DNA of 64,000 nucleotides from Bradyrhizobium prioriisuperbiae (GTDB lineage: Bacteria; Pseudomonadota; Alphaproteobacteria; Rhizobiales; Xanthobacteraceae), in contig NZ_CP135921.1 of the NCBI RefSeq assembly GCF_032397745.1, forward strand, positions 2,604,001-2,668,000, read 5' to 3'. The position numbers were made by a program, and so were the translations under genes. Below, one piece after another: positions 1 to 64,000 of the stretch. The notes under the pieces are model-generated. The model was not told the origin of the DNA, did no database searches, and worked only from the letters and a program-made list of their open reading frames with translations. Every line of letters begins with the position of its first letter. Position 1 is the first letter of the stretch.

Positions 1-439
1 CGGACTCCCGATAGGTCTCGCCATTGCCGAGGTCGACATCGAACATGTGGATCTTGTCATAGCGGGCGACGATGTCGCCGGCTGGATCGATCAGGAACGA
101 GCGATTGGCGGCGCGTTCAGCCGAGGCCTTCACCGCCAGTGAGCCGACATGCACGAAAATCTTCAGCTCGCGCGCAAGCTCGCGATAGCCGGCGAGCGAC
201 TTGTCGTTGTCGTCGTCCTGCAGCAGGGCGAACAGCGCTTCGCGGTTCTTCTGCATCAGGTTGGTCATCTCGGGCGTCTGCACGTATTCCGCACCGGAGT
301 CCCTGGCCTGACGGATCAGCGTCGCCGCCTGGTCGAAGCTCGCCTCCGGCGACAGCGACGTGCGCATCTGGATCATCGCCGCGGTGAACGGGCGGGATGG
401 TTCCTGAGCAGGCTTGTCCTGATCGGCTGTTGCGCTCAC
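1..439 (-). CDS. Carbon-nitrogen hydrolase (nitrilase superfamily), N-terminal part only
   Basis: The gene runs off the left edge, so only about 146 N-terminal residues are visible. They read as a nitrilase-superfamily amidohydrolase, a family that hydrolyses C-N bonds of amides or nitriles in the cytoplasm. Visible family signs are the opening strand ending AAMIQMRTS, the PEMTNL segment carrying the expected catalytic Glu, and YDKIHMFDVDL, which includes the expected catalytic Lys. The catalytic Cys would lie beyond the edge. The start is a GTG whose last two bases begin the TGA stop of the upstream glutaredoxin gene, implying translational coupling. The glutaredoxin and ComF-like genes lie upstream on the same strand. 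The exact substrate cannot be read from this fragment. Confidence 0.85.
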   Translation of the reverse strand, partial: MSATADQDKPAQEPSRPFTAAMIQMRTSLSPEASFDQAATLIRQARDSGAEYVQTPEMTNLMQKNREALFALLQDDDNDKSLAGYRELARELKIFVHVGSLAVKASAERAANRSFLIDPAGDIVARYDKIHMFDVDLGNGETYRES

Positions 440-729
440 GAAACCGTCTCCTCGCCTGCGAGCAGCCGGTCGAGCTTGCCCGCGTGGTCCAGCGCATAGA
501 GATCGTCGCAACCGCCGACATGCGCGTCATTGATGAAGATCTGGGGAACGGTGGTGCCGCCGTGGGCGCGCGCCACCATTGCCTGGCGCAGCTCGCGGTC
601 ACTCGATACGTCGATCTCCTTGAAGGCGACGTTCTTGCGCGTCAGCAAGGCCTTGGCGGCGCGGCAATAGCCGCAGGTCTGGGTGGTGTAGATCTCGACG
701 GCGGCGGTCACGGGAAGAGACGTCATCAT
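436..729 (-). CDS. grxC: Glutaredoxin 3
   Basis: This is a small cytoplasmic thiol-disulfide oxidoreductase of the glutaredoxin 3 type, using glutathione to reduce disulfides and mixed disulfides. The product is 97 residues, normal for the family. The redox centre is CGYC at about residues 19-22, where the more familiar form is CPYC. The later TTVPQIFINDAHVGGCDDL stretch gives the cis-proline and glutathione-binding parts. An upstream in-frame start would add 21 residues with no family match, so the paired ATG codons at 729/726 are preferred. The stop overlaps the GTG of the downstream hydrolase. Confidence 0.93.
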   Translation of the reverse strand: MMTSLPVTAAVEIYTTQTCGYCRAAKALLTRKNVAFKEIDVSSDRELRQAMVARAHGGTTVPQIFINDAHVGGCDDLYALDHAGKLDRLLAGEETVS

Positions 730-754
730 GGCCTCGATGTGTATGCTGTGACAA

Positions 755-1588
755 TTATATGGGGGATTTGAAGCTCTCCACAACCCGCGCAAACACCAAC
801 ACGTCGACCTGCCGGGCCTTGGCCCGCAGCAGCGCCCGTGCGCAGGCGTCGACGGTGGCGCCGGAGGTCAGCACGTCGTCGACCAGCACCACACGGCGGC
901 CGGCGATCAAGGCCCGTTTTTCGGGCGGGACCTTGAACGCGCCCTGCACATTCTCCGCGCGTTCCGACCGGGTCAGGCCGACCTGCTGCTGGGTGCGCTT
1001 GACGCGCCGGAGCGCATCGCCGGCGAGGGGCACAAGGGTCTCTTTTTCGATCGATTTGGCCAGCAATCCGGACTGGTTGAAGCGCCGGCTCCAGCCCCGC
1101 CGCCAATGCAGCGGCACTGGAACCAGCACATCGGCGTCGCCCAAGAGCTCCTGTCCGGCCCGCGCCATCCAGCGGCCCATCACCGGCGCCAAATCCGTGC
1201 GATCCTGATATTTGAGGCTGTGCACCAGGGTTTTAGCGGTGTCATCATAGCGCACCGCGGCACGCGCCCGCTGATAGGCGGGAGGGGCGGCGATTGCCTG
1301 CATCGACAGCAATCCCGGCCCCGGATCGTAGACAAAGGGAATGCCGAGGCGGGCGCAATAGGGCGGTGCGATGAACGACAGTTGCGCCCAGCAGGTGGCG
1401 CAGACGCCTTCGCCGGCCACGGGCTCGCGGCAGGCGACGCAGAGTGTCGGCAGCGCCACGTCGAGGGCAAGGCGGGTGATGGAGCCGAGCGCCGATCCGG
1501 CCGCGCGATAGCCGCTCGCGATCAGGCCACGCACATGGCTGCCAAGCGAAAGCGGCGCAACGGTCTCGCCGTCCATGATCCTGCCCAT
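755..1588 (-). CDS. ComF family phosphoribosyltransferase-like protein
   Basis: The protein (about 277 residues) has the ComF layout. An N-terminal zinc-ribbon-like part carries the Cys pairs CVAC and CATC at roughly residues 52-67. A C-terminal type I phosphoribosyltransferase domain has the PRPP-loop signature VVLVDDVLTSGAT near residue 240. ComF proteins are linked to DNA uptake in naturally competent bacteria, but most proteobacterial members have no tested role. The gene is divergent from the methyltransferase at 1705 and lies just upstream of grxC on the same strand. The start is uncertain among GTG 1591, ATG 1588 and ATG 1576. Confidence 0.85.
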   Translation of the reverse strand: MGRIMDGETVAPLSLGSHVRGLIASGYRAAGSALGSITRLALDVALPTLCVACREPVAGEGVCATCWAQLSFIAPPYCARLGIPFVYDPGPGLLSMQAIAAPPAYQRARAAVRYDDTAKTLVHSLKYQDRTDLAPVMGRWMARAGQELLGDADVLVPVPLHWRRGWSRRFNQSGLLAKSIEKETLVPLAGDALRRVKRTQQQVGLTRSERAENVQGAFKVPPEKRALIAGRRVVLVDDVLTSGATVDACARALLRAKARQVDVLVFARVVESFKSPI

Positions 1589-1704
1589 CACTTATGCTAT
1601 CGCGACGGCCCACGCTGCTCAAGCATCAGCACATTTTGCTGCGGCGAGCCGGTTTCAAAGCTGCTAGAGCCTGAGTTTGACGAGCCAGAAGGAATGTCTT
1701 GCGG

Positions 1705-2556
1705 ATGTCGCAGGATAAAAATGAAACCAAAACCGCGCCGATCCTGTTCGATCGCGCGCTGCTGCGTGCACGACAGACTCGTGCCGCGCAGCTCAGCGCC
1801 GCGACATTCCTGCTGGACCGCGTCACCGAGGATTTGCTCGAGCGTCTTGGCGCCGTGCTGCGCGAGTTCGCTGACGTCGCCGACATTGGATCGCCGGGCG
1901 GTGAGCTGATCGACGCGCTGTCCCAGCGTTTCGGCAACCCTTCGCATGTCGATTTGCTTGGTGCCGAGCATGAGCGGCTTGCGCTCGCGCCGGAGACGCT
2001 CGATCTCGCGGTCTCAGCGCTCGCGCTGCAATTCGTCAACGACCTGCCGGGCGTGCTGGCGCAGATCCGCCGCGCGCTGAGGCCGGACGGATTGTTTCTC
2101 GCCGCCGTGATCGGCGGCGACACCCTCACCGAACTGCGGCAGGCGTTTGCGGCGGCGGAAGTGGAGCTCGATGGCGGATTGTCGCCGCGGGTGGCGCCAT
2201 TCGCCGACCTGCGCGATCTCGGTGCGCTGTTGCAGCGCGCGGGCTTCGCGCTGCCGGTGACGGACGTGGATCGCATCGTGGTGCGTTACGACAACGCGTT
2301 CGCGCTGATGCAGGACTTGCGGCGCATGGGCGCGACCAACGTGTTGACCGAGCGCCGCCGCATCCCGCTGCGCCGTGCTACGCTGCTGCGGATGGCGCAG
2401 ATCTACAGCGAGCGTTTCGCCGATCCCGACGGCCGCATCCGCGCCACCTTCGATGTGGTCTGGCTGTCCGGCTGGGCGCCGCACGAGAGCCAGCAGAAGC
2501 CGCTGAAGCCGGGCTCGGCGAAAGTGAGTCTGGCCGATGCGCTGAAGCCGAAATAG
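1705..2556 (+). CDS. SAM-dependent methyltransferase-fold protein, NDUFAF5/BioC-like
   Basis: The product is 283 residues with a class I methyltransferase fold. It begins with FDRALLRARQTRAA, typical of alphaproteobacterial relatives of the mitochondrial complex I assembly factor NDUFAF5. Further family signs are the LALQFVNDLPG segment, the RALRPDGLFLAAVIGG post-I motif and the DLRRMGATN block. The mitochondrial NDUFAF5 protein hydroxylates an arginine of complex I, whereas BioC methylates malonyl-ACP. The sequence resembles the former more, but function here is inference. ATG 1705 is preferred over TTG 1699 because an AAGGAA ribosome site sits about 10 bases upstream. Confidence 0.82.
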   Translation: MSQDKNETKTAPILFDRALLRARQTRAAQLSAATFLLDRVTEDLLERLGAVLREFADVADIGSPGGELIDALSQRFGNPSHVDLLGAEHERLALAPETLDLAVSALALQFVNDLPGVLAQIRRALRPDGLFLAAVIGGDTLTELRQAFAAAEVELDGGLSPRVAPFADLRDLGALLQRAGFALPVTDVDRIVVRYDNAFALMQDLRRMGATNVLTERRRIPLRRATLLRMAQIYSERFADPDGRIRATFDVVWLSGWAPHESQQKPLKPGSAKVSLADALKPK

Positions 2557-2559
2557 TTG

Positions 2560-2940
2560 TTAGAGAGCGCGCGGCAAGCTCGCGCCCACCGCATGGTCGA
2601 TGATGTAGCGCCATGAGCCGTCCGGCTGCTGTCGCACCACTTCCGCCGAACTGCCGGATGCAATGATGCTTCCATCGTCGGTCACGATCGTCCAGTCCGC
2701 GCGCAGCAAAGCGAGGTCGCCCCGCGCGATGCAGAAATTGGTCTTCAGCACCATCTTGCCCGGGGCTTGCAACAAGGTAGCGAGTTCGTTGGCAAGGCTG
2801 CTTCCCGTCAGCGTCCTGTCGCCCGGCCCAACCCGCAGCAACGCGCCGGGCTCGTAAAGCGCGAGTACGTTGTCCAGGCTGCGGCTGTTGAAGGCCTGGG
2901 CGAACGTCTCGTTCATCGTGTGCGGGTTTGTGACTTTCAT
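2560..2940 (-). CDS. SnoaL/NTF2-like protein (DUF4440 type)
   Basis: This 126-residue protein looks like a single NTF2-like cone domain. Its segments FNSRSLDNVLALYEPGA, LRADWTIV and PDGSWRYIIDHA are typical of the SnoaL-like/DUF4440 group. Members are small enzymes or binding proteins with varied ligands, so no substrate is proposed. A strong GAGGAG ribosome site precedes the ATG at 2940, which rules out the longer frame that begins at 3063. It is divergent from the HxlR-type regulator at 3015 with a 74-base gap between the two starts, so that regulator probably controls it. Confidence 0.75.
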   Translation of the reverse strand: MKVTNPHTMNETFAQAFNSRSLDNVLALYEPGALLRVGPGDRTLTGSSLANELATLLQAPGKMVLKTNFCIARGDLALLRADWTIVTDDGSIIASGSSAEVVRQQPDGSWRYIIDHAVGASLPRAL

Positions 2941-3014
2941 GATCCGTCTCCTCTCGTTCCTGCGGTGGAGAAAGCATGCCAACTCAAGGCTATCCAAACG
3001 GGAAGGAACGAACC

Positions 3015-3380
3015 ATGGCGCAGCCTGCGGAAATCCGGATCGAGGTCGAACGACCCACGCCACGGCGTCCTCACGATTGCCCGGTTGAAGACTGGCTGGC
3101 GTTCCTGGGCCACAGGTGGAATGCCCTGATCCTGTGGCATCTCAACGGCGGAGCGAAGCGTTACGGCGAATTGGCGGCCCTGTTGCCGGGAATCACGCCG
3201 AAGGTGCTGGCCGAGCGCCTAAGTGGACTGGAACGCCGCGATCTGATCCGGCGATCCGAGTTGGCGATCTTTCCGCGCGGTGTCGTCTATGCCTTGTCGC
3301 AACGCGGCGAGAAGCTCGTCGCGATTCTCGATCAGGTCGAGCTGTGGTCGAGGGGCGACGGTGGCAAACCGCAGGCTTGA
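3015..3380 (+). CDS. HxlR family winged-helix transcriptional regulator
   Basis: The 121-residue protein carries the HxlR signature. It opens with CPVEDWLAFLGHRWNALILW, then RYGELAALLPGITPKVLAERL as the recognition region, then a wing around IFPRGVVYAL. HxlR regulators are dimeric and often respond to aldehydes, quinones or redox stress through a conserved N-terminal Cys, which is present here in HDCPVEDW. ATG 3015 is chosen because GGAAGGA lies at good spacing upstream. ATG 2976 would add 13 residues. It is divergent from the SnoaL-like gene, its likely target. Confidence 0.86.
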   Translation: MAQPAEIRIEVERPTPRRPHDCPVEDWLAFLGHRWNALILWHLNGGAKRYGELAALLPGITPKVLAERLSGLERRDLIRRSELAIFPRGVVYALSQRGEKLVAILDQVELWSRGDGGKPQA

Positions 3381-3390
3381 TGACAGCCCC

Positions 3391-3425
3391 GTAGGATGGG
3401 TTTCGCTGCGCTCAACCCATCCTAT
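3391..3425. repeat. Palindromic REP-like hairpin (GTAGGATGGGTT type)
   Basis: A 12-base arm GTAGGATGGGTT and its near-perfect reverse complement AACCCATCCTAT flank an 11-base loop. It sits between the convergent ends of the HxlR gene and mutT, where it could also act as a bidirectional terminator, although no clear T-run follows. Similar GTGGGTT palindromes are scattered widely in proteobacterial genomes. Confidence 0.75.
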
Positions 3426-3457
3426 GTCTCATCCGTCCGATAAATCGGTGTTTGCCG

Positions 3458-3856
3458 CTACAACAAATCCGTCAGATGCGGAATCAGCGGCAGATCCGCC
3501 GGCGGCATCGGGTAGTCGCGCAGCTTGTTGGCGCGCACCCAGGCGACCTGCTGGCCTTCGCGCGGCGTGATCGTGCCTTCCCAGCGCCGGCAGATGTAGA
3601 GCGGCATCAAGAGATGGAAGTCGTCATAGGCATGGCTCGCGAACGTCAGCGGCGCGAGGCAGGCCTCGCGCACGGTGATGTCGAGCTCCTCATGCAGTTC
3701 GCGAATCAGCGCCTGCTCCGGCCGCTCGCCGGGATCGAGCTTGCCGCCGGGGAATTCCCATAGGCCCGCCATCGACTTGCCTTCCGGGCGCTGGGCGATC
3801 AGCACGCGGTTGTCGGCATCGATCAGGGCGCAGGCGACGACAAGGACGATCTTCAC
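3458..3856 (-). CDS. mutT: Nudix (deoxy)nucleoside triphosphate pyrophosphohydrolase, MutT type
   Basis: This 132-residue protein has the full Nudix box, [22 protein letters not shown], at about residues 38-59, with the REx2-3EE metal-binding core. The opening [23 protein letters not shown] and the EFPGGK context are those of MutT, which hydrolyses 8-oxo-dGTP to prevent AT-to-CG transversions. Close paralogues act on other nucleotides, so the exact substrate is inferred. Its start overlaps the argJ stop by four bases, so the two are co-transcribed and probably translationally coupled, an arrangement common in this bacterial family. Confidence 0.9.
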
Positions 3857-5094
3857 GAGCGGTAATCACCATTGATGGCGACATATTCCTTGGTGAGGTC
3901 GCAGGTCAGCACCCGGTCGCGGCCTTTGCCGAGGCCAAGCGCAACCTTGATCTGGATCTCGGCGGCTTTCATCGCGTTCGACACCTGGGTCTCGTCGTAG
4001 GACGGATCGCGCGCGCCTTTATGAGCCACGCGAATGCCGTTGAACGAGATCGACAGCTTGTCGCGATCCGCCGGCTCGCCGGCCTTGCCCACCGCCATCA
4101 CCACGCGGCCCCAATTGGCGTCTTCACCGGCGATCGCGGTCTTCACCAGCGGGGAGTTGGCGATCGACATGGCGATCTTTCGCGCTGATTTCGGCGAGGT
4201 CGCGCCTTCGACGATGATCTCCACCAGCTTGCGGGCGCCTTCGCCGTCGCGCGCCACCTGTTCGGCGAGGTCGGCCAGCACCGTGTGGAAGGCTTTGGCG
4301 AACGCTTTGAGGCGCGGATCGGAAGCACGGCTGATCTTCGGCGCGCCGTGTTCGGCGGCGGCGCCGGTGGCGAAGGCCAGCAGCGTGTCGGAGGTCGAAG
4401 TGTCGCCGTCGATGGTCACGGCATTGAAAGTGCTGACAACGCCGGTCTTCAGCAGAGCCTGCAGCACGGGGGCTGCGATCGGCGCATCGGTAAACACGAA
4501 CGACAGCATGGTCGCCATATCCGGCGCGATCATGCCGGCGCCCTTGGCCATGCCGTTGATGGTCACGGTGGCCTTGCCGAGTTTGACTTTCGCGGTCGCG
4601 ACCTTCGGGAAGGTGTCGGTGGTCATGATCGCCTTGGCGGCATCGAGCCAGCCGCCGGGCACCGCGTCTGTCGCAAGCGTATCCAGCACGCCGTTGAATT
4701 TGGTGGCGTCGAGCGGCTCGCCGATCACGCCGGTGGAGGCCAGGAAAATCTCGCCCGGCTTGCAGCCGATGGCTTTTGCCGCAATGTCCGCGGTCAGCGC
4801 GGTGGACTGCCGGCCGGTCTTGCCGGTGAAGGCGTTGGCATTGCCGGAATTCACCACCAGCGCGCGCGCGCCCTTGCCCTTCAGTCGGGCCCGGCACCAT
4901 TCCACCGGCGCGGAGGGGCACTTCGATGTGGTGAAAACGCCCGCCACCGTGGTGCCCGGATCGAGCAGCGCCAGCAGCACGTCGGTGCGTCCCTTGTAGC
5001 GGATGCCCGCTGCCGCGGTCGCAAGGCGAACGCCGGCCAGTTCCGGCATCTCGGGGACGTTGGTCGGGGCGAGCGGGGAGACGGCAGTCGACAT
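3853..5094 (-). CDS. argJ: Bifunctional glutamate N-acetyltransferase / amino-acid acetyltransferase
   Basis: ArgJ transfers the acetyl group of N-acetylornithine to glutamate, recycling acetyl in arginine synthesis. Some members also make N-acetylglutamate from acetyl-CoA. The 413-residue product has the self-cleavage site in DMATMLSF, where the Thr becomes the N-terminal nucleophile of the beta chain. It also has [22 protein letters not shown] and the C-terminal [16 protein letters not shown]. The start at 5094 follows related proteins beginning MSxxVSPLAP. In-frame ATGs at 5103 and 5190 exist, and none has a clear ribosome site. It lies after the parvulin gene, separated by a terminator. 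Confidence 0.96.
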
Positions 5095-5205
5095 TTGCGG
5101 CATTCCGGCTTGAACAAAGATGCGGTTATTTACCCGCGATCCCGCCGGTTGTCGCGGGAGTTGTGGTTTTTTCTTCGCGGCGGCCGTCATCTCGGTTTCA
5201 CAAAT

Positions 5206-5236
5206 AAAAAGGCCGGGCGTTGAGCCCGGCCTTTTA
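5206..5236 (-). terminator. Rho-independent terminator of the parvulin gene
   Basis: A GGCCGGGC stem with a GTTGA loop is bounded by A-runs on the plus strand, giving a U-run on the minus-strand transcript just after the parvulin stop. It lies only about 110 bases upstream of the argJ start, so argJ-mutT should have its own promoter between them. Confidence 0.85.
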
Positions 5237-5257
5237 TTGGTTCGCCGTGTGGGCGGC

Positions 5258-6187
5258 TTATTTCTTCGCCGGCGCCATCTTGCCCGCGTCGGGCTTGGGC
5301 GCGTCCTTGGCGGCTTCAGCCGGCTTGGCGGCGGAATTGTCTGCGGCCTTGTCCAGGCGCTCGATCTTGGCGCTTTCACGCAGCTTGGCGACATAGTCGG
5401 CCTGCGCCTTGCGGGTGACGTAGGTCTCGATCTGGCCCTTCACCTGCTCGAAGTCCGGCGCCTTGCGGGCGCGCTTTTCCTCGACCTTGATGACATGCCA
5501 GCCGAACTGCGACTTCACCGGGTCGGAGATCTTGCCGGGCTCCAGCGCGAAGGCGGCGGTGGAGAATTCCGGCACCATCTGTTCCTTGGTGAAGAAGCCG
5601 AGGTCGCCGCCATCGGAGGCGCCGGGATCCTTCGACTTCTTTTTTGCCAGCTCGGCGAAGTCGGCGCCCTTCTTCAGTTCTTCGACCACCGCCTTGGCCT
5701 CGTCCTCGGTCTCGACCAGGATGTGGCGGGCGTGAACTTCCTGCTCCGCGGTGATCTGCTTGGAGGCGTCGTCATAGACCTTCTTCATGGCCTCGTCGGT
5801 GGTCGCAGCCTTGCCTTCCACCGCCAGCAGATTGTCCATCAAGAGCCGGTCGCGGGCGAACGCCATGCGCTTCTTGAATTCCTCGCGGTCCTGGATCTTC
5901 TTCTCTTCCGCGGCCTTGGCCGCGATCTTCAGGTCGACCAGGAAATTGATGATGTTCTCGCGCTTGGCCGCCGGATCCATCTGGGCCAGGCTCGGAGCGA
6001 GCTCTTCCTCGGCGATGGAGACGTCGCTTTCGCGGATATCGCTGCCGTTGACCTTGGCGATCACCGGGTTTGAGTCCTGCGCACGGGCCGGAACGGCAGG
6101 CACCAGCGCCACGGAGAGACAGACTGTCGCGGCCGCGGCGAACAGCCCCAGGCGCACAGCAGTCATCGTTCGGGACGAAGCGGTCAT
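5258..6187 (-). CDS. Periplasmic peptidyl-prolyl cis-trans isomerase (parvulin, PrsA/SurA-like)
   Basis: The 309-residue protein has a signal peptide ending near ARAQ, an N-terminal SurA-like helical region, then a parvulin domain from about residue 150. The domain signature includes [36 protein letters not shown] and [10 protein letters not shown]. Such proteins help fold exported proteins in the periplasm. The C-terminal tail is rich in Ala, Lys and Pro and probably disordered. It is transcribed divergently from secA, fitting a shared export and folding context. A strong terminator follows. Confidence 0.92.
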
Positions 6188-6585
6188 GGAAAATCCTTAT
6201 CTGTCAAAGTCGCGCGGACGGGCGATCGGAAGGCGGCGGACAGTCGCTCAAACATGTGATATTGGCAACGCAAAAACCCGACAAAATCATGAAATTTCAG
6301 AAATGCTTGCCGCCGTTGACAAGGCATTTGGCCCCCCATATCTGTCCCCGGCCAGGGTCTTGAGATGGTCTTTGGATCATGGTGCGTATATGGTCGCGCC
6401 ACCGCCGGTGAACCTCGGACAGTCTTTGCTGCACTCATGCGCATGGGTTTGCGCTCGGGTCTGCGCAAGGGATTGCCCGGACAAGGGTTTTCTGGCTAAG
6501 GCACACCTCCCCACGAGAGAATTGCAGGGCCGTTTGGCCTGATCTCACCGGCTGACCCGGCCGGCTGCAACACACAGGAATTGCT
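6188..6585. other. Intergenic region between the divergent parvulin and secA genes
   Basis: About 400 bases with no convincing coding frame. It must hold both divergent promoters. The best plus-strand candidate is the TTGACA at 6316. No riboswitch or clear SecM-like leader was recognised. Confidence 0.5.
6316..6344 (+). promoter_or_regulatory. Candidate secA promoter
   Basis: A perfect TTGACA is followed 17 bases later by TATCTG, a weak -10. Alphaproteobacterial housekeeping promoters often keep the -35 better than the -10. It would leave a leader of roughly 235 bases before the secA ATG. Confidence 0.35.
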
Positions 6586-9423
6586 ATGATCGGCGCGATT
6601 GCCCGCAAGTTTTTCGGCTCAGCCAACGACCGGCGGATCAAAGCCTACCAGCCACGTGTCGATGCCATCAATGCGTTGGAGCCGGAGGTCGCGGCGCTAT
6701 CGGATGAGGCGCTCAAAGCGCGGACCGTCGAGTTCCGCAAGCAGATCGAGGAGGGCAAGACCCTCGACGACCTCCTGGTTCCCGCTTTCGCCACCGTGCG
6801 CGAGGCGGCCAAGCGCACCCTGGGCCAGCGGCATTTTGACGTGCAGCTGATCGGCGGCATGGTACTGCACGAGGGCGACATCGCCGAGATGAAGACCGGC
6901 GAAGGCAAGACGCTGGTTGCGACGCTGGCGGTGTATCTGAACGCGCTCGCCAGCAAGGGCGTTCATGTCGTCACCGTCAACGACTACCTCGCCAAGCGCG
7001 ACGCCGAATGGATGGGCCAGATCTACGGCTTCCTCGGCCTGACCACCGGCATCATCGTGCACGGCCTCGATGACGAGCAGCGCAAGCTGTCCTATGCCTG
7101 CGACATCACCTACGGCACCAACAACGAATACGGCTTCGATTATCTGCGCGACAACATGAAGTACCGCCTGGAAGACATGGTCCAGCGCGGGCACTTCTTT
7201 GCCATCGTCGACGAGGTAGACTCGATCCTGATCGACGAAGCCCGCACGCCGTTGATCATTTCAGGTCCGCTCGACGATCGTTCGGACTTCTACAACACCA
7301 TCGATACCTTCCTGCCCAAGCTCGACAAGGCGACCGACTTCGAGGTCGACGAGAAGCAGCGCACCGTGACGCTGACCGAAGCCGGCATGGAGAAAATCGA
7401 GACGCTGCTGCGCGATGCCGGGCAGCTCAAGGGCGAATCCCTGTACGACGTCGAGAACGTCTCCGTCGTGCATCACATCAATCAGGCGCTGCGCGCCCAC
7501 TCGCTGTTCACTCGCGACAAGGACTATATCGTCCGCGACAACGAAGTGATCATCATCGACGAGTTCACCGGCCGCATGATGCCGGGCCGTCGTTATTCCG
7601 AAGGCCTGCATCAGGCGCTGGAAGCCAAGGAGCACGTCCAGGTCCAGCCGGAAAACCAGACGCTGGCTTCGATCACCTTCCAGAACTACTTCCGGATGTA
7701 CGAAAAGCTGGCCGGCATGACCGGCACCGCGGCCACCGAAGCCGACGAATTCTTCGACATCTACAAGCTCGAGGTCCGCGAGATCCCGACCAACGTCACC
7801 ATCAAGCGGCTCGACGAGGACGACGAGGTCTATCGCACCGCCGACGAAAAACACGCGGCGATCCTGGCCGAGATCGAGCGCGCCAATTCACGCATGCAGC
7901 CGGTGCTGGTCGGCACCGCGTCGATCGAGAAATCCGAGCTGCTCGGTGAATACCTGAAGAAGAACGGTTACAAGCTGATCGACTTCGGCAATCCGAAGGC
8001 GCTGGAGAAGCTGTACGCCGCCGCCCGCGCGGGCAAGCCGGCGAAGCTGTTCGCGGTGCTGAATGCGCGCTTCCACGAGCAGGAAGCCTACATCGTGGCC
8101 GAAGCCGGCGTGCCCGGCGCGATCACCATTGCGACCAACATGGCCGGCCGCGGCACCGACATCAAACTCGGCGGTTCGCTGGAAATGCGAGCGGGGGCGG
8201 AAACCCTCGGCATGACCGACGAGGCCGAGAAGGCTGAAAAGGTCACCCAGATCAAGGCCGACATCGAGCGCTTCCGCGAGATGGTGCTCAAGGCCGAGGA
8301 AGTCATCGAGATCGAGCCGGCGAAAGGCAGCCGGCCCGCCAAGACCATCACCAAGCCCGGTGGGCTCTACATCATCGGCTCCGAGCGCCACGAGTCACGC
8401 CGCATCGACAACCAGCTGCGCGGTCGTTCCGGCCGTCAGGGCGACCCCGGCCGCTCGAAGTTCTTCCTGTCGCTGGACGACGATCTGATGCGCATCTTCG
8501 GATCGGATCGGCTCGACACCATGCTGACCCGTCTCGGCCTGAAGGAAGGCGAGGCAATCATCCATCCCTGGATCAACAAGGCGCTGGAAAAGGCGCAGCA
8601 GAAGGTCGAAGCCCGCAACTTCGACATCCGCAAGAATTTGCTCAAGTTCGACAATGTGCAGAACGACCAGCGCAAGGTGATCTTCGAGCAGCGCGTCGAC
8701 TTCATGAAGGAAGACAGCGTCGCCGAAAGCGTCGCCGACATGCGCCATGTGCTGATCGAGGACCTGGTGGCCAAGCACGTGCCGGAACATGCCTATGCCG
8801 AGCAGTGGGATGTCGCCGGTCTCAAGGAAGAGCTGAAGCGCGTGCTCGATCTCGACCTGCCGGTCGAGGAATGGGCCAAGGAAGAGGGCATCGCCGACGA
8901 GGAGCTGCTGTCGCGCACCGAGCAGCGCGCCGACGAGCACATGGCGGCGAAGTCCGCGCAGTGGGGCCCCGAGGTAATGCGTTATGTCGAGAAGTCGCTG
9001 CTGCTGCAGACCCTCGACCATCTTTGGCGCGAGCATCTGGTGATGCTCGACCATCTGCGCCAGGTGATCGGCCTGCGCGGCTATGGCCAGCGCGATCCGC
9101 TGCAGGAATACAAGACCGAAGCCTTCAACCTGTTTGAGGAAATGGGCAACCGTCTGCGTGAGGCGGTCACCGCGCAGTTGATGCGGGTGGAGATCGTGCC
9201 GCCGGAAGACCAGCAGCCGCAACTGCCGCAGATGGAGGCGCACCACGCCGATCCCATCACCGGCGAGGACACCATGGCGTTCGCCAACGCCTCGCTTGTG
9301 CCGGTCGCGACCGAGCACCGCGATCCGAACAACCCCGCCACCTGGGGCAAGGTCGGCCGCAACGAGGACTGCCCCTGCGGCTCGGGCAAGAAGTACAAGC
9401 ACTGCCACGGCCGCTACGCCTGA
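6586..9423 (+). CDS. secA: Preprotein translocase ATPase SecA
   Basis: SecA is the motor that pushes unfolded preproteins through SecYEG at the inner membrane. The 945-residue product is full length. It has the Walker A motif [13 protein letters not shown] near residues 101-113, the [23 protein letters not shown]-like segment, preprotein-binding and scaffold regions, and the second nucleotide domain with [13 protein letters not shown] and [13 protein letters not shown]. The C-terminal SEC-C zinc tail is intact ([14 protein letters not shown]), so SecB and lipid binding should be retained. The ATG follows AGGAA. A terminator directly follows the gene. Confidence 0.98.
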
Positions 9424-9466
9424 GCGGTCGTCGGGGCAAGTCTGCCCTGACATGGATCCACGCATG

Positions 9467-9496
9467 AAAACGGCCGGTCTTGTGACCGGCCGTTTT
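9467..9496 (+). terminator. Rho-independent terminator after secA
   Basis: The stem AACGGCCGGTC with loop TTGT and GACCGGCCGTT ends in TTTT. A-runs on the other arm let it also serve the convergent L,D-transpeptidase gene that ends at 9529. Confidence 0.85.
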
Positions 9497-9528
9497 GCGT
9501 CAGGCAATTGAAAATCAGGAAGAGTGCG

Positions 9529-11007
9529 TCAGCGGAACGAGAAGCGGCTATCGAAGGAGTTTGCCGGCAGTGCCGGCTGAGCGCCCGTCAACGTCTGCTC
9601 GGCCTGGGCCGATTGGGTCGGCTTGGCCGAAGGCTGCGCGCTGGCGACAGATGCGCGCGCTGCGGCGGTGTTCGGTGTGGCCGCGAGTTTCGGCTCCGGA
9701 GTCCGGACATCCCTGGCGGCGGGCTTGGCAGCAACTGCCATCGGCGGCCTGATCACAGGCTGCGACTTGGTTGCGGCCTTCGGCGCCGGCGCTGGTGTGG
9801 CGGTCGCGGTGGTGTCCGAACCACCGAGGCCGACCTTCTTGGCGAGGCTGCTGAAGAAGTTGCCGGAGTTGCCGCTGTCGGTGGTGGCTGCCACGCGCGG
9901 CTCCGCGACCGGGGCCATGCTGGGCGGTGCGCCGAGGAAGCTCTCGCCGAACTGCGGTTCGGGTGCGCGCGGCGGATTGACGTGCGGCGGAATGGTCCCG
10001 GGCGCGGCCGAGTAGGAGGCGACCGAGAAATTGGCGCTGTTGGTATCGGACAGGCCGGTCTGGCCGTTCGGCAGCTTGGAAGCGAACACCACGTTCATGC
10101 CGCCATCGATACCGGCGCTGGACTTCGCCGCCGGTGCGCCGCGTGTGATCAGCTCAGCCGTCTTGACCTCATCCTCGCGCTGCTTGTCGCGCACGGCGTC
10201 GGCGACCTCGGGCGGGATCTGGTAGACCGGGCATGCGCCGGCCGGATTGAAGGCGAGCGGCTTGTTCGAACCGACGGGCGCTTGCGCGTCGAACACGTAG
10301 CGCTTCTCGCAGAAATCGACCTTCGGCTCCTGGCGCGTCACCTCGAAGTGATCGTTGCCTTCCTTGATCATCTTCCAGAACGGCATGTTCGGATTGTTGC
10401 GATGCTTGGCCATGTTCTGCGCCGTCATGCGGAACGGATAAGCCTGCACCTGGAAGGCGCGCTGGCCGCCGAAGAAGGATTCGCGGCCCAGCGAATAGAT
10501 TTCCGAAATTTGTTCGTCGGTCATGGCGTAACAGCCACGCGACGAGCAGTCGCCATGCACCATCAGCTGCGAGCCGGTGCGGCCCAGCGCCTTATCGAAG
10601 GCGTTCGGATAGCCCATGTTGAAGGAGAGATAATATGCCGACTGCGGATTCATCTGCGCCGGCGTGATGGTGTAGAAGCCCTCCGGCGCCTGGCGGTCGC
10701 CTTCCCTGATCTTGGGGCCGAGATCGCCGGACCAGCGGCAGATCGGATAGGTCTTCAGCAGTGCGTAACGGCCGTTGCGGTCCTGCTTCCAGACTTCGAG
10801 CTCGGCTTCCTGCTTGAACAGACGGACCAGCATCGGCGATGCCTTGTCCATGTTCTTCTGGTCCATCTCGCCGACCAGCTTTTCAGGAATCGGTTTGTTG
10901 GCCTTGGCGTTGGTCGACAGGCTCTCGCCATCGCATCCGGCAAGCGCCAACGACGCCGCGACGGCAGCCGATGCGAGAAACGCGCGAACAGGCGTGCGAG
11001 AATTCAA
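9529..11007 (-). CDS. L,D-transpeptidase (YkuD/YafK type), probable lipoprotein
   Basis: L,D-transpeptidases form or break 3-3 cross-links in peptidoglycan or attach lipoproteins to it. The N-terminus has a lipobox, SLALAGC, predicting an anchored periplasmic protein. The YkuD domain includes GFYTITPAQMNPQSAYYL and the catalytic LMVHGDCSSRGCYAMTD (His and Cys), which is the YafK-like variant. The last 200 or so residues are low-complexity Ala/Pro/Lys-rich. No ATG lies in frame before the lipobox. TTG 11007 is chosen because GGGGAG sits seven bases upstream, and TTG 11064 is an alternative. The product is about 492 residues. Confidence 0.88.
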   Translation of the reverse strand: MNSRTPVRAFLASAAVAASLALAGCDGESLSTNAKANKPIPEKLVGEMDQKNMDKASPMLVRLFKQEAELEVWKQDRNGRYALLKTYPICRWSGDLGPKIREGDRQAPEGFYTITPAQMNPQSAYYLSFNMGYPNAFDKALGRTGSQLMVHGDCSSRGCYAMTDEQISEIYSLGRESFFGGQRAFQVQAYPFRMTAQNMAKHRNNPNMPFWKMIKEGNDHFEVTRQEPKVDFCEKRYVFDAQAPVGSNKPLAFNPAGACPVYQIPPEVADAVRDKQREDEVKTAELITRGAPAAKSSAGIDGGMNVVFASKLPNGQTGLSDTNSANFSVASYSAAPGTIPPHVNPPRAPEPQFGESFLGAPPSMAPVAEPRVAATTDSGNSGNFFSSLAKKVGLGGSDTTATATPAPAPKAATKSQPVIRPPMAVAAKPAARDVRTPEPKLAATPNTAAARASVASAQPSAKPTQSAQAEQTLTGAQPALPANSFDSRFSFR

Positions 11008-11332
11008 AACGAAGCTCCCCAAGCGGGTCCCGAACCACGGGTCCCAATGCAGGTAAGTCCCCAAAACCCCAGACGAACTTAAGCCGAACCCGGTGCCCTA
11101 CGCCGATCCTTAAATTTTTATCCTTAAGGACGGCTTGCTGCAACTCGATTTGCTGTGACCTGCAGCCTGCGGGGCCGAAGGGTAAATCAATCGTAAATCG
11201 TCGGGGGGCCGCTGCGGACTGTGAAGTTTTGTCCAGAAAAAGCCGCAATTGCCGCCCGCGAGCGATTAACGTCTCGAAAACAACGTCAAACCATAGGATT
11301 GCGTGAATTCGGAGGCGCGGTGCGAGCGGGCG

Positions 11333-12280
11333 CTATGCCAGCTTGCGGCCGATATTGAGGAACTTCTGCCGCCGCTGGTCACGCAGCGTCTTGCCGTCGA
11401 AGTTCCGGAGATCGTCGAGGGCAAGCGCAATCGCAGTGCCGGTGGTGGCGATCATGGCGGCAGGGTCGCGGTGAGCGCCGCCGGCCGGTTCCCTCAGGAT
11501 GCTGTCGATCACGCCGAATCGCAAAAGGTCCTGGGCGGTGATCTTCATGTTGGTGGCGGCTTCCTGCGCCTTGCTGGAATCGCGCCACAGGATCGAGGAC
11601 GCCGCTTCCGGCGAGATCACGCTGTAGATCGCGTGCTCCAGCATCAGCACCTTGTTGCAGGTGGCAATCGCGATGGCGCCGCCGGAGCCGCCTTCGCCGA
11701 TGATCACGGCGATATTGGGCACCGTGAGCTGCAGGCAGGCATCGGTGGAGCGGGCGATGGCTTCCGCCTGTCCGCGTTCTTCCGCGCCGATGCCGGGATA
11801 GGCGCCGGCGGTGTCGACCAGCGAAATCACCGGCAGGCCGAAACGATCGGCCATTTCCATCAGGCGCACCGCTTTGCGATAGCCTTCCGGACGGGCCATG
11901 CCGAAATTATGCTTCAGCCGGCTCTCAGTCGTGGCACCTTTTTCCTGGCCGATCACGCAGACGCTTTCGCCCTTGAAACGGCCGAAACCCGCGACCAGCG
12001 CTTCGTCCTCGCCGAACTTGCGGTCGCCGGCGAGCGGGGTGAACTCGGTGATCAGGGCGCTGACATAGTCCATGCAGTGCGGGCGCGACGGCCAGCGCGC
12101 GACCTGGGTCTTCTGCCACGGCGTCAAATTGGCATAGAGCTCGTCCAGCGCTTGCCGGGACTTCTCCTCCAGGCGCGTGATCTCCTCGCCGATGTCGCTG
12201 CCGCCGGCGAGCGAGCGCAATTCATCGATCTTGGCATCGAGTTCGGCGACGGGCTTTTCGAAGTCGAGATAGCTGCGCAT
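11333..12280 (-). CDS. accA: Acetyl-CoA carboxylase carboxyltransferase subunit alpha
   Basis: AccA pairs with AccD to move the carboxyl group from biotin to acetyl-CoA, the first committed step of fatty acid synthesis. The product is 315 residues. It opens MRSYLDFEKPVAELDAKIDEL and has the family blocks GRPHxxDY (here SRPHCMDYVSALI), PEGYRKAVRLMEMADRFG, DTAGAYPGIGAEERGQAEAI and IGEGGSGGAIAI, which form the oxyanion and CoA-binding core. A GTG one codon earlier is an alternative start. The gene stands alone on the minus strand, with about 285 bases of non-coding sequence on the upstream side. Confidence 0.97.
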   Translation of the reverse strand: MRSYLDFEKPVAELDAKIDELRSLAGGSDIGEEITRLEEKSRQALDELYANLTPWQKTQVARWPSRPHCMDYVSALITEFTPLAGDRKFGEDEALVAGFGRFKGESVCVIGQEKGATTESRLKHNFGMARPEGYRKAVRLMEMADRFGLPVISLVDTAGAYPGIGAEERGQAEAIARSTDACLQLTVPNIAVIIGEGGSGGAIAIATCNKVLMLEHAIYSVISPEAASSILWRDSSKAQEAATNMKITAQDLLRFGVIDSILREPAGGAHRDPAAMIATTGTAIALALDDLRNFDGKTLRDQRRQKFLNIGRKLA

Positions 12281-12565
12281 CACATCCGGGCTTGGAATGA
12301 GGTGGAAGAGCGAGAAAGTCGGCAGGTGAAGGAGATGTCGGTCTGGATCAAGAAGTCTTGTTTCTTCAACAGGTTGGTGCGGATTATGGCCGCAGCCTCA
12401 TACCCCTCGCCGGCGCGCGAAACTGGACTCTGAGCCGGTCCAAGTCAATACGCTGCAGCATATCTGAACGCGGCCACAGCCGGGCAAGCCCCCGGCGCCG
12501 GGTTTCCAATGCAGGGTTAAGGGCGATTGTCCCAAGTGAGAATCGTTCGACGAGCTTTAAGCCGG

Positions 12566-12973
12566 TCAGACAGGCCGCAGCAGTCCGACCGCCTCGACCT
12601 CGATCTTGAAGCCGTAGTGCAGTTCGGGAACGGGAACGACGGCACGGGCCGGGCGCGCCGTGCCTGCCCATTGCCTGTAGATCACGTCGAATTCCGGCCA
12701 CAGGCGAATGTCCGTCACATAGACGCGAACCTGCAGCAGATGGTCGATCGAACTGCCGGCGGCTGCGAGCGCGCATGCGACATTATTGAGCACCTGCTCC
12801 GCTTGGACCGCGAACGCCGCATCGTTCAATTTCGTGCCGTCGGGCGCGATCGGCAGTTGGCCGGACACGAACACCAGTCCCTGGCCAGTGATCACGTGGC
12901 TGTAGTGGCCGCCCGGCGCCGCCATGTCGGGCGGATTGATCGCCAGGATATTGCCAGCGATATCACCAGCCAT
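12566..12973 (-). CDS. RidA family protein
   Basis: The 135-residue protein matches the RidA/YjgF family, whose founding member deaminates reactive enamines and imines released by PLP enzymes. It has GHYSHVITGQGLVFVSGQLP, the QAEQVLNNVACAL helix, QVRVYVTDI and the C-terminal IEVEAVGLL. The Arg of QVRVYVTDI matches the residue needed for imine deamination. Its start lies 10 bases inside the end of the upstream D-threonine-aldolase-like gene, so the two are coupled. A PLP enzyme producing imine or enamine by-products next to a RidA is chemically sensible. Confidence 0.9.
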   Translation of the reverse strand: MAGDIAGNILAINPPDMAAPGGHYSHVITGQGLVFVSGQLPIAPDGTKLNDAAFAVQAEQVLNNVACALAAAGSSIDHLLQVRVYVTDIRLWPEFDVIYRQWAGTARPARAVVPVPELHYGFKIEVEAVGLLRPV

Positions 12974-14096
12974 CGAACCGCTCCCAGGTTGCGACCGCGC
13001 GCTCCCCGTCGATGAGCTGATAGGCGGAAAACTGCGCGCCGGTGGCGCAGGCATGATTGGGCAGCACGCGCAGCAGGCTGCCGATTGGAAAGCGCTGCGC
13101 GATATCGGGATCGGCCTGTCCGTCGCGCCGGCAGACGATGCCGTGTTCCTGGTTGGCTGCGGTCATGATGTAGTCGTCGAGCGAACGGCCGTCCTGACCG
13201 CAGATCGCGCCATAGCTGTAGTCGATGCCATGCCGCGCGGTGCCGCGATCCCGGCTCATGGCCATCCAGCCGGCATCGACGATCACCCAGCCCTTCTCGG
13301 TTTGATGCCCGATCACGGTGGTCAGGACCGACAGCGCGATCTCGTGTGGCGTGCACACCCCGACATTCGACATCACCAGGTCGAAAAACACATAGACGCC
13401 GGCCCGCACTTCGGTCACGTCGGACAGATCCCGCGCACACAAGGCTGTTGGCGTCGAACCGACACTGACCTCAGGACACGGCAGGCCGGCTGATCGCAGC
13501 CGGGCGGCGGCCTCGACAATCAGGCTGCGTTCCTGTTCGGCCAGCCGCGCGAGCGCTTCATGGGTGTTGAGATCGTAGGAGCTTCCGGCGTGGGTCATCA
13601 CGCCCTTCACCACGGCGCCGCCCTGATGCAGCGTGCCGGCGATGCCGATGAGCAGGGCGTCATCCGGCTTGACGCCCGAGCGGTGGCCGTCGGTATCGAC
13701 CTCGATCATCACGTCGAACGCGTGCTGCTCGGCCTGTCCCCTTGCGGCGAGAGCTTCAGCCGCAGCGATCGAATCGACGATCACGGTCAGCCTGCAGCCG
13801 CGCCGCCGCAACGCCAGCGCGCGGTCGATTTTGTTCGGCGTGATGCAGGCCGCATAGAGAATGTCGTCGAATCCGGCCGCGAAAAATTGTTCGGCTTCCT
13901 TCAGCGTCGACACCGTAATGCCGCTGGCGCCTTCGGCCTGCTGCCGCCTGGCGACCTCGATGCACTTTGCGGTCTTGACGTGCGGGCGCAGGCGAACGCC
14001 GAGCGCGGTCATGTGCGCCTGCATCCGTGCGATGTTGTCTTTCATCCGCGTTTCGTCGATCAGCGCGGCGGGGGTTGGGATATCGGTCAGCATCAT
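12963..14096 (-). CDS. PLP-dependent DSD1/D-threonine aldolase family enzyme (alanine racemase N-terminal fold)
   Basis: The 377-residue protein matches D-threonine aldolase / D-serine dehydratase-like enzymes, which cleave or dehydrate D-3-hydroxy amino acids using PLP and a divalent metal. The PLP Lys is in RPHVKTAKCIEV near residue 40. The C-terminal metal-site motif is PNHACATGAQF, with the expected His and Cys. The opening TDIPTPAALIDETRMKDNI is typical. The start codon lies two bases from a dual-hairpin repeat that fills the gap to the upstream gene, so no ordinary ribosome site is visible apart from AGAG. It shares an operon with RidA, the Bug protein and the HAD gene. Confidence 0.88.
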   Translation of the reverse strand: MMLTDIPTPAALIDETRMKDNIARMQAHMTALGVRLRPHVKTAKCIEVARRQQAEGASGITVSTLKEAEQFFAAGFDDILYAACITPNKIDRALALRRRGCRLTVIVDSIAAAEALAARGQAEQHAFDVMIEVDTDGHRSGVKPDDALLIGIAGTLHQGGAVVKGVMTHAGSSYDLNTHEALARLAEQERSLIVEAAARLRSAGLPCPEVSVGSTPTALCARDLSDVTEVRAGVYVFFDLVMSNVGVCTPHEIALSVLTTVIGHQTEKGWVIVDAGWMAMSRDRGTARHGIDYSYGAICGQDGRSLDDYIMTAANQEHGIVCRRDGQADPDIAQRFPIGSLLRVLPNHACATGAQFSAYQLIDGERAVATWERFDGW

Positions 14097-14098
14097 CT

Positions 14099-14263
14099 CT
14101 AGTGTCCCGAATTCGAAGTTCGCATCACGTGGCAGCGCCTCCGAGCGAACTTCGAATTCGATCAGGACACTAGCAATTTTATGATTCTGGGGTGCTTTAT
14201 GAACGCGAAGTTCCTGAAAGAGTCAGCCGCATCATCACAGGAACTTCGCGTTCAGCACACCAG
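14099..14263 (-). repeat. Dual-hairpin element, copy A
   Basis: Read on the minus strand it has hairpin 1 (14263-14187), a 13-base spacer and hairpin 2 (14173-14099). Hairpin 1 pairs GAACGCGAAGTTCCTG with its complement around a loop of about 21 bases and carries an ATAA bulge. Hairpin 2 pairs CGAATTCGAAGTTCGC and carries a TGAT bulge. The element fills the entire intercistronic space, from the base after the Bug-gene stop to two bases before the next ATG. Hairpin 1 is nearly identical to that of copy B. Confidence 0.93.
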
Positions 14264-15253
14264 TCAGTCCAGTGTTTCGCCGCTTTGCCTGATCAGCGGC
14301 ACGTCCGTCTTGATGCCATCGGCGATCAGCCTGGAGACGTCAATCGGATCCAATTGTTCCGGGTGCGGAAGTTCGACGCCGACGGCCGCCATCTGCTTGC
14401 GCAAATTCGCGTCCGACAGGGCAAAGCGCAGCGCGTGGGTGAGCCTGGTCATGATTTCGGCCGGCGTTTGTTTCGGTGCGAACAACGCATTCCAGGCCCG
14501 AACGTTGACGTCGCGATAGCCGGCGCTGGCGGCGGTCGGAACATCGGGCAGTTGTGCGACGGTCTGGTCGCTGAGGACGGCAATCGCCTTGATCGTTCCG
14601 CCCGCGATCTGAGGAAGCGCTGTGGTGGTCTGATCGCACATGAAATCGGTGTGTCCGCCAATCAGGTCGTTCATGGCGGGGGCGACGCCCCGATAGGGCA
14701 CATGGGTCACGTTCAGCTTGAGCGACGAGAGCAGCAGTGCGCAGGAAAAGTGGGAAATGGATCCGATGCCGGCACTGCCAAACGTCATTGTCGCACGGTT
14801 GGTCTGCGTATAAGCGACGAACTGTTCCAGGTTGGTAACGGGCAGCGATGCCTTGGTGACCAGCAGAGTGGATGCCGTTCCTGCAAGTCCAATGGGCTGG
14901 AAGTCGGAGACGGGATCGTACGGCAGCTTCTTGTACAGCGCGACATTCGCGACATGCGTTCCGATGGTGCCGAAACCGATGGTGTAGCCGTCAGGGGACG
15001 CCTTGGTGAATTTGGCGAGGCCGATCGTACCGCTGGCGCCGCTGATGTTTTCGACAACGATCCCTTGGCCGAGATCGATGGCCATGACCTGCGCGACGGC
15101 GCGGGCGAGCGCATCGCTCGGCCCTCCCGCAGGGAACGGCACGATGAGCGTGATCGCGCGCGCCGGATAGGTTTGCGCGAATGTCGTGTGCGGGCTGCTG
15201 ATCAGGGCCGCGGCCGCCATCACGCCTGCGGCCAATGCGCGTCTGTGTGTCAT
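14264..15253 (-). CDS. Tripartite tricarboxylate transporter substrate-binding protein (Bug/TctC family)
   Basis: The 329-residue protein has a signal peptide ending at TTFAQ and the Bug-family pattern. It opens YPARAITLIVPFPAGGPSDALAR, with ENISGASGTIG and a C-terminal ADGIKTDVPLI region. Bug proteins are periplasmic receptors for carboxylates and other small polar ligands, usually working with TctA/TctB membrane subunits. No such subunits lie nearby, which is common for this greatly expanded family. It overlaps the upstream HAD gene by four bases, and a dual-hairpin repeat begins directly after its stop. The ligand may be the substrate of the neighbouring HAD or PLP enzyme. Confidence 0.92.
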   Translation of the reverse strand: MTHRRALAAGVMAAAALISSPHTTFAQTYPARAITLIVPFPAGGPSDALARAVAQVMAIDLGQGIVVENISGASGTIGLAKFTKASPDGYTIGFGTIGTHVANVALYKKLPYDPVSDFQPIGLAGTASTLLVTKASLPVTNLEQFVAYTQTNRATMTFGSAGIGSISHFSCALLLSSLKLNVTHVPYRGVAPAMNDLIGGHTDFMCDQTTTALPQIAGGTIKAIAVLSDQTVAQLPDVPTAASAGYRDVNVRAWNALFAPKQTPAEIMTRLTHALRFALSDANLRKQMAAVGVELPHPEQLDPIDVSRLIADGIKTDVPLIRQSGETLD

Positions 15254-15888
15254 GCGAAGCCTTTCAGCCAGGAGACGACGCCCTCAAAGGTCGGTGACTC
15301 GATGTCGGCCGCCGGCGCGCCATCGGGCCGGGCCAGGCCGACACGGTTGTGCCAATAGGTGCGCAGGCCGACCGCGGCGGTGCCGAACAGGTCGTAGCCG
15401 GAGCCGGCGACGAATGCTGCGTGCTCCGGCGCGACCTGCAACTCCTGCAAGGCGTGTCGATAGGGACGCGGATCCGGCTTGTAGAAGCCGGCGTCCTCCG
15501 CGGTCACGATGCAATCCCATCGTGTGTTCAGCCGGTTCGCGGCCAGCACGCCGAGGCGGCGCGAGCAATTGGTGACAATGGCGAGTTTGGTCTGGCCCTC
15601 GATCTCATCCAGCGCCGCCTGAACGCCGCTCCAGACCGGCAGCTCGGTCCAGTGCTCTTCGAGAGCTCGTGGTGAATCCGGCGGCAAACCCACGGTTGCC
15701 GCTGCCGTCGCCACCAGGTCTTCATAGGGCACATAGGCGCCGCAGCCGTAGGTGAGGCGCAGGTATTCGGTGCGCCAGGCGCGCCCCTGGGTTTCGGAGC
15801 CCGCGGCGGCGTTCCAGACCGTCCATGAATCGAGCAGCGCGGTCAGCAGATCGAACAGCACGGCTTTGGGGAGTGATGTGTTTGCCAT
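15250..15888 (-). CDS. HAD-superfamily hydrolase, haloacid dehalogenase type II-like
   Basis: The 212-residue protein looks like an L-2-haloacid-dehalogenase-type HAD enzyme. Motif I is VLFDLLTALLDSW with the nucleophile Asp at about residue 13, motif II is IVTNCSRR, and motif III/IV is FYKPDPRPYRHAL followed by FVAGSGYDLFGTAAVGL. Motif I departs from the usual FDAYGTL because Leu and Thr replace Tyr and Gly. Dehalogenation is therefore not certain and a phosphatase role is possible. GTG 15903 is an alternative start. Four bases overlap the Bug gene, and a LysR gene diverges from it. Confidence 0.85.
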   Translation of the reverse strand: MANTSLPKAVLFDLLTALLDSWTVWNAAAGSETQGRAWRTEYLRLTYGCGAYVPYEDLVATAAATVGLPPDSPRALEEHWTELPVWSGVQAALDEIEGQTKLAIVTNCSRRLGVLAANRLNTRWDCIVTAEDAGFYKPDPRPYRHALQELQVAPEHAAFVAGSGYDLFGTAAVGLRTYWHNRVGLARPDGAPAADIESPTFEGVVSWLKGFA

Positions 15889-15957
15889 ATCCCTTGGTAG
15901 CACGGCAGCATGAAGCTGTGCTTAAATGGAATAGAAGATACGGTTCAGGAAAATTGA

Positions 15958-16878
15958 ATGATCAGCCTGGATGACCTGCGCTTTGTCGAGGCGCTCAGCC
16001 GCACCGGTTCGCTGAGTGCGGCGGCGCGAGCGCTCAACGTCACGCCGCCGGCGCTGTCGATGCGGCTGAAGAAACTCGAGAGCGAACTCGGCGTCGGCAT
16101 CGTCATCCGCAGTTCGCGTCATATGCGCTTCACCAGCGAGGGCGAGCGTCTGGTGTCCGAAGCGCAGGCGCTGCTGGCCCGCGTCGAAGCTCTGCCGCAA
16201 ACCCTGAACATCGCCGGCGGCCAGCTCACCGGTCGCCTGCGCATTGTCGCGCCGTTTGGATTCGGCCGCATCCACATCGCGCCCATCGTTGCTCGCTTTC
16301 ACGCGAAACATCCGGCATTGCAGCCGGAACTCCAGTTGTCGGAAAATCCATGGAAAGCCGGCGAAGATGCCGACGTGGTGATTCACATCGGGGAATTGCG
16401 CGATTCGTCGTGGGTCGCGCATCTGCTGGCGCGCAACGAACGCTGGGTGTGCGCCAGTCCAGCCTATTTGAAGCAGGCCGGCGTCCCGAGCCATCCGCGA
16501 GATCTGCTGCAACACAGCTGCCTGAGTGTTCAGGAGAACGAGGAAGACGTCACTTTGTGGCACTTCCGCAGGAAGTCCCGGGACCGCGGCAAGGCCGCTC
16601 CCGCGGAGTCGGTGCGAATTTCACCGGCGCTCCGGAGCAACGATGGCGAGGTGGTCCGCAACTGGGCGATTGAGGGCCTCGGTTGTATGCTGCGCTCCGA
16701 ATGGGATGCGGCGCCACTGGTGAAGCGCGGCGAGCTCCAGCGCATCCTGACGGGCTGGGAGTTTGAGCCGGCGAACGTGGTTGCGCTGGTGCCGGCACGG
16801 CGCGGGATTTCGGCGCGCGTCGACGGCTTCATGCAATTCCTGAAAAAGCAGTTCGCGCGTAAGCCGCCTTGGCGATGA
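15958..16878 (+). CDS. LysR family transcriptional regulator (divergent from the HAD/Bug operon)
   Basis: The 306-residue protein has the N-terminal winged helix-turn-helix MISLDDLRFVEALSRTGSLSAAARALNVTP... with ALSMRLKKLESELG as recognition helix, followed by a type 2 periplasmic-binding-like effector domain (LRIVAPFGFGRIHIAPIVARF). LysR proteins usually sit beside and control a divergent operon. Here the gap to the HAD start is 69 bases, enough for one shared operator. The expected inducer is a substrate of the HAD/Bug/PLP-enzyme operon, but nothing in the sequence names it. Confidence 0.92.
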   Translation: MISLDDLRFVEALSRTGSLSAAARALNVTPPALSMRLKKLESELGVGIVIRSSRHMRFTSEGERLVSEAQALLARVEALPQTLNIAGGQLTGRLRIVAPFGFGRIHIAPIVARFHAKHPALQPELQLSENPWKAGEDADVVIHIGELRDSSWVAHLLARNERWVCASPAYLKQAGVPSHPRDLLQHSCLSVQENEEDVTLWHFRRKSRDRGKAAPAESVRISPALRSNDGEVVRNWAIEGLGCMLRSEWDAAPLVKRGELQRILTGWEFEPANVVALVPARRGISARVDGFMQFLKKQFARKPPWR

Positions 16879-16897
16879 CAGCTTTGGCGATAACAAC

Positions 16898-17884
16898 TTA
16901 TTTGTCCGCCAGCGGATGCAGGTCGCGCACCAGGCTCTTCAGGCGTTCTTCCACCACATGGGTGTAGATCTGCGTGGTGGAGATGTCGCTATGGCCCAGC
17001 AGGGTCTGCACGATGCGCAGATCGGCGCCGTTGTGCAGCAGGTGGCTGGCGAAGGCGTGCCGCAGCACGTGCGGGCTGACCAGGCGCGCCGGCAATCCCG
17101 CAGACACTGCGAGGTCTTTCAACTCGCGGGCGAAGTGCTGGCGCGTCAGATGGCCGCTGTCGCCGAAGGATGGAAACAGCCATTTCGACCTGGGGGTCTT
17201 GGATGCCTTCTTGGTTCCGGCATTTGTTGGCCCGTCCTGGGCCACCAGATAATCCGCCATCGCCTGCCGCGCGGCGTCGTTGAGCGGCACCAGCCGTTCC
17301 TTGTCGCCCTTGCCGCGCACCACGATCATGCGCGCATCGCGCCGTGCCGCTGACACCGGCAGCGACACCAGCTCCGACACCCGCAGGCCGGTGGCGTAAA
17401 GCACTTCCAGCAGGCAGGCCAGCCGTAGCGCGCGCAGGCGCTGCGGTGCCGCTGCATCGGTCGCTTCGGCCTGTGCCTTCGCCCGGGTCAGCAGCCGATC
17501 GACATCTGATATCGACAGCACCTTCGGCAGGCCGCGGCCACGTTTGGGGCCGGACAGGATCGCGGCCGGATCGTCGCTGCGGATCCGCTCGGTCAGCAGG
17601 AAACGAAACAGATGCCGCATTGCCGACAGTCGGCGCGCCACGCTGGACGATTTGAAGCCGCGCTCGTCGAGATCGGCAAGGTAGCCGCGCAGCGCTTCGG
17701 TGTCGGCCCGGTTGAAGTTGGTTTTGCTGCGCTGAAGGAATGCGGACAGGTCTTCGAGGTCGCCGCGATAGGCCGACAGGGTGTTGTCGCCGGCGCCCTG
17801 TTCGGCGGCGAGCATGTCCAGGAACAGCTGCGTCAGCCGGGCGTCGGAGCCTTTGGTTTCGGAAATCTTGGCCTGGGGCGCCAT
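16898..17884 (-). CDS. xerD: Site-specific tyrosine recombinase XerD
   Basis: XerD acts with XerC at dif to resolve chromosome dimers during division. The 328-residue protein has an N-terminal SAM-like core-binding domain (MLAAEQGAGDNTLSAYRGDL, LSAMRHLFRFL). Its catalytic domain has the Arg in ATGLRVSELVSL, Lys in GKGDKERLVPL, HxxR in HVLRHAFASHLL, and LGHSDISTTQIYTHV with the final His and nucleophilic Tyr. The position next to aroK-aroB and its length fit the housekeeping XerD rather than a phage integrase. It is convergent with the LysR gene. Confidence 0.94.
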   Translation of the reverse strand: MAPQAKISETKGSDARLTQLFLDMLAAEQGAGDNTLSAYRGDLEDLSAFLQRSKTNFNRADTEALRGYLADLDERGFKSSSVARRLSAMRHLFRFLLTERIRSDDPAAILSGPKRGRGLPKVLSISDVDRLLTRAKAQAEATDAAAPQRLRALRLACLLEVLYATGLRVSELVSLPVSAARRDARMIVVRGKGDKERLVPLNDAARQAMADYLVAQDGPTNAGTKKASKTPRSKWLFPSFGDSGHLTRQHFARELKDLAVSAGLPARLVSPHVLRHAFASHLLHNGADLRIVQTLLGHSDISTTQIYTHVVEERLKSLVRDLHPLADK

Positions 17885-17896
17885 CGTTGAGCGTCC

Positions 17897-18043
17897 TCAG
17901 CGCTTGAGGAACTTGTCGGGCGGCACGGTGACGGTCATTTCCCGCGATGCGGGGCTGACGAAATTGGCCAGCGCGAAAATACCGCCATAGATCACCCCGC
18001 CGATGATCGCCACGACGGCCAGGAAGCGGAGCAGGCTGGGCAT
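17897..18043 (-). CDS. Small single-span membrane protein of unknown function
   Basis: A 48-residue protein with one hydrophobic segment, LLRFLAVVAIIGGVIYGGIF, then a short tail ending VTVPPDKFLKR that should face the periplasm or cytoplasm. I do not recognise a named family, although a similar small gene is, to my recollection, found beside xerD in relatives. It starts 13 bases upstream of the xerD reading direction and probably shares its transcript. A TTG at 18082 would give 13 more residues. Confidence 0.6.
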   Translation of the reverse strand: MPSLLRFLAVVAIIGGVIYGGIFALANFVSPASREMTVTVPPDKFLKR

Positions 18044-18309
18044 GGGCTGGTGGTCCCGGGTTTCGTGCTCGTCATCCCCCAAGATCCCCCTAAGCTGTTG
18101 CCGCGAAAGCGGCCTTCACCACGCCTGAGGGATGGGATTTGGTCAACAGTACCAACATGTTCGCTTGGAGATGGCAAGGCTTTGGGCGAGTTCGCTCTGG
18201 CAACCAGGTTCATCCGGGTAGTATAGGAATGTCATAACAGATGCCGGACACAGCCCCCGGCGGGAAACGGCTGGACGTTCAAGAGTTCGAGACGAGAGTT
18301 CCTGAGACA

Positions 18310-18945
18310 ATGTCCGACGCGGTCACACAGCACAGTGCCTTGCTCGGTCCGGAGGCCGCCATCGTGGCGGCGCTGGGCGCGCGGTCGCTCGTGCTGGTCG
18401 GCATGATGGGTGTCGGCAAATCCACCGTCGGGCGGCGGCTGGCCACCCGGCTGCGGCTGCCGTTCGCCGACGCCGACCACGAGATCGAGGTGGCGCACGC
18501 CGGCATGACCATTCCGGAAATCTTCGCCGACCATGGTGAGCCGTATTTCCGCGATGGCGAGGCACGGGTGATCGCGCGGCTGCTCGATGGCGCGCCCGGC
18601 GTGCTGGCCACCGGCGGCGGCGCGTTCATGCGCGAGGAGACCCGCGACCGCATCCGCGCCAAGGCGGTGTCGATCTGGCTGCGCGCCGATGCCGACGTAA
18701 TCCTGCGCCGGGTCAAGCGGCGGGTCGATCGCCCGCTGCTGCAGACCGACGACCCGGCGGCGACCATCCAGCGGCTCATCGATCTGCGTTATCCGGTGTA
18801 TGAGCAGGCCGACCTGACCGTGCTGTCGCGCGACGAGCCGCACGACAAGGTCGTCAACGAGTGCATCGATGCGTTGTATGATCATCTCTGCCGCAGCAAT
18901 GTTCCGACGCAATTAAGCGAGCTTCCCTTGAGTGACATGCAATGA
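18310..18945 (+). CDS. aroK: Shikimate kinase
   Basis: AroK phosphorylates shikimate with ATP on the path to chorismate and aromatic amino acids. Walker A is GMMGVGKST, followed by FADADHEIEVAHAGMTIPEIF with the shikimate-binding Asp. GEPYFRDGEARV and LATGGGAFM complete the substrate site, and the lid region holds RVDRPLLQT. The start at 18310 (MSDAVTQH) matches the usual beginning in relatives. ATG 18241 would add 23 residues. The product is about 211 residues. The stop overlaps the aroB start by four bases, a conserved pairing. Confidence 0.95.
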   Translation: MSDAVTQHSALLGPEAAIVAALGARSLVLVGMMGVGKSTVGRRLATRLRLPFADADHEIEVAHAGMTIPEIFADHGEPYFRDGEARVIARLLDGAPGVLATGGGAFMREETRDRIRAKAVSIWLRADADVILRRVKRRVDRPLLQTDDPAATIQRLIDLRYPVYEQADLTVLSRDEPHDKVVNECIDALYDHLCRSNVPTQLSELPLSDMQ

Positions 18946-20081
18946 CCGCGCCGCTGAAACAGTCCGCCCCCATCACGGTTGAGGTGGCGCTGGGCGAGCG
19001 GGCCTACGACATCATCATCGGCCGTGACGTGCTGGGCTCGCTGGGGCGACGGATCGCGGCGTTGCGCCCCGGTGCGCGCACCGCCATCGTCACCGATCAT
19101 ACCGTGGCGAAGCACTGGCTTGCGCCCACCGAAGCGGTGCTGGCCGAGGCCGGAATCACCACCTCGCGCATCGTGGTCGGCGAGGGTGAGGCGTCGAAAA
19201 CCTATGGCGTGCTGCAGGACGTCTGCGAAGGCCTGATCGCCGCGAAAATCGAGCGCAACGATCTCGTGGTCGCGCTCGGCGGTGGCGTGGTCGGCGATCT
19301 CGCCGGTTTTGCCGCATCGATTGTCCGCCGTGGCCTCGATTTCGTGCAGGTGCCGACATCGCTGCTGGCGCAGGTCGATTCCTCAGTCGGCGGCAAGACC
19401 GGGATCAATTCCCCGCAGGGCAAGAATCTGGTTGGCATGTTTCACCAGCCGGTGCTGGTGGTGGCCGACACCGCAGTGCTGGACACGCTGTCGCCGCGCC
19501 AGTTCCGCGCCGGTTATGCTGAGGTCGCCAAATATGGCTTGCTCGGCGATGCTGGCTTTTTCGCTTGGCTGGAAGCCAATCACGCCGAGATCGTCGCCGG
19601 CGGCAGTGCCCGCGAACACGCCATCGCCACCAGTTGCCGCGCCAAGGCGGCGATCGTGGCGCGGGACGAGCGCGAAACCGGCGAGCGCGCGCTGCTCAAT
19701 CTCGGCCACACCTTTGGCCATGCGCTGGAGGCTGCGACCGGCTTCTCCGATCGTCTGTTCCACGGCGAGGGCGTCTCGATCGGCATGGTGCTGGCGGCGC
19801 AGCTCTCCGCGGAGCTCGGCCTGATTGGCGCTGCGGATGTGATCCGCATCGAACAGCATCTTGCCACCGTCGGGCTGCCGATCCATCTGCAGGATATCGC
19901 CGGTTTTCGGCAGGAAGGCCTTGCCGATGCCGACGCGCTGATGGCGCTGATGGCCCAGGACAAGAAGGTCAAGCGCGGCCGGCTGACGTTCATTCTGCTG
20001 CAAGCGATCGGCCAGGCCGTGATCCGTTCCGATGTCGAGCCTGTGGTGGTGCGCGACTTCCTCGCGCGTAAACTCGGATGA
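18942..20081 (+). CDS. aroB: 3-dehydroquinate synthase
   Basis: AroB cyclises DAHP to 3-dehydroquinate, using NAD and a divalent metal, in the second step of the shikimate pathway. The 379-residue product shows the NAD-binding GGGVVGDLAGFAASI near residues 109-123. It also has VPTSLLAQVDSSVGGKTGIN, PRQFRAGYAEVAKYG and the metal-ligand block LNLGHTFGHALE with a later FHGEGVSIGM. ATGA overlap with aroK implies coupling. The CBS-domain membrane protein follows after 18 bases and may share the transcript. Confidence 0.97.
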   Translation: MTAPLKQSAPITVEVALGERAYDIIIGRDVLGSLGRRIAALRPGARTAIVTDHTVAKHWLAPTEAVLAEAGITTSRIVVGEGEASKTYGVLQDVCEGLIAAKIERNDLVVALGGGVVGDLAGFAASIVRRGLDFVQVPTSLLAQVDSSVGGKTGINSPQGKNLVGMFHQPVLVVADTAVLDTLSPRQFRAGYAEVAKYGLLGDAGFFAWLEANHAEIVAGGSAREHAIATSCRAKAAIVARDERETGERALLNLGHTFGHALEAATGFSDRLFHGEGVSIGMVLAAQLSAELGLIGAADVIRIEQHLATVGLPIHLQDIAGFRQEGLADADALMALMAQDKKVKRGRLTFILLQAIGQAVIRSDVEPVVVRDFLARKLG

Positions 20082-20099
20082 TGCGGCGATAAGCGCAAT

Positions 20100-21410
20100 A
20101 TGTACTGGCTTGCATTCGCGATCGTGATCGGCCTGCTGTTCGTCTCCGCCTTCTTCTCGGCGAGTGAGACGGCGCTGACGGGTTCGTCCCGCGCCAGCAT
20201 GCTGCGGCTGCAGAAGCAGGGCAGCCGCGAGGCCGGCATCGTCAGCTCGCTGCTCAATGCGCGTGAGCGCATGATCGGCGCGCTGCTGCTGGGCAACAAC
20301 ATCGCCAATATCGGCGCCTCGGCGCTCGCCACCGGCATCTTCACCGCCTGGTTCGGCGATGTCGGCGTGCTGTATGCGACCGGCGCCATGACCGTGCTGG
20401 TGGTGATTTTCGCCGAGGTGCTGCCGAAGACCGTGGCGATCAATGCGCCGGATCGTGTGTCGCTCGCGGTGGCGCGGCCGATGAAGCTGCTGGTCATGCT
20501 GCTGGCGCCGCTGTTGGCGGTGATCGAAGCGGTGGTGCGGGTGCTGATGCGAATTCTCGGCATTCCGATCGGCGTCAATCAGCCGCTGCTGTCGCCGACC
20601 GAGCGGCTGCGAGGCGCCGTGGATCTCATGCATCACGAGGGCGGTGTCGAGAAGCATGATCGCGACATGCTCGGCGGGCTGCTCGATCTGCAGGAGCTTC
20701 AGGTTTCGGACGTGATGGTTCACCGCACCGAAATGGTGCTCATCAATGCCAACCTGCCATCGGAAGATCTGGTGCGCGAGGTACTTGCCACCGAGTACAC
20801 CCGCATTCCCTTGTGGCGCGACAAGCCGGAAAACATCGTCGGCGTGCTGCATGCGAAGGATCTGCTGCGCGCCATCCGCGCCGCCGACGGCGACATCGCG
20901 AAGATCGATGTTGCGGCGATCGCTGCGCCGCCCTGGTTCGTGCCGGAGATGCGGCCGCTGTCGGAGCAGCTCAAGGCGTTCCGCCGCCGCAAGACCCACT
21001 TCGCCCTGGTCGTCGATGAGTATGGCGAGGTCGAGGGCCTGGTGACGCTGGAAGATATTCTGGAAGAAATCGTCGGCGATATTTCCGACGAGCACGATGT
21101 GGTGGTGGCCGGCGTGCGCGCCCAGGCTGACGGCTCGGTGGTGGTCGACGGCTCGGTGCCGATCCGCGACCTCAACCGCGCCATGGACTGGCGTCTGCCG
21201 GACGAAGAGGCGACCACGATTGCCGGCCTCGTCATTCACGAAGCGCGATCAATTCCCGAGCGCGGCCAGAGCTTCACGTTCCACGGCTTCCGGTTCCGCG
21301 TGCTGCGGCGGGAGCGCAACCGCATCACCGCATTGCGCATCGTGCCGGTGCCCGGCGAAGTCGAGATCACCGCTCCGGCCAAGAAGCGTCGCGCCGGCTC
21401 GTCGTTCTGA
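20100..21410 (+). CDS. CNNM/CBS-domain membrane protein (hemolysin C / CorC-like family)
   Basis: The 436-residue protein has an N-terminal DUF21/CNNM membrane domain with about four hydrophobic spans, including LFVSAFFSASETALTGSSRA, LLLGNNIANIGASALAT and VFAEVLPKTVAINAP-like text. A CBS pair follows (VSDVMVHRTEMVLI, YTRIPLWRDKPENIVGVLHAKDLL), and then a CorC_HlyC domain with VDEYGEVEGLVTLEDILEEIVG. Such proteins are linked to Mg or Co efflux. The old name hemolysin reflects history, not proven lysis. It follows aroB closely and is probably in the same operon. Confidence 0.92.
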   Translation: MYWLAFAIVIGLLFVSAFFSASETALTGSSRASMLRLQKQGSREAGIVSSLLNARERMIGALLLGNNIANIGASALATGIFTAWFGDVGVLYATGAMTVLVVIFAEVLPKTVAINAPDRVSLAVARPMKLLVMLLAPLLAVIEAVVRVLMRILGIPIGVNQPLLSPTERLRGAVDLMHHEGGVEKHDRDMLGGLLDLQELQVSDVMVHRTEMVLINANLPSEDLVREVLATEYTRIPLWRDKPENIVGVLHAKDLLRAIRAADGDIAKIDVAAIAAPPWFVPEMRPLSEQLKAFRRRKTHFALVVDEYGEVEGLVTLEDILEEIVGDISDEHDVVVAGVRAQADGSVVVDGSVPIRDLNRAMDWRLPDEEATTIAGLVIHEARSIPERGQSFTFHGFRFRVLRRERNRITALRIVPVPGEVEITAPAKKRRAGSSF

Positions 21411-21476
21411 AAAAGCCGTTTTTGAGTAAAGTCGTTCCAGGCGATAAGATATTAAGCGCGATCAGGCGCTAAGTGG

Positions 21477-21752
21477 TCAGGCCCCGTTTTCGCCCGGCGC
21501 CAGCGGCTTGAGCGCCAAAGCGTGAACGTTTGCAGCGAGTTCGGCGGCCAGCAGCGAATTAATCATGCGATGGCGTTCGATCCGGCTCTTGCCAGCGAAC
21601 GCGTTTGACACGATATAAACTCGGAAATGTGTCTCACCGCCCGGCCGATGCCCGGCGTGGCCTTCATGAAGATGGGATTCATCAGTGACGTCGAGGCTGG
21701 CGGGAGCGAAAGCTTCGGTCAACTTCTTCGTGATGTTATCTTTGGTCGTCAT
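21477..21752 (-). CDS. BolA family protein
   Basis: This 91-residue protein belongs to the BolA group. It has the helix-strand opening NITKKLTEAFAPASLDVTDES, the HxxH-like stretch HLHEGHAGHRPGGETHFRVYIVS, and FAGKSRIERHRMINSLLAAEL near the recognition helix. BolA proteins bind iron-sulfur clusters together with monothiol glutaredoxins and influence iron sensing or cell shape. ATG 21752 is chosen by homology and an upstream extension to 21815 has no family match. It is divergent from the J-domain protein gene, and this BolA/J-protein pairing is typical of the bacterial family. Confidence 0.92.
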   Translation of the reverse strand: MTTKDNITKKLTEAFAPASLDVTDESHLHEGHAGHRPGGETHFRVYIVSNAFAGKSRIERHRMINSLLAAELAANVHALALKPLAPGENGA

Positions 21753-21830
21753 GATCGCGAGGCGGGCCACACTGAAACTAACGGGTCGCACTGAAAACGG
21801 GTCACAGATCGTCACGATTGACAGGATTCG

Positions 21831-21846
21831 TTACCGTCTGCGGTAA
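21831..21846. promoter_or_regulatory. Perfect inverted repeat TTACCG-N4-CGGTAA upstream of the J-domain gene
   Basis: A six-base dyad with a four-base centre lies immediately before a TATACT-like -10 at 21851, between the divergent bolA-type and J-domain genes. The position suits a repressor operator or a hairpin at the transcript start. No known regulator site was recognised. Confidence 0.35.
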
Positions 21847-21922
21847 GTGCTATACTAGCTAAGCACATTAACTTGCGTGTCAAGGACTTGAAGGTTTTCG
21901 CGTCGCGGGGTCATAGTCGCTG

Positions 21923-22561
21923 ATGGATTCGGATTCAAAATTCTTCGATAAAATTCGCATCAAACCGCGTACGGCGCAAAAGCAGCCGAAAGTACGCGAG
22001 GAGGTGGCGATGTGCGGTTGGCCGGGCTGCAAGAAGCCGGGCCCGCATCGTGCGCCAAAGGGGCGCGGCCAGGAGCGCGATTACTGGAATTTCTGCGTCG
22101 ACCACGTGCGCGAGTACAACGCGTCCTACAACTATTTCTCCGGCATGAGCGATGATGCGGTTGCGCGTTACCAGAAGGATGCGCTGACCGGCCATCGCCC
22201 GACCTGGAAGATGGGCGCCAATGGTGGCGTGAAGGGCAAGCCGAAACCGGAAGATCTCGAGGGCGCCGCCGATCCGTTCAGCGTGTTCAGCGAATTGAAC
22301 GGTCGCGGCAGCTGGCGTCCGGGCCCCGGAAGCGGCGCTGAGGCCAAGGCCGAGACGCGCAAAATCTTCAACGCCGAGCGCAAGGCGCTGCAGGTGATGG
22401 GGCTTTCGGGTTCCGTGACCACGGAGGAGATCAAGGCCAAGTACAAGTTGCTGGTGAAGCAGCATCATCCCGATGCCAATGGCGGCGATCGTTCCACCGA
22501 AGATCGCCTGATCGAGATCATCAAGGCCTACAACTATCTGAAGACCGTTCCGCGCACCTGA
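21923..22561 (+). CDS. C-terminal J-domain protein (DnaJ-like co-chaperone)
   Basis: The 212-residue protein has its J domain at the C-terminus. It has the helix VTTEEIKAKYKLLVKQ, then the HPD triad in HHPDANGGD near residues 182-184, then LIEIIKAYNYLKT. The HPD loop stimulates Hsp70 ATPase. The N-terminal 150 residues have a possible small metal knuckle (MCGWPGCKKPGPHRAPKG, and WNFCVDHVREYN), an arrangement seen in alphaproteobacterial relatives but without a known job. The Hsp70 partner and client are unknown. It is divergent from the BolA gene. Confidence 0.88.
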   Translation: MDSDSKFFDKIRIKPRTAQKQPKVREEVAMCGWPGCKKPGPHRAPKGRGQERDYWNFCVDHVREYNASYNYFSGMSDDAVARYQKDALTGHRPTWKMGANGGVKGKPKPEDLEGAADPFSVFSELNGRGSWRPGPGSGAEAKAETRKIFNAERKALQVMGLSGSVTTEEIKAKYKLLVKQHHPDANGGDRSTEDRLIEIIKAYNYLKTVPRT

Positions 22562-22566
22562 ATTTT

Positions 22567-22680
22567 CTCCTCATAGTGAGGAGCGGCCTTTTGGCCGCGT
22601 CTCGAACCATGAGGCCTGAGCTTTTCAACTTGGCCTCATCCTTCGAGACGCCCGCTGCGCGAGTTCCTCAAGATGAGGAG
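22567..22680. repeat. Bipartite palindromic repeat, CTCCTCAT family, copy 1
   Basis: About 114 bases bounded by CTCCTCAT and ATGAGGAG. They contain GCGGCC/GGCCGC and GCCCGC-type hairpins and two inverted GTCTCGAA / TTCGAGAC blocks. It follows directly after the J-domain gene stop. Two relatives occur at 29718 and 60890. This family is, to my knowledge, very abundant in Bradyrhizobium-like genomes. Confidence 0.85.
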
Positions 22681-22705
22681 CTGCCTCCAACGCGACGCAA
22701 TCTAA

Positions 22706-23797
22706 CTACTTCGGCATCGGCCCCACATAAGCCGAGCTCGGCCTGATCAGCCGGCCGCCGCGTTGCTGTTCGCGGGCGTGCGCGGTCCAGCCGGCGGCGC
22801 GGGCGACCGCGAAGATCGGCGTAAACGCCTGCCGCGGGATCGCCAGCGCGTCGAGCAGGATCGCGGTGAAGAACTCCACATTGGTGTCGAGCGGGCGGTT
22901 GGGTTTCTCTCGCCGCAGCGCCTCGCGCGCATATGCTTCCACTTCTCCGGCGAACGGCAGATCTGTGCCGTTGCCCGCGAGCCGCTCGATTGCGCCCTTC
23001 AGTACGTCGGCGCGGGGATCGCGCACCCGGTAGATGCGGTGGCCAAAGCCCATCAGCCGTTCGCCGCGCTTCAGCGCGTCATCGATCCAGGGCTGGATCC
23101 GCTCGCGGTCGCCGATCGCGTCCAGCATTTCCAGCACCGGCTCCGGCGCACCGCCATGCAGCGGGCCGGTCAGCGCGCAATAGCCGGCGGTGATGGAGGC
23201 GAACAGGTCGGCGTGGGTCGAGGCCACCACGCGGGTCGCGAATGTCGAGGCGTTCATGCCGTGATCGCAGACCGTGACAAGATAAGCGTCGAGCGCTGTG
23301 GCTTCGCGGGCGTCCGGCTTGCGGCCATGGATCATCGCCAGCGTGTCGGCGGCATGACCCGCGGTGGCGTCCGGTGCAATCGGCGCCGCTCCTTTCGCGC
23401 GCTGCACCAGCGCGCCCGCGATCACCGGCAGTGCGCCGACAATGGTGGCTTCATGGGTCAGCCCGTTCTCGGTGCGCAGGGCGGCGATCCCGGCGCGAAA
23501 GCCGTCGACGATCGACAGTCCCTCGGCGGCCGCGAGCAGCACAGGCAGCCGGGCAAAGGCGCGTTCACGTGCAGCGCCGAGTGCGGCCCGCACTGCGGCC
23601 TCGCCAATCGGCTGCCCCGTCGCGCCGCTCCACAGCCGGGCCGTCACGCCCTCGAAACTCGATTTGCGAGCGAGGTCGCCGATCTTTTCGCCGGCGATGA
23701 TCAGTTCGCCCCGCTCGCCGTCGACATGGCTGAGCACGGTTTCGGCGGCCGGGATGCCGTCGAGGCCGATCGGGGTTTTGCCGAGCTGGATGGTCAT
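22706..23797 (-). CDS. Citrate synthase / methylcitrate synthase family enzyme (CitA-like)
   Basis: Citrate synthase family enzymes condense acetyl- or propionyl-CoA with oxaloacetate. The 363-residue product has the substrate-site blocks DHGMNASTFATRVVAST, GPLHGGAPEPV (first catalytic His) and LMGFGHRIYRVRDPRA (second His). In the third position it has NVEFFTAILLDAL, where Glu replaces the usual Asp of NVDF. The Mycobacterium CitA protein has the same NVEF form as I recall it, so this is a natural subfamily rather than a broken enzyme. It diverges from a MerR-fused paralogue, which may regulate it. Confidence 0.9.
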   Translation of the reverse strand: MTIQLGKTPIGLDGIPAAETVLSHVDGERGELIIAGEKIGDLARKSSFEGVTARLWSGATGQPIGEAAVRAALGAARERAFARLPVLLAAAEGLSIVDGFRAGIAALRTENGLTHEATIVGALPVIAGALVQRAKGAAPIAPDATAGHAADTLAMIHGRKPDAREATALDAYLVTVCDHGMNASTFATRVVASTHADLFASITAGYCALTGPLHGGAPEPVLEMLDAIGDRERIQPWIDDALKRGERLMGFGHRIYRVRDPRADVLKGAIERLAGNGTDLPFAGEVEAYAREALRREKPNRPLDTNVEFFTAILLDALAIPRQAFTPIFAVARAAGWTAHAREQQRGGRLIRPSSAYVGPMPK

Positions 23798-23887
23798 GGT
23801 CGATCTCCTTTGGGGTCCAATTCTTTGGTTCCAGAGAGAAAATCGACCTGCTCGACAGATTGATCAATCTTGATTATATAAATCAAT

Positions 23888-25102
23888 ATGAAAAAATCCG
23901 GCTCCCTTTATCTGTCGGCCCGGGAGGCGTCGGCCGAACTCGCGGTCGCTCCGGCCACGCTCTATGCCTATGTCAGCCGCGGCCTGATCCGCTCGGAGCC
24001 GACCACGGATTCGCGCAGCCGCCGTTATCGCGCCGAGGATGTGCGCGCGCTGAAGGAGCGCCGCGTGCCCTCGCCGGAGCCGCGCGGCCTGAAGAGTTTC
24101 GATGCCGATCTGCCGGTGCTGGACTCCGCAATCGCGACCATCACCGAAGACGGCCCGATCTATCGCGGTGTGAACTGCATCACCCTTGCCGAGACCGATA
24201 CGCTGGAACACGCGGCGACGCTGTTGTGGGACGCGACCAACGTCGATCCGTTCACAGTGGACAACCGCCCGGTGATCTCCGAGCCGATGCGCGCGATCGC
24301 GACGGCGGCGCGAAATGCCGCGCCGATCGATCGTGCCATTGCCGTGCTGGCGCTGGCGGCCGGCGCCGATCCGCAGGCCTTCACCCGCGCGCCTGATGGG
24401 CGGGCCATGGTCGGTGGCCGCATCCTGCGGCTGGTGGTCGGCTTCATGCTCAACAGCGAGCCGTCGTCGGATCTGCTGCATCAGCAGATCGCGCGCGCCT
24501 GGGCGCCTCATGACAAGGCGGCGCCGGATCTGATTCGCCGCGTCCTGGTGCTGCTCGCCGATCATGAATTGAACGCATCCACGTTCACCGTGCGCTGTGC
24601 AGCTTCTACGGGCCTGAACCTCTATGATGCGACCATCGCAGGCCTCGCGGCGCTGAAGGGGCCGAAGCACGGCGGCGCCAGCGCGCTGTCGGCGCAACTG
24701 GTGCGCTCGCTTGCCGACGTCGATCTCGCCGAGGTCGTCCGCGAGCGGGTGGCGCTGGGTGAGCGTTTCCCGGGCTTTGGGCACGGCGTCTACAAGCTCG
24801 GCGATCCGCGCGCCCACATGCTGCTGCGGGCACTGGCGAAGGCCGGTGCCGCAGATCGTTTCACGCAAGAGATTCCCGCGCGGGTGCTGGAAGCGACGGG
24901 AGAGTTCGTCAATATCGACTATGCGCTGGCGGTGCTGACCCACGCCTTGCGCATGCCGGTGGGCAGCGAACTTGCGCTGTTCGCCATGGCGCGGACGGTG
25001 GGATGGATCGCGCACGCCAGCGAACAGTTGCGCAGCGGCGGCCTGATTCGTCCGCGCGCGCGTTACATCGGTCCGGTGCCGGGGCGTCGCGCGCATTCCT
25101 GA
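23888..25102 (+). CDS. Citrate-synthase-domain protein with N-terminal MerR-like DNA-binding domain
   Basis: The 404-residue protein begins with a MerR-like helix-turn-helix (LYLSAREASAELAVAPATLYAYVSRGLI, then RYRAEDVRALKERR). From about residue 70 it continues as a citrate synthase domain. The expected catalytic positions survive as GPKHGGASA, GFGHGVYKLGDPRA and VNIDYALAVL, giving His, His and Asp. The Arg after the second His, normally GFGHR, is Gly. The 90-base gap to the divergent citrate synthase suggests it may sense a CoA ester or oxaloacetate and control its neighbour. Whether it is still an enzyme is open. Confidence 0.88.
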   Translation: MKKSGSLYLSAREASAELAVAPATLYAYVSRGLIRSEPTTDSRSRRYRAEDVRALKERRVPSPEPRGLKSFDADLPVLDSAIATITEDGPIYRGVNCITLAETDTLEHAATLLWDATNVDPFTVDNRPVISEPMRAIATAARNAAPIDRAIAVLALAAGADPQAFTRAPDGRAMVGGRILRLVVGFMLNSEPSSDLLHQQIARAWAPHDKAAPDLIRRVLVLLADHELNASTFTVRCAASTGLNLYDATIAGLAALKGPKHGGASALSAQLVRSLADVDLAEVVRERVALGERFPGFGHGVYKLGDPRAHMLLRALAKAGAADRFTQEIPARVLEATGEFVNIDYALAVLTHALRMPVGSELALFAMARTVGWIAHASEQLRSGGLIRPRARYIGPVPGRRAHS

Positions 25103-25112
25103 TTGGTTTTCG

Positions 25113-26033
25113 TCAGGCGGTCTTGCCGTTGCTGAGGTCGGCGGCCGATCGGGTCGTCACCGTGATGAAATTGCGCACCAGCTCAAGGTTGCTGGTCCGG
25201 CGATAGGCGAGATAAAGCGGCAGCGGCGGCAATGCATCCGGCGCCAGCGATCGGTAAACCACGGACTCGCGATGCAGCACCTGGATGGAGTGCGGCACCA
25301 GCGAAAGCCCGCGCCCCGCGGCGACCAGATTGATCGCCGCCACCATGCGATGCACTTCATCGACTACGTGGAATGACAGGCCGGCGGCAGCGAAGGCCCG
25401 CTCGATGCCGGTGAAAATGCCGGGGCCGTCCGGGCGCCGGTAGACCACGAAATTCTGGTCCGACAGCATTTCCAGCGTCACCGGCTTTGACGGCGCGCGC
25501 GCGAGCGGATGGTCACGCGGGATCGCCGCGACCATTGTCTCCTCCGCCAGCACGGCGCTGGTCAGGTCCGGAAATTCGCGCGCCGAAATGTGCAGAAACG
25601 CCGCATCGACGCGCTTCTGCCGCAGCGCCAGGATCAGCTCGTAAGTCTCGCGCTCCTCGACCGTGATTTCCGCCAGCGGATAGGCGTTGCGGAAGGCCCG
25701 CAACATCTTTGGTGTCCAGGGATGCAGCGAGGCGGAGCTGGTGAAGCCGACATTGAGACATCCGCGCTCACCCCGGTCGAAGCGCCGGACATGATCGACG
25801 GCGTCGTTGACGCGCGCGAGCAGGTCCAGGGCATCGGTGAGAAACACCTTGCCGGCTGCATTGAGGCTGATGCGCTTGGCCGCGCGGTCGAACAGCGCGA
25901 CTCCAAGCTCCTGTTCAAGGGCTCTGATCTGCTGACCGAGCGGTGGCTGCTGGATGCCAAGGCGTTCGGCAGCCTTGGTCACGCTGCCTTCTTCCGCCAC
26001 GGCCACGAAGTAGCGCAGATGCCGTAATTCCAT
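25113..26033 (-). CDS. LysR family transcriptional regulator (divergent from the NicC-like gene)
   Basis: The 306-residue protein opens MELRHLRYFVAVAEEGSVTKAAERLGI with QPPLGQQIRALEQELG as recognition helix. Its effector domain reads LNVGFTSSASLHPWTPKMLRAFR. This opening and the domain sequence resemble the BenM/CatM branch of LysR regulators that respond to aromatic acids and their ring-cleavage products. It diverges from the monooxygenase at 26161 across 127 bases containing AT-rich sequence, which fits a shared promoter region. It is convergent with the MerR-citrate synthase gene. Inducer identity is inference. Confidence 0.92.
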   Translation of the reverse strand: MELRHLRYFVAVAEEGSVTKAAERLGIQQPPLGQQIRALEQELGVALFDRAAKRISLNAAGKVFLTDALDLLARVNDAVDHVRRFDRGERGCLNVGFTSSASLHPWTPKMLRAFRNAYPLAEITVEERETYELILALRQKRVDAAFLHISAREFPDLTSAVLAEETMVAAIPRDHPLARAPSKPVTLEMLSDQNFVVYRRPDGPGIFTGIERAFAAAGLSFHVVDEVHRMVAAINLVAAGRGLSLVPHSIQVLHRESVVYRSLAPDALPPLPLYLAYRRTSNLELVRNFITVTTRSAADLSNGKTA

Positions 26034-26160
26034 GGGCGATTCCAACGAGTGTAAGTTAGAACTTATAACATCCTAATATAGGATAAAATGGATATTTTAC
26101 ATCCAATTTCGCCGCCGATAACGTCCCCCGCAACGACATTCAGTTTTTGGGAGGACGACA

Positions 26161-27324
26161 ATGGCAAGAGGCAAACCGTCGATCGCGATCATCGGTGCCG
26201 GCATGGGAGGCCTGGCGGTTGCGGCCACGCTCCGGCAGGTGGGCGTCGAGGTGAATGTCTACGAACAGGCGTCGCAATTCGCGCGCGTCGGCGCCGGCAT
26301 CCAGATGTTGCCGAATTCGTCGCGCGTGCTTCGCGGCATCGGCGTTGAAGAGAAACTGCGCAAGACCGCGTTCGAGCCATACTCCCATCTCAACCGCATC
26401 TGGGACACCGGTGAGATCAAGCGCGAACTGCCGATGCCGGAAAGCCTGTTCGGCGCGCCGTTCCTGTGCATGCATCGCGCGGACCTGCATGACGCGCTCC
26501 ATGCGGTGCTGCCGCCGGAGATCATCCATCTCGGCAAGAAGCTGGTCGGGCTCGACCAGGCCAATGGCGGCGTGACGCTGTCGTTCGCCGATGGCACCAA
26601 GGTGTCGGCGGACGCGGTGATCGGCGCCGACGGCGTCCACTCGCTGACGCGCGAAATCATCATCGGTCCCGATGCGCCGATCCATCGCGGACGCATCGCC
26701 TATCGCGCGGTGTTCGATGCCAGGCTGATGAACGGCGGCGAGATCAGGCCGTCGCGCACCAAATGGTGGGGGACTGACCGGCACATCGTGATCTATTACA
26801 CCGCTGCCGACCGCAGCCAGCTCTATTTCGTCACCAGCGTGCCGGAGCCGGCCGATTGGGTGACGGAGGAATCCTGGTCCGCGAAAGGCGACGTGCATGA
26901 GTTGCGCGCGGCTTATGAAGGCTTTCATCCTGAAGTTCGCATGGTTCTCGAGGCCTGCCCGGATTGCCACAAATGGGCGATCCTCGAGCGCGAACCGCTG
27001 CCGCGCTGGAGCGACGGACGGGTGGTGCTGCTCGGCGACGCCTGTCATCCGATGACGCCCTACATGGCCCAGGGTGCGGCGACCTCGATCGAGGACGCGG
27101 CGGTGCTGGCGCGCTGCCTGGCCGGTGTGGACAATGAGGATCTTGAAGGCGCATTCCGCCGCTATGAGGCCAACCGCAAGCCGCGCACATCGCGCATCCA
27201 GGCCATCTCCAGCGCCAACACCTGGATGTCCGGCGGCAACGAGGATACCTCCTGGCTCTATGGTTACGATGCCTGGAACGTGCCGCTGGTCGACGCCGAC
27301 AGCCAGCTGGCTGTGGCGAGTTGA
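26161..27324 (+). CDS. FAD-dependent monooxygenase, 6-hydroxynicotinate 3-monooxygenase (NicC)-like
   Basis: The 387-residue protein is a class A flavoprotein hydroxylase. It has the FAD-binding IAIIGAGMGGLAVAATLRQ at the N-terminus, the VIGADGVHSLTRE DG motif and the RVVLLGDACHPMTPYMAQGA GD motif. Several segments closely recall Pseudomonas NicC: TKWWGTDRHIVIYYT, LRAAYEGFHPEVR, and a tail with SANTWMSGGNEDTSWLYGYD. NicC turns 6-hydroxynicotinate into 2,5-dihydroxypyridine with loss of CO2. Salicylate- or hydroxybenzoate-hydroxylase activity cannot be excluded. A hydrolase and a NiaP-like transporter follow on the same strand. Confidence 0.88.
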   Translation: MARGKPSIAIIGAGMGGLAVAATLRQVGVEVNVYEQASQFARVGAGIQMLPNSSRVLRGIGVEEKLRKTAFEPYSHLNRIWDTGEIKRELPMPESLFGAPFLCMHRADLHDALHAVLPPEIIHLGKKLVGLDQANGGVTLSFADGTKVSADAVIGADGVHSLTREIIIGPDAPIHRGRIAYRAVFDARLMNGGEIRPSRTKWWGTDRHIVIYYTAADRSQLYFVTSVPEPADWVTEESWSAKGDVHELRAAYEGFHPEVRMVLEACPDCHKWAILEREPLPRWSDGRVVLLGDACHPMTPYMAQGAATSIEDAAVLARCLAGVDNEDLEGAFRRYEANRKPRTSRIQAISSANTWMSGGNEDTSWLYGYDAWNVPLVDADSQLAVAS

Positions 27325-27335
27325 GGGGCACGGCG

Positions 27336-28181
27336 ATGACCACATCGGTTTCCGTGCCCGCGCTTGAGCAGGGTTTCGCGCGCACGCGTGACGGCGTGCG
27401 CATTGCCTATCGCCGGACGGCCGCACGGCCGGAGAATGGTTCGCGCATCGTGCTGGTGCATTCGCTGGCGCTTGACGCGTCCGTCTGGGACGAGGTGATT
27501 CCGCAGTTGGCGCCGGCCGCCGAGGTTCTCGCCCTCGATTGCCGCGGCCACGGACGCTCGGACAAGCCAGCAGGTCCCTACACGGTCCAGATGTTCGCCG
27601 ATGATCTCGCCGACGTGCTGGATCATGTGGGGTGGCGCGATGCCGTGGTCGCCGGATGTTCGATGGGCGGCTGCGTGGCCCAGGCCTTCGCGGCGCACTA
27701 TCCCGCGCGCGTGCGCGGGCTTGTGCTGATCGATACCACGGCCTGGTATGGCGCGGATGCGCCGGTCGAATGGCGCAAGCGCGCGGCAACGGCGAAGGCG
27801 GATGGGCTGACCGGAATGGCCGCGTTTCAGACCACCCGCTGGTTCGGCGATCGTTTTCGCAGCGAACGGCCGGAGCGGGTGAAGGCGGCGATGGAGGTGT
27901 TCACGGCGAATGATCTCGATTGTTATGCCGCCACCTGCGCGATGCTCGGCGATGCCGACCTGCGCCCGTGGCTCGCGGACTTCCACTTTCCGGTGAGCGT
28001 GATTGTCGGTGAGGAAGATTACGCCACGCCGGTTGCTGCGGCCCGCAGCCTGCAGGCGGCGATTCCGGGGGCGACCTTGCAGGTGCTGCCGAGCGCCCGC
28101 CATCTCACCCCGATCGAATGTCCTGACGTCATCGCACAGGCGATCGGAAGCCTGACCAGCGTGGCCTTCGCGTCCGGATGA
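27336..28181 (+). CDS. Alpha/beta hydrolase (enol-lactonase or N-formylmaleamate deformylase-like)
   Basis: The 281-residue protein is a standard alpha/beta hydrolase. It has the HSLALDASVWDEVIPQL oxyanion region, a nucleophile elbow GCSMGG near residue 107, the acid in VIVGEEDYATP and the His in SARHLTPIE. It resembles 3-oxoadipate enol-lactonase (PcaD). In nicotinate pathways the equivalent position is held by the deformylase NicD, which is in the same superfamily. ATG 27336 has GAGGGG seven bases upstream and starts 11 bases after the monooxygenase stop, so it is co-transcribed. Confidence 0.88.
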   Translation: MTTSVSVPALEQGFARTRDGVRIAYRRTAARPENGSRIVLVHSLALDASVWDEVIPQLAPAAEVLALDCRGHGRSDKPAGPYTVQMFADDLADVLDHVGWRDAVVAGCSMGGCVAQAFAAHYPARVRGLVLIDTTAWYGADAPVEWRKRAATAKADGLTGMAAFQTTRWFGDRFRSERPERVKAAMEVFTANDLDCYAATCAMLGDADLRPWLADFHFPVSVIVGEEDYATPVAAARSLQAAIPGATLQVLPSARHLTPIECPDVIAQAIGSLTSVAFASG

Positions 28182-28251
28182 GACGCATACAGCAAAGACA
28201 AAGATGATCGGCCAGCAACGGCCGGCGACAAGAACACAAGGGGAGGACTTG

Positions 28252-29691
28252 ATGCAGGGACACGAAGCGCTGGCGATCCCGGAGGCGCCATCAGCGACAG
28301 TCGCCGCGCCGGCGGCTGGCTCCTACGATTCCGCACGGGCCACGCTGTTGCTCGCGCGGATGGAACGCATTCCATTCTCGCCCTGGCACACCCGGGCGCG
28401 CATTGTGATGGGCAGTGCGACGTTTCTCGATGCGTTCGACGCCCTCTCGCTGGCGTTTGTGCTGCCGATCCTGGTGCGGGTGTGGCAGCTGTCGCCCCTG
28501 GAGGTCGGCTGGCTGATCGCGGCCAGTTACATCGGCCAGTTGGTCGGCGCCCTGGTGTTCAGCCGCCTGGCCGAAAGCTATGGCCGCGTGCCGAGTGCGG
28601 CGGCCGCCACCGCCATCATGTCGGTCATGAGTCTCGGCTGCGCGCTTGCGGGCAGTTTTTCACTGCTGTTCGTCTGCCGCCTGGTGCAGGGCATCGGTGT
28701 CGGCGGCGAGATGCCGGTGGCGGCGGCGTATATCAGCGAACTGTCGCGCGCCAAGGGACGCGGGCGTTTCTTCATGCTCTACGAGATGATCTTTCCGGTC
28801 GGCCTGATGGCTACGGGACAGATCGGCACGGTGCTGGTGCCGCTGTTGGGATGGAAGATCCTGTTCCTGCTCGGTGGAATTCCGGGGCTCATCCTCACCG
28901 TGTTCTTGCTCCGGCTGCCGGAATCGCCGCGCTGGCTGGTGGGTCAGGGGCGGCTCGATGAAGCCGAAGCCATCATCAGGGATGTCGAGGCCAGTGCCCG
29001 GCGCAAGCATGGAGATCTGCCCGACGTGGAGTTGCGGCGAGAGCCGTTGCAGGCCGCGGCTGCGATCAAGCCGGCGCGGAGCCGCTGGCGTGAGCTGCTG
29101 TCGCCGCTCTATCGCGGGCGCACATTGATCGCGTGGATGCTGTGGGCCAGCGCGTTCTTTGTCGCCAACGGCCTGAACAACTGGATGCCGACCCTCTATC
29201 ACACGGTCTATGCGCTCGATCTGCCCGATGCGCTGCGCGCGGCGTCGCTGACCAATGTCGCGCAGGTGGCGATCCTGCTGGCGTGTGCCTTCTGCATCGA
29301 CCGGGTGGGCCGCCGGTCCTGGGCGGTCGCGTCCTTCCTGATCGGCGCGGTGCTGCTGGCCGCTCTCGCGCTGGCCGGCAGCGGCAGTCTTGTCGCGGTC
29401 ATCGTGCTGGCAACCCTGGCCTACGGCGTCGTCGGCTCGATCAATGCGGTGCTGTATCTCTACACGCCGGAGATCTATCCCACCCGCATGCGGGCGATCG
29501 GCACGGGACTGGCGACATCGTGGCTGCGGCTGGCGTCGGCGGTGGGGCCGGCGCTGGTCGGGTTGATGGTGAACAAGCAGGGCATCGCCTCGGTGTTCCT
29601 GATGTTCGCCGTGGTCGCGGCGCTCGGCGCGGTTGCGGCCTCGCGCATGATCGAAACCCGTGATCGGCAGTTGGAGGATATCGCGGCCTAG
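28252..29691 (+). CDS. MFS transporter, NiaP-like / aromatic acid symporter family
   Basis: The 479-residue protein has about twelve hydrophobic spans and major facilitator motifs: RLAESYGRVPSA after span 2, LVQGIGVGGEMPVAAAY in span 4, LPESPRWLVGQGRLDEA before the central loop, and YTPEIYPTRMRAIGTG late. RMERIPFSPWHTRARI at the start of the membrane region resembles NiaP-type niacin transporters, though AAHS and sugar-porter families share much of this. The ATG at 28252 follows a GGGGAGG ribosome site. Placement after the NicC-like gene supports uptake of that pathway's substrate. Confidence 0.88.
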   Translation: MQGHEALAIPEAPSATVAAPAAGSYDSARATLLLARMERIPFSPWHTRARIVMGSATFLDAFDALSLAFVLPILVRVWQLSPLEVGWLIAASYIGQLVGALVFSRLAESYGRVPSAAAATAIMSVMSLGCALAGSFSLLFVCRLVQGIGVGGEMPVAAAYISELSRAKGRGRFFMLYEMIFPVGLMATGQIGTVLVPLLGWKILFLLGGIPGLILTVFLLRLPESPRWLVGQGRLDEAEAIIRDVEASARRKHGDLPDVELRREPLQAAAAIKPARSRWRELLSPLYRGRTLIAWMLWASAFFVANGLNNWMPTLYHTVYALDLPDALRAASLTNVAQVAILLACAFCIDRVGRRSWAVASFLIGAVLLAALALAGSGSLVAVIVLATLAYGVVGSINAVLYLYTPEIYPTRMRAIGTGLATSWLRLASAVGPALVGLMVNKQGIASVFLMFAVVAALGAVAASRMIETRDRQLEDIAA

Positions 29692-29717
29692 TTCGAACTG
29701 CGTCATATACAAACTAT

Positions 29718-29852
29718 CTCCTCATCCTGAGGAGCCGCGAAGCGGCGTCTCGAAGGACGAGGCCACAGATGCTGCAATTGAGGCCTCATGGTTCGCCGAG
29801 CGATGCGCAGCATCGTCTCGAACGCGCGTGCCGCGCTCCTCACCATGAGGAG
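29718..29852. repeat. Bipartite palindromic repeat, CTCCTCAT family, copy 2
   Basis: About 135 bases bounded by CTCCTCAT and ATGAGGAG, with an internal GCCGCGAAGCGGC hairpin and inverted GTCTCGAA blocks. It lies between the convergent MFS and DUF2161 genes and is longer in the middle than copies 1 and 3. Confidence 0.85.
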
Positions 29853-29868
29853 ATGTGAGGTGCGCGAC

Positions 29869-30540
29869 TTAACGCGCGGCGCTGTCGCCCGATCGCTGCG
29901 GCCAGCGCTCAAGTGCGGCGCGGCCCTGGTCCGTCAGGGTGTAGATCCCGCGCTCGACGCGGTCGAACCAGCCATAGACATTGTGCTGCAGGATCTTCGG
30001 CGCTTCGGGGACCGTGATGGCGAGATCGCGTGGCCGCTGCGGACCCGCTGCCATTGCAGCGGCGCAAAGCAGCGCTTGCTGGCGATAGGCGGTCATCAGC
30101 GGCACGCGGGTGCTGCCGCCGAGCGCCGGATCGCCCTTGCGCTTGCGATGCTCGGCGATCAGGCGGGAGCGGCGCTTGGGTTCGCGGCGCGGCTGCGGCG
30201 CTTCCGGGCTGACGATGATCTCCACCGTGTCATTGTCTGCAACCCCCAGCAGGCCGAAGCCGAGCCGGCGGCAGAGGTTGCGGAAACGCGCGTCGCTTTC
30301 CCGCCCCGCGCCGCGTGCCGAGACCCGCGCCGCCAGCCACACTTCGTCGCAGGCGGCGGCACGGTCGACGCCCTGCAGCACCAGTTCGAGATTGAACCGC
30401 TGCTTCAGTTCGCAGATCACCAGCAGTGGCGGCTCGCCATCGCGGATCGCCAGCACGTCGCAGCCGCCGATCTCGCCCTTCACGGTGAAGCCGAGCGATT
30501 CAAGGAAGTTTTTGACCGGGCGATAGAGCGTCGTTTCCAG
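29869..30540 (-). CDS. DUF2161 family protein (PD-(D/E)XK-like), apparently with a CTG start
   Basis: The product matches DUF2161 proteins, whose fold resembles restriction-type PD-(D/E)XK nucleases. Key segments are EIGGCDVLAIRDGEPPLLVICELK, which includes a D...ExK-like core, and a C-terminal winged-helix-like NVYGWFDRVERGIYTLTDQG. Homologues, as I recall them, begin with MET(A/T)LYxPVK. Here that stretch is present as LETTLYRPVKNFLES but its first codon is CTG at 30540, with AGAAGG upstream. The first conventional start is GTG 30483, which would cut off 19 conserved residues. The gene follows RNase T2 on the same strand. Its cellular role is unknown. Confidence 0.8.
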   Translation of the reverse strand: METTLYRPVKNFLESLGFTVKGEIGGCDVLAIRDGEPPLLVICELKQRFNLELVLQGVDRAAACDEVWLAARVSARGAGRESDARFRNLCRRLGFGLLGVADNDTVEIIVSPEAPQPRREPKRRSRLIAEHRKRKGDPALGGSTRVPLMTAYRQQALLCAAAMAAGPQRPRDLAITVPEAPKILQHNVYGWFDRVERGIYTLTDQGRAALERWPQRSGDSAAR

Positions 30541-30581
30541 GAGGCACCTTCTTTTAAAACGTTGTCGGTCGCGATCGGCGC

Positions 30582-31595
30582 TTACTGCAGGCCGACGGGA
30601 TCGACGATACCTGATTTGCAGCCGGCATCGGTTGGCGAAGCGCTGGCGATCAGGCCGGCGAGCGGCGCGTTGTCGGTGACGTCGCCACGCAGGCCGATGG
30701 TCAGTTCGACAATGATGCTGCGGCCGCCGTCGCGCTTGCAGGCCACGCGCACCCGTTCACCTGCGCCCGCGCCAAAGCCCTGGTCGAACGCGGCGCGGAT
30801 GTCGCTGGTCCTGATCTCGCGGCCGATATTGTCGGCAAACAGCTTCTGCACCGGCGAGGTGTTGATCTGCTCGATCAGTGCGATCTCGCGGCGGAAATAG
30901 GCGTCGGCCGATTTCTCGAAAAAGCAGCTGCCATGGACGATCCATTCATGGCGCTCGAGGAAGGACGCCGTCCCGGGCATCGCCTTCTCCAGCGCTGTGC
31001 GGGTGGTCGGCTGCATCTGCGGCGCAGGCAGATCTTCCCAGCGGTGCGCCTTGTCGGCGGCGATGTCCTGCGGAGCGACGCCGCAATACGAATTGCTGCG
31101 CGGCTGCGGCCACAGGCCATGCAGGGTGAAGTGGGTGGCGTCGTGGCGGGCGTCGGTCTGGGTCCGGCACTCGACCTTGTCCGGCAGGCCCTCGCAGAAG
31201 GCTGCCTGCCAGCTGATGGCGAACACATAAGACGGCTTGCCGTCGGTCGGCCGGGTGTCGCCGCGTCGAGGTGTCGGCGATGGCGCAGGCACGCTGGCAT
31301 CGGAACTGTCCACCGTGCCGCAGCCCACCGGCACCCAGCGCTGCTGGGGATCGGCACTGTCCACCACCACCCGGTAGTGGGTGGCGTCCGCCTTGTTGCG
31401 GGCGAGCAGGCGGTAGGAGCGGCCCGGCTCGAGGCTGATATTGCCCGGATTGGTCTCTTTGCGGATCGACTGCAGGGCCGGGCAGGCCTGGGCGGCGGTG
31501 AAGCTGCCGCGCATCGGCTCGTCGGCACGGGCCGCGGCGAACGGGACCAGCAGCAAGGCGAGGGTCGACAAAAGGAACGGGAGCCGGCGCATCAT
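30582..31595 (-). CDS. Secreted ribonuclease T2 family protein
   Basis: The 337-residue protein has a signal peptide (RRLPFLLSTLALLLVPFAAARA). Both RNase T2 active-site blocks are present, FTLHGLWPQ (CAS I) and FLERHEWIVHGSCFF (CAS II), with the two catalytic His and the Glu. T2 enzymes cleave RNA non-specifically via a 2',3'-cyclic phosphate, here in the periplasm or outside. About 100 residues before the catalytic domain have no recognised fold. A Cys-rich pattern suggests disulfides. ATG 31595 follows AGGAC. The DUF2161 gene follows after 42 bases. Confidence 0.92.
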   Translation of the reverse strand: MMRRLPFLLSTLALLLVPFAAARADEPMRGSFTAAQACPALQSIRKETNPGNISLEPGRSYRLLARNKADATHYRVVVDSADPQQRWVPVGCGTVDSSDASVPAPSPTPRRGDTRPTDGKPSYVFAISWQAAFCEGLPDKVECRTQTDARHDATHFTLHGLWPQPRSNSYCGVAPQDIAADKAHRWEDLPAPQMQPTTRTALEKAMPGTASFLERHEWIVHGSCFFEKSADAYFRREIALIEQINTSPVQKLFADNIGREIRTSDIRAAFDQGFGAGAGERVRVACKRDGGRSIIVELTIGLRGDVTDNAPLAGLIASASPTDAGCKSGIVDPVGLQ

Positions 31596-31639
31596 GAAAT
31601 GTCCTGAGCAATGATTTTGAGACGATGAAGATGGAGGCG

Positions 31640-32296
31640 TCATATGACCTTGATTCGATCCTTTATTCGATCTTTGGGGTCATCGGCCCGATGCAAATAC
31701 TGCCGGATCGCGAAGGCCACTACGCCCAGCGCAACCACGATCACAGCGAGCGCGGCCAGATGGTGATGCAGGGTGGTGCCCCATTGCTTGAGTGCCGACC
31801 CGGCCAGAAGTCCGGGTACCACGTGCAGAGGCGCCCATAATGCGATCGCGGCCACATTGATCGGAAAAAACCGCTGCGGCGGCATGCCCAGCGCCCCCGC
31901 CGTCACCGGGACAAAGGCCCGGACCGGCGGCACGAAGCGCGCCAGGAACACCGCCAGAGCGCCGCGGCGCTCGAAGAATTCCTCACTACGTGCAACGACA
32001 TAGGGGTAGGCCGACAGCGGCCAGGCCTGCAGGATCGCCCGCTTGGCGCGATGCCCGGTCCAGTAAGCGAGGCCGTCGCCAATCACCGCGCCGACGGCAG
32101 CGCTGGCCAGCACCGGCAGCAGCTCCAGGCTGCCCGAGCCGATCAGGGCGCTGAGGCCGAGGATCACGGTCGATCCCGGAACGAACGATCCGGCCACCGG
32201 CAGCGCCTCCAGCATCGCAGCCAGGAAAATCGTCGCATAGGCCCAGCCCGGATGGGCCGAAACCAGGGCAATCAGGCTGGCGATGGCCGACGTCAC
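31640..32296 (-). CDS. DedA family membrane protein
   Basis: The 218-residue protein has the DedA/VTT pattern. It has an early span with FLAAMLEALPVAGSFVPGSTV, which carries the Glu and the G-x-x-x-P signature, then AVGAVIGDGLAYWTGH, FLARFVPPVRAFVPVTAG and a last hydrophobic helix. DedA proteins are inner-membrane proteins linked to undecaprenyl-phosphate or phospholipid flipping and to proton-driven transport. The C-terminal tail repeats KDRI twice. It lies upstream of the RNase T2 gene on the same strand. No specific substrate can be inferred. Confidence 0.92.
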   Translation of the reverse strand: MTSAIASLIALVSAHPGWAYATIFLAAMLEALPVAGSFVPGSTVILGLSALIGSGSLELLPVLASAAVGAVIGDGLAYWTGHRAKRAILQAWPLSAYPYVVARSEEFFERRGALAVFLARFVPPVRAFVPVTAGALGMPPQRFFPINVAAIALWAPLHVVPGLLAGSALKQWGTTLHHHLAALAVIVVALGVVAFAIRQYLHRADDPKDRIKDRIKVI

Positions 32297-32557
32297 CGGC
32301 GGCTCGATCTAGTGAAAGTCGACGTGGCTGAAATGAGCGACATGCTGCCCAAACAATGGAAATGCTCCCCCTGATTCGCAAGGCAGCCTTTCAAAACCTG
32401 TCGTTCGAACCTATCTTGATGATATCGCAACGGAACTTTGATTGATCGTTGGGCTTCTGCCCGTCGCATCTCTCTGGTACGTTTCATGCCGCACCCCTAA
32501 ACCGTAGCAAGCTTGAAAACGCCTGGCTTCGGGAGCGCCCGAAATCACGGAGGACTG

Positions 32558-33553
32558 ATGACCGCCGCCACGACCACAGCGACCGAACCGGCCAACCTGC
32601 CCGATATGAAAGTTTCGGTTCGCCAGGTTTTCGGGATCGATACCGACCTTGAAGTGCCTGCCTATGCCGAAGTCGATCCGCACGTGCCCGATGTCGATCC
32701 GGATTACCGGTTCGACCGCGCCACCACGCTGGCGATCCTGGCGGGATTCGCCAAGAACCGCCGCGTCATGGTCTCGGGCTTCCACGGCACCGGCAAGTCG
32801 ACCCACATCGAGCAGGTCGCGGCGCGGCTCAACTGGCCCTGCGTGCGCGTCAATCTCGACAGCCACATCAGCCGTATCGATCTGGTCGGCAAGGACTCGA
32901 TCGTGGTCCGCAATGGCATGCAGGTCACCGAATTCCGTGACGGCATCCTGCCGTGGGCGTTGCAGAACAACGTCGCCCTGGTGTTCGACGAATACGACGC
33001 CGGCCGCCCGGACGTGATGTTCGTGATCCAGCGCGTGCTCGAAGTCTCCGGCCGCCTGACACTGCTCGACCAGAACAAGGTGATCAAGCCGCACCCGGCG
33101 TTCCGCCTGTTCTCGACCGCCAACACCATCGGTCTCGGCGACACCTCGGGCCTCTATCACGGCACCCAGCAGATCAACCAGGGCCAGATGGACCGCTGGT
33201 CGATCGTCACCACGCTGAACTATCTGCCGCACGACGAAGAGGTCGAGATCGTGCTCGCCAAGGCGCGGCACTACCGCACCCAGGAAGGCCGCGAGATCGT
33301 CAACAAGATGGTGCGCCTGGCGGATCTCACCCGCAACGCGTTCGCCAACGGCGATCTCTCGACGGTGATGAGCCCGCGTACAGTGATCACCTGGGCGGAA
33401 AACGCCGAGATCTTCGGTGACATCGGCTTCGCCTTCCGCGTCACCTTCCTCAACAAGTGTGACGAACTGGAGCGTTCGCTGGTGGCCGAGTTCTATCAGC
33501 GCTGCTTCAACGCCGAATTGCCCGAGTCGGCGGTGAACGTCGCACTGAGCTGA
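32558..33553 (+). CDS. cobS: Cobaltochelatase subunit CobS
   Basis: CobS is the AAA+ ATPase of the aerobic cobaltochelatase CobNST, which inserts cobalt into hydrogenobyrinic acid a,c-diamide. The 331-residue product has Walker [19 protein letters not shown], Walker [10 protein letters not shown], and sensor-type stretches [19 protein letters not shown] and GQMDRW. The ATG at 32558 has ACGGAGG ahead of it. cobT follows after 115 bases holding a strong palindrome. CobN, the large subunit, is not in the window. Confidence 0.97.
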
Positions 33554-33564
33554 TCGACATGTGT

Positions 33565-33644
33565 GTAGCCCGGATGAGCGTAGCGACATCCGGGTCACCT
33601 CTCAGCGTACCGGACCCGGATATCGCTATGCTCATCCGGGCTAC
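33565..33644. repeat. Long hairpin (GTAGCCCGGATGAGC family) between cobS and cobT
   Basis: Two 31-base arms pair with two mismatches around an 18-base loop. The outer sequence GTAGCCCGGATGAGCGTAGC belongs to a dispersed palindrome widely seen in proteobacteria. It starts 12 bases after the cobS stop and ends 24 bases before the cobT start, so it will form in the shared mRNA. Confidence 0.9.
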
Positions 33645-33668
33645 GGAAACCGGGATATCCGTCCTCCG

Positions 33669-35564
33669 ATGACATCCAACATCAAGTTCAAGACCGGATC
33701 GAAAGAGGCGCCGACCGAGCCGTTCAAGCGCGCGGTGACGTCGTGCCTGCGGGCGATTGCCAAACAGCCCGAGCTCGAAGTGACGTTCGCGGCCGAGCGC
33801 CCGGGTCTCTCTCCGGGCAAGGCGCGGCTGCCGGAGCCGGCGCGCAAGATGAGCAAGCGCGACGCCGCGGTGGTGCGCGGCCACGCCGATTCCATCGCGC
33901 TGCGGATCGCCTGTCATGATCCGAAGGTGCATCGCAAGCTGATGCCGGCCAATCCGCAGGCGCGCAGTGTGTTCGACGCGGTCGAGCAGGCGCGGGTCGA
34001 AGCCATCGGCGCGCGGCGCATGGCCGGCGTCGCCAAGAATCTCAGCGCGATGCTGGACGATCATTTCCATCGCGGCAAATTCGACGAGATCACCGACCGC
34101 GCCGATGCGCCGCTGGCCGATGCGCTGGCGATGCTGGTGCGCGAACGGCTGACCGGCCAGGCGCCGCCCGCGGCCGCCCGCAAGATGGTCGACCTGTGGC
34201 GGCCGGTTCTTGAGCCTAAAATCGGGCCGCGGCTCGATCGGCTGGACAAGCTGACCGAGAACCAGGCGCGTTTCGGCGACGCCATCCACGATCTGCTCGA
34301 CGCGCTCGAGCTCGGCGACGATCGCAACGCCGATCAGGACGATGACGACCAGCAGGACGACGAGCGTGACGGCGAGAAGGATCAGGCCGGCGCCGATGGC
34401 TCGCCGGATACCGATGCCGCGCAGGAGATGAGCGCCGACCAGGCCCAGACCTCCAGCGAGGAGTTGTCGGAAAGCGCCATGGAGAGCGCGCAGGCCTCCG
34501 CCAGCGATACCTTCGACGACGGCGACATGGGCGACGACGATACGCCCGGCGAAACCTCGCGACCGCAAAATCGCGGCGCCAACGAGCCCCGCGGTCCCGA
34601 ATATCATGCCTTCGCGCCGAAGTTCGACGAGGAGGTTGCCGCCGAAGACCTCTGCGAGCACGACGAGCTCGAACGTCTGCGCAGCTATCTCGACAAGCAA
34701 CTGGCGCACCTGCAGGGCATCGTGGCGCGGCTCGCCAATCGCCTGCAGCGCAAGCTGATGGCGCAGCAGAACCGCGCCTGGGAGTTCGATCTGGAGGAAG
34801 GCATCCTTGATCCGGCGCGTTTGTCGCGCGTGGTCACCGATCCGTTCCACCCGCTGTCGTTCATGCACGAAAAGCAGGCCACCTTCCGCGACACGGTGGT
34901 GACGCTGCTCCTGGATAACTCCGGCTCGATGCGCGGCCGTCCGATCACGGTGGCGGCGACCTGTGCCGATATCCTGGCGCGCACCCTGGAGCGCTGCGGC
35001 GTCAAGGTGGAAATCCTCGGCTTCACCACGCGAGCCTGGAAGGGCGGGCAGTCGCGCGAGGCGTGGCTGGCCGCCGGCAAACCGGCCAATCCGGGACGCC
35101 TCAACGATCTCAGGCACATCATCTACAAATCCGCCGATGCTCCCTGGCGTCGTGCGCGCAAAAATCTCGGGCTGATGATGCGCGAGGGGCTGCTCAAGGA
35201 AAATATCGACGGCGAGGCGCTGGACTGGGCGCACAAGCGTCTGCTCGGGCGGTCCGAGCAGCGCAAGATCCTGATGATGATCTCCGACGGCGCGCCGGTC
35301 GACGATTCCACGCTGTCGGTCAATCCCGGCAACTATCTCGAGCGGCATCTGCGCTACGTGATCGAGGACATCGAGACCCGCTCCCCGGTGGAATTGATCG
35401 CGATCGGCATCGGTCACGATGTCACCCGCTACTATCGCCGTGCGGTGACCATCGTCGACGCCGAAGAGCTCGGCGGCGCGATCACCGAAAAGCTGGCCGA
35501 ATTGTTCAGCGAAACCGAGACGGCGCCGTCGGCGTCACGCCCCCGGCGCAGGCTGCACTCATAA
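33669..35564 (+). CDS. cobT: Cobaltochelatase subunit CobT
   Basis: CobT partners CobS in the chaperone-like complex of aerobic cobaltochelatase. The 631-residue product starts [20 protein letters not shown]. It has a very acidic, low-complexity middle (about residues 215-305, runs of Asp/Glu/Gln), and ends in a von Willebrand A domain with MIDAS residues in [13 protein letters not shown] and later [12 protein letters not shown]. This order matches the family. An earlier frame from 33561 would include the palindrome and has no family support. No good ribosome site precedes the ATG, so coupling through the mRNA structure is possible. Confidence 0.96.
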
Positions 35565-35569
35565 CCCCG

Positions 35570-36646
35570 ATGCCGCACCGCTCAGGCCGCCGCCTTCATT
35601 ACAGTGTGGTCGGCCTCGTTCTGCTGGCAATCTCGGTGATTCCGGCTGCGCTGATGCCGGTCTTCCTGGTGCAGGCGCAGGTGTCCTCTCCATCGCCGCC
35701 CCCGACCGCGCCCGGTCCGGTCGCGATCGAGGTGGGCGCGCGTCCCATCGCTTATTTCGACCAGCGCGATTCGAGCCGGGTGCGGTTCGGATCGCTGGAG
35801 TTCGTCAGCGGCGTGGCCCTGACGTCCTCGTTTCGCGGCTTCGGCGGATTGTCCGGATTGCGGCTCGATGCCAAGGGCGAGCGCTTCACCGCGCTGAGCG
35901 ACAAGGGCGACTGGTTCACCGGGCGGCTGGTCTATCGCGGCAAGCAGCTCACCGGTTTGGCCGACGTGCAGACGGCGCCGATCCTGGGGCCCGATGGATT
36001 GCCGGTCGGCAAGCGTGGCTGGTTCGACACCGAGTCCCTCGCTGTGGATGGCGACACCGCCTATGTCGGCATCGAGCGGGTCAATCAGATCCTGCGTTTC
36101 GAGACCTTCGGGCGCGATGGCGTGCGCGCCCATGGCGAGCCCATCACCGCGCCGCCGGCGCTGCGCCGGCTGCCTTTCAATAAAGGCCTCGAATCGCTGG
36201 TCACGGTGCCGCGCAATCTGCCGCTCGGCGGCACGCTGATTGCGATCTCCGAGCGCGGGCTCGATCCCGGCGGCAACACCCTGGCGTTTCTGCTCGGCGG
36301 GCCGTCTCCCGGGCAGTTCACCATCCGCCGCACCAACGACTTCGACATCAGCGATGCGGCCATCCTCCCGTCCGGCGCGCTGCTGATCCTGGAACGCAAG
36401 TTCTCCGTCGTTGCCGGCGTCGGCATCCGCATCCGCCGGATTCCGTTGTCGTCCATCGTGCCGGACCGGCTGGTGGATGGCGCCGTGATCTTCGAGGCCG
36501 ATCTCGCCAACGAGGTCGACAACATGGAGGGCCTCGATGTGCACGAAACGCCGGAGGGCGACACCATTCTGACCATGGTCTCCGACGATAATTTTTCGCT
36601 GATCCAGCGCACGCTGCTGCTGCAGTTCAAGCTGGTCGAGCCGTAG
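35570..36646 (+). CDS. Esterase-like activity of phytase family protein, exported
   Basis: The 358-residue protein has an N-terminal hydrophobic segment (YSVVGLVLLAISVIPAALMPVFLVQA) acting as signal or anchor, then a beta-propeller-like domain of the phytase-esterase family (PF13449 type). Typical strands include GGLSGLRLDAKGERFTALSDKGDWF, GWFDTESLAVDGDTAYVGIER and NKGLESLVTVPR, ending with DNMEGLDVHE. Members are found in the periplasm; the enzymatic activity is mostly unproven. It starts five bases after the cobT stop, so it is probably co-transcribed, although no role in cobalamin synthesis is evident. Confidence 0.85.
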   Translation: MPHRSGRRLHYSVVGLVLLAISVIPAALMPVFLVQAQVSSPSPPPTAPGPVAIEVGARPIAYFDQRDSSRVRFGSLEFVSGVALTSSFRGFGGLSGLRLDAKGERFTALSDKGDWFTGRLVYRGKQLTGLADVQTAPILGPDGLPVGKRGWFDTESLAVDGDTAYVGIERVNQILRFETFGRDGVRAHGEPITAPPALRRLPFNKGLESLVTVPRNLPLGGTLIAISERGLDPGGNTLAFLLGGPSPGQFTIRRTNDFDISDAAILPSGALLILERKFSVVAGVGIRIRRIPLSSIVPDRLVDGAVIFEADLANEVDNMEGLDVHETPEGDTILTMVSDDNFSLIQRTLLLQFKLVEP

Positions 36647-36680
36647 CGCACAATTGAGCGATGCCCCGGCCGTGCACGGC

Positions 36681-38357
36681 TCAAGCTGCGCGGACCGTGG
36701 CGAGGAATTTTTGCACCTCGGCGCGCAGGTTCTCCGCCTGCTCGGCGAGTTCGGTCGACGCGGTCAGAACCTGCGCGGCGCCGGCTCCGGTCTCTTCCGC
36801 GGCCCGGGCGACGCCGGACATGTTCGACGTCACTTCTCCGGTGCCGACCGATGCCTGGGAGACCGAGTCCACGATTTCGTGGGTGGCGGCATTCTGCTGC
36901 TCGACGGCCGAGGCGATGGCCGAGGTGGCCTGGTTGATCCCGGCGATGGTGCCGGAGATGCCGCCGATCGCCTGGGTGGCCTTTTCGGTCGAGCCTTGGA
37001 TCGCCGTGATCTTCGCCGTGATTTCGGTCGTTGCCCGCGCGGTCTGGTTGGCGAGCTCCTTGACCTCGGCCGCCACCACGGCGAAGCCCCGGCCAGCCTC
37101 GCCGGCGCGGGCCGCCTCGATCGTCGCGTTGAGCGCGAGCAGGTTGGTCTGCGCGGCGAGCTTCGAAATCGTTTCGACGATGCCGCCGATGCTCGCGGCA
37201 ACCTCCGTCAGCTCAGACACCAGATGGGCGGTGCTCTCGGCTTCCGTCACGGCGGCCTTGGACATGTCGGCCGAACGCGCGACCTGGCCGCGGATCTCGT
37301 GGACGGAGAGGCTCAGCTCTCTGGCCGAGGTCGCGACAGCCGCGACATTGGTCGAGGCTTCCGTCGCCGCCGCCGTGACCGAGGTTGACTGCGCCGTAGT
37401 CTCCTGCGCCGACGACGTCAATTGCGAGGCGGTCGCCTGCATCTCGGTGGCCGCCGAAGAAACCATCTGCACGACGCCGCCGACCGCGCGTTCGAATTGC
37501 GCGGCGAGATCGAGCATCGCCTGTTTGCGCTCGGCGGTGGCGCGGTCTTCCTGCTGTTTCTGGACCGCGGCCCAATCGGCGATGCGGACCGCGTTTTCCT
37601 CGAAGGCCCGCGCCATGTCGCCGACCTCGTCCTCGCGCGAGGTGCCCGAGATCCTGGTGTCGGTCGCGCCGCGCGCGATGGCCTGCATCGCCGCCGTCAT
37701 GCCGCGAATCGGTCGGGCAATCGTCAGCATCGAGAACACCGCCGAGCCGAGCAAGGTGAGGATGACAGCCGCGCCGAACACAAGCCCAATGATGGCGGCC
37801 CGGCTGATCGCGTCGGACGAGGCCTCGCGGGCTTCGCTGGCAAGGCTCCGTGCCTCTGCGAGCGATGCATCGGTCATTCTGACGAGTTGCTGGCGCGTCG
37901 TGATGAATTCGTCATCATTGCGCGCCGCCATGTAGGCCTCGTCGATCAGCTTCTTGCCCTGTTCGAACCTGAAGGCGCGGGCCAGTCTCATCGCGCCTTC
38001 GCCGAATCTCCCCAAGGTGGTCTGGATGTCCCGCAGTCCGGCCGGGTTTGCCGCGATGCCGATCGACGCGGCCAGGCCGTCCTGGCCCGAGGCGATCGTC
38101 GACTTGATCGTGTCGGCGGCCTCCCGCAATTTTTCCGGTGTGTCGGCGAGACGGATGTTGCGCACCGCGACCTGGACCGTGGTCAGTGACAGTCTGGCAT
38201 TCTGCACGCCCTCGAGGATCGTCTGTTCACGGGTCAGGGCTGCGTTGGCCGCGGTGATGCTCCGGTTGCCGATCCATTGATTGGCAAGCATGCCGGTGAC
38301 CAGCACGATACCGAGACCTGAGAAGAGTGCGAGTTTGGTGCCAATCGATAGGCGCAT
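36681..38357 (-). CDS. Methyl-accepting chemotaxis protein
   Basis: The 558-residue protein has a first transmembrane helix at about residues 7-25 ([18 protein letters not shown]), a helical ligand-binding region of about 165 residues resembling a four-helix bundle, and a second span near 190-215. A HAMP domain follows ([16 protein letters not shown]), then the signalling domain with the conserved tip region around [20 protein letters not shown]. Sensors like this feed CheA and CheW. The ligand is unknown. ATG 38357 is preferred because AAGG lies just upstream and the first span follows directly. Confidence 0.94.
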
Positions 38358-38672
38358 TGCCTTGACCTCAAGAATGTGCGGCGCTGCATCGCTGTGATGT
38401 GGTGGGTGACGATTGTTCGGTCGCAGCCCCATTGACCGAGAATTTCAATCTTCATCGCAGGGGTAAAATATCGGTTAGGAGTCGCGTTGCAGCGGGCTCT
38501 TTTCGCGAAGAACCGGACTGACATCCGCGTGATGGACGCGCGTTTCGAAACTACCGACATTGTGGGCGCGATGCTGATGAATTGCTGAGCAATGCGACGC
38601 GCATCATGCGACATTCGCATGATGCGCGTCGTGATCAGCGCCCCGTCGTCTGGTCTTTGTCTTTGATGTCGC
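38358..38672. other. Intergenic region between the chemoreceptor and the class V PLP enzyme
   Basis: 315 bases upstream of the chemoreceptor start and downstream of the PLP-enzyme stop, both on the minus strand. It contains a perfect 17-base inverted repeat (38595-38631) and a shorter dyad ATTGCTGAGCAAT at 38581. No coding frame looks real. Confidence 0.6.
38595..38631. repeat. Perfect 17-base inverted repeat with 3-base loop
   Basis: CGACGCGCATCATGCGA is followed by CAT and its exact reverse complement. It lies 42 bases after the PLP-enzyme stop and could be a terminator, though it lacks a U-run, or a regulator site, since it holds GCATSATGC twice. The same GCATGATGC occurs at 43244, upstream of the transporter operon. 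Confidence 0.7.
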
Positions 38673-39902
38673 TTAGCTCGCGTTGCGCCAGCGCGCCCGG
38701 CGCAACGCAAGCGACATCGCTTCGAGGAAGCGATCAATCTCCGCCTCGCTGGTGTAGGCATGAGGAGCGATGCGATTCACCGCCGAAAGGCCGCGGGCTT
38801 CCAGGTCGGCCAGGGCATATTGGCGATCGACGATCGCGGTGGCGATATTGGCCTCGGCGAGATGCCGGTTTAGTTCCGCCGGAGCCAGCGTCTCCGCCGC
38901 GAAGGTGAGAAAGGCGGGGTCGGCCTCGATCCGTTCAAACACCCTGATGTCCGCGATCGCCGAGAGGCCGGCGTGAAGCCGGGCCAGCCGCGCGCGAATC
39001 ACGTCGCGGATATTCTCGACACCGTGCCGCAGTGCGTGCTCGACGGCGGCGCCGAGGCCGAGCCGTCCGGCGACGGCGAATTCAAACGTTTCGAAGCGCA
39101 GCGCGTCGGTCCGCGTGGCGTATTGGTCCGTCGCGGTCCATGCGGAGCCGGCCTGGCTCAGGATCGGCGGATCGCCGAGACGCTCCAGTGCGCGATCGGA
39201 CAGCGCCATCATCGCCTCGCCGCGGGGGCCCCGCAGCCACTTGCGGCTCGGCGCGACCATGACGTCGGCGCCGGTGCTTGTGATCCCCAGCGGCATCTGG
39301 CCGACGGCTTGTGCCGCGTCGACGAACAGCAGGCACTGCTCCGGACGCGGCAGCGCGGCAATCGCTTCAACCGGCTGGCGCACGCCCGATCCGCTCGCCA
39401 CCACCGGCAGGCAGATCGCGGCCGTGCGTTCGTCGATCAGGGCTGCGGCGCGTTCGACATCGATTTGGCCGGAGCGCTCGTCGACCGGCATGACGTCGAT
39501 GGCAATCGTGCCGGCCCGCCGCTGCTTCAGCAGGTTCAGCAGATTGCCGGCCCATTCCGATCGCGCGACCAGAATCCGGGCGTTGCGGCGCAGCGGCATC
39601 GCCAGGAAGGCCATCGCCCAGAGATGGCTGGCGCTGCCGCCAAATGCGATGTTGTGTGGCCGGCACTGCAGCATATCAGCGACATTGGTCCGTACCGCGT
39701 CGAGGCGTTCGCGCACCTGCGCCGCCGCCCAGTGTGGGCCGACGCTCGCTTCCCGTCCCAGGTGTTCGATCACCGTCTCGGTGACGATGCGCGGAGGCAG
39801 TCCGGCGCCTGCCGCGTTGAGATGCACGACGTTCGAAACGCCGGATGTCTGCGCGCGAAACGATCCCGCGTCGAGCGGCGTGCGTGGGGTGGCGATGCGC
39901 AT
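38673..39902 (-). CDS. Class V aminotransferase-fold PLP enzyme (cysteine desulfurase / EgtE-like)
   Basis: The 409-residue protein has the fold type I class V pattern. It has VVHLNAAGAGLPPRIVTETV, HNIAFGGSASHLWAMAF, then CLLFVDAAQAVGQMPLGI and the PLP-binding Lys in VMVAPSRKWLRGPRG. Relatives include cysteine desulfurases, isopenicillin-N epimerase-like enzymes and the ergothioneine enzyme EgtE. No partner gene decides between them. It is the last gene of an operon with a polar-amino-acid ABC transporter, so it most likely acts on the imported compound. Confidence 0.88.
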   Translation of the reverse strand: MRIATPRTPLDAGSFRAQTSGVSNVVHLNAAGAGLPPRIVTETVIEHLGREASVGPHWAAAQVRERLDAVRTNVADMLQCRPHNIAFGGSASHLWAMAFLAMPLRRNARILVARSEWAGNLLNLLKQRRAGTIAIDVMPVDERSGQIDVERAAALIDERTAAICLPVVASGSGVRQPVEAIAALPRPEQCLLFVDAAQAVGQMPLGITSTGADVMVAPSRKWLRGPRGEAMMALSDRALERLGDPPILSQAGSAWTATDQYATRTDALRFETFEFAVAGRLGLGAAVEHALRHGVENIRDVIRARLARLHAGLSAIADIRVFERIEADPAFLTFAAETLAPAELNRHLAEANIATAIVDRQYALADLEARGLSAVNRIAPHAYTSEAEIDRFLEAMSLALRRARWRNAS

Positions 39903-39969
39903 GGTCGGTTTCTCTCCTTGGTGGTCGACTGGTTGATCAGATCGCAACGGTTCCCGTTGGCTTTTCTTG

Positions 39970-40764
39970 TTATTGGCGCAGGATCTTGGACAGGAAGGTG
40001 CGCGCGCGGTCCGTCGCAGGCTCGGCGAAGAAAGTTTGCGCCGCCGCCTGCTCGAGAATGCGTCCGCCGTCCATGAACACCACGCGGTGCGCCACATGGC
40101 GCGCAAAACCCATTTCGTGAGTCACGACCATCATGGTCATGCCGTCCCGCGCGAGCTCGGTCATGACGTCGAGCACTTCGCTGATCGTCTCGGGATCGAG
40201 CGCCGACGTCGGCTCGTCGAACAGCATCGCGATCGGGTCCATGGCGAGCGCCCGGGCGATCGCCGCACGCTGCTGCTGGCCGCCCGAAAGTTCGCTCGGA
40301 AGCCGATCGGCCTTGTCGCCGAGGCCGACGCGGCGCAGCAGTGCCATCGCCTTGTCGGAGGCCTCCGATGTCGTCCGCCCCAGCACCCTGATCGGCGCGA
40401 GCGTGATGTTCCGCATGATCGACAGATGCGGATAGAGCTCGAAATGCTGGAACACCATGCCGATCCGGCTCCTGAGCCGGGTCAGGTCGGTCCGGCGGTC
40501 GCCGACCGCGGTGCCGTCCACGTCGATCGATCCGGCCTGGAAGCGTTCGAGACCGTTCACGCATTTGAGCAGGGTCGATTTGCCCGAGCCGGATGGTCCG
40601 CACACCACCACCACTTCGCCCTTGCGGACGGTCATGGAGCAGTCGTTGAGGACCTCGACGCTGCCGTAGGCCTTCGAGACTCCCTCGATCGCGATCACGA
40701 CCGGCCGCTCCGTCCAGACCTTCGAGACCTGGTGCTGATGCAGGTGCAGGATCGGGACGGTCAT
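39970..40764 (-). CDS. Polar amino acid ABC transporter ATP-binding protein (GlnQ/GltL type)
   Basis: The 264-residue protein is the ATPase of an amino-acid importer. It has Walker A GPSGSGKST, the Q-loop GMVFQHFELYPHLSIMRN, signature LSGGQQQRAAIARAL, Walker B AMLFDEPTSALDPE and the switch VTHEMGFA. The NITLAPIRV text is typical of the glutamine/glutamate branch. About 25 extra residues precede the usual start of the domain. ATG overlaps the end of the permease gene by four bases. The PLP enzyme follows 67 bases downstream. Confidence 0.95.
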   Translation of the reverse strand: MTVPILHLHQHQVSKVWTERPVVIAIEGVSKAYGSVEVLNDCSMTVRKGEVVVVCGPSGSGKSTLLKCVNGLERFQAGSIDVDGTAVGDRRTDLTRLRSRIGMVFQHFELYPHLSIMRNITLAPIRVLGRTTSEASDKAMALLRRVGLGDKADRLPSELSGGQQQRAAIARALAMDPIAMLFDEPTSALDPETISEVLDVMTELARDGMTMMVVTHEMGFARHVAHRVVFMDGGRILEQAAAQTFFAEPATDRARTFLSKILRQ

Positions 40765-41444
40765 CGGCTCACCATGGTTCTCTTGAGCAACTGGACGGAT
40801 TGGGAGGCGGTGAAGCAGAGCGCGAAATAGACCGCCGTCGCGAACAGATAGAACGCGACCAGATGGCCTTCGCGGTTTGCCGTGACCGACACCGCGGTCA
40901 TGAAATCGTGCAGGCCGACCACGTAGACAAGCGAGGTGTCCTGGAACAAAGCGATGCTCTGCGACAAAAGGATCGGGGTCATCTTGCGGAACGCCTGCGG
41001 CAGGATCACGAACCGATAGGCCTGCAGCGGTCTGAGGCCCGACGCCGCGGCCGCCGCCAGTTGCTGCCTGGAGACGCTCTGGATGCCGGCCCGGATGATC
41101 TCGGAGTAATAGGCCGCCTCGAAGATGGTGAAGGCGACCAGCGCCGACGTGAACGCGCCGATCGGGCGGCCGGTCGCCAGCGGGATCAGCAGGTAGAACC
41201 AGAAGATCACCATGATCAGCGGAACCGATCGCAGCCCGTTGACATAGGCGGTTGCGAACGCCGCGACCGGCCGCGATCCGGCGATCCGCATGACGGCGAG
41301 CGTTGCGCCGAGCGCGATGCCGCCCGTCATCGCCAGCAACAGCAGGCAGAAGCTCGTCCACAGGCCGTCCCAGAGGAACGGCATCGCGCTTGCGATGATC
41401 TCGGGATCGATGTTGCCCATGAGGGGGCCGATGATGCTGTTCAT
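40761..41444 (-). CDS. Amino acid ABC transporter permease (second)
   Basis: The 227-residue protein has several hydrophobic spans and the His/Glu/Gln/polar family pattern FWFYLLIPLATGRPIG then AFTIFEAAYYSEIIRAGIQSVSRQQLAAAAASGL, which contains the EAA-loop for contact with the ATPase. It pairs with the permease at 41447 to form a heterodimeric channel, as in GltJ/GltK. It starts three bases after the end of that gene and overlaps the ATPase gene, so the order is a tight operon. Confidence 0.94.
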   Translation of the reverse strand: MNSIIGPLMGNIDPEIIASAMPFLWDGLWTSFCLLLLAMTGGIALGATLAVMRIAGSRPVAAFATAYVNGLRSVPLIMVIFWFYLLIPLATGRPIGAFTSALVAFTIFEAAYYSEIIRAGIQSVSRQQLAAAAASGLRPLQAYRFVILPQAFRKMTPILLSQSIALFQDTSLVYVVGLHDFMTAVSVTANREGHLVAFYLFATAVYFALCFTASQSVQLLKRTMVSR

Positions 41445-41446
41445 GC

Positions 41447-42163
41447 TCAGGCCCGCACCATCAGGCCCGGGATCGCGATCCGGCGTTCGAGCGCGCGCAT
41501 GACGACGATCGCCGTCATGGTCAGAGCGACATAGGTCAGGGTCGCGGCGGTGAAGGCTTCGATGCCGTGGAATGTCGCGCTTTCGATCTGGCGGCTCTGG
41601 CCGGTCAGCTCCAGCAGCCCGATCGTGAGCGCCAGCGAGGAATTCTTGACGATGTTGAGAAACTCGGAGGTGAGCGGCGGCAGCACATAGCGCGCGGCCA
41701 CCGGCAGCAGCACATGGCGATAGCTTTGCAGCACCGTCAGGCCGCTGGCGGCGGCGGCCATCGCTTGTCCGCGGCCCACCGCCTCAATGCCGGCGCGGAT
41801 CTGCTCGGCGACCCGGGCCGCCGTGAACAGGCCGAGACCGATGGCGGCGGTCCAGTATTCCGGCAGCGGAAGGTCGCGCTTGATCCAGTGGCCGATCGTC
41901 TCGGGAAGCAGCTCGGGAACGACGAAGTACCAGAGGAACAACTGCAGCAGCAGCGGCACGTTGCGGAACGCCTCGACATAGGCGGTGCCGATGATGCGCG
42001 CCGTCCGGCTCGGCAGCGTCCTGAGCACCCCGATGGCGAAGCCGACGATCAGCGCGATCGCCCATGCCGTGACGGCGACGAGCAGGGTCCACGCCAGCCC
42101 GGAGATCATCCAACCGAGATACGGTTCGGAGACGAGCACGCTCCAATCCCAGCGATAGCTCAT
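41447..42163 (-). CDS. Amino acid ABC transporter permease (first)
   Basis: The 238-residue protein starts MSYRWDWSVLVSEPYLGWMISGLAWTL, typical of GltJ-like permeases. It has VEAFRNVPLLLQLFLWYFVVP and the EAA-loop QIRAGIEAVGRGQAMAAAASGL. It should span the membrane about five times. The ATG at 42163 overlaps the binding-protein stop by four bases. A longer frame from 42235 would intrude into the binding-protein gene without family support. Confidence 0.94.
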   Translation of the reverse strand: MSYRWDWSVLVSEPYLGWMISGLAWTLLVAVTAWAIALIVGFAIGVLRTLPSRTARIIGTAYVEAFRNVPLLLQLFLWYFVVPELLPETIGHWIKRDLPLPEYWTAAIGLGLFTAARVAEQIRAGIEAVGRGQAMAAAASGLTVLQSYRHVLLPVAARYVLPPLTSEFLNIVKNSSLALTIGLLELTGQSRQIESATFHGIEAFTAATLTYVALTMTAIVVMRALERRIAIPGLMVRA

Positions 42164-43047
42164 TTCGGCAAGGCCTGGATCGCGAACGCGGTCTTGAGTT
42201 CGGGCTCGATCTCGATGCCGAGCGGCCCGAACCATTTCTCATAGAGCTTTTCCGCCTCGGGCGAGCGGAACGCGTCGGCGAAGGCGCGCTTCACCAGCAG
42301 CGAGAACTCCAGGTCGCCCCGCTGCATCATGGCGGAATAGGGGTCGTAGGTGAGCAGGCGCCCGATCACCTTGAGCGAGCCCTTGGGCTGCGCCTTGGTC
42401 GCCGCGAACACCTTGATCTGGCCGCCATCGGCCGCGAAGCCGTCGACCCGGTCGTTGGCGACGAGCAGGGCGCCTTCGCCGAGATCCTTCGCATAGACGA
42501 GCTCGATGCCGAGCTTCTGGGTCTCGTTGAGCGCACGCAGCGACTGCTCGTTGCTCGAGCCCTGCAGCACCGCCACCCGCTTTCCCTTGAGGTCCTCGAC
42601 CTCCTTCGCGCCACTGGCCGTCTTTACCAGCACCTGGGTGCCGGTGATGTAGAAGATCGGCGAGAACTCCACCTGCTCCTGCCGCGCCAGCGTGTTGGTG
42701 GTCGTTCCACATTCGAGATCGATCGTGCCGTTGGCGACCAGCGGAATCCGGTTCATGGTGTTGATCGGCACGTATTTGATGTCGAGGTCGGGCTTGCCGA
42801 GGCGCGCCTTCACGGCCTCGACCACTTTCATGCACAGATCGATCGAATAGCCTTCCACGCGCTGGTCGCGGTTGATGAAGGAGTAGGGGGCCGACGCCTC
42901 CCGATGGCCGATCGTGATGGCGTTGCGCTCCGCAATCCGCTTCAGGATCGGGCTGTCGCCCGGGCCGGCCGCCATCGCCGGGACCGCTATCGCCGCTGCG
43001 CCAACCAGGCCAAAGACGACGCGACGCGACAAGCTTCCGTTTTGCAT
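42160..43047 (-). CDS. Amino acid ABC transporter substrate-binding protein (GltI-like)
   Basis: The 295-residue protein has a twin-arginine-like or Sec signal (SRRVVFGLVGAAAIAVPAMAA) and the type 2 binding-protein fold. It contains GHREASAPYSFINRDQRVEGYSIDLC, GTIDLECGTTTNT, LKGKRVAVLQGSSNEQSL and YDPYSAMMQRGD. The DLECGTTTNT segment is typical of glutamate/aspartate-type receptors. The AAGGAG ribosome site touches the ATG at 43053 directly and lies six bases before ATG 43047, so 43047 is the real start. This is the first gene of the operon, and the LysR gene diverges from it. Confidence 0.94.
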   Translation of the reverse strand: MQNGSLSRRVVFGLVGAAAIAVPAMAAGPGDSPILKRIAERNAITIGHREASAPYSFINRDQRVEGYSIDLCMKVVEAVKARLGKPDLDIKYVPINTMNRIPLVANGTIDLECGTTTNTLARQEQVEFSPIFYITGTQVLVKTASGAKEVEDLKGKRVAVLQGSSNEQSLRALNETQKLGIELVYAKDLGEGALLVANDRVDGFAADGGQIKVFAATKAQPKGSLKVIGRLLTYDPYSAMMQRGDLEFSLLVKRAFADAFRSPEAEKLYEKWFGPLGIEIEPELKTAFAIQALPK

Positions 43048-43321
43048 GAGCATCTCCTTGAGCGAGGGCAGCCGCCATCATTCGCCGCGCCGGCGCGAAG
43101 CCGGCGGCGTGACTAGAATTTCCTGCGTAATGTCGTGCACTTGGCCGGTCGCCTGAACCGACGACCGTATTGAACCAAAATGACGCTAGCCGTCGTTGCC
43201 GTCCCGCGCCAATGCCGATCGCTTGGACTGCGATGCGGAATTCGCATGATGCGCCGCGGGAACAACGTGTCATCATCGTGACAAGGCGGCGGTCTCGCGC
43301 CGTCGACTTCGGAGCGGTTGG

Positions 43322-44311
43322 ATGCTCGATATTCGTTGGCTTGAAGACCTCATTGTCATCGCCGAGACCCGCAACATCACCAGGGCGGCGGAATTGCGCA
43401 ACGTCACCCAGTCCGGTCTCAGCCGCCGGATCCAGTCGCTCGAGCATTGGGTCGGCGCGCCCCTGATCGACCGCCGGCGCACCCCGCTCGATCTGACCGA
43501 CGCCGGTCACAAGCTGCTCGCTGTCGCGCATGAAGCGCTGGGAGGGCTCCACGGCGTCCGGCGCGCCATTCGCGAGGATCAGAACGAGCGCCTGCGCAGC
43601 ATCCGGTTCGCCGCTCCGCATATCCTGTCGGTGACCTTCTTTCCGCGCTGGATCTCGGCGGTCCAGGCCCGGCTCGGCTCGACCCGCCTGTCGGTCACGT
43701 CGGACAATCTCCCGGGCTGCATCAGCCTGCTCGAGGAAGGCGCGGTCGACTTCGTGGTCTGTCTGGTCGATTCCGATGGCGCGATCTTCAGGCGGGCGGG
43801 CCGCCCGATCGAAGGCCGCACTTCGATCTCGATCGGCAAGGAAAGGCTCATTCCGCTCTCGGCGCCGGCCTCCGACGGCAGCCCGCTGCATCGGCTCGAT
43901 CGCGGCCCGCGGTCGTCGACCTCCTATCTGTCCTACAGCCCCGAATGCTCGCTCGGATGGGCGGTCGAAGGATTGATCGCGCGCCGGCCCGATCTGATGC
44001 AACTGCACAGTCTCTACGACAACTCGCTGGCCGACGGTCTTCGCACCATGGCGCTTGCGGGGCTCGGGGTGGCGTGGCTTCCGCTCACCACCACCCATAA
44101 CGACATCATCCGCGGCAAGCTGGTGCGGACCGGCGATCCCTCCGCCGCGATCGATCTCGACATTCGCCTCTATCGCCCCGCGCACAGGCTGGCGAAGAAA
44201 GCCGAAGAGCTGTGGACGCGGCTGACCACCGACGGTCTCGGAGCGCTGTTCTCGAATGGCGCGCTGCCGTCCGACACCACGGCCGCGATCTATACCGAGG
44301 ATGCGGTGTAG
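43322..44311 (+). CDS. LysR family transcriptional regulator (divergent from the amino-acid ABC operon)
   Basis: The 329-residue protein opens MLDIRWLEDLIVIAETRNITRAAELRNVTQ, with SGLSRRIQSLEHWVG as recognition helix. It continues into an effector domain with IRFAAPHILSVTFFPRWISAVQ. The C-terminal 25 residues after SNGALPSDTTAA extend beyond the usual family end. It diverges from the binding-protein gene across 274 bases that contain GCATGATGC, so it probably controls that transporter and the PLP enzyme. The dehydrogenase genes downstream are on the same strand after 256 bases. Confidence 0.92.
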   Translation: MLDIRWLEDLIVIAETRNITRAAELRNVTQSGLSRRIQSLEHWVGAPLIDRRRTPLDLTDAGHKLLAVAHEALGGLHGVRRAIREDQNERLRSIRFAAPHILSVTFFPRWISAVQARLGSTRLSVTSDNLPGCISLLEEGAVDFVVCLVDSDGAIFRRAGRPIEGRTSISIGKERLIPLSAPASDGSPLHRLDRGPRSSTSYLSYSPECSLGWAVEGLIARRPDLMQLHSLYDNSLADGLRTMALAGLGVAWLPLTTTHNDIIRGKLVRTGDPSAAIDLDIRLYRPAHRLAKKAEELWTRLTTDGLGALFSNGALPSDTTAAIYTEDAV

Positions 44312-44567
44312 CTTCAGCAGTAGAATCCCGCCGTCAAACGAGACAAGCGCAACGGTACGTGAGGGATCTCTGCCCAACGCAGCGCGTCGGGCGAGTCCCG
44401 TAAAAATCCATCGATTGCACGATCCGTTCGCGGATGATGGCGCGATCGTGGGCACGCTGCTTACGGATGCGAAGTCCTCATCATCGAATTCTCTTTCGGA
44501 ATTGGACAAATCTTCTTGCGCCGCAATAATTCCCGTATCGCAAACGCAGCATCACGGGACTGGGGCC

Positions 44568-45272
44568 ATGCTCGATCGTCGCGGGTTCATGTTGTCAGGC
44601 GGGGTTCTGGCCCTGACCCAAACGGATGCGACGGCGGCCGTCGATGCGGGGCCTGACAAGAGCAGCGCCGCGGCGCAGACAAGCGCTGCCGCCGAGCCGC
44701 TGTATGCGCTGACCGCGGGCGAAGCCGAAGTTCTGACCGCCGTGGTCGATGCCTTCATTCCCGCGGACGATCTGTCGCCGTCCGGATCGGACTGCGGCGT
44801 TGTGGTCTTCATCGATCGGCAGCTCGCCGGATCCTATGGCGCGGGCGCGCGGCTCTATCAGGACGGTCCGTTCCAGCCGAGCAACGGGCAGGTTCAGTTC
44901 GGTCCGCAATCGCCGCTGGCGCCGCTGCAGTTCATCCAGCTCGGCATTGCCGAACTCGACGCATGGTCGACGGCGAACAGTGGAACGCCGGTCAAGCAAC
45001 TGCCGAAGCCCGAGCTCAATGCCCTGCTGCAGCAGCTTGAGAGCGGCAAGATCGCGCTGCCGCGGATCGATGCCCGCGCGTTCTTCGGCGCGTTGCTGCA
45101 GCTTGCGATGGAAGGATTTTTTGCCGACCCGATCTATGGCGGCAACCGCGACAAGGCGTCGTGGCGGATGATCGGCTATCCCGGCTTGCCGGCGACCTAC
45201 GCCAAGGCAATCAGGCAATACCGCGGGCGCCGCTATCAGGCCGAGCCCCGGTCAATCGCCGACTTCCTCTGA
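44568..45272 (+). CDS. Gluconate 2-dehydrogenase subunit 3 family protein (small subunit)
   Basis: The 234-residue protein resembles the small subunit of membrane FAD dehydrogenases of the gluconate type. This subunit carries the signal that exports the flavoprotein partner. Family segments are LYALTAGEAEVLTAVVDAFIPADDLSPSG, VVFIDRQLAGSYGAG and EGFFADPIYGGNRDKASWRMIGYPG. The N-terminus has DRRGFMLSGG, a Tat-like RR motif with a weak hydrophobic part. ATG 44568 follows GGGG. The flavoprotein gene starts 26 bases after its stop, making an operon of three subunits. Confidence 0.9.
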   Translation: MLDRRGFMLSGGVLALTQTDATAAVDAGPDKSSAAAQTSAAAEPLYALTAGEAEVLTAVVDAFIPADDLSPSGSDCGVVVFIDRQLAGSYGAGARLYQDGPFQPSNGQVQFGPQSPLAPLQFIQLGIAELDAWSTANSGTPVKQLPKPELNALLQQLESGKIALPRIDARAFFGALLQLAMEGFFADPIYGGNRDKASWRMIGYPGLPATYAKAIRQYRGRRYQAEPRSIADFL

Positions 45273-45298
45273 CGGAATCGCGGATCGAGGAGGTTGAC

Positions 45299-47068
45299 AT
45301 GGTGCAGGTCCTGAAATCGACGGATGCGGTGATCGTGGGTCTGGGCTGGACAGGTGCCATCATGGCCCGCGAGCTGACCCGCGCGGGCCTTCAGGTCGTG
45401 GCGCTGGAGCGCGGGCCGGATCGCAATCCCGCCGAGGACTTCGCGCTGCCGGCGATCCGCGACGAGCTGCGCTATTCGGTGCGCCAGGAGTTGATGCAGG
45501 ACCCCAAGATGGAGACGGTCACGCTGCGTCACCGCCTCGACGGCGAGGCGCGGCCGGTGCGGCGTTTCGGGTCGTTCCTTCCCGGCGACGGGGTCGGCGG
45601 CATGGGCACGCACTGGAACGGCAATACCTTTCGCTTCCTGCCGTCGGACCACCGCCTGCGCAGCCATCTCGGCGAACGCTACGGCCGCGCGAGCATCCCC
45701 GAGGACATGACGATCCAGGACTGGGGCGTCACCTATGAGGAGCTGGAGCCGCATTATTCCCGCTTCGAAGCCCTGTGCGGCGTGTCCGGCAAGGCCGGCA
45801 ACATCGCCGGCAAGATCCAGGCGGGCGGCAATCCGTTCGAAGGGCCGCGCAGCGGCGAGTATCCGAATGCGCCGCTGGTGGCGTCGCACGCGAATGAGCT
45901 GTTCCGCCGCGCCGCGGGCGAGATCGGACTGCATCCGTTTCCGGCGCCGGCGTCGAATGCCAGCGCGCCTTACGTCAATCCGGAAGGGACCCAGCTCGGC
46001 GCCTGCCAGTATTGCGGCCATTGCGACCGGTTCGGGTGCGAGGCGAATGCGAAGGCGACGCCGCTCAGCACGCTCGCCCCGTCGTTGCGGCAGGCCTCCG
46101 GCTTCCGCAAGGTGACCAATGCCTACGCCACGCGCGTGCTGTACGACGCGAAGACCAGGCGCGCCACCGGCGTGCGCTACATCGACCTGCGCTCCGGTGA
46201 AACCTACGATCAGCCGGCAGACATTGTCGTGCTGTCCGCCTGGGTGTTCGGCAACACCCGCCTTATGCTGCTGTCCGGCATTGGCGAGCCTTATGACGCG
46301 CGCACCGGCAAGGGCGTCGTCGGAAAGAACTACTGCTATCAGATCCAGCCGACGGTGCAGGCGTTCTTCAAGGACGAGGAACTGAATCCCTTCATGGGAG
46401 CCGGTGGTCTCGGCATGGTGGTCGACGATTTCAACGGTGACAATTTCGATCACGCCAAGCTCGGCTTCTTTGGCGGCGGCTACATCTCGCAGAACAGCAC
46501 CAACGGCCGTCCGATTTCGTTTCGCCCGACGCCGCCGGGAACACCGGCCTGGGGCGCCGCATGGAAGCGTGAGACGGCGAACTGGTATCGCCGGACGGCA
46601 ACCATGCTGTGCGAGGGCACCAACTACCCGAACCGGACCAACGCGCTGGATCTCGATCCGACCTATCGGGACATGTTCGGCCAGCCGCTGCTGCGGATGA
46701 CCTTCAACTTCACCCAGAACGATCGCACCATGGCGGATTTCCTGCTCGGCAAGGCCGCGGACATCGGCCGGGCGATGAATGCCACCATCGTCGCGCCGCA
46801 GCCGCGCAAGGGCGATTTCAACGTCGTCTCGTATCAGTCCAGCCACAACACCGGCGGCACCATCATGGGCCACACGCCGGCCGACAGCGTCGTGAATCGC
46901 TACTTGCAGAGCTGGGACGCGCACAATGTGTTCGTGCTGGGATCGTCCGTCTTTCCGCAGAACGCCGGCTACAACCCCACCGCGGCGGCCGCCGCCGTCA
47001 CATACTGGTGCGCCGACGCGCTGGTGAAGCAATACCTGAAGGCTCCCGCGCCGCTGGTGCAGCTATGA
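45299..47068 (+). CDS. GMC-family FAD-dependent dehydrogenase, large subunit (gluconate/sugar dehydrogenase type)
   Basis: The 589-residue flavoprotein should oxidise a polyol, sugar or sugar acid in the periplasm. FAD binds at AVIVGLGWTGAIMARELTR. The GGMGTHWNG segment, SSHNTGGTIMGHTPADSVVN with the active-site His, and AGYNPTAAAAAVTYWCADAL match gluconate- and sorbitol-type enzymes. A Cys-rich stretch CQYCGHCDRFGC (about residues 236-247) could hold an iron-sulfur cluster as in FAD glucose dehydrogenase, though its spacing differs. GAGGAGG precedes the ATG. Its stop overlaps the cytochrome gene start. Confidence 0.92.
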   Translation: MVQVLKSTDAVIVGLGWTGAIMARELTRAGLQVVALERGPDRNPAEDFALPAIRDELRYSVRQELMQDPKMETVTLRHRLDGEARPVRRFGSFLPGDGVGGMGTHWNGNTFRFLPSDHRLRSHLGERYGRASIPEDMTIQDWGVTYEELEPHYSRFEALCGVSGKAGNIAGKIQAGGNPFEGPRSGEYPNAPLVASHANELFRRAAGEIGLHPFPAPASNASAPYVNPEGTQLGACQYCGHCDRFGCEANAKATPLSTLAPSLRQASGFRKVTNAYATRVLYDAKTRRATGVRYIDLRSGETYDQPADIVVLSAWVFGNTRLMLLSGIGEPYDARTGKGVVGKNYCYQIQPTVQAFFKDEELNPFMGAGGLGMVVDDFNGDNFDHAKLGFFGGGYISQNSTNGRPISFRPTPPGTPAWGAAWKRETANWYRRTATMLCEGTNYPNRTNALDLDPTYRDMFGQPLLRMTFNFTQNDRTMADFLLGKAADIGRAMNATIVAPQPRKGDFNVVSYQSSHNTGGTIMGHTPADSVVNRYLQSWDAHNVFVLGSSVFPQNAGYNPTAAAAAVTYWCADALVKQYLKAPAPLVQL

Positions 47069-47445
47069 GGGCGCCGCCGGTGTCCGGGCTGCGTGTCGTT
47101 GTCGCCATGTGCGGGGCGATCGCCGCCGCTCCCGTGATGGCCGCCGATGTCGGCGCCGGAAAAGCGTTGTTCGAACAGTGCGTCGCCTGTCACGGCGAAG
47201 CCGGCGCCGGCACCGAGCAGGGCCCGTCGCTGCACGCCATCATCGGCCGCAAGGCCGGCCAGATGCAGAACTTCCGCTACTCCCGCGCCATGCAGCGCAG
47301 CGGGATCGTGTGGAGTGAAGACACCCTGGTGCAATACCTGTCGAATCCGCAGGACGTCGTTCCTGGCAATCGCATGCCTTTCGGGGGGCTGGCTACGCCC
47401 GAGGAAAGCAAGGACGTGGTGAGTTACCTGGAAAGCCTGAAGTAG
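47065..47445 (+). CDS. Monohaem c-type cytochrome, electron acceptor of the GMC dehydrogenase
   Basis: The 126-residue protein has a signal peptide ending near PVMAA and a single haem site CVACHGEAGAGTEQGPSL, with the axial Met probably in NRMPFGG. It is class I cytochrome c. Gluconate-type dehydrogenases usually use a triple-haem cytochrome subunit, so a one-haem partner is smaller than expected. ATGA overlap with the dehydrogenase stop shows tight coupling. It probably passes electrons to ubiquinone or to a terminal oxidase. Confidence 0.92.
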   Translation: MRAPPVSGLRVVVAMCGAIAAAPVMAADVGAGKALFEQCVACHGEAGAGTEQGPSLHAIIGRKAGQMQNFRYSRAMQRSGIVWSEDTLVQYLSNPQDVVPGNRMPFGGLATPEESKDVVSYLESLK

Positions 47446-47564
47446 TCGAATTTTCGAGACCTGCTGACCGCAACACTCCGCGCAGATCGCTGCGCCGGAC
47501 ACGGGATGACTTTGTCTTTTCGCAAGCAGGGTGCCTGCGCGATCAACCAGAGGTGAGGCCGATC

Positions 47565-48779
47565 ATGTCGAAGACGCTTATACTCGGATGCTGCTCGACC
47601 GGGGCGAAATACACGCCCATGAACCACCATGCGACGGGCGACGCGATGCTCGATCGCATCTGCACCGGCGCCGACATCGCCGTGACGGAAGATCAGATCG
47701 CGCATGAAGTGGAAGAGCTGACGCGTCTCGGTTGTCGCTATTATCACTATCATGGCCGTGATCCGGTCACCCGCGAGCAGACCACTGACAACGGGATCTA
47801 TCGCCAGGTCAGCCTGCTGGTGCAGCGTCTGTCGCCCGACATGCTGATCAGCTTCGGCGCCAGCCGCAACGGCCCCGAAGTGATCCGCCGCATCGGAGCC
47901 TATGGCGAGTGGGAGCGTGTCAGCCACGCCGAGCTTGCGCTCGAGGACGGCGGCGCGCACTTCATCACGCTGCAGGCGGCGATCGAACTGCAGATCGTCT
48001 GCGACCTGGAAAACAGGGTCGGCACGCTGACGCGCGAGTTCGTCGACAGCGAGGCCTTCCTGCGCGAGATCGAGCGCTACCAGCCCTCGACCCTGCAGGA
48101 AGACGTCAAGATGAACACCAATTCGACCGCGAACGGCAACAATTACGGCCGCTCCTCCGCCGCGGTCCAGCTCACCGCCTACGGGCAGGCGATCGCGGCG
48201 CGCCGGCGGCTGCATCTGCTCGACGAGATCGAATGGGTGCAACTGGTCCGCAGCTATGCCATGTCGCGGATGGCGATCGCGCGGCGCGACCTCAGCCTTG
48301 CCGGCGCGGATCAGCTCAATGTCACTTTGCTGTTCGGCTTCTCGCCCAAGCTGCCTTTCCCGGAGAGCTACGCCCAGTTCCGCTCGGTGGTGTCGATGGC
48401 CAAGTCGCTCGAACGCGACGCTCCGGACGGCCCGCGCAAGCGCAGGGTGTCCATCACCGTCGGCGCCGCCATTCTGCCGCATCACGCCGCGCGCGAAGTC
48501 CGCGTGATGGATGTCGGGCCCGATGCGGGGTGTCCGCTCGACGCGATCCGCCGGGTCGTGGGCTATGCGGCGCAGGACGACAGCGAGGTCGATGTCGTGC
48601 GCGTCGGCATGGAGGATACGCCGTTCCTGCTCGGCCCCGACGGCAAGATCGCGCCGACCACCAATGTCGAGCTCTGCCGCGTCGCCGCCGACGCGCTCGA
48701 CCGCTACGGGGTCATGGTGCAGACCGATCCGTCCGGCATCACCGAGCGTCGCGCGCCGCTGGTGCGCGTGGCCGCATGA
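47565..48779 (+). CDS. DUF849 / beta-keto acid cleavage enzyme (BKACE)-like protein, long form
   Basis: BKACE enzymes split beta-keto acids with acetyl-CoA, making a CoA ester and acetoacetate. Recognisable parts are CCSTGAKYTPM, the HxH metal pair in YYHYHGRDPVTREQT (His 61 and 63), VHIxFG-like LISFGASRNG, and VVRVGMEDTPFLLGPDGK with the expected Glu. The protein is 404 residues, about 100 more than usual. The extra segment around residues 185-290 contains EDVKMNTNSTANGNNYG, which is unlike the usual NTTTGG text. AGGTGAGG precedes the ATG. It lies between the dehydrogenase operon and an AEC transporter. Confidence 0.72.
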   Translation: MSKTLILGCCSTGAKYTPMNHHATGDAMLDRICTGADIAVTEDQIAHEVEELTRLGCRYYHYHGRDPVTREQTTDNGIYRQVSLLVQRLSPDMLISFGASRNGPEVIRRIGAYGEWERVSHAELALEDGGAHFITLQAAIELQIVCDLENRVGTLTREFVDSEAFLREIERYQPSTLQEDVKMNTNSTANGNNYGRSSAAVQLTAYGQAIAARRRLHLLDEIEWVQLVRSYAMSRMAIARRDLSLAGADQLNVTLLFGFSPKLPFPESYAQFRSVVSMAKSLERDAPDGPRKRRVSITVGAAILPHHAAREVRVMDVGPDAGCPLDAIRRVVGYAAQDDSEVDVVRVGMEDTPFLLGPDGKIAPTTNVELCRVAADALDRYGVMVQTDPSGITERRAPLVRVAA

Positions 48780-48876
48780 TCCGCGCCTTGCCGGCGCGGC
48801 GCGGGTTTCGGCGGCAGCGATACGCAGCGGTGGAAGATTCGGTGAGAGAAGATCCCGCAGGAGAAAAGGCGTCAGC

Positions 48877-49794
48877 ATGACCGTGACCATTCTCGCTCCG
48901 ATCTTCACGCTGCTCGCCATCGGCTTCGCTGCGGCCAGGACCGGTCTTCTGACCGCGGAGGGCAATGCCGGGCTCCTGAAAACGGTGTCCTGCTTTGCCA
49001 TCCCGGCCCTGCTGTTCCGCTCGCTTGCGGACGGCCGCGGCGGCTCCGGCAATGCCGAGATTGCGATTGTCTATCTCTGCGGCTGCGCGGCGCTGCTCGT
49101 GGTGGCGTTCATCTATGGTCGGATGGCGCTGCGGCTCAGCCTGGCCGAGTGCGTCGTCTTCGGCATGGGCGTCATCTATTCGAATTCGTCGTTGATCGGG
49201 GTGCCGATCGCCCAGGCCTTGCTCGGGCGCGAGGGCGTCGCACTGCTCAGCGAGATCATTGCCGTCCATACCCTGGTTCTGATTCCGGCGGCGACCCTGC
49301 TGTTGGCCTTCAGCGAGGGCGAGGGCCCCGGGCGTGTCTCGAAGGCTCTGGTGGCGGCGGTCAGCAATCCGATGACGCTGTCTCTCGCCGCTGGTCTTGC
49401 GTGGCGGCAGACCGGCGTTCCCCTGCCGGCGCCGCTGGACCATATCGTTGGTCCGCTCGCCGACGCCGCGCCGGCCATCGCCCTGATTGCGCTCGGTGCG
49501 ACGGTCGCGCGCGTGCCTTTGCTGGCGACGTCGGCGGCTCCGTTCGCCTCGGTCGTGCTCAAGCTGGTCGTCCATCCGCTGCTGATCTGGACGATTGCGC
49601 GCAACATGGGCTTGCCGCACGATCAGACGCTGATCGCAACCGTCACCGCGGCGTTGCCGCCGGGCATTAACGTCTATGTGCTGGCCGCGCATTTTGGCCG
49701 CCATGCCGAGGATGCGGCGCGTTCGTTCGCCTTGGCGACGACGCTATCGGCGGTCAGTGTTGCCGTTGTCGTCCAAGCCTTTGCCTGGGGGTAG
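48877..49794 (+). CDS. AEC family transporter (auxin efflux carrier-like)
   Basis: The 305-residue protein has about ten hydrophobic spans with AEC features: PIFTLLAIGFAAARTGLL, CFAIPALLFRSLA, the SNSSLIGVPIAQALLG region, and a late PPGINVYVLAAHFG. Bacterial AEC proteins such as MdcF carry malonate and other carboxylates. ATG 48877 follows AGGAGAAAAGG. It is 97 bases after the BKACE-like gene and just before the DUF1932 dehydrogenase, suggesting one operon handling a carboxylic acid. Confidence 0.9.
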   Translation: MTVTILAPIFTLLAIGFAAARTGLLTAEGNAGLLKTVSCFAIPALLFRSLADGRGGSGNAEIAIVYLCGCAALLVVAFIYGRMALRLSLAECVVFGMGVIYSNSSLIGVPIAQALLGREGVALLSEIIAVHTLVLIPAATLLLAFSEGEGPGRVSKALVAAVSNPMTLSLAAGLAWRQTGVPLPAPLDHIVGPLADAAPAIALIALGATVARVPLLATSAAPFASVVLKLVVHPLLIWTIARNMGLPHDQTLIATVTAALPPGINVYVLAAHFGRHAEDAARSFALATTLSAVSVAVVVQAFAWG

Positions 49795-49858
49795 TAGATT
49801 TGACCGAACCTGCGGTGCCGTCCAAACCTGTGGCGCCGCTCAAAGCGAGGAGCCACAC

Positions 49859-50701
49859 ATGACACCTACGATTGCGATTATCGCGGCCGGTGCGATGGGC
49901 AGCGCTGTCGCCGCGCGCTTGACGCGGCACGGCGCCACGGTCCTCACCTCGCTTGAGGGACGTGGGCCCAAGAGCCGGGCGCGCGCCGAGGCCGCGGGCA
50001 TGCGGCATGCCGACGACCAGCGCATTGTCGACGAAGCCAGCATGATCCTGTCGATCGTGCCTCCGGCCGAGGCGGGAGCGCTTGCCGAGCGTTTTGCCGC
50101 CCGGCTCGGCGCCGCCGCGCATGCGCCGATCTTTGTCGACTGCAATGCCGTCAGCGTCTCGACCATGGCCGGCATCGGCCGCAGCCTCGCGGGTGCCGGA
50201 GCGCGCCTGGTCGATGGTGCGATCATCGGTTTGCCGCCGAAGGGCGACGAGGCCGGTCCGACGTTCTATTTTTCCGGCGATGCGGCCGGCGAACTTAGGG
50301 GCCTGTCGGCCTATGGTCTCGATGTCCGCCTGGTTGATGGCCCCGTCGGGGCGGCTTCGGCGCTGAAACTGTCCTATGCCGGAATCACCAAGGGCCTGGT
50401 GGCGATCGCCACCGCGATGGTGCTGGCCGCCGATCGCGCCGGGGCGGGACCGGCGCTAAAGGCCGAACTCGCGGCCAGCCAGCCCCAGCTGTTCGCACGG
50501 TTCACCAGGACGTTGCCGGACATGTATCCGAAGGCCTACCGCTGGGTGGAGGAGATGCACGCCATCTCCGAATTCATCGGCGAGGACTTTGCGGAATCGG
50601 CGATCTTCATCGGCGCCGCCGGCCTCTACGAACGCATCGCGGCCGATGTCGACGGCGATCGCGCCGCCTGCCAGCGCATCGATGCGTTTCTCTCGGATTA
50701 G
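49859..50701 (+). CDS. NAD(P)-dependent dehydrogenase of the 6PGDH-like/DUF1932 family
   Basis: The 280-residue protein has an N-terminal Rossmann fold (IAIIAAGAMGSAVAARLTRHG, the family's GxGxMG changed to AxGAMG). It also has ILSIVPPAEA and VDCNAVSVST, then a helical domain with GGxxGAASALKLSYAGITKGLVAI. That helix carries the Lys expected at the active site of beta-hydroxyacid dehydrogenases. The C-terminal part is DUF1932-like. It follows GAGGAG. Neighbouring transporter and BKACE-like genes suggest it oxidises or reduces a hydroxy-acid of that pathway. Confidence 0.88.
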   Translation: MTPTIAIIAAGAMGSAVAARLTRHGATVLTSLEGRGPKSRARAEAAGMRHADDQRIVDEASMILSIVPPAEAGALAERFAARLGAAAHAPIFVDCNAVSVSTMAGIGRSLAGAGARLVDGAIIGLPPKGDEAGPTFYFSGDAAGELRGLSAYGLDVRLVDGPVGAASALKLSYAGITKGLVAIATAMVLAADRAGAGPALKAELAASQPQLFARFTRTLPDMYPKAYRWVEEMHAISEFIGEDFAESAIFIGAAGLYERIAADVDGDRAACQRIDAFLSD

Positions 50702-50782
50702 AGAAGCCGTACGGCAACATCTCTTCCCGCAAGCGCGGGGAGAGATGATACCGGTTACTTGGCGAAGTTCTCCCACATCAGC

Positions 50783-51667
50783 TCAGCCGCCAGACGGCGC
50801 CTGCTTGAGAACACTCCAGTCAAACCCGCGCGCCCAGTCGGCAAAACTGTGCCAGCGAATTTCGGGGAAATCTTTCTGCAAGGCGGCGATGTCGACATCG
50901 TAGCCGATGCGATCGAACCATTCCGACATCAGAGCGATATCCTCGCTTTGCTGGCGGATCACGGCGATCGGAATTTCCTGATAGCTGATCGGGTGGCCGA
51001 TGGCTTGTGACAGGATCTTCGCCTGCTCTTCGCCGGACAACTCGTCCCCGGCGAAATCGAAACGTTTGCCGAACACCTGTTCGCGCCGCTCGACCAGAGC
51101 TGTGACGAAGGCGCCGATATCGGCGAGCGACACCAGTTGCAGCACGCGCCTGGGCGGCATTGCAAATGCGTGTGTGCCCCGGCGCAGGGCACCGAGCGAC
51201 CACGGCGACACGGCGTTCTCCATGAAGGCCACCGGCGCGCTGATGGTGGTGGGAATGCCGAGCCCGGCGAGATGGGTCTCGACGCGATACTTGCTTTCGA
51301 AATGCGGAATGCCTGTTGTCTTGTTGGCGTCCGCAACCGACGAATAGATCAGATGCCCGACGCCGGCCGCCTTCACCGCATCGGCGGCAAGAATCCCCTG
51401 GCGGGCTTCTTCCTCCGCCCCGGCGGCCGGGCTGCCCATCAAAAACATTGTGTCGACACCGTTGGCCGCCTTTGCGAGGGAGGCCGTGTCGGCGAGATCG
51501 CCGGACATGATGTCGGCGCCCGCCGCCGCCAGCCGCCGCGCGGCATCGCCGTCCGGCTTGCGGGTCAGGGCTTTGACGCGGTGTCCCCGCGACAGCAGGG
51601 CCTGTGCCACCGCGCCTCCCTGCTGGCCGGTCGCGCCGGTAACCAGAACGCTTCGTTTGGTGCTCAT
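50783..51667 (-). CDS. NmrA-like NAD(P)-binding protein (atypical SDR)
   Basis: The 294-residue protein has the NADP-binding opening VLVTGATGQQGGAVAQALLSRGHRVKALTRK and SxxA-like LIYSSVADANKTTGIPHFESKYRVE, without the classical SDR Tyr-x3-Lys as a clear catalytic pair. NmrA-like proteins range from redox sensors to quinone oxidoreductases. ATG 51667 has GGAG eight bases upstream, which excludes the longer frame to 51754. It diverges from a LysR gene with 98 bases between the starts, and such pairs are often autoregulated by redox or quinone signals. Confidence 0.88.
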   Translation of the reverse strand: MSTKRSVLVTGATGQQGGAVAQALLSRGHRVKALTRKPDGDAARRLAAAGADIMSGDLADTASLAKAANGVDTMFLMGSPAAGAEEEARQGILAADAVKAAGVGHLIYSSVADANKTTGIPHFESKYRVETHLAGLGIPTTISAPVAFMENAVSPWSLGALRRGTHAFAMPPRRVLQLVSLADIGAFVTALVERREQVFGKRFDFAGDELSGEEQAKILSQAIGHPISYQEIPIAVIRQQSEDIALMSEWFDRIGYDVDIAALQKDFPEIRWHSFADWARGFDWSVLKQAPSGG

Positions 51668-51765
51668 GGGTTTGCTCCGTTGTCTCCAATGGAGGGGAGC
51701 TAAGGCCTGTCTTATTGATCCATAATTGCTTATAGTTGGAAAATACTGTCCCAAATTTGGCTACA

Positions 51766-52677
51766 ATGCTGGATCTCAACGATATCGCCGTGTTTGCTCG
51801 TGTGGTGGAGGCCGGCAGTTTCACCGCCGCCGCGCGCCAACTCGGCATGCCGAAGACGACGGTCAGCCGCCGCATTGCCGAGCTCGAGCGTGAGATTGGC
51901 GTGCGGCTGCTTCAGCGCACGACGCGTAGCCTCAGCATGACGGACGCCGGGCGTCTCTATTACGAGCAGAGCAGCAGGGCCCTGCGCACCATCGAGGATG
52001 TGCATCGGCAGCTTGCGGACGCGAAAGCGGAGCCGTCCGGCACGCTTCGCATGTCAGCGCCCGTCGGCTTCGGCGATTCGTTCCTGACCGGCATGGCGTT
52101 CGACTTTCTTGCGACCTATCCCAAGACCAGGGTCGAGCTGGTGCTGACCGACGACAAGCTCAATCTGGTCGAGAGCGGTATAGATCTCGCTTTCCGCACC
52201 GGCATCCTGGCCGATTCCACGTTGATTGCCCGCAAGCTCGGCTCCACCCATCGAATCCTGTGCGCCAGTCCGGACTATCTTGCGCGCCACGGCACGCCGG
52301 AAGGGCCGGCGGATCTCGTGCGCCATCAGTGTGTCATCGCGGGTGCGTCGATAGCCAGTGCGCACTGGGTGCTCGACGGGCCGCGCGGCCAGGAAACGGT
52401 GACAGTCACCGGACGCTTTGCCGTCAATGAAATGCAGGCGGTGAGAGCCGCGGCGATTGCCGGCTGCGGCATCGCGCCGTTGCCGCGCGGGCCCGCAGAG
52501 GTCGCGATCAGGGAGGGGTGGCTGCGGCGTGTTCTCGGTGATTACACGACGCCGTCCGGCGGCCTTTATGTCGTGTACCCGAGCAGCCGGCACCTCTCGC
52601 CCACGGTCAAGGCCTTCATCGCACTTGCGGCCAGAAGAGTGAGCGAGCTCGGGATCGAGAGCGCTGCGGAAAAATAA
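51766..52677 (+). CDS. LysR family transcriptional regulator (CrgA/DhcR-like branch)
   Basis: The 303-residue protein opens MLDLNDIAVFARVVEAGSFTAAARQLGM with PKTTVSRRIAELEREIGVRLLQRTTRSLSMTDAG. This is the branch of LysR that often acts next to an oxidoreductase gene. The effector domain runs LRMSAPVGFGDSFLTGMAFDFL. TTG 51736 would add ten residues, and the ATG at 51766 is preferred because the domain normally starts there. It probably controls the divergent NmrA-like gene. Confidence 0.92.
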   Translation: MLDLNDIAVFARVVEAGSFTAAARQLGMPKTTVSRRIAELEREIGVRLLQRTTRSLSMTDAGRLYYEQSSRALRTIEDVHRQLADAKAEPSGTLRMSAPVGFGDSFLTGMAFDFLATYPKTRVELVLTDDKLNLVESGIDLAFRTGILADSTLIARKLGSTHRILCASPDYLARHGTPEGPADLVRHQCVIAGASIASAHWVLDGPRGQETVTVTGRFAVNEMQAVRAAAIAGCGIAPLPRGPAEVAIREGWLRRVLGDYTTPSGGLYVVYPSSRHLSPTVKAFIALAARRVSELGIESAAEK

Positions 52678-52681
52678 GCTG

Positions 52682-52713
52682 AAAAAATAAAAAGGCCGGG
52701 CGAACCCGGCCTT
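52682..52713 (-). terminator. Rho-independent terminator of rpmB
   Basis: Stem AAGGCCGGG, loop CGAA and CCCGGCCTT lie just beyond the rpmB stop. The A-rich stretch on the plus strand gives a U-run on the rpmB transcript. It also follows the LysR gene but lacks a U-run in that direction. Confidence 0.88.
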
Positions 52714-52740
52714 GGTCGACAACAACAGTGGGTGTCGCGA

Positions 52741-53034
52741 TCAGCTTGCCGCAGCCAGCTTCTTCTTCTCGATCTGGCGCTTGAGACCGAGCGCCTTCGG
52801 CGACAGCTCGTCGGCCTTCGCCTTGATCAGGAAGGCATCGAGGCCGCCGCGATGGTCGACGGTCTTGAGCGCGTTGGTCGAAACGCGCAGGCGCACGGAG
52901 CGGCCCAGCGTGTCGGAGATCATCGTGACGTTGCACAGGTTCGGCAGGAACCGGCGCTTGGTCTTGATGTTCGAGTGGCTCACCTTGTGACCCACCTGGG
53001 GTGATTTTGCGGTCAGTTCACAGCGCCGGGACAT
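52741..53034 (-). CDS. rpmB: 50S ribosomal protein L28
   Basis: This 97-residue basic protein is L28 of the large ribosomal subunit. It begins [21 protein letters not shown] followed by [13 protein letters not shown], and has the longer alphaproteobacterial C-terminus ending [11 protein letters not shown]. The Cys at residue 5 is normal. A terminator follows and no other gene shares the transcript. Upstream is a long non-coding region holding two dual-hairpin repeats, with the promoter presumably within 53035-53160. Confidence 0.97.
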
Positions 53035-53170
53035 GGCGAAATCCTCTGTCGTCCCCGAAGCGGTCCGAGGCTCAATCCTCGACCTGCACGGGGGTTTAAA
53101 ATCGTGTCCATTTCAGGAACCGCGGACCTATAGGGGGAGCGGCGGCGATCGTCAAGATAAAGCAGGCTTC

Positions 53171-53334
53171 CTAGTGTGCTGAACGCGAAGTTCCTGTGAG
53201 GGTGCGGCAGGCTCTTTCAGGAACTTCGCGTTCATAAAGCACACTAGAATCATAAGCTTGCTAGTGTCCTGATCGCTTCGCAAGTTCGTCGGAGGTCGCT
53301 GAGAACGCAACGAACTTGCGAAGCGGGACACTAG
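53171..53334 (+). repeat. Dual-hairpin element, copy B
   Basis: Hairpin 1 is 53171-53247: outer arm CTAGTGTGCT, inner arm GAACGCGAAGTTCCTG, 21-base loop, complementary inner arm, ATAA bulge, complementary outer arm. The spacer is AATCATAAGCTTG (53248-53260). Hairpin 2 is 53261-53334: outer CTAGTGTCC, TGAT bulge, inner CGCTTCGCAAGTTCG and complements. It lies in the large gap between rpmB and the DUF3108 gene. Confidence 0.95.
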
Positions 53335-53554
53335 ATGCGACGGAAATCGCCGGAACCCGTGATTTCGTGCGGTTTTAGCAGATCTACAGCCTGCGGGAAG
53401 CCGTTTTGCCCTAACATATTAACGACGCAATCGCCGCCGCATGATCGGGGCCTTCGGAAAGCGATATCTGTTTGACGACGCTTCGAATTTTACCTTATCG
53501 GGAAATGCTTTATTGCCGGTCGCTTTGTTTGTTGGAAACGACGCCTATATGGCC
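53335..53554. other. Non-coding stretch between dual-hairpin copies B and C
   Basis: 220 bases with no credible gene and no strong hairpin noticed. It is less GC-rich than neighbouring genes. It may hold the promoter for the DUF3108 gene, although copy C then lies between that promoter and the gene. Confidence 0.5.
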
Positions 53555-53723
53555 CTAGTGCCGCCGATCTGAAGTTCCTGCACCACTCGCGGCAAACTCA
53601 TCCCAGGAACTTCAGATCGAAAAGCGGCACTAGAATCATAGATTTGCGAGTGCCCCTGATGCATCCGAAGTTCGTGTCAGAGAGTGCTGCGATGGATCAC
53701 GAACTTCGGATGCGGGGCACTCG
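53555..53723 (+). repeat. Dual-hairpin element, copy C
   Basis: Hairpin 1 (53555-53633) has outer arm CTAGTGCCGC, inner CGATCTGAAGTTCCTG and an AAAA bulge in place of ATAA. The spacer is AATCATAGATTTG. Hairpin 2 (53647-53723) has outer CGAGTGCCCC, a TGAT bulge and inner GCATCCGAAGTTCGTG. All stems differ from copy B yet pair fully, so it is not a recent tandem duplicate. It ends 68 bases before the chosen DUF3108 start. Confidence 0.95.
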
Positions 53724-53791
53724 TGGGTGCGGAACAGGACTTGCCGTCGGTGGTGGTTTTTCGGATTTCTGAGCATTGCAGCCGGTCCGTC

Positions 53792-54625
53792 GTGGCCCGG
53801 TTTGGCGTGGCTGTGACGATTTTGGCCGTCTCCGTGACCTCGATCCTGGCCTGGACCGGGGCCGCCAGTGCGCAGGGGCGGCTCGATGCCCGCTACGAGG
53901 CTTCGCTGGCCGGAATTCCGGTCGGGAAAGGCACCTGGGCCATCGATATCGCCGACGACCAGTTCTCGGCCTCGGCCAATGGCGCTTCCACCGGCATCAT
54001 GAAGGCATTTGCCGGCGGCCATGGCACCGGCGCCTCCCAGGGCCGCATCGTCAATGGTCAGCTCGCGCCGTCGAATTATGCGGCCACGATCGCCTCCGAT
54101 AAGAAGTCCGAGACCATCCGGATCCTGTTGCTGGCCGGCAATATCAAGGACACCGTGATCGAGCCGTCACCGGAGCCGTCACCGGATCGCATTCCGGTGA
54201 CCGATGCACACCGGCGCGGCGTGATCGATCCGATGACCGGCTCGCTGGTGCGGGTGGCGGGCAGCGGCGAATTGCTGGGCCCCGACGCCTGCAAATCCAA
54301 CAACGCCATTTTCGATGGCCGGATGCGTTATGACCTGCGGCTGGACTACAAGCGGCTCGAAACCGTCAAGGTCAGGGGTTATCAGGGCCAGGTTGTGGTC
54401 TGCGCGATCTATTTCAAGCCGATCTCCGGATACATTCCGGAACGGGCCGCCCTCAAATATCTCGCGGCTCAGCGCGACATGGAGGTGTGGCTGGCGCCGA
54501 TCGCCGGCACGCGCGTGCTTGCACCCCTCAAGGTCATGGTGCCGACCCCGATCGGCATGGCCGCGCTGGAGGCGACCCAGTTCGTCTCGACGGCGGTGGT
54601 GCGCACCACGGCCAAGACGCAATAG
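53792..54625 (+). CDS. DUF3108 domain protein, exported
   Basis: The 277-residue protein has a signal peptide (GVAVTILAVSVTSILAWTGAASAQ) and a domain of the DUF3108 type. It has LDARYEASLAGIPVGKGTWAID, then FAGGHGTGASQGRIVNGQLAPSNYA and a later FDGRMRYDLRLDYK. This fold is beta-rich and periplasmic in relatives, and its function is not known. The frame is open back to 53684, but that part overlaps the second hairpin of repeat copy C. GTG 53792 is therefore used as start, with moderate certainty. Confidence 0.85.
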   Translation: MARFGVAVTILAVSVTSILAWTGAASAQGRLDARYEASLAGIPVGKGTWAIDIADDQFSASANGASTGIMKAFAGGHGTGASQGRIVNGQLAPSNYAATIASDKKSETIRILLLAGNIKDTVIEPSPEPSPDRIPVTDAHRRGVIDPMTGSLVRVAGSGELLGPDACKSNNAIFDGRMRYDLRLDYKRLETVKVRGYQGQVVVCAIYFKPISGYIPERAALKYLAAQRDMEVWLAPIAGTRVLAPLKVMVPTPIGMAALEATQFVSTAVVRTTAKTQ

Positions 54626-55029
54626 AGACGCAACAGGAACCCTATAAAAGATCCGATAGAACGGCGGCCGCGGCGGCAGGGCCGTGCAGAGAGCCGCCGA
54701 GGAACGATCAGCAAGGTGCAAGGAATCCTGTTGACTCTTGTCACGAAGGCGCGGCGCCCAGCAATTAACAATTGCGTAGAATTCCGCGTGCAGCTGAAAG
54801 GTGATGGACTTGATGTAGTGCCGAGTCGTCGGCGCGAGCGACGACATCTTGACGAGTCTTCCGTGTTCTCAACGCGAGTCAGCGATTCGGACGTGGTTCG
54901 TTCCGGACTCGTTCCCAACCTTAAGTTCAGCTTCGCTGGGCGTCACATTGTGAGACAACCCATTCCCGTGACTAACGTTTTCCAGACGTTTTAGATCGGG
55001 GTCACACCAAGCCGAGAATCGCTGCACGC
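54626..55029. other. Intergenic region upstream of the SUV3-like helicase
   Basis: About 400 bases without a convincing gene. It contains a small inverted repeat GTCGTCG / CGACGAC at 54825-54845 with a seven-base loop. The helicase promoter should be here, but no clear -35/-10 pair stands out. Confidence 0.5.
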
Positions 55030-58000
55030 ATGCCTTTGTCGTCCAGGTCTTTGTCGTCGATGTCGTCATCTCTGCCGTCGCTTGCGAACGGGCGCGCTCC
55101 CGGCGCCGGTGTCACCGCTGTCCTCGGCCCCACCAATACCGGCAAGACCCATCTTGCGATCGAGCGGATGCTTGCGCATTCCTCCGGCATCATCGGCTTG
55201 CCGCTGCGCCTTTTGGCGCGCGAGGTCTATAACAAGATCGTCGCCCGGGTCGGTCCCGCCGACGTCGCGCTGATCACCGGCGAGGAGAAGATCAAGCCGC
55301 CCAAAGCGCGGTTCTGGGTTTCGACCGTGGAGGCGATGCCGCGCGACCTCGACGTGTCGTTTCTCGCCGTCGACGAAATCCAGATCGCCGCCGATCTCGA
55401 GCGCGGCCATGTGTTCACCGACCGGATCCTCAATCGCCGCGGCCGTGACGAGACGTTGCTGCTGGGCGCGGCCACCATGCGCCCGATCATCGAGCGGCTG
55501 TTGCCGGCCGCCAACATCGTTACGCGGCCCCGGCTGTCGCAGCTGATGTTTTCCGGCGATCGCAAGATCACCCGGCAGCCGCGGCGCACGGCCATCGTGG
55601 CGTTTTCCGCCGACGAGGTTTATGCGATCGCCGAATTGATCCGCCGCCAGCACGGCGGTGCCGCGGTGGTGCTGGGATCGCTGTCGCCGCGCACGCGCAA
55701 TGCCCAGGTCGATCTGTTTCAGTCGGGCGATGTCGATTATCTGGTCGCCACCGACGCCATCGGCATGGGGCTCAATCTCGATGTCGACCACGTCGCGTTT
55801 GCCTCCGACCGCAAATACGACGGCTATCAATTCCGCCGGCTGACGCCGTCGGAATTCGCCCAGATCGCCGGCCGCGCCGGCCGTGCCACCCGCGACGGCA
55901 CCTTCGGCACCACCGGCCGCTGCGAGCCGTTCGAACCCGAATTGGTCGACGCGCTGCAGAATCATGCCTTCGACAGCGTCAAGGTGCTGCAGTGGCGCAA
56001 TGCGAAGCTGGACTTCTCGTCACTCGCCGCGTTGCAGGTGTCACTGGCGCAAACGCCGTCACACGAGGCGCTGACCCGCGCGCCGGTCGCCGAGGATCTG
56101 CGTGTGCTGGATCATGCCTCGCGCGACGGCGATGTCCGCGACATGGCGCAGGGCGCGGCCGCCATCGAGCGGCTGTGGGAAGCCTGCCAGATTCCGGATT
56201 ATCGCAGGGTTGCGCCCGCGGCCCATGCCGAGCTTGTCACGACCCTGTATGGGTTCCTGATGCAGAAAGGGCGGATACCGGACGACTGGTTCGCCGCGCA
56301 AATCGCCCCGACCGACCGGACCGACGGCGATATCGACACATTATCCGGCCGTATCGCCCAGATCAGGACCTGGACATTTGCGGCAAATCGCCCCGATTGG
56401 CTGGCCGATCCGGAACATTGGCAGGAAATTTCGCGTTCGGTCGAAGATAAATTGTCAGATGCACTGCATGAACGGCTAACTGAGCGTTTCGTTGACCGCC
56501 GGACCAGTGTATTGATGCGCCGCTTGCGGGAAAACACGATGCTGAATACTGAAATTGGAAAGACCGGCGAAGTCGTTGTTGAGGGCCATGTCATTGGCCG
56601 CCTCGACGGGTTCATGTTTGCGCCGGATGCCGCCGAGGCGGGCTCCGAAGCCAAGGCTTTACAAGCCGCGGCCCTGAAGGCTCTGGCCGGCGAAATCGAT
56701 GCACGCGCGGAAAAACTGTCGAAGGCGCCGGACGATCAGTTCGTGCTGGCGTCCGACGGCACGCTGCGCTGGACCGGCGACGCGGTGGCCAAGATCGTCG
56801 CCGCCGACGATGTGCTGCATCCGCGCCTTCGCATCATCGCCGACGATCGCCTGACCGGAGCGCCGCGCGATGCGGTGCAGGCCCGGCTCGATCTCTGGCT
56901 CAAGACCCACATCGAAAAGCTGCTCGGGCCGCTGTTCGAAGTCTCGAAGGCGGAAGACGTCACCGGCATCGCCCGCGGCATCGCATTCCAGCTGGTCGAG
57001 TCGCTCGGCGTGCTGGAGCGCCAGAAGATCGCGACCGAGATGAAAGATCTCGATCAGCCCTCGCGCGCGACGCTGCGCAAGTATGGCGTGCGTTTCGGCG
57101 CCTATCACATCTACATCCCCTCGCTGCTGAAGCCCGCCGCGCGCGGCATCGCCTCGCTGCTGTGGGCGCAGAAACTGGACAATGTGGATGCATCCGCGCT
57201 GTCCGGCGCGCAGCATCTGGCGTCCAGCGGACGCACCTCGTTTCCGGTCGACAAGGCGCTCAGCCGCGATGCCTATCGTGTGCTCGGCTATCGCCAGTGC
57301 GGCGAGCGCGCCGTGCGCGTCGACATCCTGGAGCGGTTGGCCGATCTGATTCGCCCCGCGCTGGCCTGGCGCGAGAACTCGCCGGGCGTAAAGCCGGGCG
57401 GCGCTTTCGATGGCCGCGGCTTCACCGTGACCCAGGCGATGACATCGCTGACCGGCTCGGCCGGCGAAGACTTTGCGTCGGTCCTGCGCGCGCTCGGCTA
57501 TCGCATGGAAAAGCGACCGCCGTTGCCACCGGCGCCCGAAAAGCCCGTGGTCGCTGCTGCTGAGGATGCGGCCGCCCCGGTCGCGGACGATACAGCCGTT
57601 GTCGATGCCGGCTCTGGTGAGACTGTGGCAATCGATGCGGGCGAGACACCTGAGACAGAAACAGTCGAGGCCGTCGCAAGCGTCGCGGCGGAGCCGGAAG
57701 CCCCGGTGGCTGAAGCCGCCGCTGATGCGGTTGCGCCCGAAGCCGTTGCAACTGAAGAAGCTGTCGCATCTGAAGAGGCCGCCGCACCCGAAGCCATCGC
57801 CGATGGTGCATCTTCAGCTGGGGCGCTGGTCAATCCGTTCGAGAGCGCACCTGCCGTCGTCGAAACCGCTGGCGATACGCCGGTGGAGTCGCAGTCTGCG
57901 GAGCCCGCGGCCGACGTCACCGCCGAGCCTGCAATTGCCGAAGCTGCAGGCACCGAGCCGGCAGCCACCGAGGCTGCAGAAGCGCCGGCGGCAGAGGCCG

Positions 58001-58521
58001 TTGCCGCCGAGCCCGAACTGATCGAAGTCTGGCGTCCGGGTGGACGCTCGGAAGAACGGCGTCCGCGCCACGACCGCAATCAGCATCGCCGCCATCAACC
58101 TCAGGCAGCGGCCGGTGCGCCGGCTGGCGAGGGCGAGGCGCGGGAGCGTCCGGGGCGTGGCGATGGCCGGGGCCGGCGCGATCGCCGCGACGAATTCCGC
58201 AAGCTTCGCGCCGACGGACCTCGTCCTGATGCACCCCGTCCGGAGGGAGCGCCCGCCGCTGCCACGGATGGCGCCCAAGGCCGCCCGCCACGCGACAATG
58301 ATCATCGCAAGCAGCGCGGACGGCCACCCGAAGGCTTCAAGGGCAAGTTCAGGGGCGGACAGCAGGGCCGCAATGACAGCCGCCCGGGGAACAACGGGCC
58401 GCGTCACGGACAAGGCAATCCGCCGCCGCGTGAGCGCGAGCGGCCGATCGACCCCAATTCGCCGTTTGCCAAACTGGCTGCCCTGAAGGAGCAGCTCACG
58501 GCGGCGCGCAAGGACGGTTAA
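55030..58521 (+). CDS. SUV3-like DExH RNA helicase with long disordered C-terminal extension
   Basis: The 1163-residue protein resembles the mitochondrial RNA helicase SUV3. It has Walker A GPTNTGKTHLAIERM at residues 33-47, SGIIGLPLRLLAREVY, the DEIQ box in FLAVDEIQIAADLERGH and a second RecA-like domain with VATDAIGMGLNLDVDHVAF. Motif VI is FAQIAGRAGRATRDG. A large middle part follows (about 330-860). From about residue 860 it becomes Ala/Glu/Pro/Val-rich, then Arg/Gly/Gln-rich (GEAREDR-like and RPGNNGPRHG), probably disordered and RNA-binding. In mitochondria SUV3 works with PNPase in RNA decay. The bacterial role is less clear. Confidence 0.92.
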   Translation: MPLSSRSLSSMSSSLPSLANGRAPGAGVTAVLGPTNTGKTHLAIERMLAHSSGIIGLPLRLLAREVYNKIVARVGPADVALITGEEKIKPPKARFWVSTVEAMPRDLDVSFLAVDEIQIAADLERGHVFTDRILNRRGRDETLLLGAATMRPIIERLLPAANIVTRPRLSQLMFSGDRKITRQPRRTAIVAFSADEVYAIAELIRRQHGGAAVVLGSLSPRTRNAQVDLFQSGDVDYLVATDAIGMGLNLDVDHVAFASDRKYDGYQFRRLTPSEFAQIAGRAGRATRDGTFGTTGRCEPFEPELVDALQNHAFDSVKVLQWRNAKLDFSSLAALQVSLAQTPSHEALTRAPVAEDLRVLDHASRDGDVRDMAQGAAAIERLWEACQIPDYRRVAPAAHAELVTTLYGFLMQKGRIPDDWFAAQIAPTDRTDGDIDTLSGRIAQIRTWTFAANRPDWLADPEHWQEISRSVEDKLSDALHERLTERFVDRRTSVLMRRLRENTMLNTEIGKTGEVVVEGHVIGRLDGFMFAPDAAEAGSEAKALQAAALKALAGEIDARAEKLSKAPDDQFVLASDGTLRWTGDAVAKIVAADDVLHPRLRIIADDRLTGAPRDAVQARLDLWLKTHIEKLLGPLFEVSKAEDVTGIARGIAFQLVESLGVLERQKIATEMKDLDQPSRATLRKYGVRFGAYHIYIPSLLKPAARGIASLLWAQKLDNVDASALSGAQHLASSGRTSFPVDKALSRDAYRVLGYRQCGERAVRVDILERLADLIRPALAWRENSPGVKPGGAFDGRGFTVTQAMTSLTGSAGEDFASVLRALGYRMEKRPPLPPAPEKPVVAAAEDAAAPVADDTAVVDAGSGETVAIDAGETPETETVEAVASVAAEPEAPVAEAAADAVAPEAVATEEAVASEEAAAPEAIADGASSAGALVNPFESAPAVVETAGDTPVESQSAEPAADVTAEPAIAEAAGTEPAATEAAEAPAAEAVAAEPELIEVWRPGGRSEERRPRHDRNQHRRHQPQAAAGAPAGEGEARERPGRGDGRGRRDRRDEFRKLRADGPRPDAPRPEGAPAAATDGAQGRPPRDNDHRKQRGRPPEGFKGKFRGGQQGRNDSRPGNNGPRHGQGNPPPRERERPIDPNSPFAKLAALKEQLTAARKDG

Positions 58522-58523
58522 AC

Positions 58524-58690
58524 CTAGTGTGGCGTTTCCGAAATTCCCCTCACATCGCGGCGATCTCATCGAGGGAATTTCGGAAACATAAGCCACACTA
58601 GAATCTAAAGTTTTCGAGTGTCCTGATCGAATCCGAAGTTCGCTCCGAAAGTGCGGTTGAGTGATGCGAACTTCGGATTCGGGACACTGG
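58524..58690 (+). repeat. Dual-hairpin element, copy D
   Basis: It begins two bases after the helicase stop. Hairpin 1 (58524-58601) has outer CTAGTGTGGC, inner GTTTCCGAAATTCCC and an ATAA bulge. The spacer is AATCTAAAGTTTT. Hairpin 2 (58615-58690) has outer CGAGTGTCC, a TGAT bulge and inner CGAATCCGAAGTTCGC. It ends 23 bases before the GTG of the S4-domain gene. Confidence 0.95.
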
Positions 58691-58713
58691 CACACAGAGG
58701 ACGACAGCGCCGC

Positions 58714-59022
58714 GTGGAGCGCCAGCGCATCGACAAATGGCTGTGGCATGCGCGGGTGGTGAAAACCCGCAGCGACGCGGCGTCGCTGGTAGCGAGCGGT
58801 CACGTTCGTCTCAATGGTGTGCGCGAGACGTCGCCTGGACATGGGGTCAAGCCGGGAGACGTGCTGACGGTGGCGCTCGACCGCACCGTTCGCATCCTCA
58901 AGGTCACGGGATTTGCCGAGCGGCGGGGTGATGCGTCGTCGGCCCGCGCGCTTTATACCGATTTGCAGAAGCCGGATCCGCAGAACGCGGAGAGTTCGGA
59001 CCCGCAGGATACCGGCCCATAA
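58714..59022 (+). CDS. S4 RNA-binding domain protein (Hsp15-like)
   Basis: The 102-residue protein has one S4 domain: QRIDKWLWHARVVKTRSDAASLVASGHVRLNG, then VKPGDVLTVAL. Hsp15 binds stalled 50S subunits carrying peptidyl-tRNA and helps recycle them. The C-terminal 25 residues are polar and poorly conserved. GTG 58714 is chosen because the frame further upstream (from 58651) runs through hairpin 2 of repeat copy D. A modest GAGG lies about 13 bases before it. It follows the SUV3-like helicase gene in the same direction, and the two probably share a transcript. Confidence 0.9.
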   Translation: MERQRIDKWLWHARVVKTRSDAASLVASGHVRLNGVRETSPGHGVKPGDVLTVALDRTVRILKVTGFAERRGDASSARALYTDLQKPDPQNAESSDPQDTGP

Positions 59023-59148
59023 AAGGTCGCCCCGGTAATAAGTTGCTTGGGTTGTCCGGGGGGTGACTGCTATGCAGTGCTTCCCTTGCGGCAGCGGGCG
59101 TCCTGCGCTACGCCATCGCAAGATATCTGACCCGTTCCGGAGCCTTGG

Positions 59149-59487
59149 ATGACTTACGTCGTCACCGATAATTGCATCAAATGTAAGTACACGGATTGCG
59201 TCGAGGTATGCCCCGTCGATTGTTTCTACGAGGGCGAGAACATGCTGGTGATCCATCCGGACGAATGTATCGATTGCGGGGTTTGCGAACCGGAATGCCC
59301 GGCGGATGCGATCAAGCCGGATACCGAGCCGAATCTGGAAAAATGGCTTGAGGTGAACTCCAGCTATGCCAAGAGCTGGCCGAACATCACCCAGAAGAAA
59401 GACCAGCTTGCCGAAGCCGAAGAGTTTGACGGCCAGGAAGGCAAATTCGAGAAATTTTTCTCTACGAAACCAGGCAGCGGCGACTGA
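59149..59487 (+). CDS. fdxA: Ferredoxin FdxA (3Fe-4S and 4Fe-4S type)
   Basis: The 112-residue ferredoxin has the seven-iron layout. The N-terminal [17 protein letters not shown] is followed by [18 protein letters not shown], giving one 3Fe-4S and one 4Fe-4S cluster. The C-terminal [21 protein letters not shown] extension is typical of FdxA. It transfers electrons at low potential; its physiological partner in these bacteria is not firmly known. The carD gene follows in the same direction with a 274-base gap, the usual order in this group. Confidence 0.96.
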
Positions 59488-59630
59488 TTATTACTGGTCG
59501 CCGGCGGAGTTAACCGGGCTCTGCCGCGATGATCCCGCCTAACGCGGCGGAATGATTCAACTTTTAACCCTACTTAATGAATGTGGCCTCATCCGCCACA
59601 ATTGTTGCGTTGCACACCGGTCATAAATCA

Positions 59631-59658
59631 TTGATTTTTGCGGGAAATGTGCTATTAT
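59631..59658 (+). promoter_or_regulatory. Candidate sigma-70 promoter of carD
   Basis: TTGATT and TATTAT are separated by 16 bases in a locally AT-rich stretch. This would give a leader of about 95 bases before the GTG at 59762. The leader contains a weak hairpin around GGGGTTTCCCC (59711). Confidence 0.5.
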
Positions 59659-59761
59659 AGCCACATTCGAGAAGCAGGACCCCGTGTCGGCTGCGTGTAT
59701 GGCTACGCTGGGGTTTCCCCATAACCATTGAACAGGGGCGTGGCGGTTCCACGCGCAAGTT

Positions 59762-60796
59762 GTGGCCCACAAAACGCGTAACCAGAGTACCTCGAAAGCT
59801 GCGAAGAAACCCTCCGCAGCTGCCCGTAGCACTGCCAAAAACAGCTCTACCAAGAGTGGTGTCAAAACCAGCCGTGTCAAAACCCCTGCCAAAGCTTCAG
59901 CGAAGAAAGATTCACGGGTAGCGGCCTCAAAATCGACTGCCCACAAGGCGACAGTAAAGCCTGCGCCTGCAAAGTCCTCCAAAAATACAAGAAGTGAAAT
60001 GCAAAAAACCTCTGCCAAGACCGTCAAGGCCGCTGTTTCGAAGGCACCTGCTCCTGCTCCGAAGGCTGCTGCCCCGAAAGCTCCGGCGCCGAAGGCTGCC
60101 GTTGTGACCAAGCCGCCGGTTGCTGCCGCCGCTGTGGCGAAGCCGCCGGCCAAGCCTGTGGCCGCCCAGCCGCGCGTCGAGGAGCCGAAGAAGCCGCTGA
60201 CCCAGCGTCAGGGCTTCAAGACCAACGAGTTCGTGGTCTATCCGGCCCATGGTGTTGGCCAGATCCTCTCCATCGAGGAGCAGGAGATCGCGGGCGCCAA
60301 GCTCGAGCTGTTCGTGATCAATTTCATCAAGGACAAGATGACGCTCCGGGTGCCGACCGCGAAGGTCGCGCAGGTCGGCATGCGCAAGCTGTCCGAGCCG
60401 GCGCTGGTCAAGAAGGCGCTGGAAACCCTCAAGGGCCGAGCCCGCATCAAGCGCACCATGTGGTCGCGCCGCGCGCAGGAATACGAAGCGAAGATCAATT
60501 CGGGCGATATCGTCGCGATCGCCGAGGTGGTGCGCGATCTCTACCGCTCCGAGTCGCAGCCCGAGCAGTCCTACAGCGAACGCCAGCTCTATGAAGCGGC
60601 GCTGGATCGGCTGTCGCGCGAAATCGCCGTGGTCCAGCATGTGACCGAGACCGAGGCGGTGAAGGAAATCGAAGCGTCGCTCGCCAAGAGCCCGCGCCGT
60701 GGCGCCGTCAAGGCCGAGGCGGATGCGGAAGGCGACACTGACGCGGATGATGCCGACGGCGAGGATTCCGTCGCTGCCGAGGACGAAGCCGCGTAA
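59762..60796 (+). CDS. CarD family transcription regulator with histone-H1-like N-terminal tail
   Basis: CarD/CdnL proteins bind the RNA polymerase beta subunit and stabilise open promoter complexes, especially at rRNA promoters. The CarD domain begins near residue 148 with QRQGFKTNEFVVYPAHGVGQI and includes LELFVINFIKDKMTLRVPTAKV and RRAQEYEAKINSGD. Before it lies a tail of about 145 residues composed almost only of Ala, Lys, Pro, Ser, Thr and Val (for example PKAAAPKAPAPKAAVV), like histone H1 C-tails. The end is acidic. The start is GTG 59762; an internal ATG at 60000 could make a shorter form. Confidence 0.93.
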   Translation: MAHKTRNQSTSKAAKKPSAAARSTAKNSSTKSGVKTSRVKTPAKASAKKDSRVAASKSTAHKATVKPAPAKSSKNTRSEMQKTSAKTVKAAVSKAPAPAPKAAAPKAPAPKAAVVTKPPVAAAAVAKPPAKPVAAQPRVEEPKKPLTQRQGFKTNEFVVYPAHGVGQILSIEEQEIAGAKLELFVINFIKDKMTLRVPTAKVAQVGMRKLSEPALVKKALETLKGRARIKRTMWSRRAQEYEAKINSGDIVAIAEVVRDLYRSESQPEQSYSERQLYEAALDRLSREIAVVQHVTETEAVKEIEASLAKSPRRGAVKAEADAEGDTDADDADGEDSVAAEDEAA

Positions 60797-60821
60797 TCAC
60801 GCGCTGCCAAGTTCAGAGATC

Positions 60822-60852
60822 AAAAGCCCGGCGGTGACGCCGGGCTTTTTTT
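60822..60852 (+). terminator. Rho-independent terminator after carD
   Basis: AAAAGCCCGGCG, a short loop and CGCCGGGC lead into a run of seven T. This is a strong terminator 25 bases after the stop. Confidence 0.92.
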
Positions 60853-60889
60853 GTCGGTGATCTTTTTAAGCCGCGCTTTCCGTCATTCA

Positions 60890-60994
60890 TCCTCATGGTG
60901 AGGAGGCGCTCTTGCGCCGTCTCGAACCATGTGGCCCGAACGTCCCGGCCTCATCCTTCGAGACGCCCGCTCTGCGGGCTCCTCAGGATGAGGG
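60890..60994. repeat. Bipartite palindromic repeat, CTCCTCAT family, copy 3
   Basis: About 105 bases from CCTCATGGTGAGGAG to CTCAGGATGAGG with GGCGCTCTTGCGCC and GCCCGCTCTGCGGGC hairpins and inverted GTCTCGAA blocks. It lies between the convergent carD and M48 genes. Confidence 0.85.
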
Positions 60995-61025
60995 ATAAAG
61001 TCGGGTGTGAGGCAATAGAATAGGA

Positions 61026-62525
61026 TCAATCCACCACGATCTTGACCCGGTCGCGGGCCTTGATGGTGTCCTTGGCGTCGAGGCCGTTGATGACCCGGAA
61101 GCGCTCGGTCTGGTGGTCGACACCGGCCATGCGATGCGACAGTGACTCGACCGTGTCGCCGGGCTGTACGTTGATCACCTTGATCCGCAGCGGCCGCGCC
61201 TCCTGCACCTCCGCCAGCGACAGGCGGCGGAACGAGTTGACGGTGTCACGGAAGCTGCGGTCGTTTTCATTGGTGCGCTGCCGGGCGGCGAAAATGAAGC
61301 GATAGACGTCGCTGCCGAAGCGCAAAGCATAGACCCGGAATTGCCATTGGTCGCCGCGCGCGACCGCCGTCGCGGCCGGGAAGCCGTTGACGGTGAGATC
61401 CTCCGTCGATGCCTTGTCGACGTTCTCCATCCAGCCGGAATTGAGGTATTCGCTGAGCGTCTGTTCGGACGGCACGCGCACCACGTCGAAGCGCATCGCC
61501 TGGCTGCCGCCTTCGCGCACGCCGACCACCGCCTGTGCCGTGTTTTCCAGCGTGAAACCGTCCGGCGACGTAAAGGTGAAGCCGAGTTTCGGATGCAGGA
61601 AACGACGGCCGCGGACAAAGCCTTCGCTCGGATCCTCGCCATAAACGATGTTGTCGATGGCGGCGAGATAGTCGTCGCGATCGCGATCGCCGGATTGCGG
61701 CGCTGAGTACTGCCGCGCATTGGCCTGCGCATTCTGGACGCGTTCCGGCGTTGCCGGATGCGACGACAGGAAATCCTGTGACCGCGGATCGATGCTGGAG
61801 CGTGGCGCCTTCAGCGCGGCGTTGCGCTCCATGGCGCTGAGGAAACGGGCGGCGCCATACGGATCGAAATGCGCGCGGGCGGAAATGCCGACGCCGATGC
61901 CATCGGCCTCGAATTCCTGGGCGCGCGAGAAACTCGCCATGGTGAGTTTGGACTTCGCCAGCGCCAGTGCGGTGAGGCCGGGATCGTCGCTCATGTCCTG
62001 CACGACGCGGGTGACGAGAGCGGCCTGCCGGGCCTGGTCTTCACGGATTGCCGCGTGCTTCGCCAGCACGTGCGCCATTTCATGCGACAGCACCGAGGAC
62101 AGCTCGGAGGTATCGCTTGCCAGCGCAATCAGGCCGCGCGTCACATAAAGCTGTCCGGTCGGCAGCGCGAAGGCGTTGACCGCGCCGGAGTTCAGGATGG
62201 TGACCTTGTAGGACAGGTCCGGGCGCTCGGATGCCGCGACCAGTCGATCGACGGTCTTGGTGATCAGGGCTCCAAGCTTCGGATCGTCATAGGGCCCGCC
62301 ATAGGCGGCCAGGATGCGCTCGTGTTCACGCTCGGCCGCCGGCGTCTGAACCACGGGTTTGGGAAATTTAGCTGTGCTGGAAACCGTCGGCGCCGCCGTC
62401 TGGAAACGAGTCGCATCGCCGCACCCGCCGAGCCCGAGCACAGCGGCCAGCACAACAGGCGCCGCAAATGCGCGGCCCGATCTCCTGTGCTGGGCATGCC
62501 CAAGTTCTCGACCTACCGTCGTCAC
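61026..62525 (-). CDS. M48 family metalloprotease, lipoprotein, with C-terminal LysM-like domain
   Basis: The 499-residue protein has a lipobox (VLGLGGC) so is probably anchored in the outer or inner membrane facing the periplasm. The zinc site HEMAH is in SSVLSHEMAHVLAKHAA near residue 146, and the downstream Glu ligand is in SRAQEFEADGIGV. The C-terminus (VINVQPGDTVESLSHRM to DRVKIVVD) is LysM-like and would bind peptidoglycan. Related BepA/LoiP proteases monitor outer-membrane protein assembly. GTG 62525 is the start used; an 18-base tandem repeat lies just upstream. Confidence 0.92.
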   Translation of the reverse strand: MTTVGRELGHAQHRRSGRAFAAPVVLAAVLGLGGCGDATRFQTAAPTVSSTAKFPKPVVQTPAAEREHERILAAYGGPYDDPKLGALITKTVDRLVAASERPDLSYKVTILNSGAVNAFALPTGQLYVTRGLIALASDTSELSSVLSHEMAHVLAKHAAIREDQARQAALVTRVVQDMSDDPGLTALALAKSKLTMASFSRAQEFEADGIGVGISARAHFDPYGAARFLSAMERNAALKAPRSSIDPRSQDFLSSHPATPERVQNAQANARQYSAPQSGDRDRDDYLAAIDNIVYGEDPSEGFVRGRRFLHPKLGFTFTSPDGFTLENTAQAVVGVREGGSQAMRFDVVRVPSEQTLSEYLNSGWMENVDKASTEDLTVNGFPAATAVARGDQWQFRVYALRFGSDVYRFIFAARQRTNENDRSFRDTVNSFRRLSLAEVQEARPLRIKVINVQPGDTVESLSHRMAGVDHQTERFRVINGLDAKDTIKARDRVKIVVD

Positions 62526-62536
62526 GTTTCGACTGT

Positions 62537-62608
62537 CCTACCCAAACAGAATTGCCTACCCAAACAGATTTGCCTACCCAAGCAGAATTGCCTGCCCACC
62601 CAAAATTG
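62537..62608. repeat. Tandem repeat, four units of 18 bases
   Basis: Four adjacent units match CCTACCCAAACAGAATTG (62537, 62555, 62573, 62591). Units 2 and 3 differ from unit 1 at one position each and unit 4 is more diverged. It lies 12 bases upstream of the M48 gene start. The unit length is a multiple of three, and open frames cross it, but none looks like a real gene. Confidence 0.95.
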
Positions 62609-62703
62609 TTGCGTATGCCACGCGGTACGCGACCCCAAAACTGAATTCACCAAACGATGAATCCAAACCGCGCTTTCGAGAGACTGCCGGCACCATCACG
62701 CGG

Positions 62704-63468
62704 CTACTTTTCACCAACCAGTTCAATCTGCCCCACCTGGAAGATGTCGATCCGCGGGCCTCCGCGCAATTCCACCCAACCACGCACGCGAACTTGCCGG
62801 TTTTCGAGTGATTTCGGCGCCAAACCGGCCGTTTCTAACGCTGTTATCATGCGCCTTGAAATAGTCGCGGCAAAGCCTTCTGTCCACCGGCGGCCAAAAT
62901 TGACATAAAATGTCGCTCCGGCCTGGCGTACTGACAAAACCTTGCCTTCCACCACAACGAACTGCCCCACCAGAGGCAAAATATCGCCCGGTCTTTCCGC
63001 GTTTTTTAAGGCAGTCCCAGCGGCCCAGACACCCAGGCGGGATTTTCGTGCACCGGCCTCCGCCTGCATCAGATCCGCGGCGCAGGCACGGTCGGCCATT
63101 ACGCCGGAAAACAGCGCATATCCCTGCTTGAGCAAGTCGAGTTGCACGGGGCTGTCGGCGTTGTCGAGGAAGACCAGCGCCGGTTGCCGGCCGTAGCGAT
63201 CCGGCGTGTCGTCAGCGCCCTGCAAGCGAATGTCGCGGCTCTCGAGCAGGGCCGCGAGCTGTGCGGTCGACTTCGCTTGTCCAGGTGCCGGCTCGATGGC
63301 GGCGAGGCGAATCTCGCGGCCGTCGGTGAGGCGAAACGTGCGGGCGTCGATCACGGCGCCGACGCGTCCCTCACCCTGCGGCTCGAAACTGCAGGCTGCT
63401 TCGCCCGTCGTGGTGGCGACCACCACAAGCCATGCTGCGAGCAGCAGACGGCTTTTGCGATGTCCCAC
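62704..63468 (-). CDS. Thermonuclease (SNase)-like protein, exported
   Basis: The 254-residue protein has a signal peptide (RLLLAAWLVVVATTTGEAA) and an SNase-like beta barrel. Its parts are VGAVIDARTFRLTDGREIRLAAIEP, then DTPDRYGRQPALVFL and the KSRLGVWA end motif. The catalytic Arg/Glu set of true staphylococcal nuclease is only partly visible, so nuclease activity is likely but not certain. After about residue 160 an extra domain follows, with VVVEGKVLSVRQAGATFYVNFGRRWTEG, resembling an OB-fold. The M48 gene follows on the same strand. Confidence 0.85.
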   Translation of the reverse strand: MGHRKSRLLLAAWLVVVATTTGEAACSFEPQGEGRVGAVIDARTFRLTDGREIRLAAIEPAPGQAKSTAQLAALLESRDIRLQGADDTPDRYGRQPALVFLDNADSPVQLDLLKQGYALFSGVMADRACAADLMQAEAGARKSRLGVWAAGTALKNAERPGDILPLVGQFVVVEGKVLSVRQAGATFYVNFGRRWTEGFAATISRRMITALETAGLAPKSLENRQVRVRGWVELRGGPRIDIFQVGQIELVGEK

Positions 63469-63755
63469 GGTGGCTGGTCTCCGACGTTGGCGCCGCGATG
63501 TCGCGTCAACGACGCGTCATCGCAACTCTACGCGCGATCGTGCGCAACGGCTATTCCGCTTTGCGGAAATTGGTGGCGTCATTTGCAGCGAAAAGACCCC
63601 GACATCGTAATGCGTTCAGGTCGTGTCACTGTCATTGCGCGCATCTGCTGATTCCAAACAAGTGTTTGGCTTGCTGCCCTTCCGCGGTTGCGGCATGATC
63701 CGCGCAACAAAAAAAAGGCGTCGCGCAATGCGATGCCGGAGGAGGGGAAGAAAAG

Positions 63756-64000
63756 ATGTCCATGCTGAAGTCCGTGCTGAAATCATCATTGTTGACCGCT
63801 CTCGCATCCGCCGCACTGCTGGCGGCGCCGGCGAATGCCCAGGACAAGCTGCTTCAAGACAAGCCGCTCAAGCTCGGCGCCATTCTCGACATGTCCGGGC
63901 TCTATGCCGACATCACCGGTGTCGGCAGCGAAACCGCGGCGAAGATGGCGGCGGAGGATTTCGGCGGCCAGGTGCTGGGCCGCAAGATCGAGATCATCGC
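63756..64000 (+). CDS. Branched-chain amino acid ABC transporter substrate-binding protein, N-terminal part
   Basis: Only the first 81 or so residues fit in the window. They have a signal peptide (LTALASAALLAAPANAQ) and the start of a Leu/Ile/Val-binding-type receptor: LKLGAILDMSGLYADITGVGSETAAKMA then the GGQVLGRKIEII strand. Such receptors in this bacterial family bind branched-chain amino acids or aromatic acids. A GGAGGGG ribosome site precedes the ATG at 63756 (a second ATG follows at 63762). It diverges from the SNase-like gene. The rest, and any permease genes, lie to the right. Confidence 0.9.
   Translation, partial: MSMLKSVLKSSLLTALASAALLAAPANAQDKLLQDKPLKLGAILDMSGLYADITGVGSETAAKMAAEDFGGQVLGRKIEII

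What the first reader, a model, noticed from the sequence alone, without database searches (positions are those of the whole stretch)
53171..53334. A dual-hairpin repeat family with covarying stems (four complete copies in 64 kb)
Copies at 14099-14263, 53171-53334, 53555-53723 and 58524-58690 share one architecture. Hairpin 1 has a four-base bulge on its 3' arm (ATAA, or AAAA in one copy). A 13-base spacer near AATCATAAANTTG follows, then hairpin 2 with a TGAT bulge on its 5' arm. The stem sequences differ (for example GAACGCGAAGTTCCTG, CGATCTGAAGTTCCTG and GTTTCCGAAATTCCC in hairpin 1), yet both arms change together so pairing is kept. Bulges and spacer are the conserved parts. That pattern points to selection on structure, as in a structured RNA, or to hairpins recognised by a Y1-type transposase such as the REP-associated enzymes. 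I do not recognise a named family.
Basis: seen in the sequence. Interest (0 to 1): 0.85.

Follow-up and report, generated by a model that had tools for sequence, protein, structure and literature searches.

The report
Two-hairpin transposon passengers with offset ends
The repeats are small gene-less jumping elements made of two back-to-back hairpins, most likely moved by IS630-type transposases, and the same two-hairpin design recurs in many genomes of one bacterial order.

Summary
The four copies belong to a family of about 165 bp, with at least 57 near-complete copies in this 9.08 Mb genome. Pairing is 98.4% over 19 aligned copies, with two-sided changes in 26 of 51 pairs. A Y1/REP system is unlikely: two single-contig genomes with many copies have no Y1 match, and the Y1 loci scanned lack these ends. 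The outer ends resemble terminal inverted repeats of IS630 (Tc1/mariner) elements, CTAG-TGTCCYGA..GAAGTTCG. Four of six nested insertions show duplication of one CTAG-type tetramer. Best reading: a non-autonomous IS630 element (MITE) of unusual build. It is an inverted dimer whose inner arms copy the ends but carry 3-4 extra bases, the 'bulges', which I infer put them out of register. It occurs in 77 of 149 genomes of the family and 45 of 297 of the order. Against: no IS630 gene with matching ends was found in the own genome or in G122, which has most copies. Why the inner arms stay paired is open.

The parts
53171..53334 (+). Dual-hairpin element, copy 1 (CTAG...CTAG): hairpin 1 53171-53247, spacer 53248-53260, hairpin 2 53261-53334
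   Evidence: 57 near-complete copies in the genome
53555..53723 (+). Dual-hairpin element, copy 2 of another subfamily: hairpin 1 53555-53633, spacer 53634-53646, hairpin 2 53647-53723
58524..58690 (+). Dual-hairpin element, copy 3: hairpin 1 58524-58601, spacer 58602-58614, hairpin 2 58615-58690; follows an ORF ending at 58521 and precedes or overlaps the start of an ORF ending at 59022 (helicase-like and S4-domain-like by my own reading, no family search)
14099..14263 (-). Dual-hairpin element, copy 4: hairpin 1 14187-14263, spacer 14174-14186, hairpin 2 14099-14173 (family orientation on the minus strand)
53171..53193 (+). Left outer end (IS630-like terminal inverted repeat): CTAGTGTGC, 7 nt, GAAGTTC
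53312..53334 (-). Right outer end (IS630-like terminal inverted repeat), read on the minus strand: CTAGTGTCC, 7 nt, CAAGTTC
53235..53238 (+). 4-nt insert (TAAA) in the inner arm of hairpin 1, which moves the inner foot away from the GAAGTTC core
53270..53273 (+). 4-nt insert (TGAT) in the inner arm of hairpin 2

Best explanation
Each copy is a non-autonomous miniature transposon (MITE) moved in trans by IS630-family (Tc1/mariner-type DDE) transposases. The transposase would bind the two outer ends (about 23-26 bp beginning CTAG-TGTCC, 7 nt, GAAGTTC), cut there and insert the unit of about 165 bp into a CTAG, duplicating its TA. The unit is an inverted dimer: each end is followed by a loop and a complementary inner copy of itself, so each half folds into a hairpin. 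The inner copies carry 3-4 extra bases between foot and core. I infer that this puts them out of register, so only the outer pair is cut and the dimer moves whole. SHOWN by sequence: dispersal with sharp CTAG ends, outer ends like those of IS630 elements, duplication of one tetramer in nested insertions, the 3-4 nt offset in nearly all copies parsed, covarying stems, wide spread in the order. INFERRED: that IS630 transposase acts on it, that the offset blocks inner cutting, and that the paired inner arms help mobilisation or survival.
For: Near-identical copies fix the boundaries at CTAG: 11 of 12 printed in G057 (9 at unrelated sites, 2 inside other copies of the family) and 7 of 7 printed in G076. 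In G057 an IS630-family transposase of 372 aa (NF033545, 270.6 bits, cut-off 100) is bounded by CTAG-TGTCCCGAGTCATAAGTTCGC and CTAG-TGTCCTGAACCAGAAGTTCGC. CTAG-type inverted ends of any class, matching in at least 13 of 22 positions, flank 69 of 100 IS630 loci; with a shuffled right flank 0 of 80. Of 83 distinct outer ends from 57 own copies, 72 match some IS630 end in 15-20 of 22 positions, 11 in 11-14; shuffled ends reach at most 13. The foot-to-core gap is 7 nt in 96 of 114 outer ends (14 not recognised by my motif, 4 of 6 or 8 nt); the inner insert is 4 nt in 52 of 57 and 51 of 57 hairpins, and in G122 3 nt in 31 and 37 of 40. In 4 of 6 nested cases, removing the insert with one tetramer restores a continuous host copy. 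Some copies elsewhere in the order have CTAGTCACC or CTAGTGGA ends, and IS630 ends of such kinds exist. IS630 and ISY100 insert at TA and duplicate it (PMC2170065, passages).
Against: No IS630 gene with matching ends was found in the own genome: the best is 38% identical and its ends begin CTAGTACCCGG. In G122 only fragments and in G066 nothing match the DDE_3 or IS630 models; G012 has no IS630-model match, G072 only pieces, G076 one below the cut-off (77.1 v 100 bits). So the mover is absent, lost or unrecognised where copies are most numerous. Co-occurrence is only moderate: 21 of 27 genomes with an IS630 relative have the element v 56 of 122 without (counts taken by hand; Fisher p = 0.003; no correction for relatedness, and the relatives include subgroups with other ends). 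Hairpin 1 outer ends match less well than hairpin 2 ends. In the class comparison a G066 end ties between classes I and II (19 v 19) and one class III right end fits class I better (16 v 15). TA v CTAG duplication cannot be told; two of the four nested cases have one altered tetramer (TTAG, CTAA) and the two in G057 may not be independent. Flanks of empty sites in relatives are too diverged to read the target. No transposition experiment was done.
Confidence: 0.8

Rival explanations
1. REP/BIME-type elements moved by a Y1 tyrosine transposase (RAYT): hairpins with a bulge in alternating orientation around a spacer.
For: Inverted pair of bulged hairpins separated by a short linker, as in BIMEs; no ORF spans any of 57 copies by a crude gene caller; 4 Y1_Tnp matches in the own genome.
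Against: No Y1_Tnp match in G122 and G066 despite many copies; no end motif with up to 2 mismatches in the Y1 loci scanned (L029, L031, L032, L163, L164); no GTAG/CGTC start in 57 of 57 copies; hairpins of about 75 bp, not 20-40 bp; tetramer duplication in nested cases, which IS200/IS605-type transposition is not known to make (recalled).
Confidence: 0.04
2. A structured RNA or mRNA-level element (terminator, stabiliser, RNase III site) kept in place by selection on the transcript; mobility is secondary.
For: Strong covariation. Stems differ less between nearest neighbours than loops and spacer (0.072 v 0.187 and 0.168 per base; outer arm 0.037, inner arm 0.045, loops 0.17-0.26, spacer 0.23 in G122; loops and spacers of unequal length left out). 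NEMIS hairpins are proposed RNase III substrates in Neisseria (PMC2229807, passages).
Against: One-sided mismatches are not enriched for G-T over A-C (15 v 24; 20 v 31), though the transcription direction of each copy is unknown. Convergent gene pairs, where terminators are expected, hold 4 of 56 classified copies v 10 of 44 gaps in the window (crude gene caller). No Rfam match at gathering score. Near-identical copies at unrelated sites need a mobility mechanism anyway.
Confidence: 0.1
3. The stems covary mainly because long DNA palindromes correct one arm from the other (template switching at replication), not because of selection. This concerns the covariation and can hold together with the best explanation.
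For: Nearest-neighbour copies often differ by compensated pairs: hairpin 1, 47 compensated, 39 one-sided and 7 two-sided unpaired differences over 47 neighbour pairs; hairpin 2, 25, 31 and 2 over 49 pairs; at distance 2 there are 7 and 10 compensated changes, one per pair. Even the CTAG feet change in concert in single copies.
Against: Neutral correction should not make stems change less than loops, and should erase the 3-4 nt insert, which stays. In G122 one-sided changes dominate, 70 v 27 compensated.
Confidence: 0.3
4. Moved by an unrelated CTAG-targeting transposase, for example the IS5-like element (my naming, no family search) found in or beside three copies.
For: That IS or its end sits at a CTAG of copies L022, L111 and L110.
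Against: Its ends (GGGCCTGTCC...) do not resemble the element's ends; in L022 and L111 it lies inside a copy and so is an invader.
Confidence: 0.03

Closest known systems
RUP of Streptococcus pneumoniae (MITE attributed to IS630-Spn1)
   Same: Short (107 bp) intergenic repeat whose ends match an IS630 element and which inserts at TA (PMC2229807, passages)
   Different: 9-bp ends by that review's table and not described in the passages as a two-hairpin dimer; here two hairpins, 23-26 nt ends, a 3-4 nt offset in the inner arms, and a wide range in one order
REP/BIME/REPIN repeats with RAYT (Y1) transposases, including GTAG-14, GTAG-3, CGTC-1 and CGTC-3 of Bradyrhizobium
   Same: Dispersed palindromes, often as inverted pairs (PMC3733652, passages)
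   Different: CTAG at both ends, hairpins of about 75 bp, no Y1 link, IS630-like ends; the consensus sequences in that paper's figures were not seen
Br-REP1 and Br-REP2 of Bradyrhizobium japonicum USDA 110
   Same: Repeated stem-loops in intergenic regions of Bradyrhizobium (PMC5082802, passages)
   Different: Three core strings from their printed consensus occur in 0 of 57 copies
QMITE2 of Coxiella burnetii, reported also in Bradyrhizobium and Rhodopseudomonas
   Same: A MITE with a palindromic stem and 83-100 nt relatives in alphaproteobacteria (PMC5896051, passages)
   Different: Sequences were not compared; identity with one hairpin is not excluded by any test here
Correia/NEMIS of Neisseria and other bacterial MITEs with TA ends
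   Same: About 100-200 bp, inverted ends, TA at termini in most of them, strongly folded transcripts (PMC2229807, passages)
   Different: Not described there as a dimer of two hairpins with offset inner ends
Bru-RS1/Bru-RS2 of Brucella and RIME of rhizobia
   Same: Palindromic repeats of about 100 bp; Bru-RS seen in a listing and table lines, RIME and the IS-target role recalled
   Different: Sequences were not compared

Membership tests
MITE of the IS630 family | Short unit without a transposase gene | tested here: met
   148-170 bp; longest closed ORF inside any of 57 copies 54 aa
MITE of the IS630 family | Terminal inverted repeats shared with IS630 elements | tested here: met
   72 of 83 distinct own ends match some IS630 end in 15-20 of 22 nt; shuffled maximum 13
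MITE of the IS630 family | Dispersed near-identical copies with sharp ends | tested here: met
   G057 (11 of 12 printed) and G076 (7 of 7 printed)
MITE of the IS630 family | TA (CTAG) target duplication | tested here: met
   4 of 6 nested cases, one CTAG-type tetramer each; the other 2 untestable; TA v CTAG not resolvable
MITE of the IS630 family | Autonomous partner with matching ends in the same genome | tested here: inconclusive
   Met in G057; not found in the own genome, G122 or G066
MITE of the IS630 family | Mobilisation in trans shown by experiment | not testable with these tools
   No bench work
REP/BIME with RAYT | GTAG (or CGTC) tag at one end | tested here: not met
   0 of 57 copies
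REP/BIME with RAYT | Y1 transposase gene flanked by the repeats, or at least present in the genome | tested here: not met
   No end motif in 5 Y1 loci scanned; no Y1_Tnp match in G122 and G066
Br-REP1/Br-REP2 | Published consensus core | tested here: not met
   0 of 57
QMITE2 | Sequence of the published element | not tested
   Sequence not seen in the passages read
Named Rfam RNA family | Score at or above gathering | tested here: not met
   0 matches in the window

The most novel reading that the evidence does not exclude
The two-hairpin body is a long-lived, gene-less lineage spread over an order that outlives its movers. It keeps its body (dimer, offset inner ends, AATCATA-like spacer) while its ends follow different IS630 subgroups, and the paired inner arms with the 3-4 nt offset are working parts. 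They either prevent cutting at inner ends, or let a folded (cruciform) end be recognised, which would be new for a DDE transposon as far as I recall.
Probability: 0.3. Interest if true: 0.75.

Novelty: new variant of a known kind. Interest (0 to 1): 0.52.

Why it matters
It names a likely mover for an abundant repeat (434 matches to the end motif in one 6 Mb genome) that no Rfam model marks in the window. I did not see it described in the listings of literature searches (an open-access library; capped lists, titles and abstract starts) or in the passages of six papers. It gives a case where element ends seem to differ with transposase class while an unusual internal structure is kept. It is also a test bed for whether covariation in a DNA palindrome reflects selection or arm-to-arm copying, a trap for anyone who reads covariation as proof of a structured RNA.

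Tried and rejected
Y1/RAYT mover: tested in the own genome and four others and rejected. Rfam: nothing at gathering score. Br-REP cores: absent. Terminator role: few convergent positions, weak evidence because the gene caller was home-made. Pairing between the TGAT insert and the ATCA of the spacer: looked at by eye only, no covariation seen. Empty sites in the own genus: G001 and G002 are too diverged, so the genus of G122 was used. The 14 loci of site A were chosen because one search showed the two flanks nearly adjacent there, so '13 of 14 lack the insert' shows that empty places exist, not how often; the fourteenth (L348) aligned to the wrong region. Site B holds a different repeat in two relatives; at site C two of three relatives have CTAT at the aligned place. 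L356 was fetched and not used. The element DNA search in plasmids found nothing for two queries and 11 records for a CTAGTCACC-class copy. The literal-sequence literature search counted 211 papers; the 20 listed looked unrelated by title. In one search, 31 of 100 IS630 loci gave no end pair above the cut; at least some of these are cut off by contig ends or are the more distant relatives. The IS630 ends per class (six each) were picked by hand.

Full report
OBSERVATION. The two hairpins, the 4-nt inserts and the 13-nt spacer are real. Folding energy (one copy, DNA parameters) is 11 standard deviations below shuffles. Over 19 picked copies of the own genome, 26 of 51 pairs show a change on both sides and no shuffle of 500 reaches the observed values; sliding the partners drops pairing from 98.4% to 25-42%. 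A covariance model found 138 matches, both strands counted, with only 150 of 2,920 first-look candidates scored. From the rerun over 69 loci I used 57 near-complete copies, 148-170 bp long, and left out fragments and copies split by an IS.

ANATOMY. The reverse complement of hairpin 1 has the layout of hairpin 2, so the unit is an inverted dimer. The outer ends read CTAG-TGTSC or similar, 7 nt, GAAGTTC-like core; the inner arms carry extra bases between foot and core. The insert is exactly 4 nt in 52 of 57 (hairpin 1) and 51 of 57 (hairpin 2) own-genome copies, 0-5 nt in the others; the outer gap is 7 nt in 96 of 114 ends, 14 ends not being recognised by my motif and 4 having 6 or 8 nt. In G122 the insert is 3 nt in 31 and 37 of 40 copies and 2 or 4 nt in the rest; 40 of 41 copies of the right length were used. 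Copies from other families of the order show the same architecture: four folded, 20 printed.

MOBILITY. In G057, 11 of 12 printed copies are near-identical; nine have unrelated surroundings and two (L149, L150) sit inside other copies of the family. In G076 all 7 copies printed are near-identical. The shared sequence begins and ends at CTAG. Nested insertions show the target: in 4 of 6 cases (two in G057, perhaps not independent, and two in G122), taking out the insert with one tetramer restores an unbroken host copy; the paired tetramers are CTAG/CTAG twice, CTAG/TTAG and CTAA/CTAG. For the other two no intact copy spanned the joined site. In the genus of G122, 13 of 14 loci chosen for adjacent flanks lack the insert of one site; the flanks are too diverged for base-by-base reading.

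MOVER. Y1_Tnp has no match in G122 and G066 and one each in G057 and G076. G057 holds an IS630-family gene (DDE_3 and HTH domains; NF033545) whose unit of 1,214 bp is bounded by CTAG and ends of the same design. Over 100 IS630 loci (80 named loci, the best of a capped list, and 20 of the loci), 69 have a CTAG-type inverted end pair of any class matching in 13 or more of 22 positions, against 0 of 80 (the named loci) with a shuffled right flank. Of 83 distinct own-genome outer ends, 72 match some IS630 end in 15 or more of 22 positions; shuffled ends reach at most 13. Of the 10 named loci at 82% identity or more, 9 are Bradyrhizobium. IS630 and ISY100 are reported to insert at TA and duplicate it (PMC2170065, abstract and passages); a preference for CTAG is seen there only as the title of a reference.

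CLASSES OF ENDS. Among 20 copies printed from elsewhere in the order, right ends CTAGTCACC..GAAGTTCG or ..AAAGTTCG occur in G313 (5 of 5, one with TTAG for CTAG), G419 (2 of 2), G250 (1) and one of two from G211; G201, G307 and G346 have CTAGTGGA and CTAGTGGT..GACATT ends. IS630 ends of such kinds exist. Against hand-picked IS630 ends, CTAGTCACC ends match class II in 19 of 22 (class I 16-17). CTAGTGGA left ends match class III in 17 (class I 12). For the CTAGTGGT right ends the distinction is weak: class III v I is 16 v 15, 15 v 16 and 16 v 14; and a class I end of G066 ties with class II at 19. I read this as ends following different transposase subgroups. It is suggestive, not a tree-based test, and I did not search those genomes for IS630 genes.

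DISTRIBUTION. Family: 77 of 149 genomes, 31 of 47 genera (at most 19 candidates scored per genome). Order: 45 of 297 genomes, 26 of 123 genera (at most 9). Copy numbers per genome are therefore capped. An element copy of the CTAGTCACC class finds full-length matches in 9 Roseibium/Labrenzia plasmid records, 88-90% identical, and partial ones in 2 Sphingopyxis records. IS630 relatives at E <= 1e-40 occur in 27 of 149 family genomes; 21 of these 27 and 56 of the other 122 have the element (hand count; Fisher p = 0.003; no correction for relatedness). In several genomes with many copies the IS630 model finds little: G122 two fragments, G066 and G012 nothing, G072 pieces, G076 one match of 77.1 bits under the cut-off of 100.

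WHY ARE THE STEMS KEPT? Between nearest-neighbour copies, stems differ at 0.072 per base, loops at 0.187, spacer at 0.168 in the own genome. In G122 outer arms differ at 0.037, inner arms at 0.045, loops at 0.17-0.26, spacer at 0.23. Loops and spacers of unequal length were left out, and neighbours were chosen by stem distance, which favours low stem values. The inner arms, which a DDE transposase should not need, are about as constrained as the outer ones. Compensated changes are frequent in the own genome (72 compensated, 70 one-sided, 9 two-sided unpaired over both hairpins), less so in G122 (27 v 70). One-sided mismatches are not richer in G-T than in A-C (two ambiguous pairs per hairpin left out), which gives no sign of RNA-level tolerance. 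Arm-to-arm correction probably contributes, but it does not explain the slow stems or the surviving insert. I therefore think the hairpins matter for the DNA element itself, with the inserts keeping the inner ends out of register. This step is inference.

FORMS THAT BEAR ON IT. In the 20 stretches of G122 read (about 0.38 Mb) there are 73-bp forms with two outer-type ends (L296:4184-4256, L299:8986-9058, L301:2753-2825, L303:10028-10100), and the own genome has a 71-bp form without an insert (L110). Solo hairpins with one inner end also occur, at least as remnants (L108, L115), so the idea that single hairpins cannot move is not proved.

CONCLUSION. Most likely a MITE of the IS630 family, close in kind to RUP (PMC2229807, passages), of an unusual build and with a wide range in one order. 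The membership features that could be tested are met, except that the autonomous partner is missing in the own genome and in the richest genome. Hosts are unnamed in these tools; that the window's genome is a relative of Bradyrhizobium is my inference.

Noticed in passing
L022 about 1127-1971, L111 about 1597-2441, L110 from about 1572 (own genome 4.00, 5.48 and 5.10 Mb): The same insertion sequence (ends GGGCCTGTCCTCAATTG, IS5-like by my naming) sits at a CTAG in the middle of two dual-hairpin copies, and its end follows the CTAG of a 71-bp form at L110, so the repeats serve as landing sites for another IS. Only the end was seen at L110.
   Followed up: partly
L176:877-2062 (own genome, about 0.90 Mb) and the right flank of L048 (1889377): Another IS630 subgroup with ends CTAGTACCCGGAATCATAGCTG is present in the own genome; the flank of copy L048 begins TACCCGGAATCA directly after its CTAG, as if this IS or a derivative had landed there.
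   Followed up: no
L351 and L352 (G169, G027) at the place of G122 element L287:13755-13925: Relatives carry a different palindromic repeat (CGTCATTGCGAGCGAAGCGAAGCAATCC...) near the same place.
   Followed up: no
L292:14719-15048, L305:2821-3149, L302:352-592 (G122): Composites of more than two hairpins; the first two are nested insertions by reconstruction, the third was not resolved.
   Followed up: partly
window 53171-53723 and 58524-58690: Three of the four window copies lie within 5.6 kb, against 57 near-complete ones in 9.08 Mb; such clustering was not tested.
   Followed up: no
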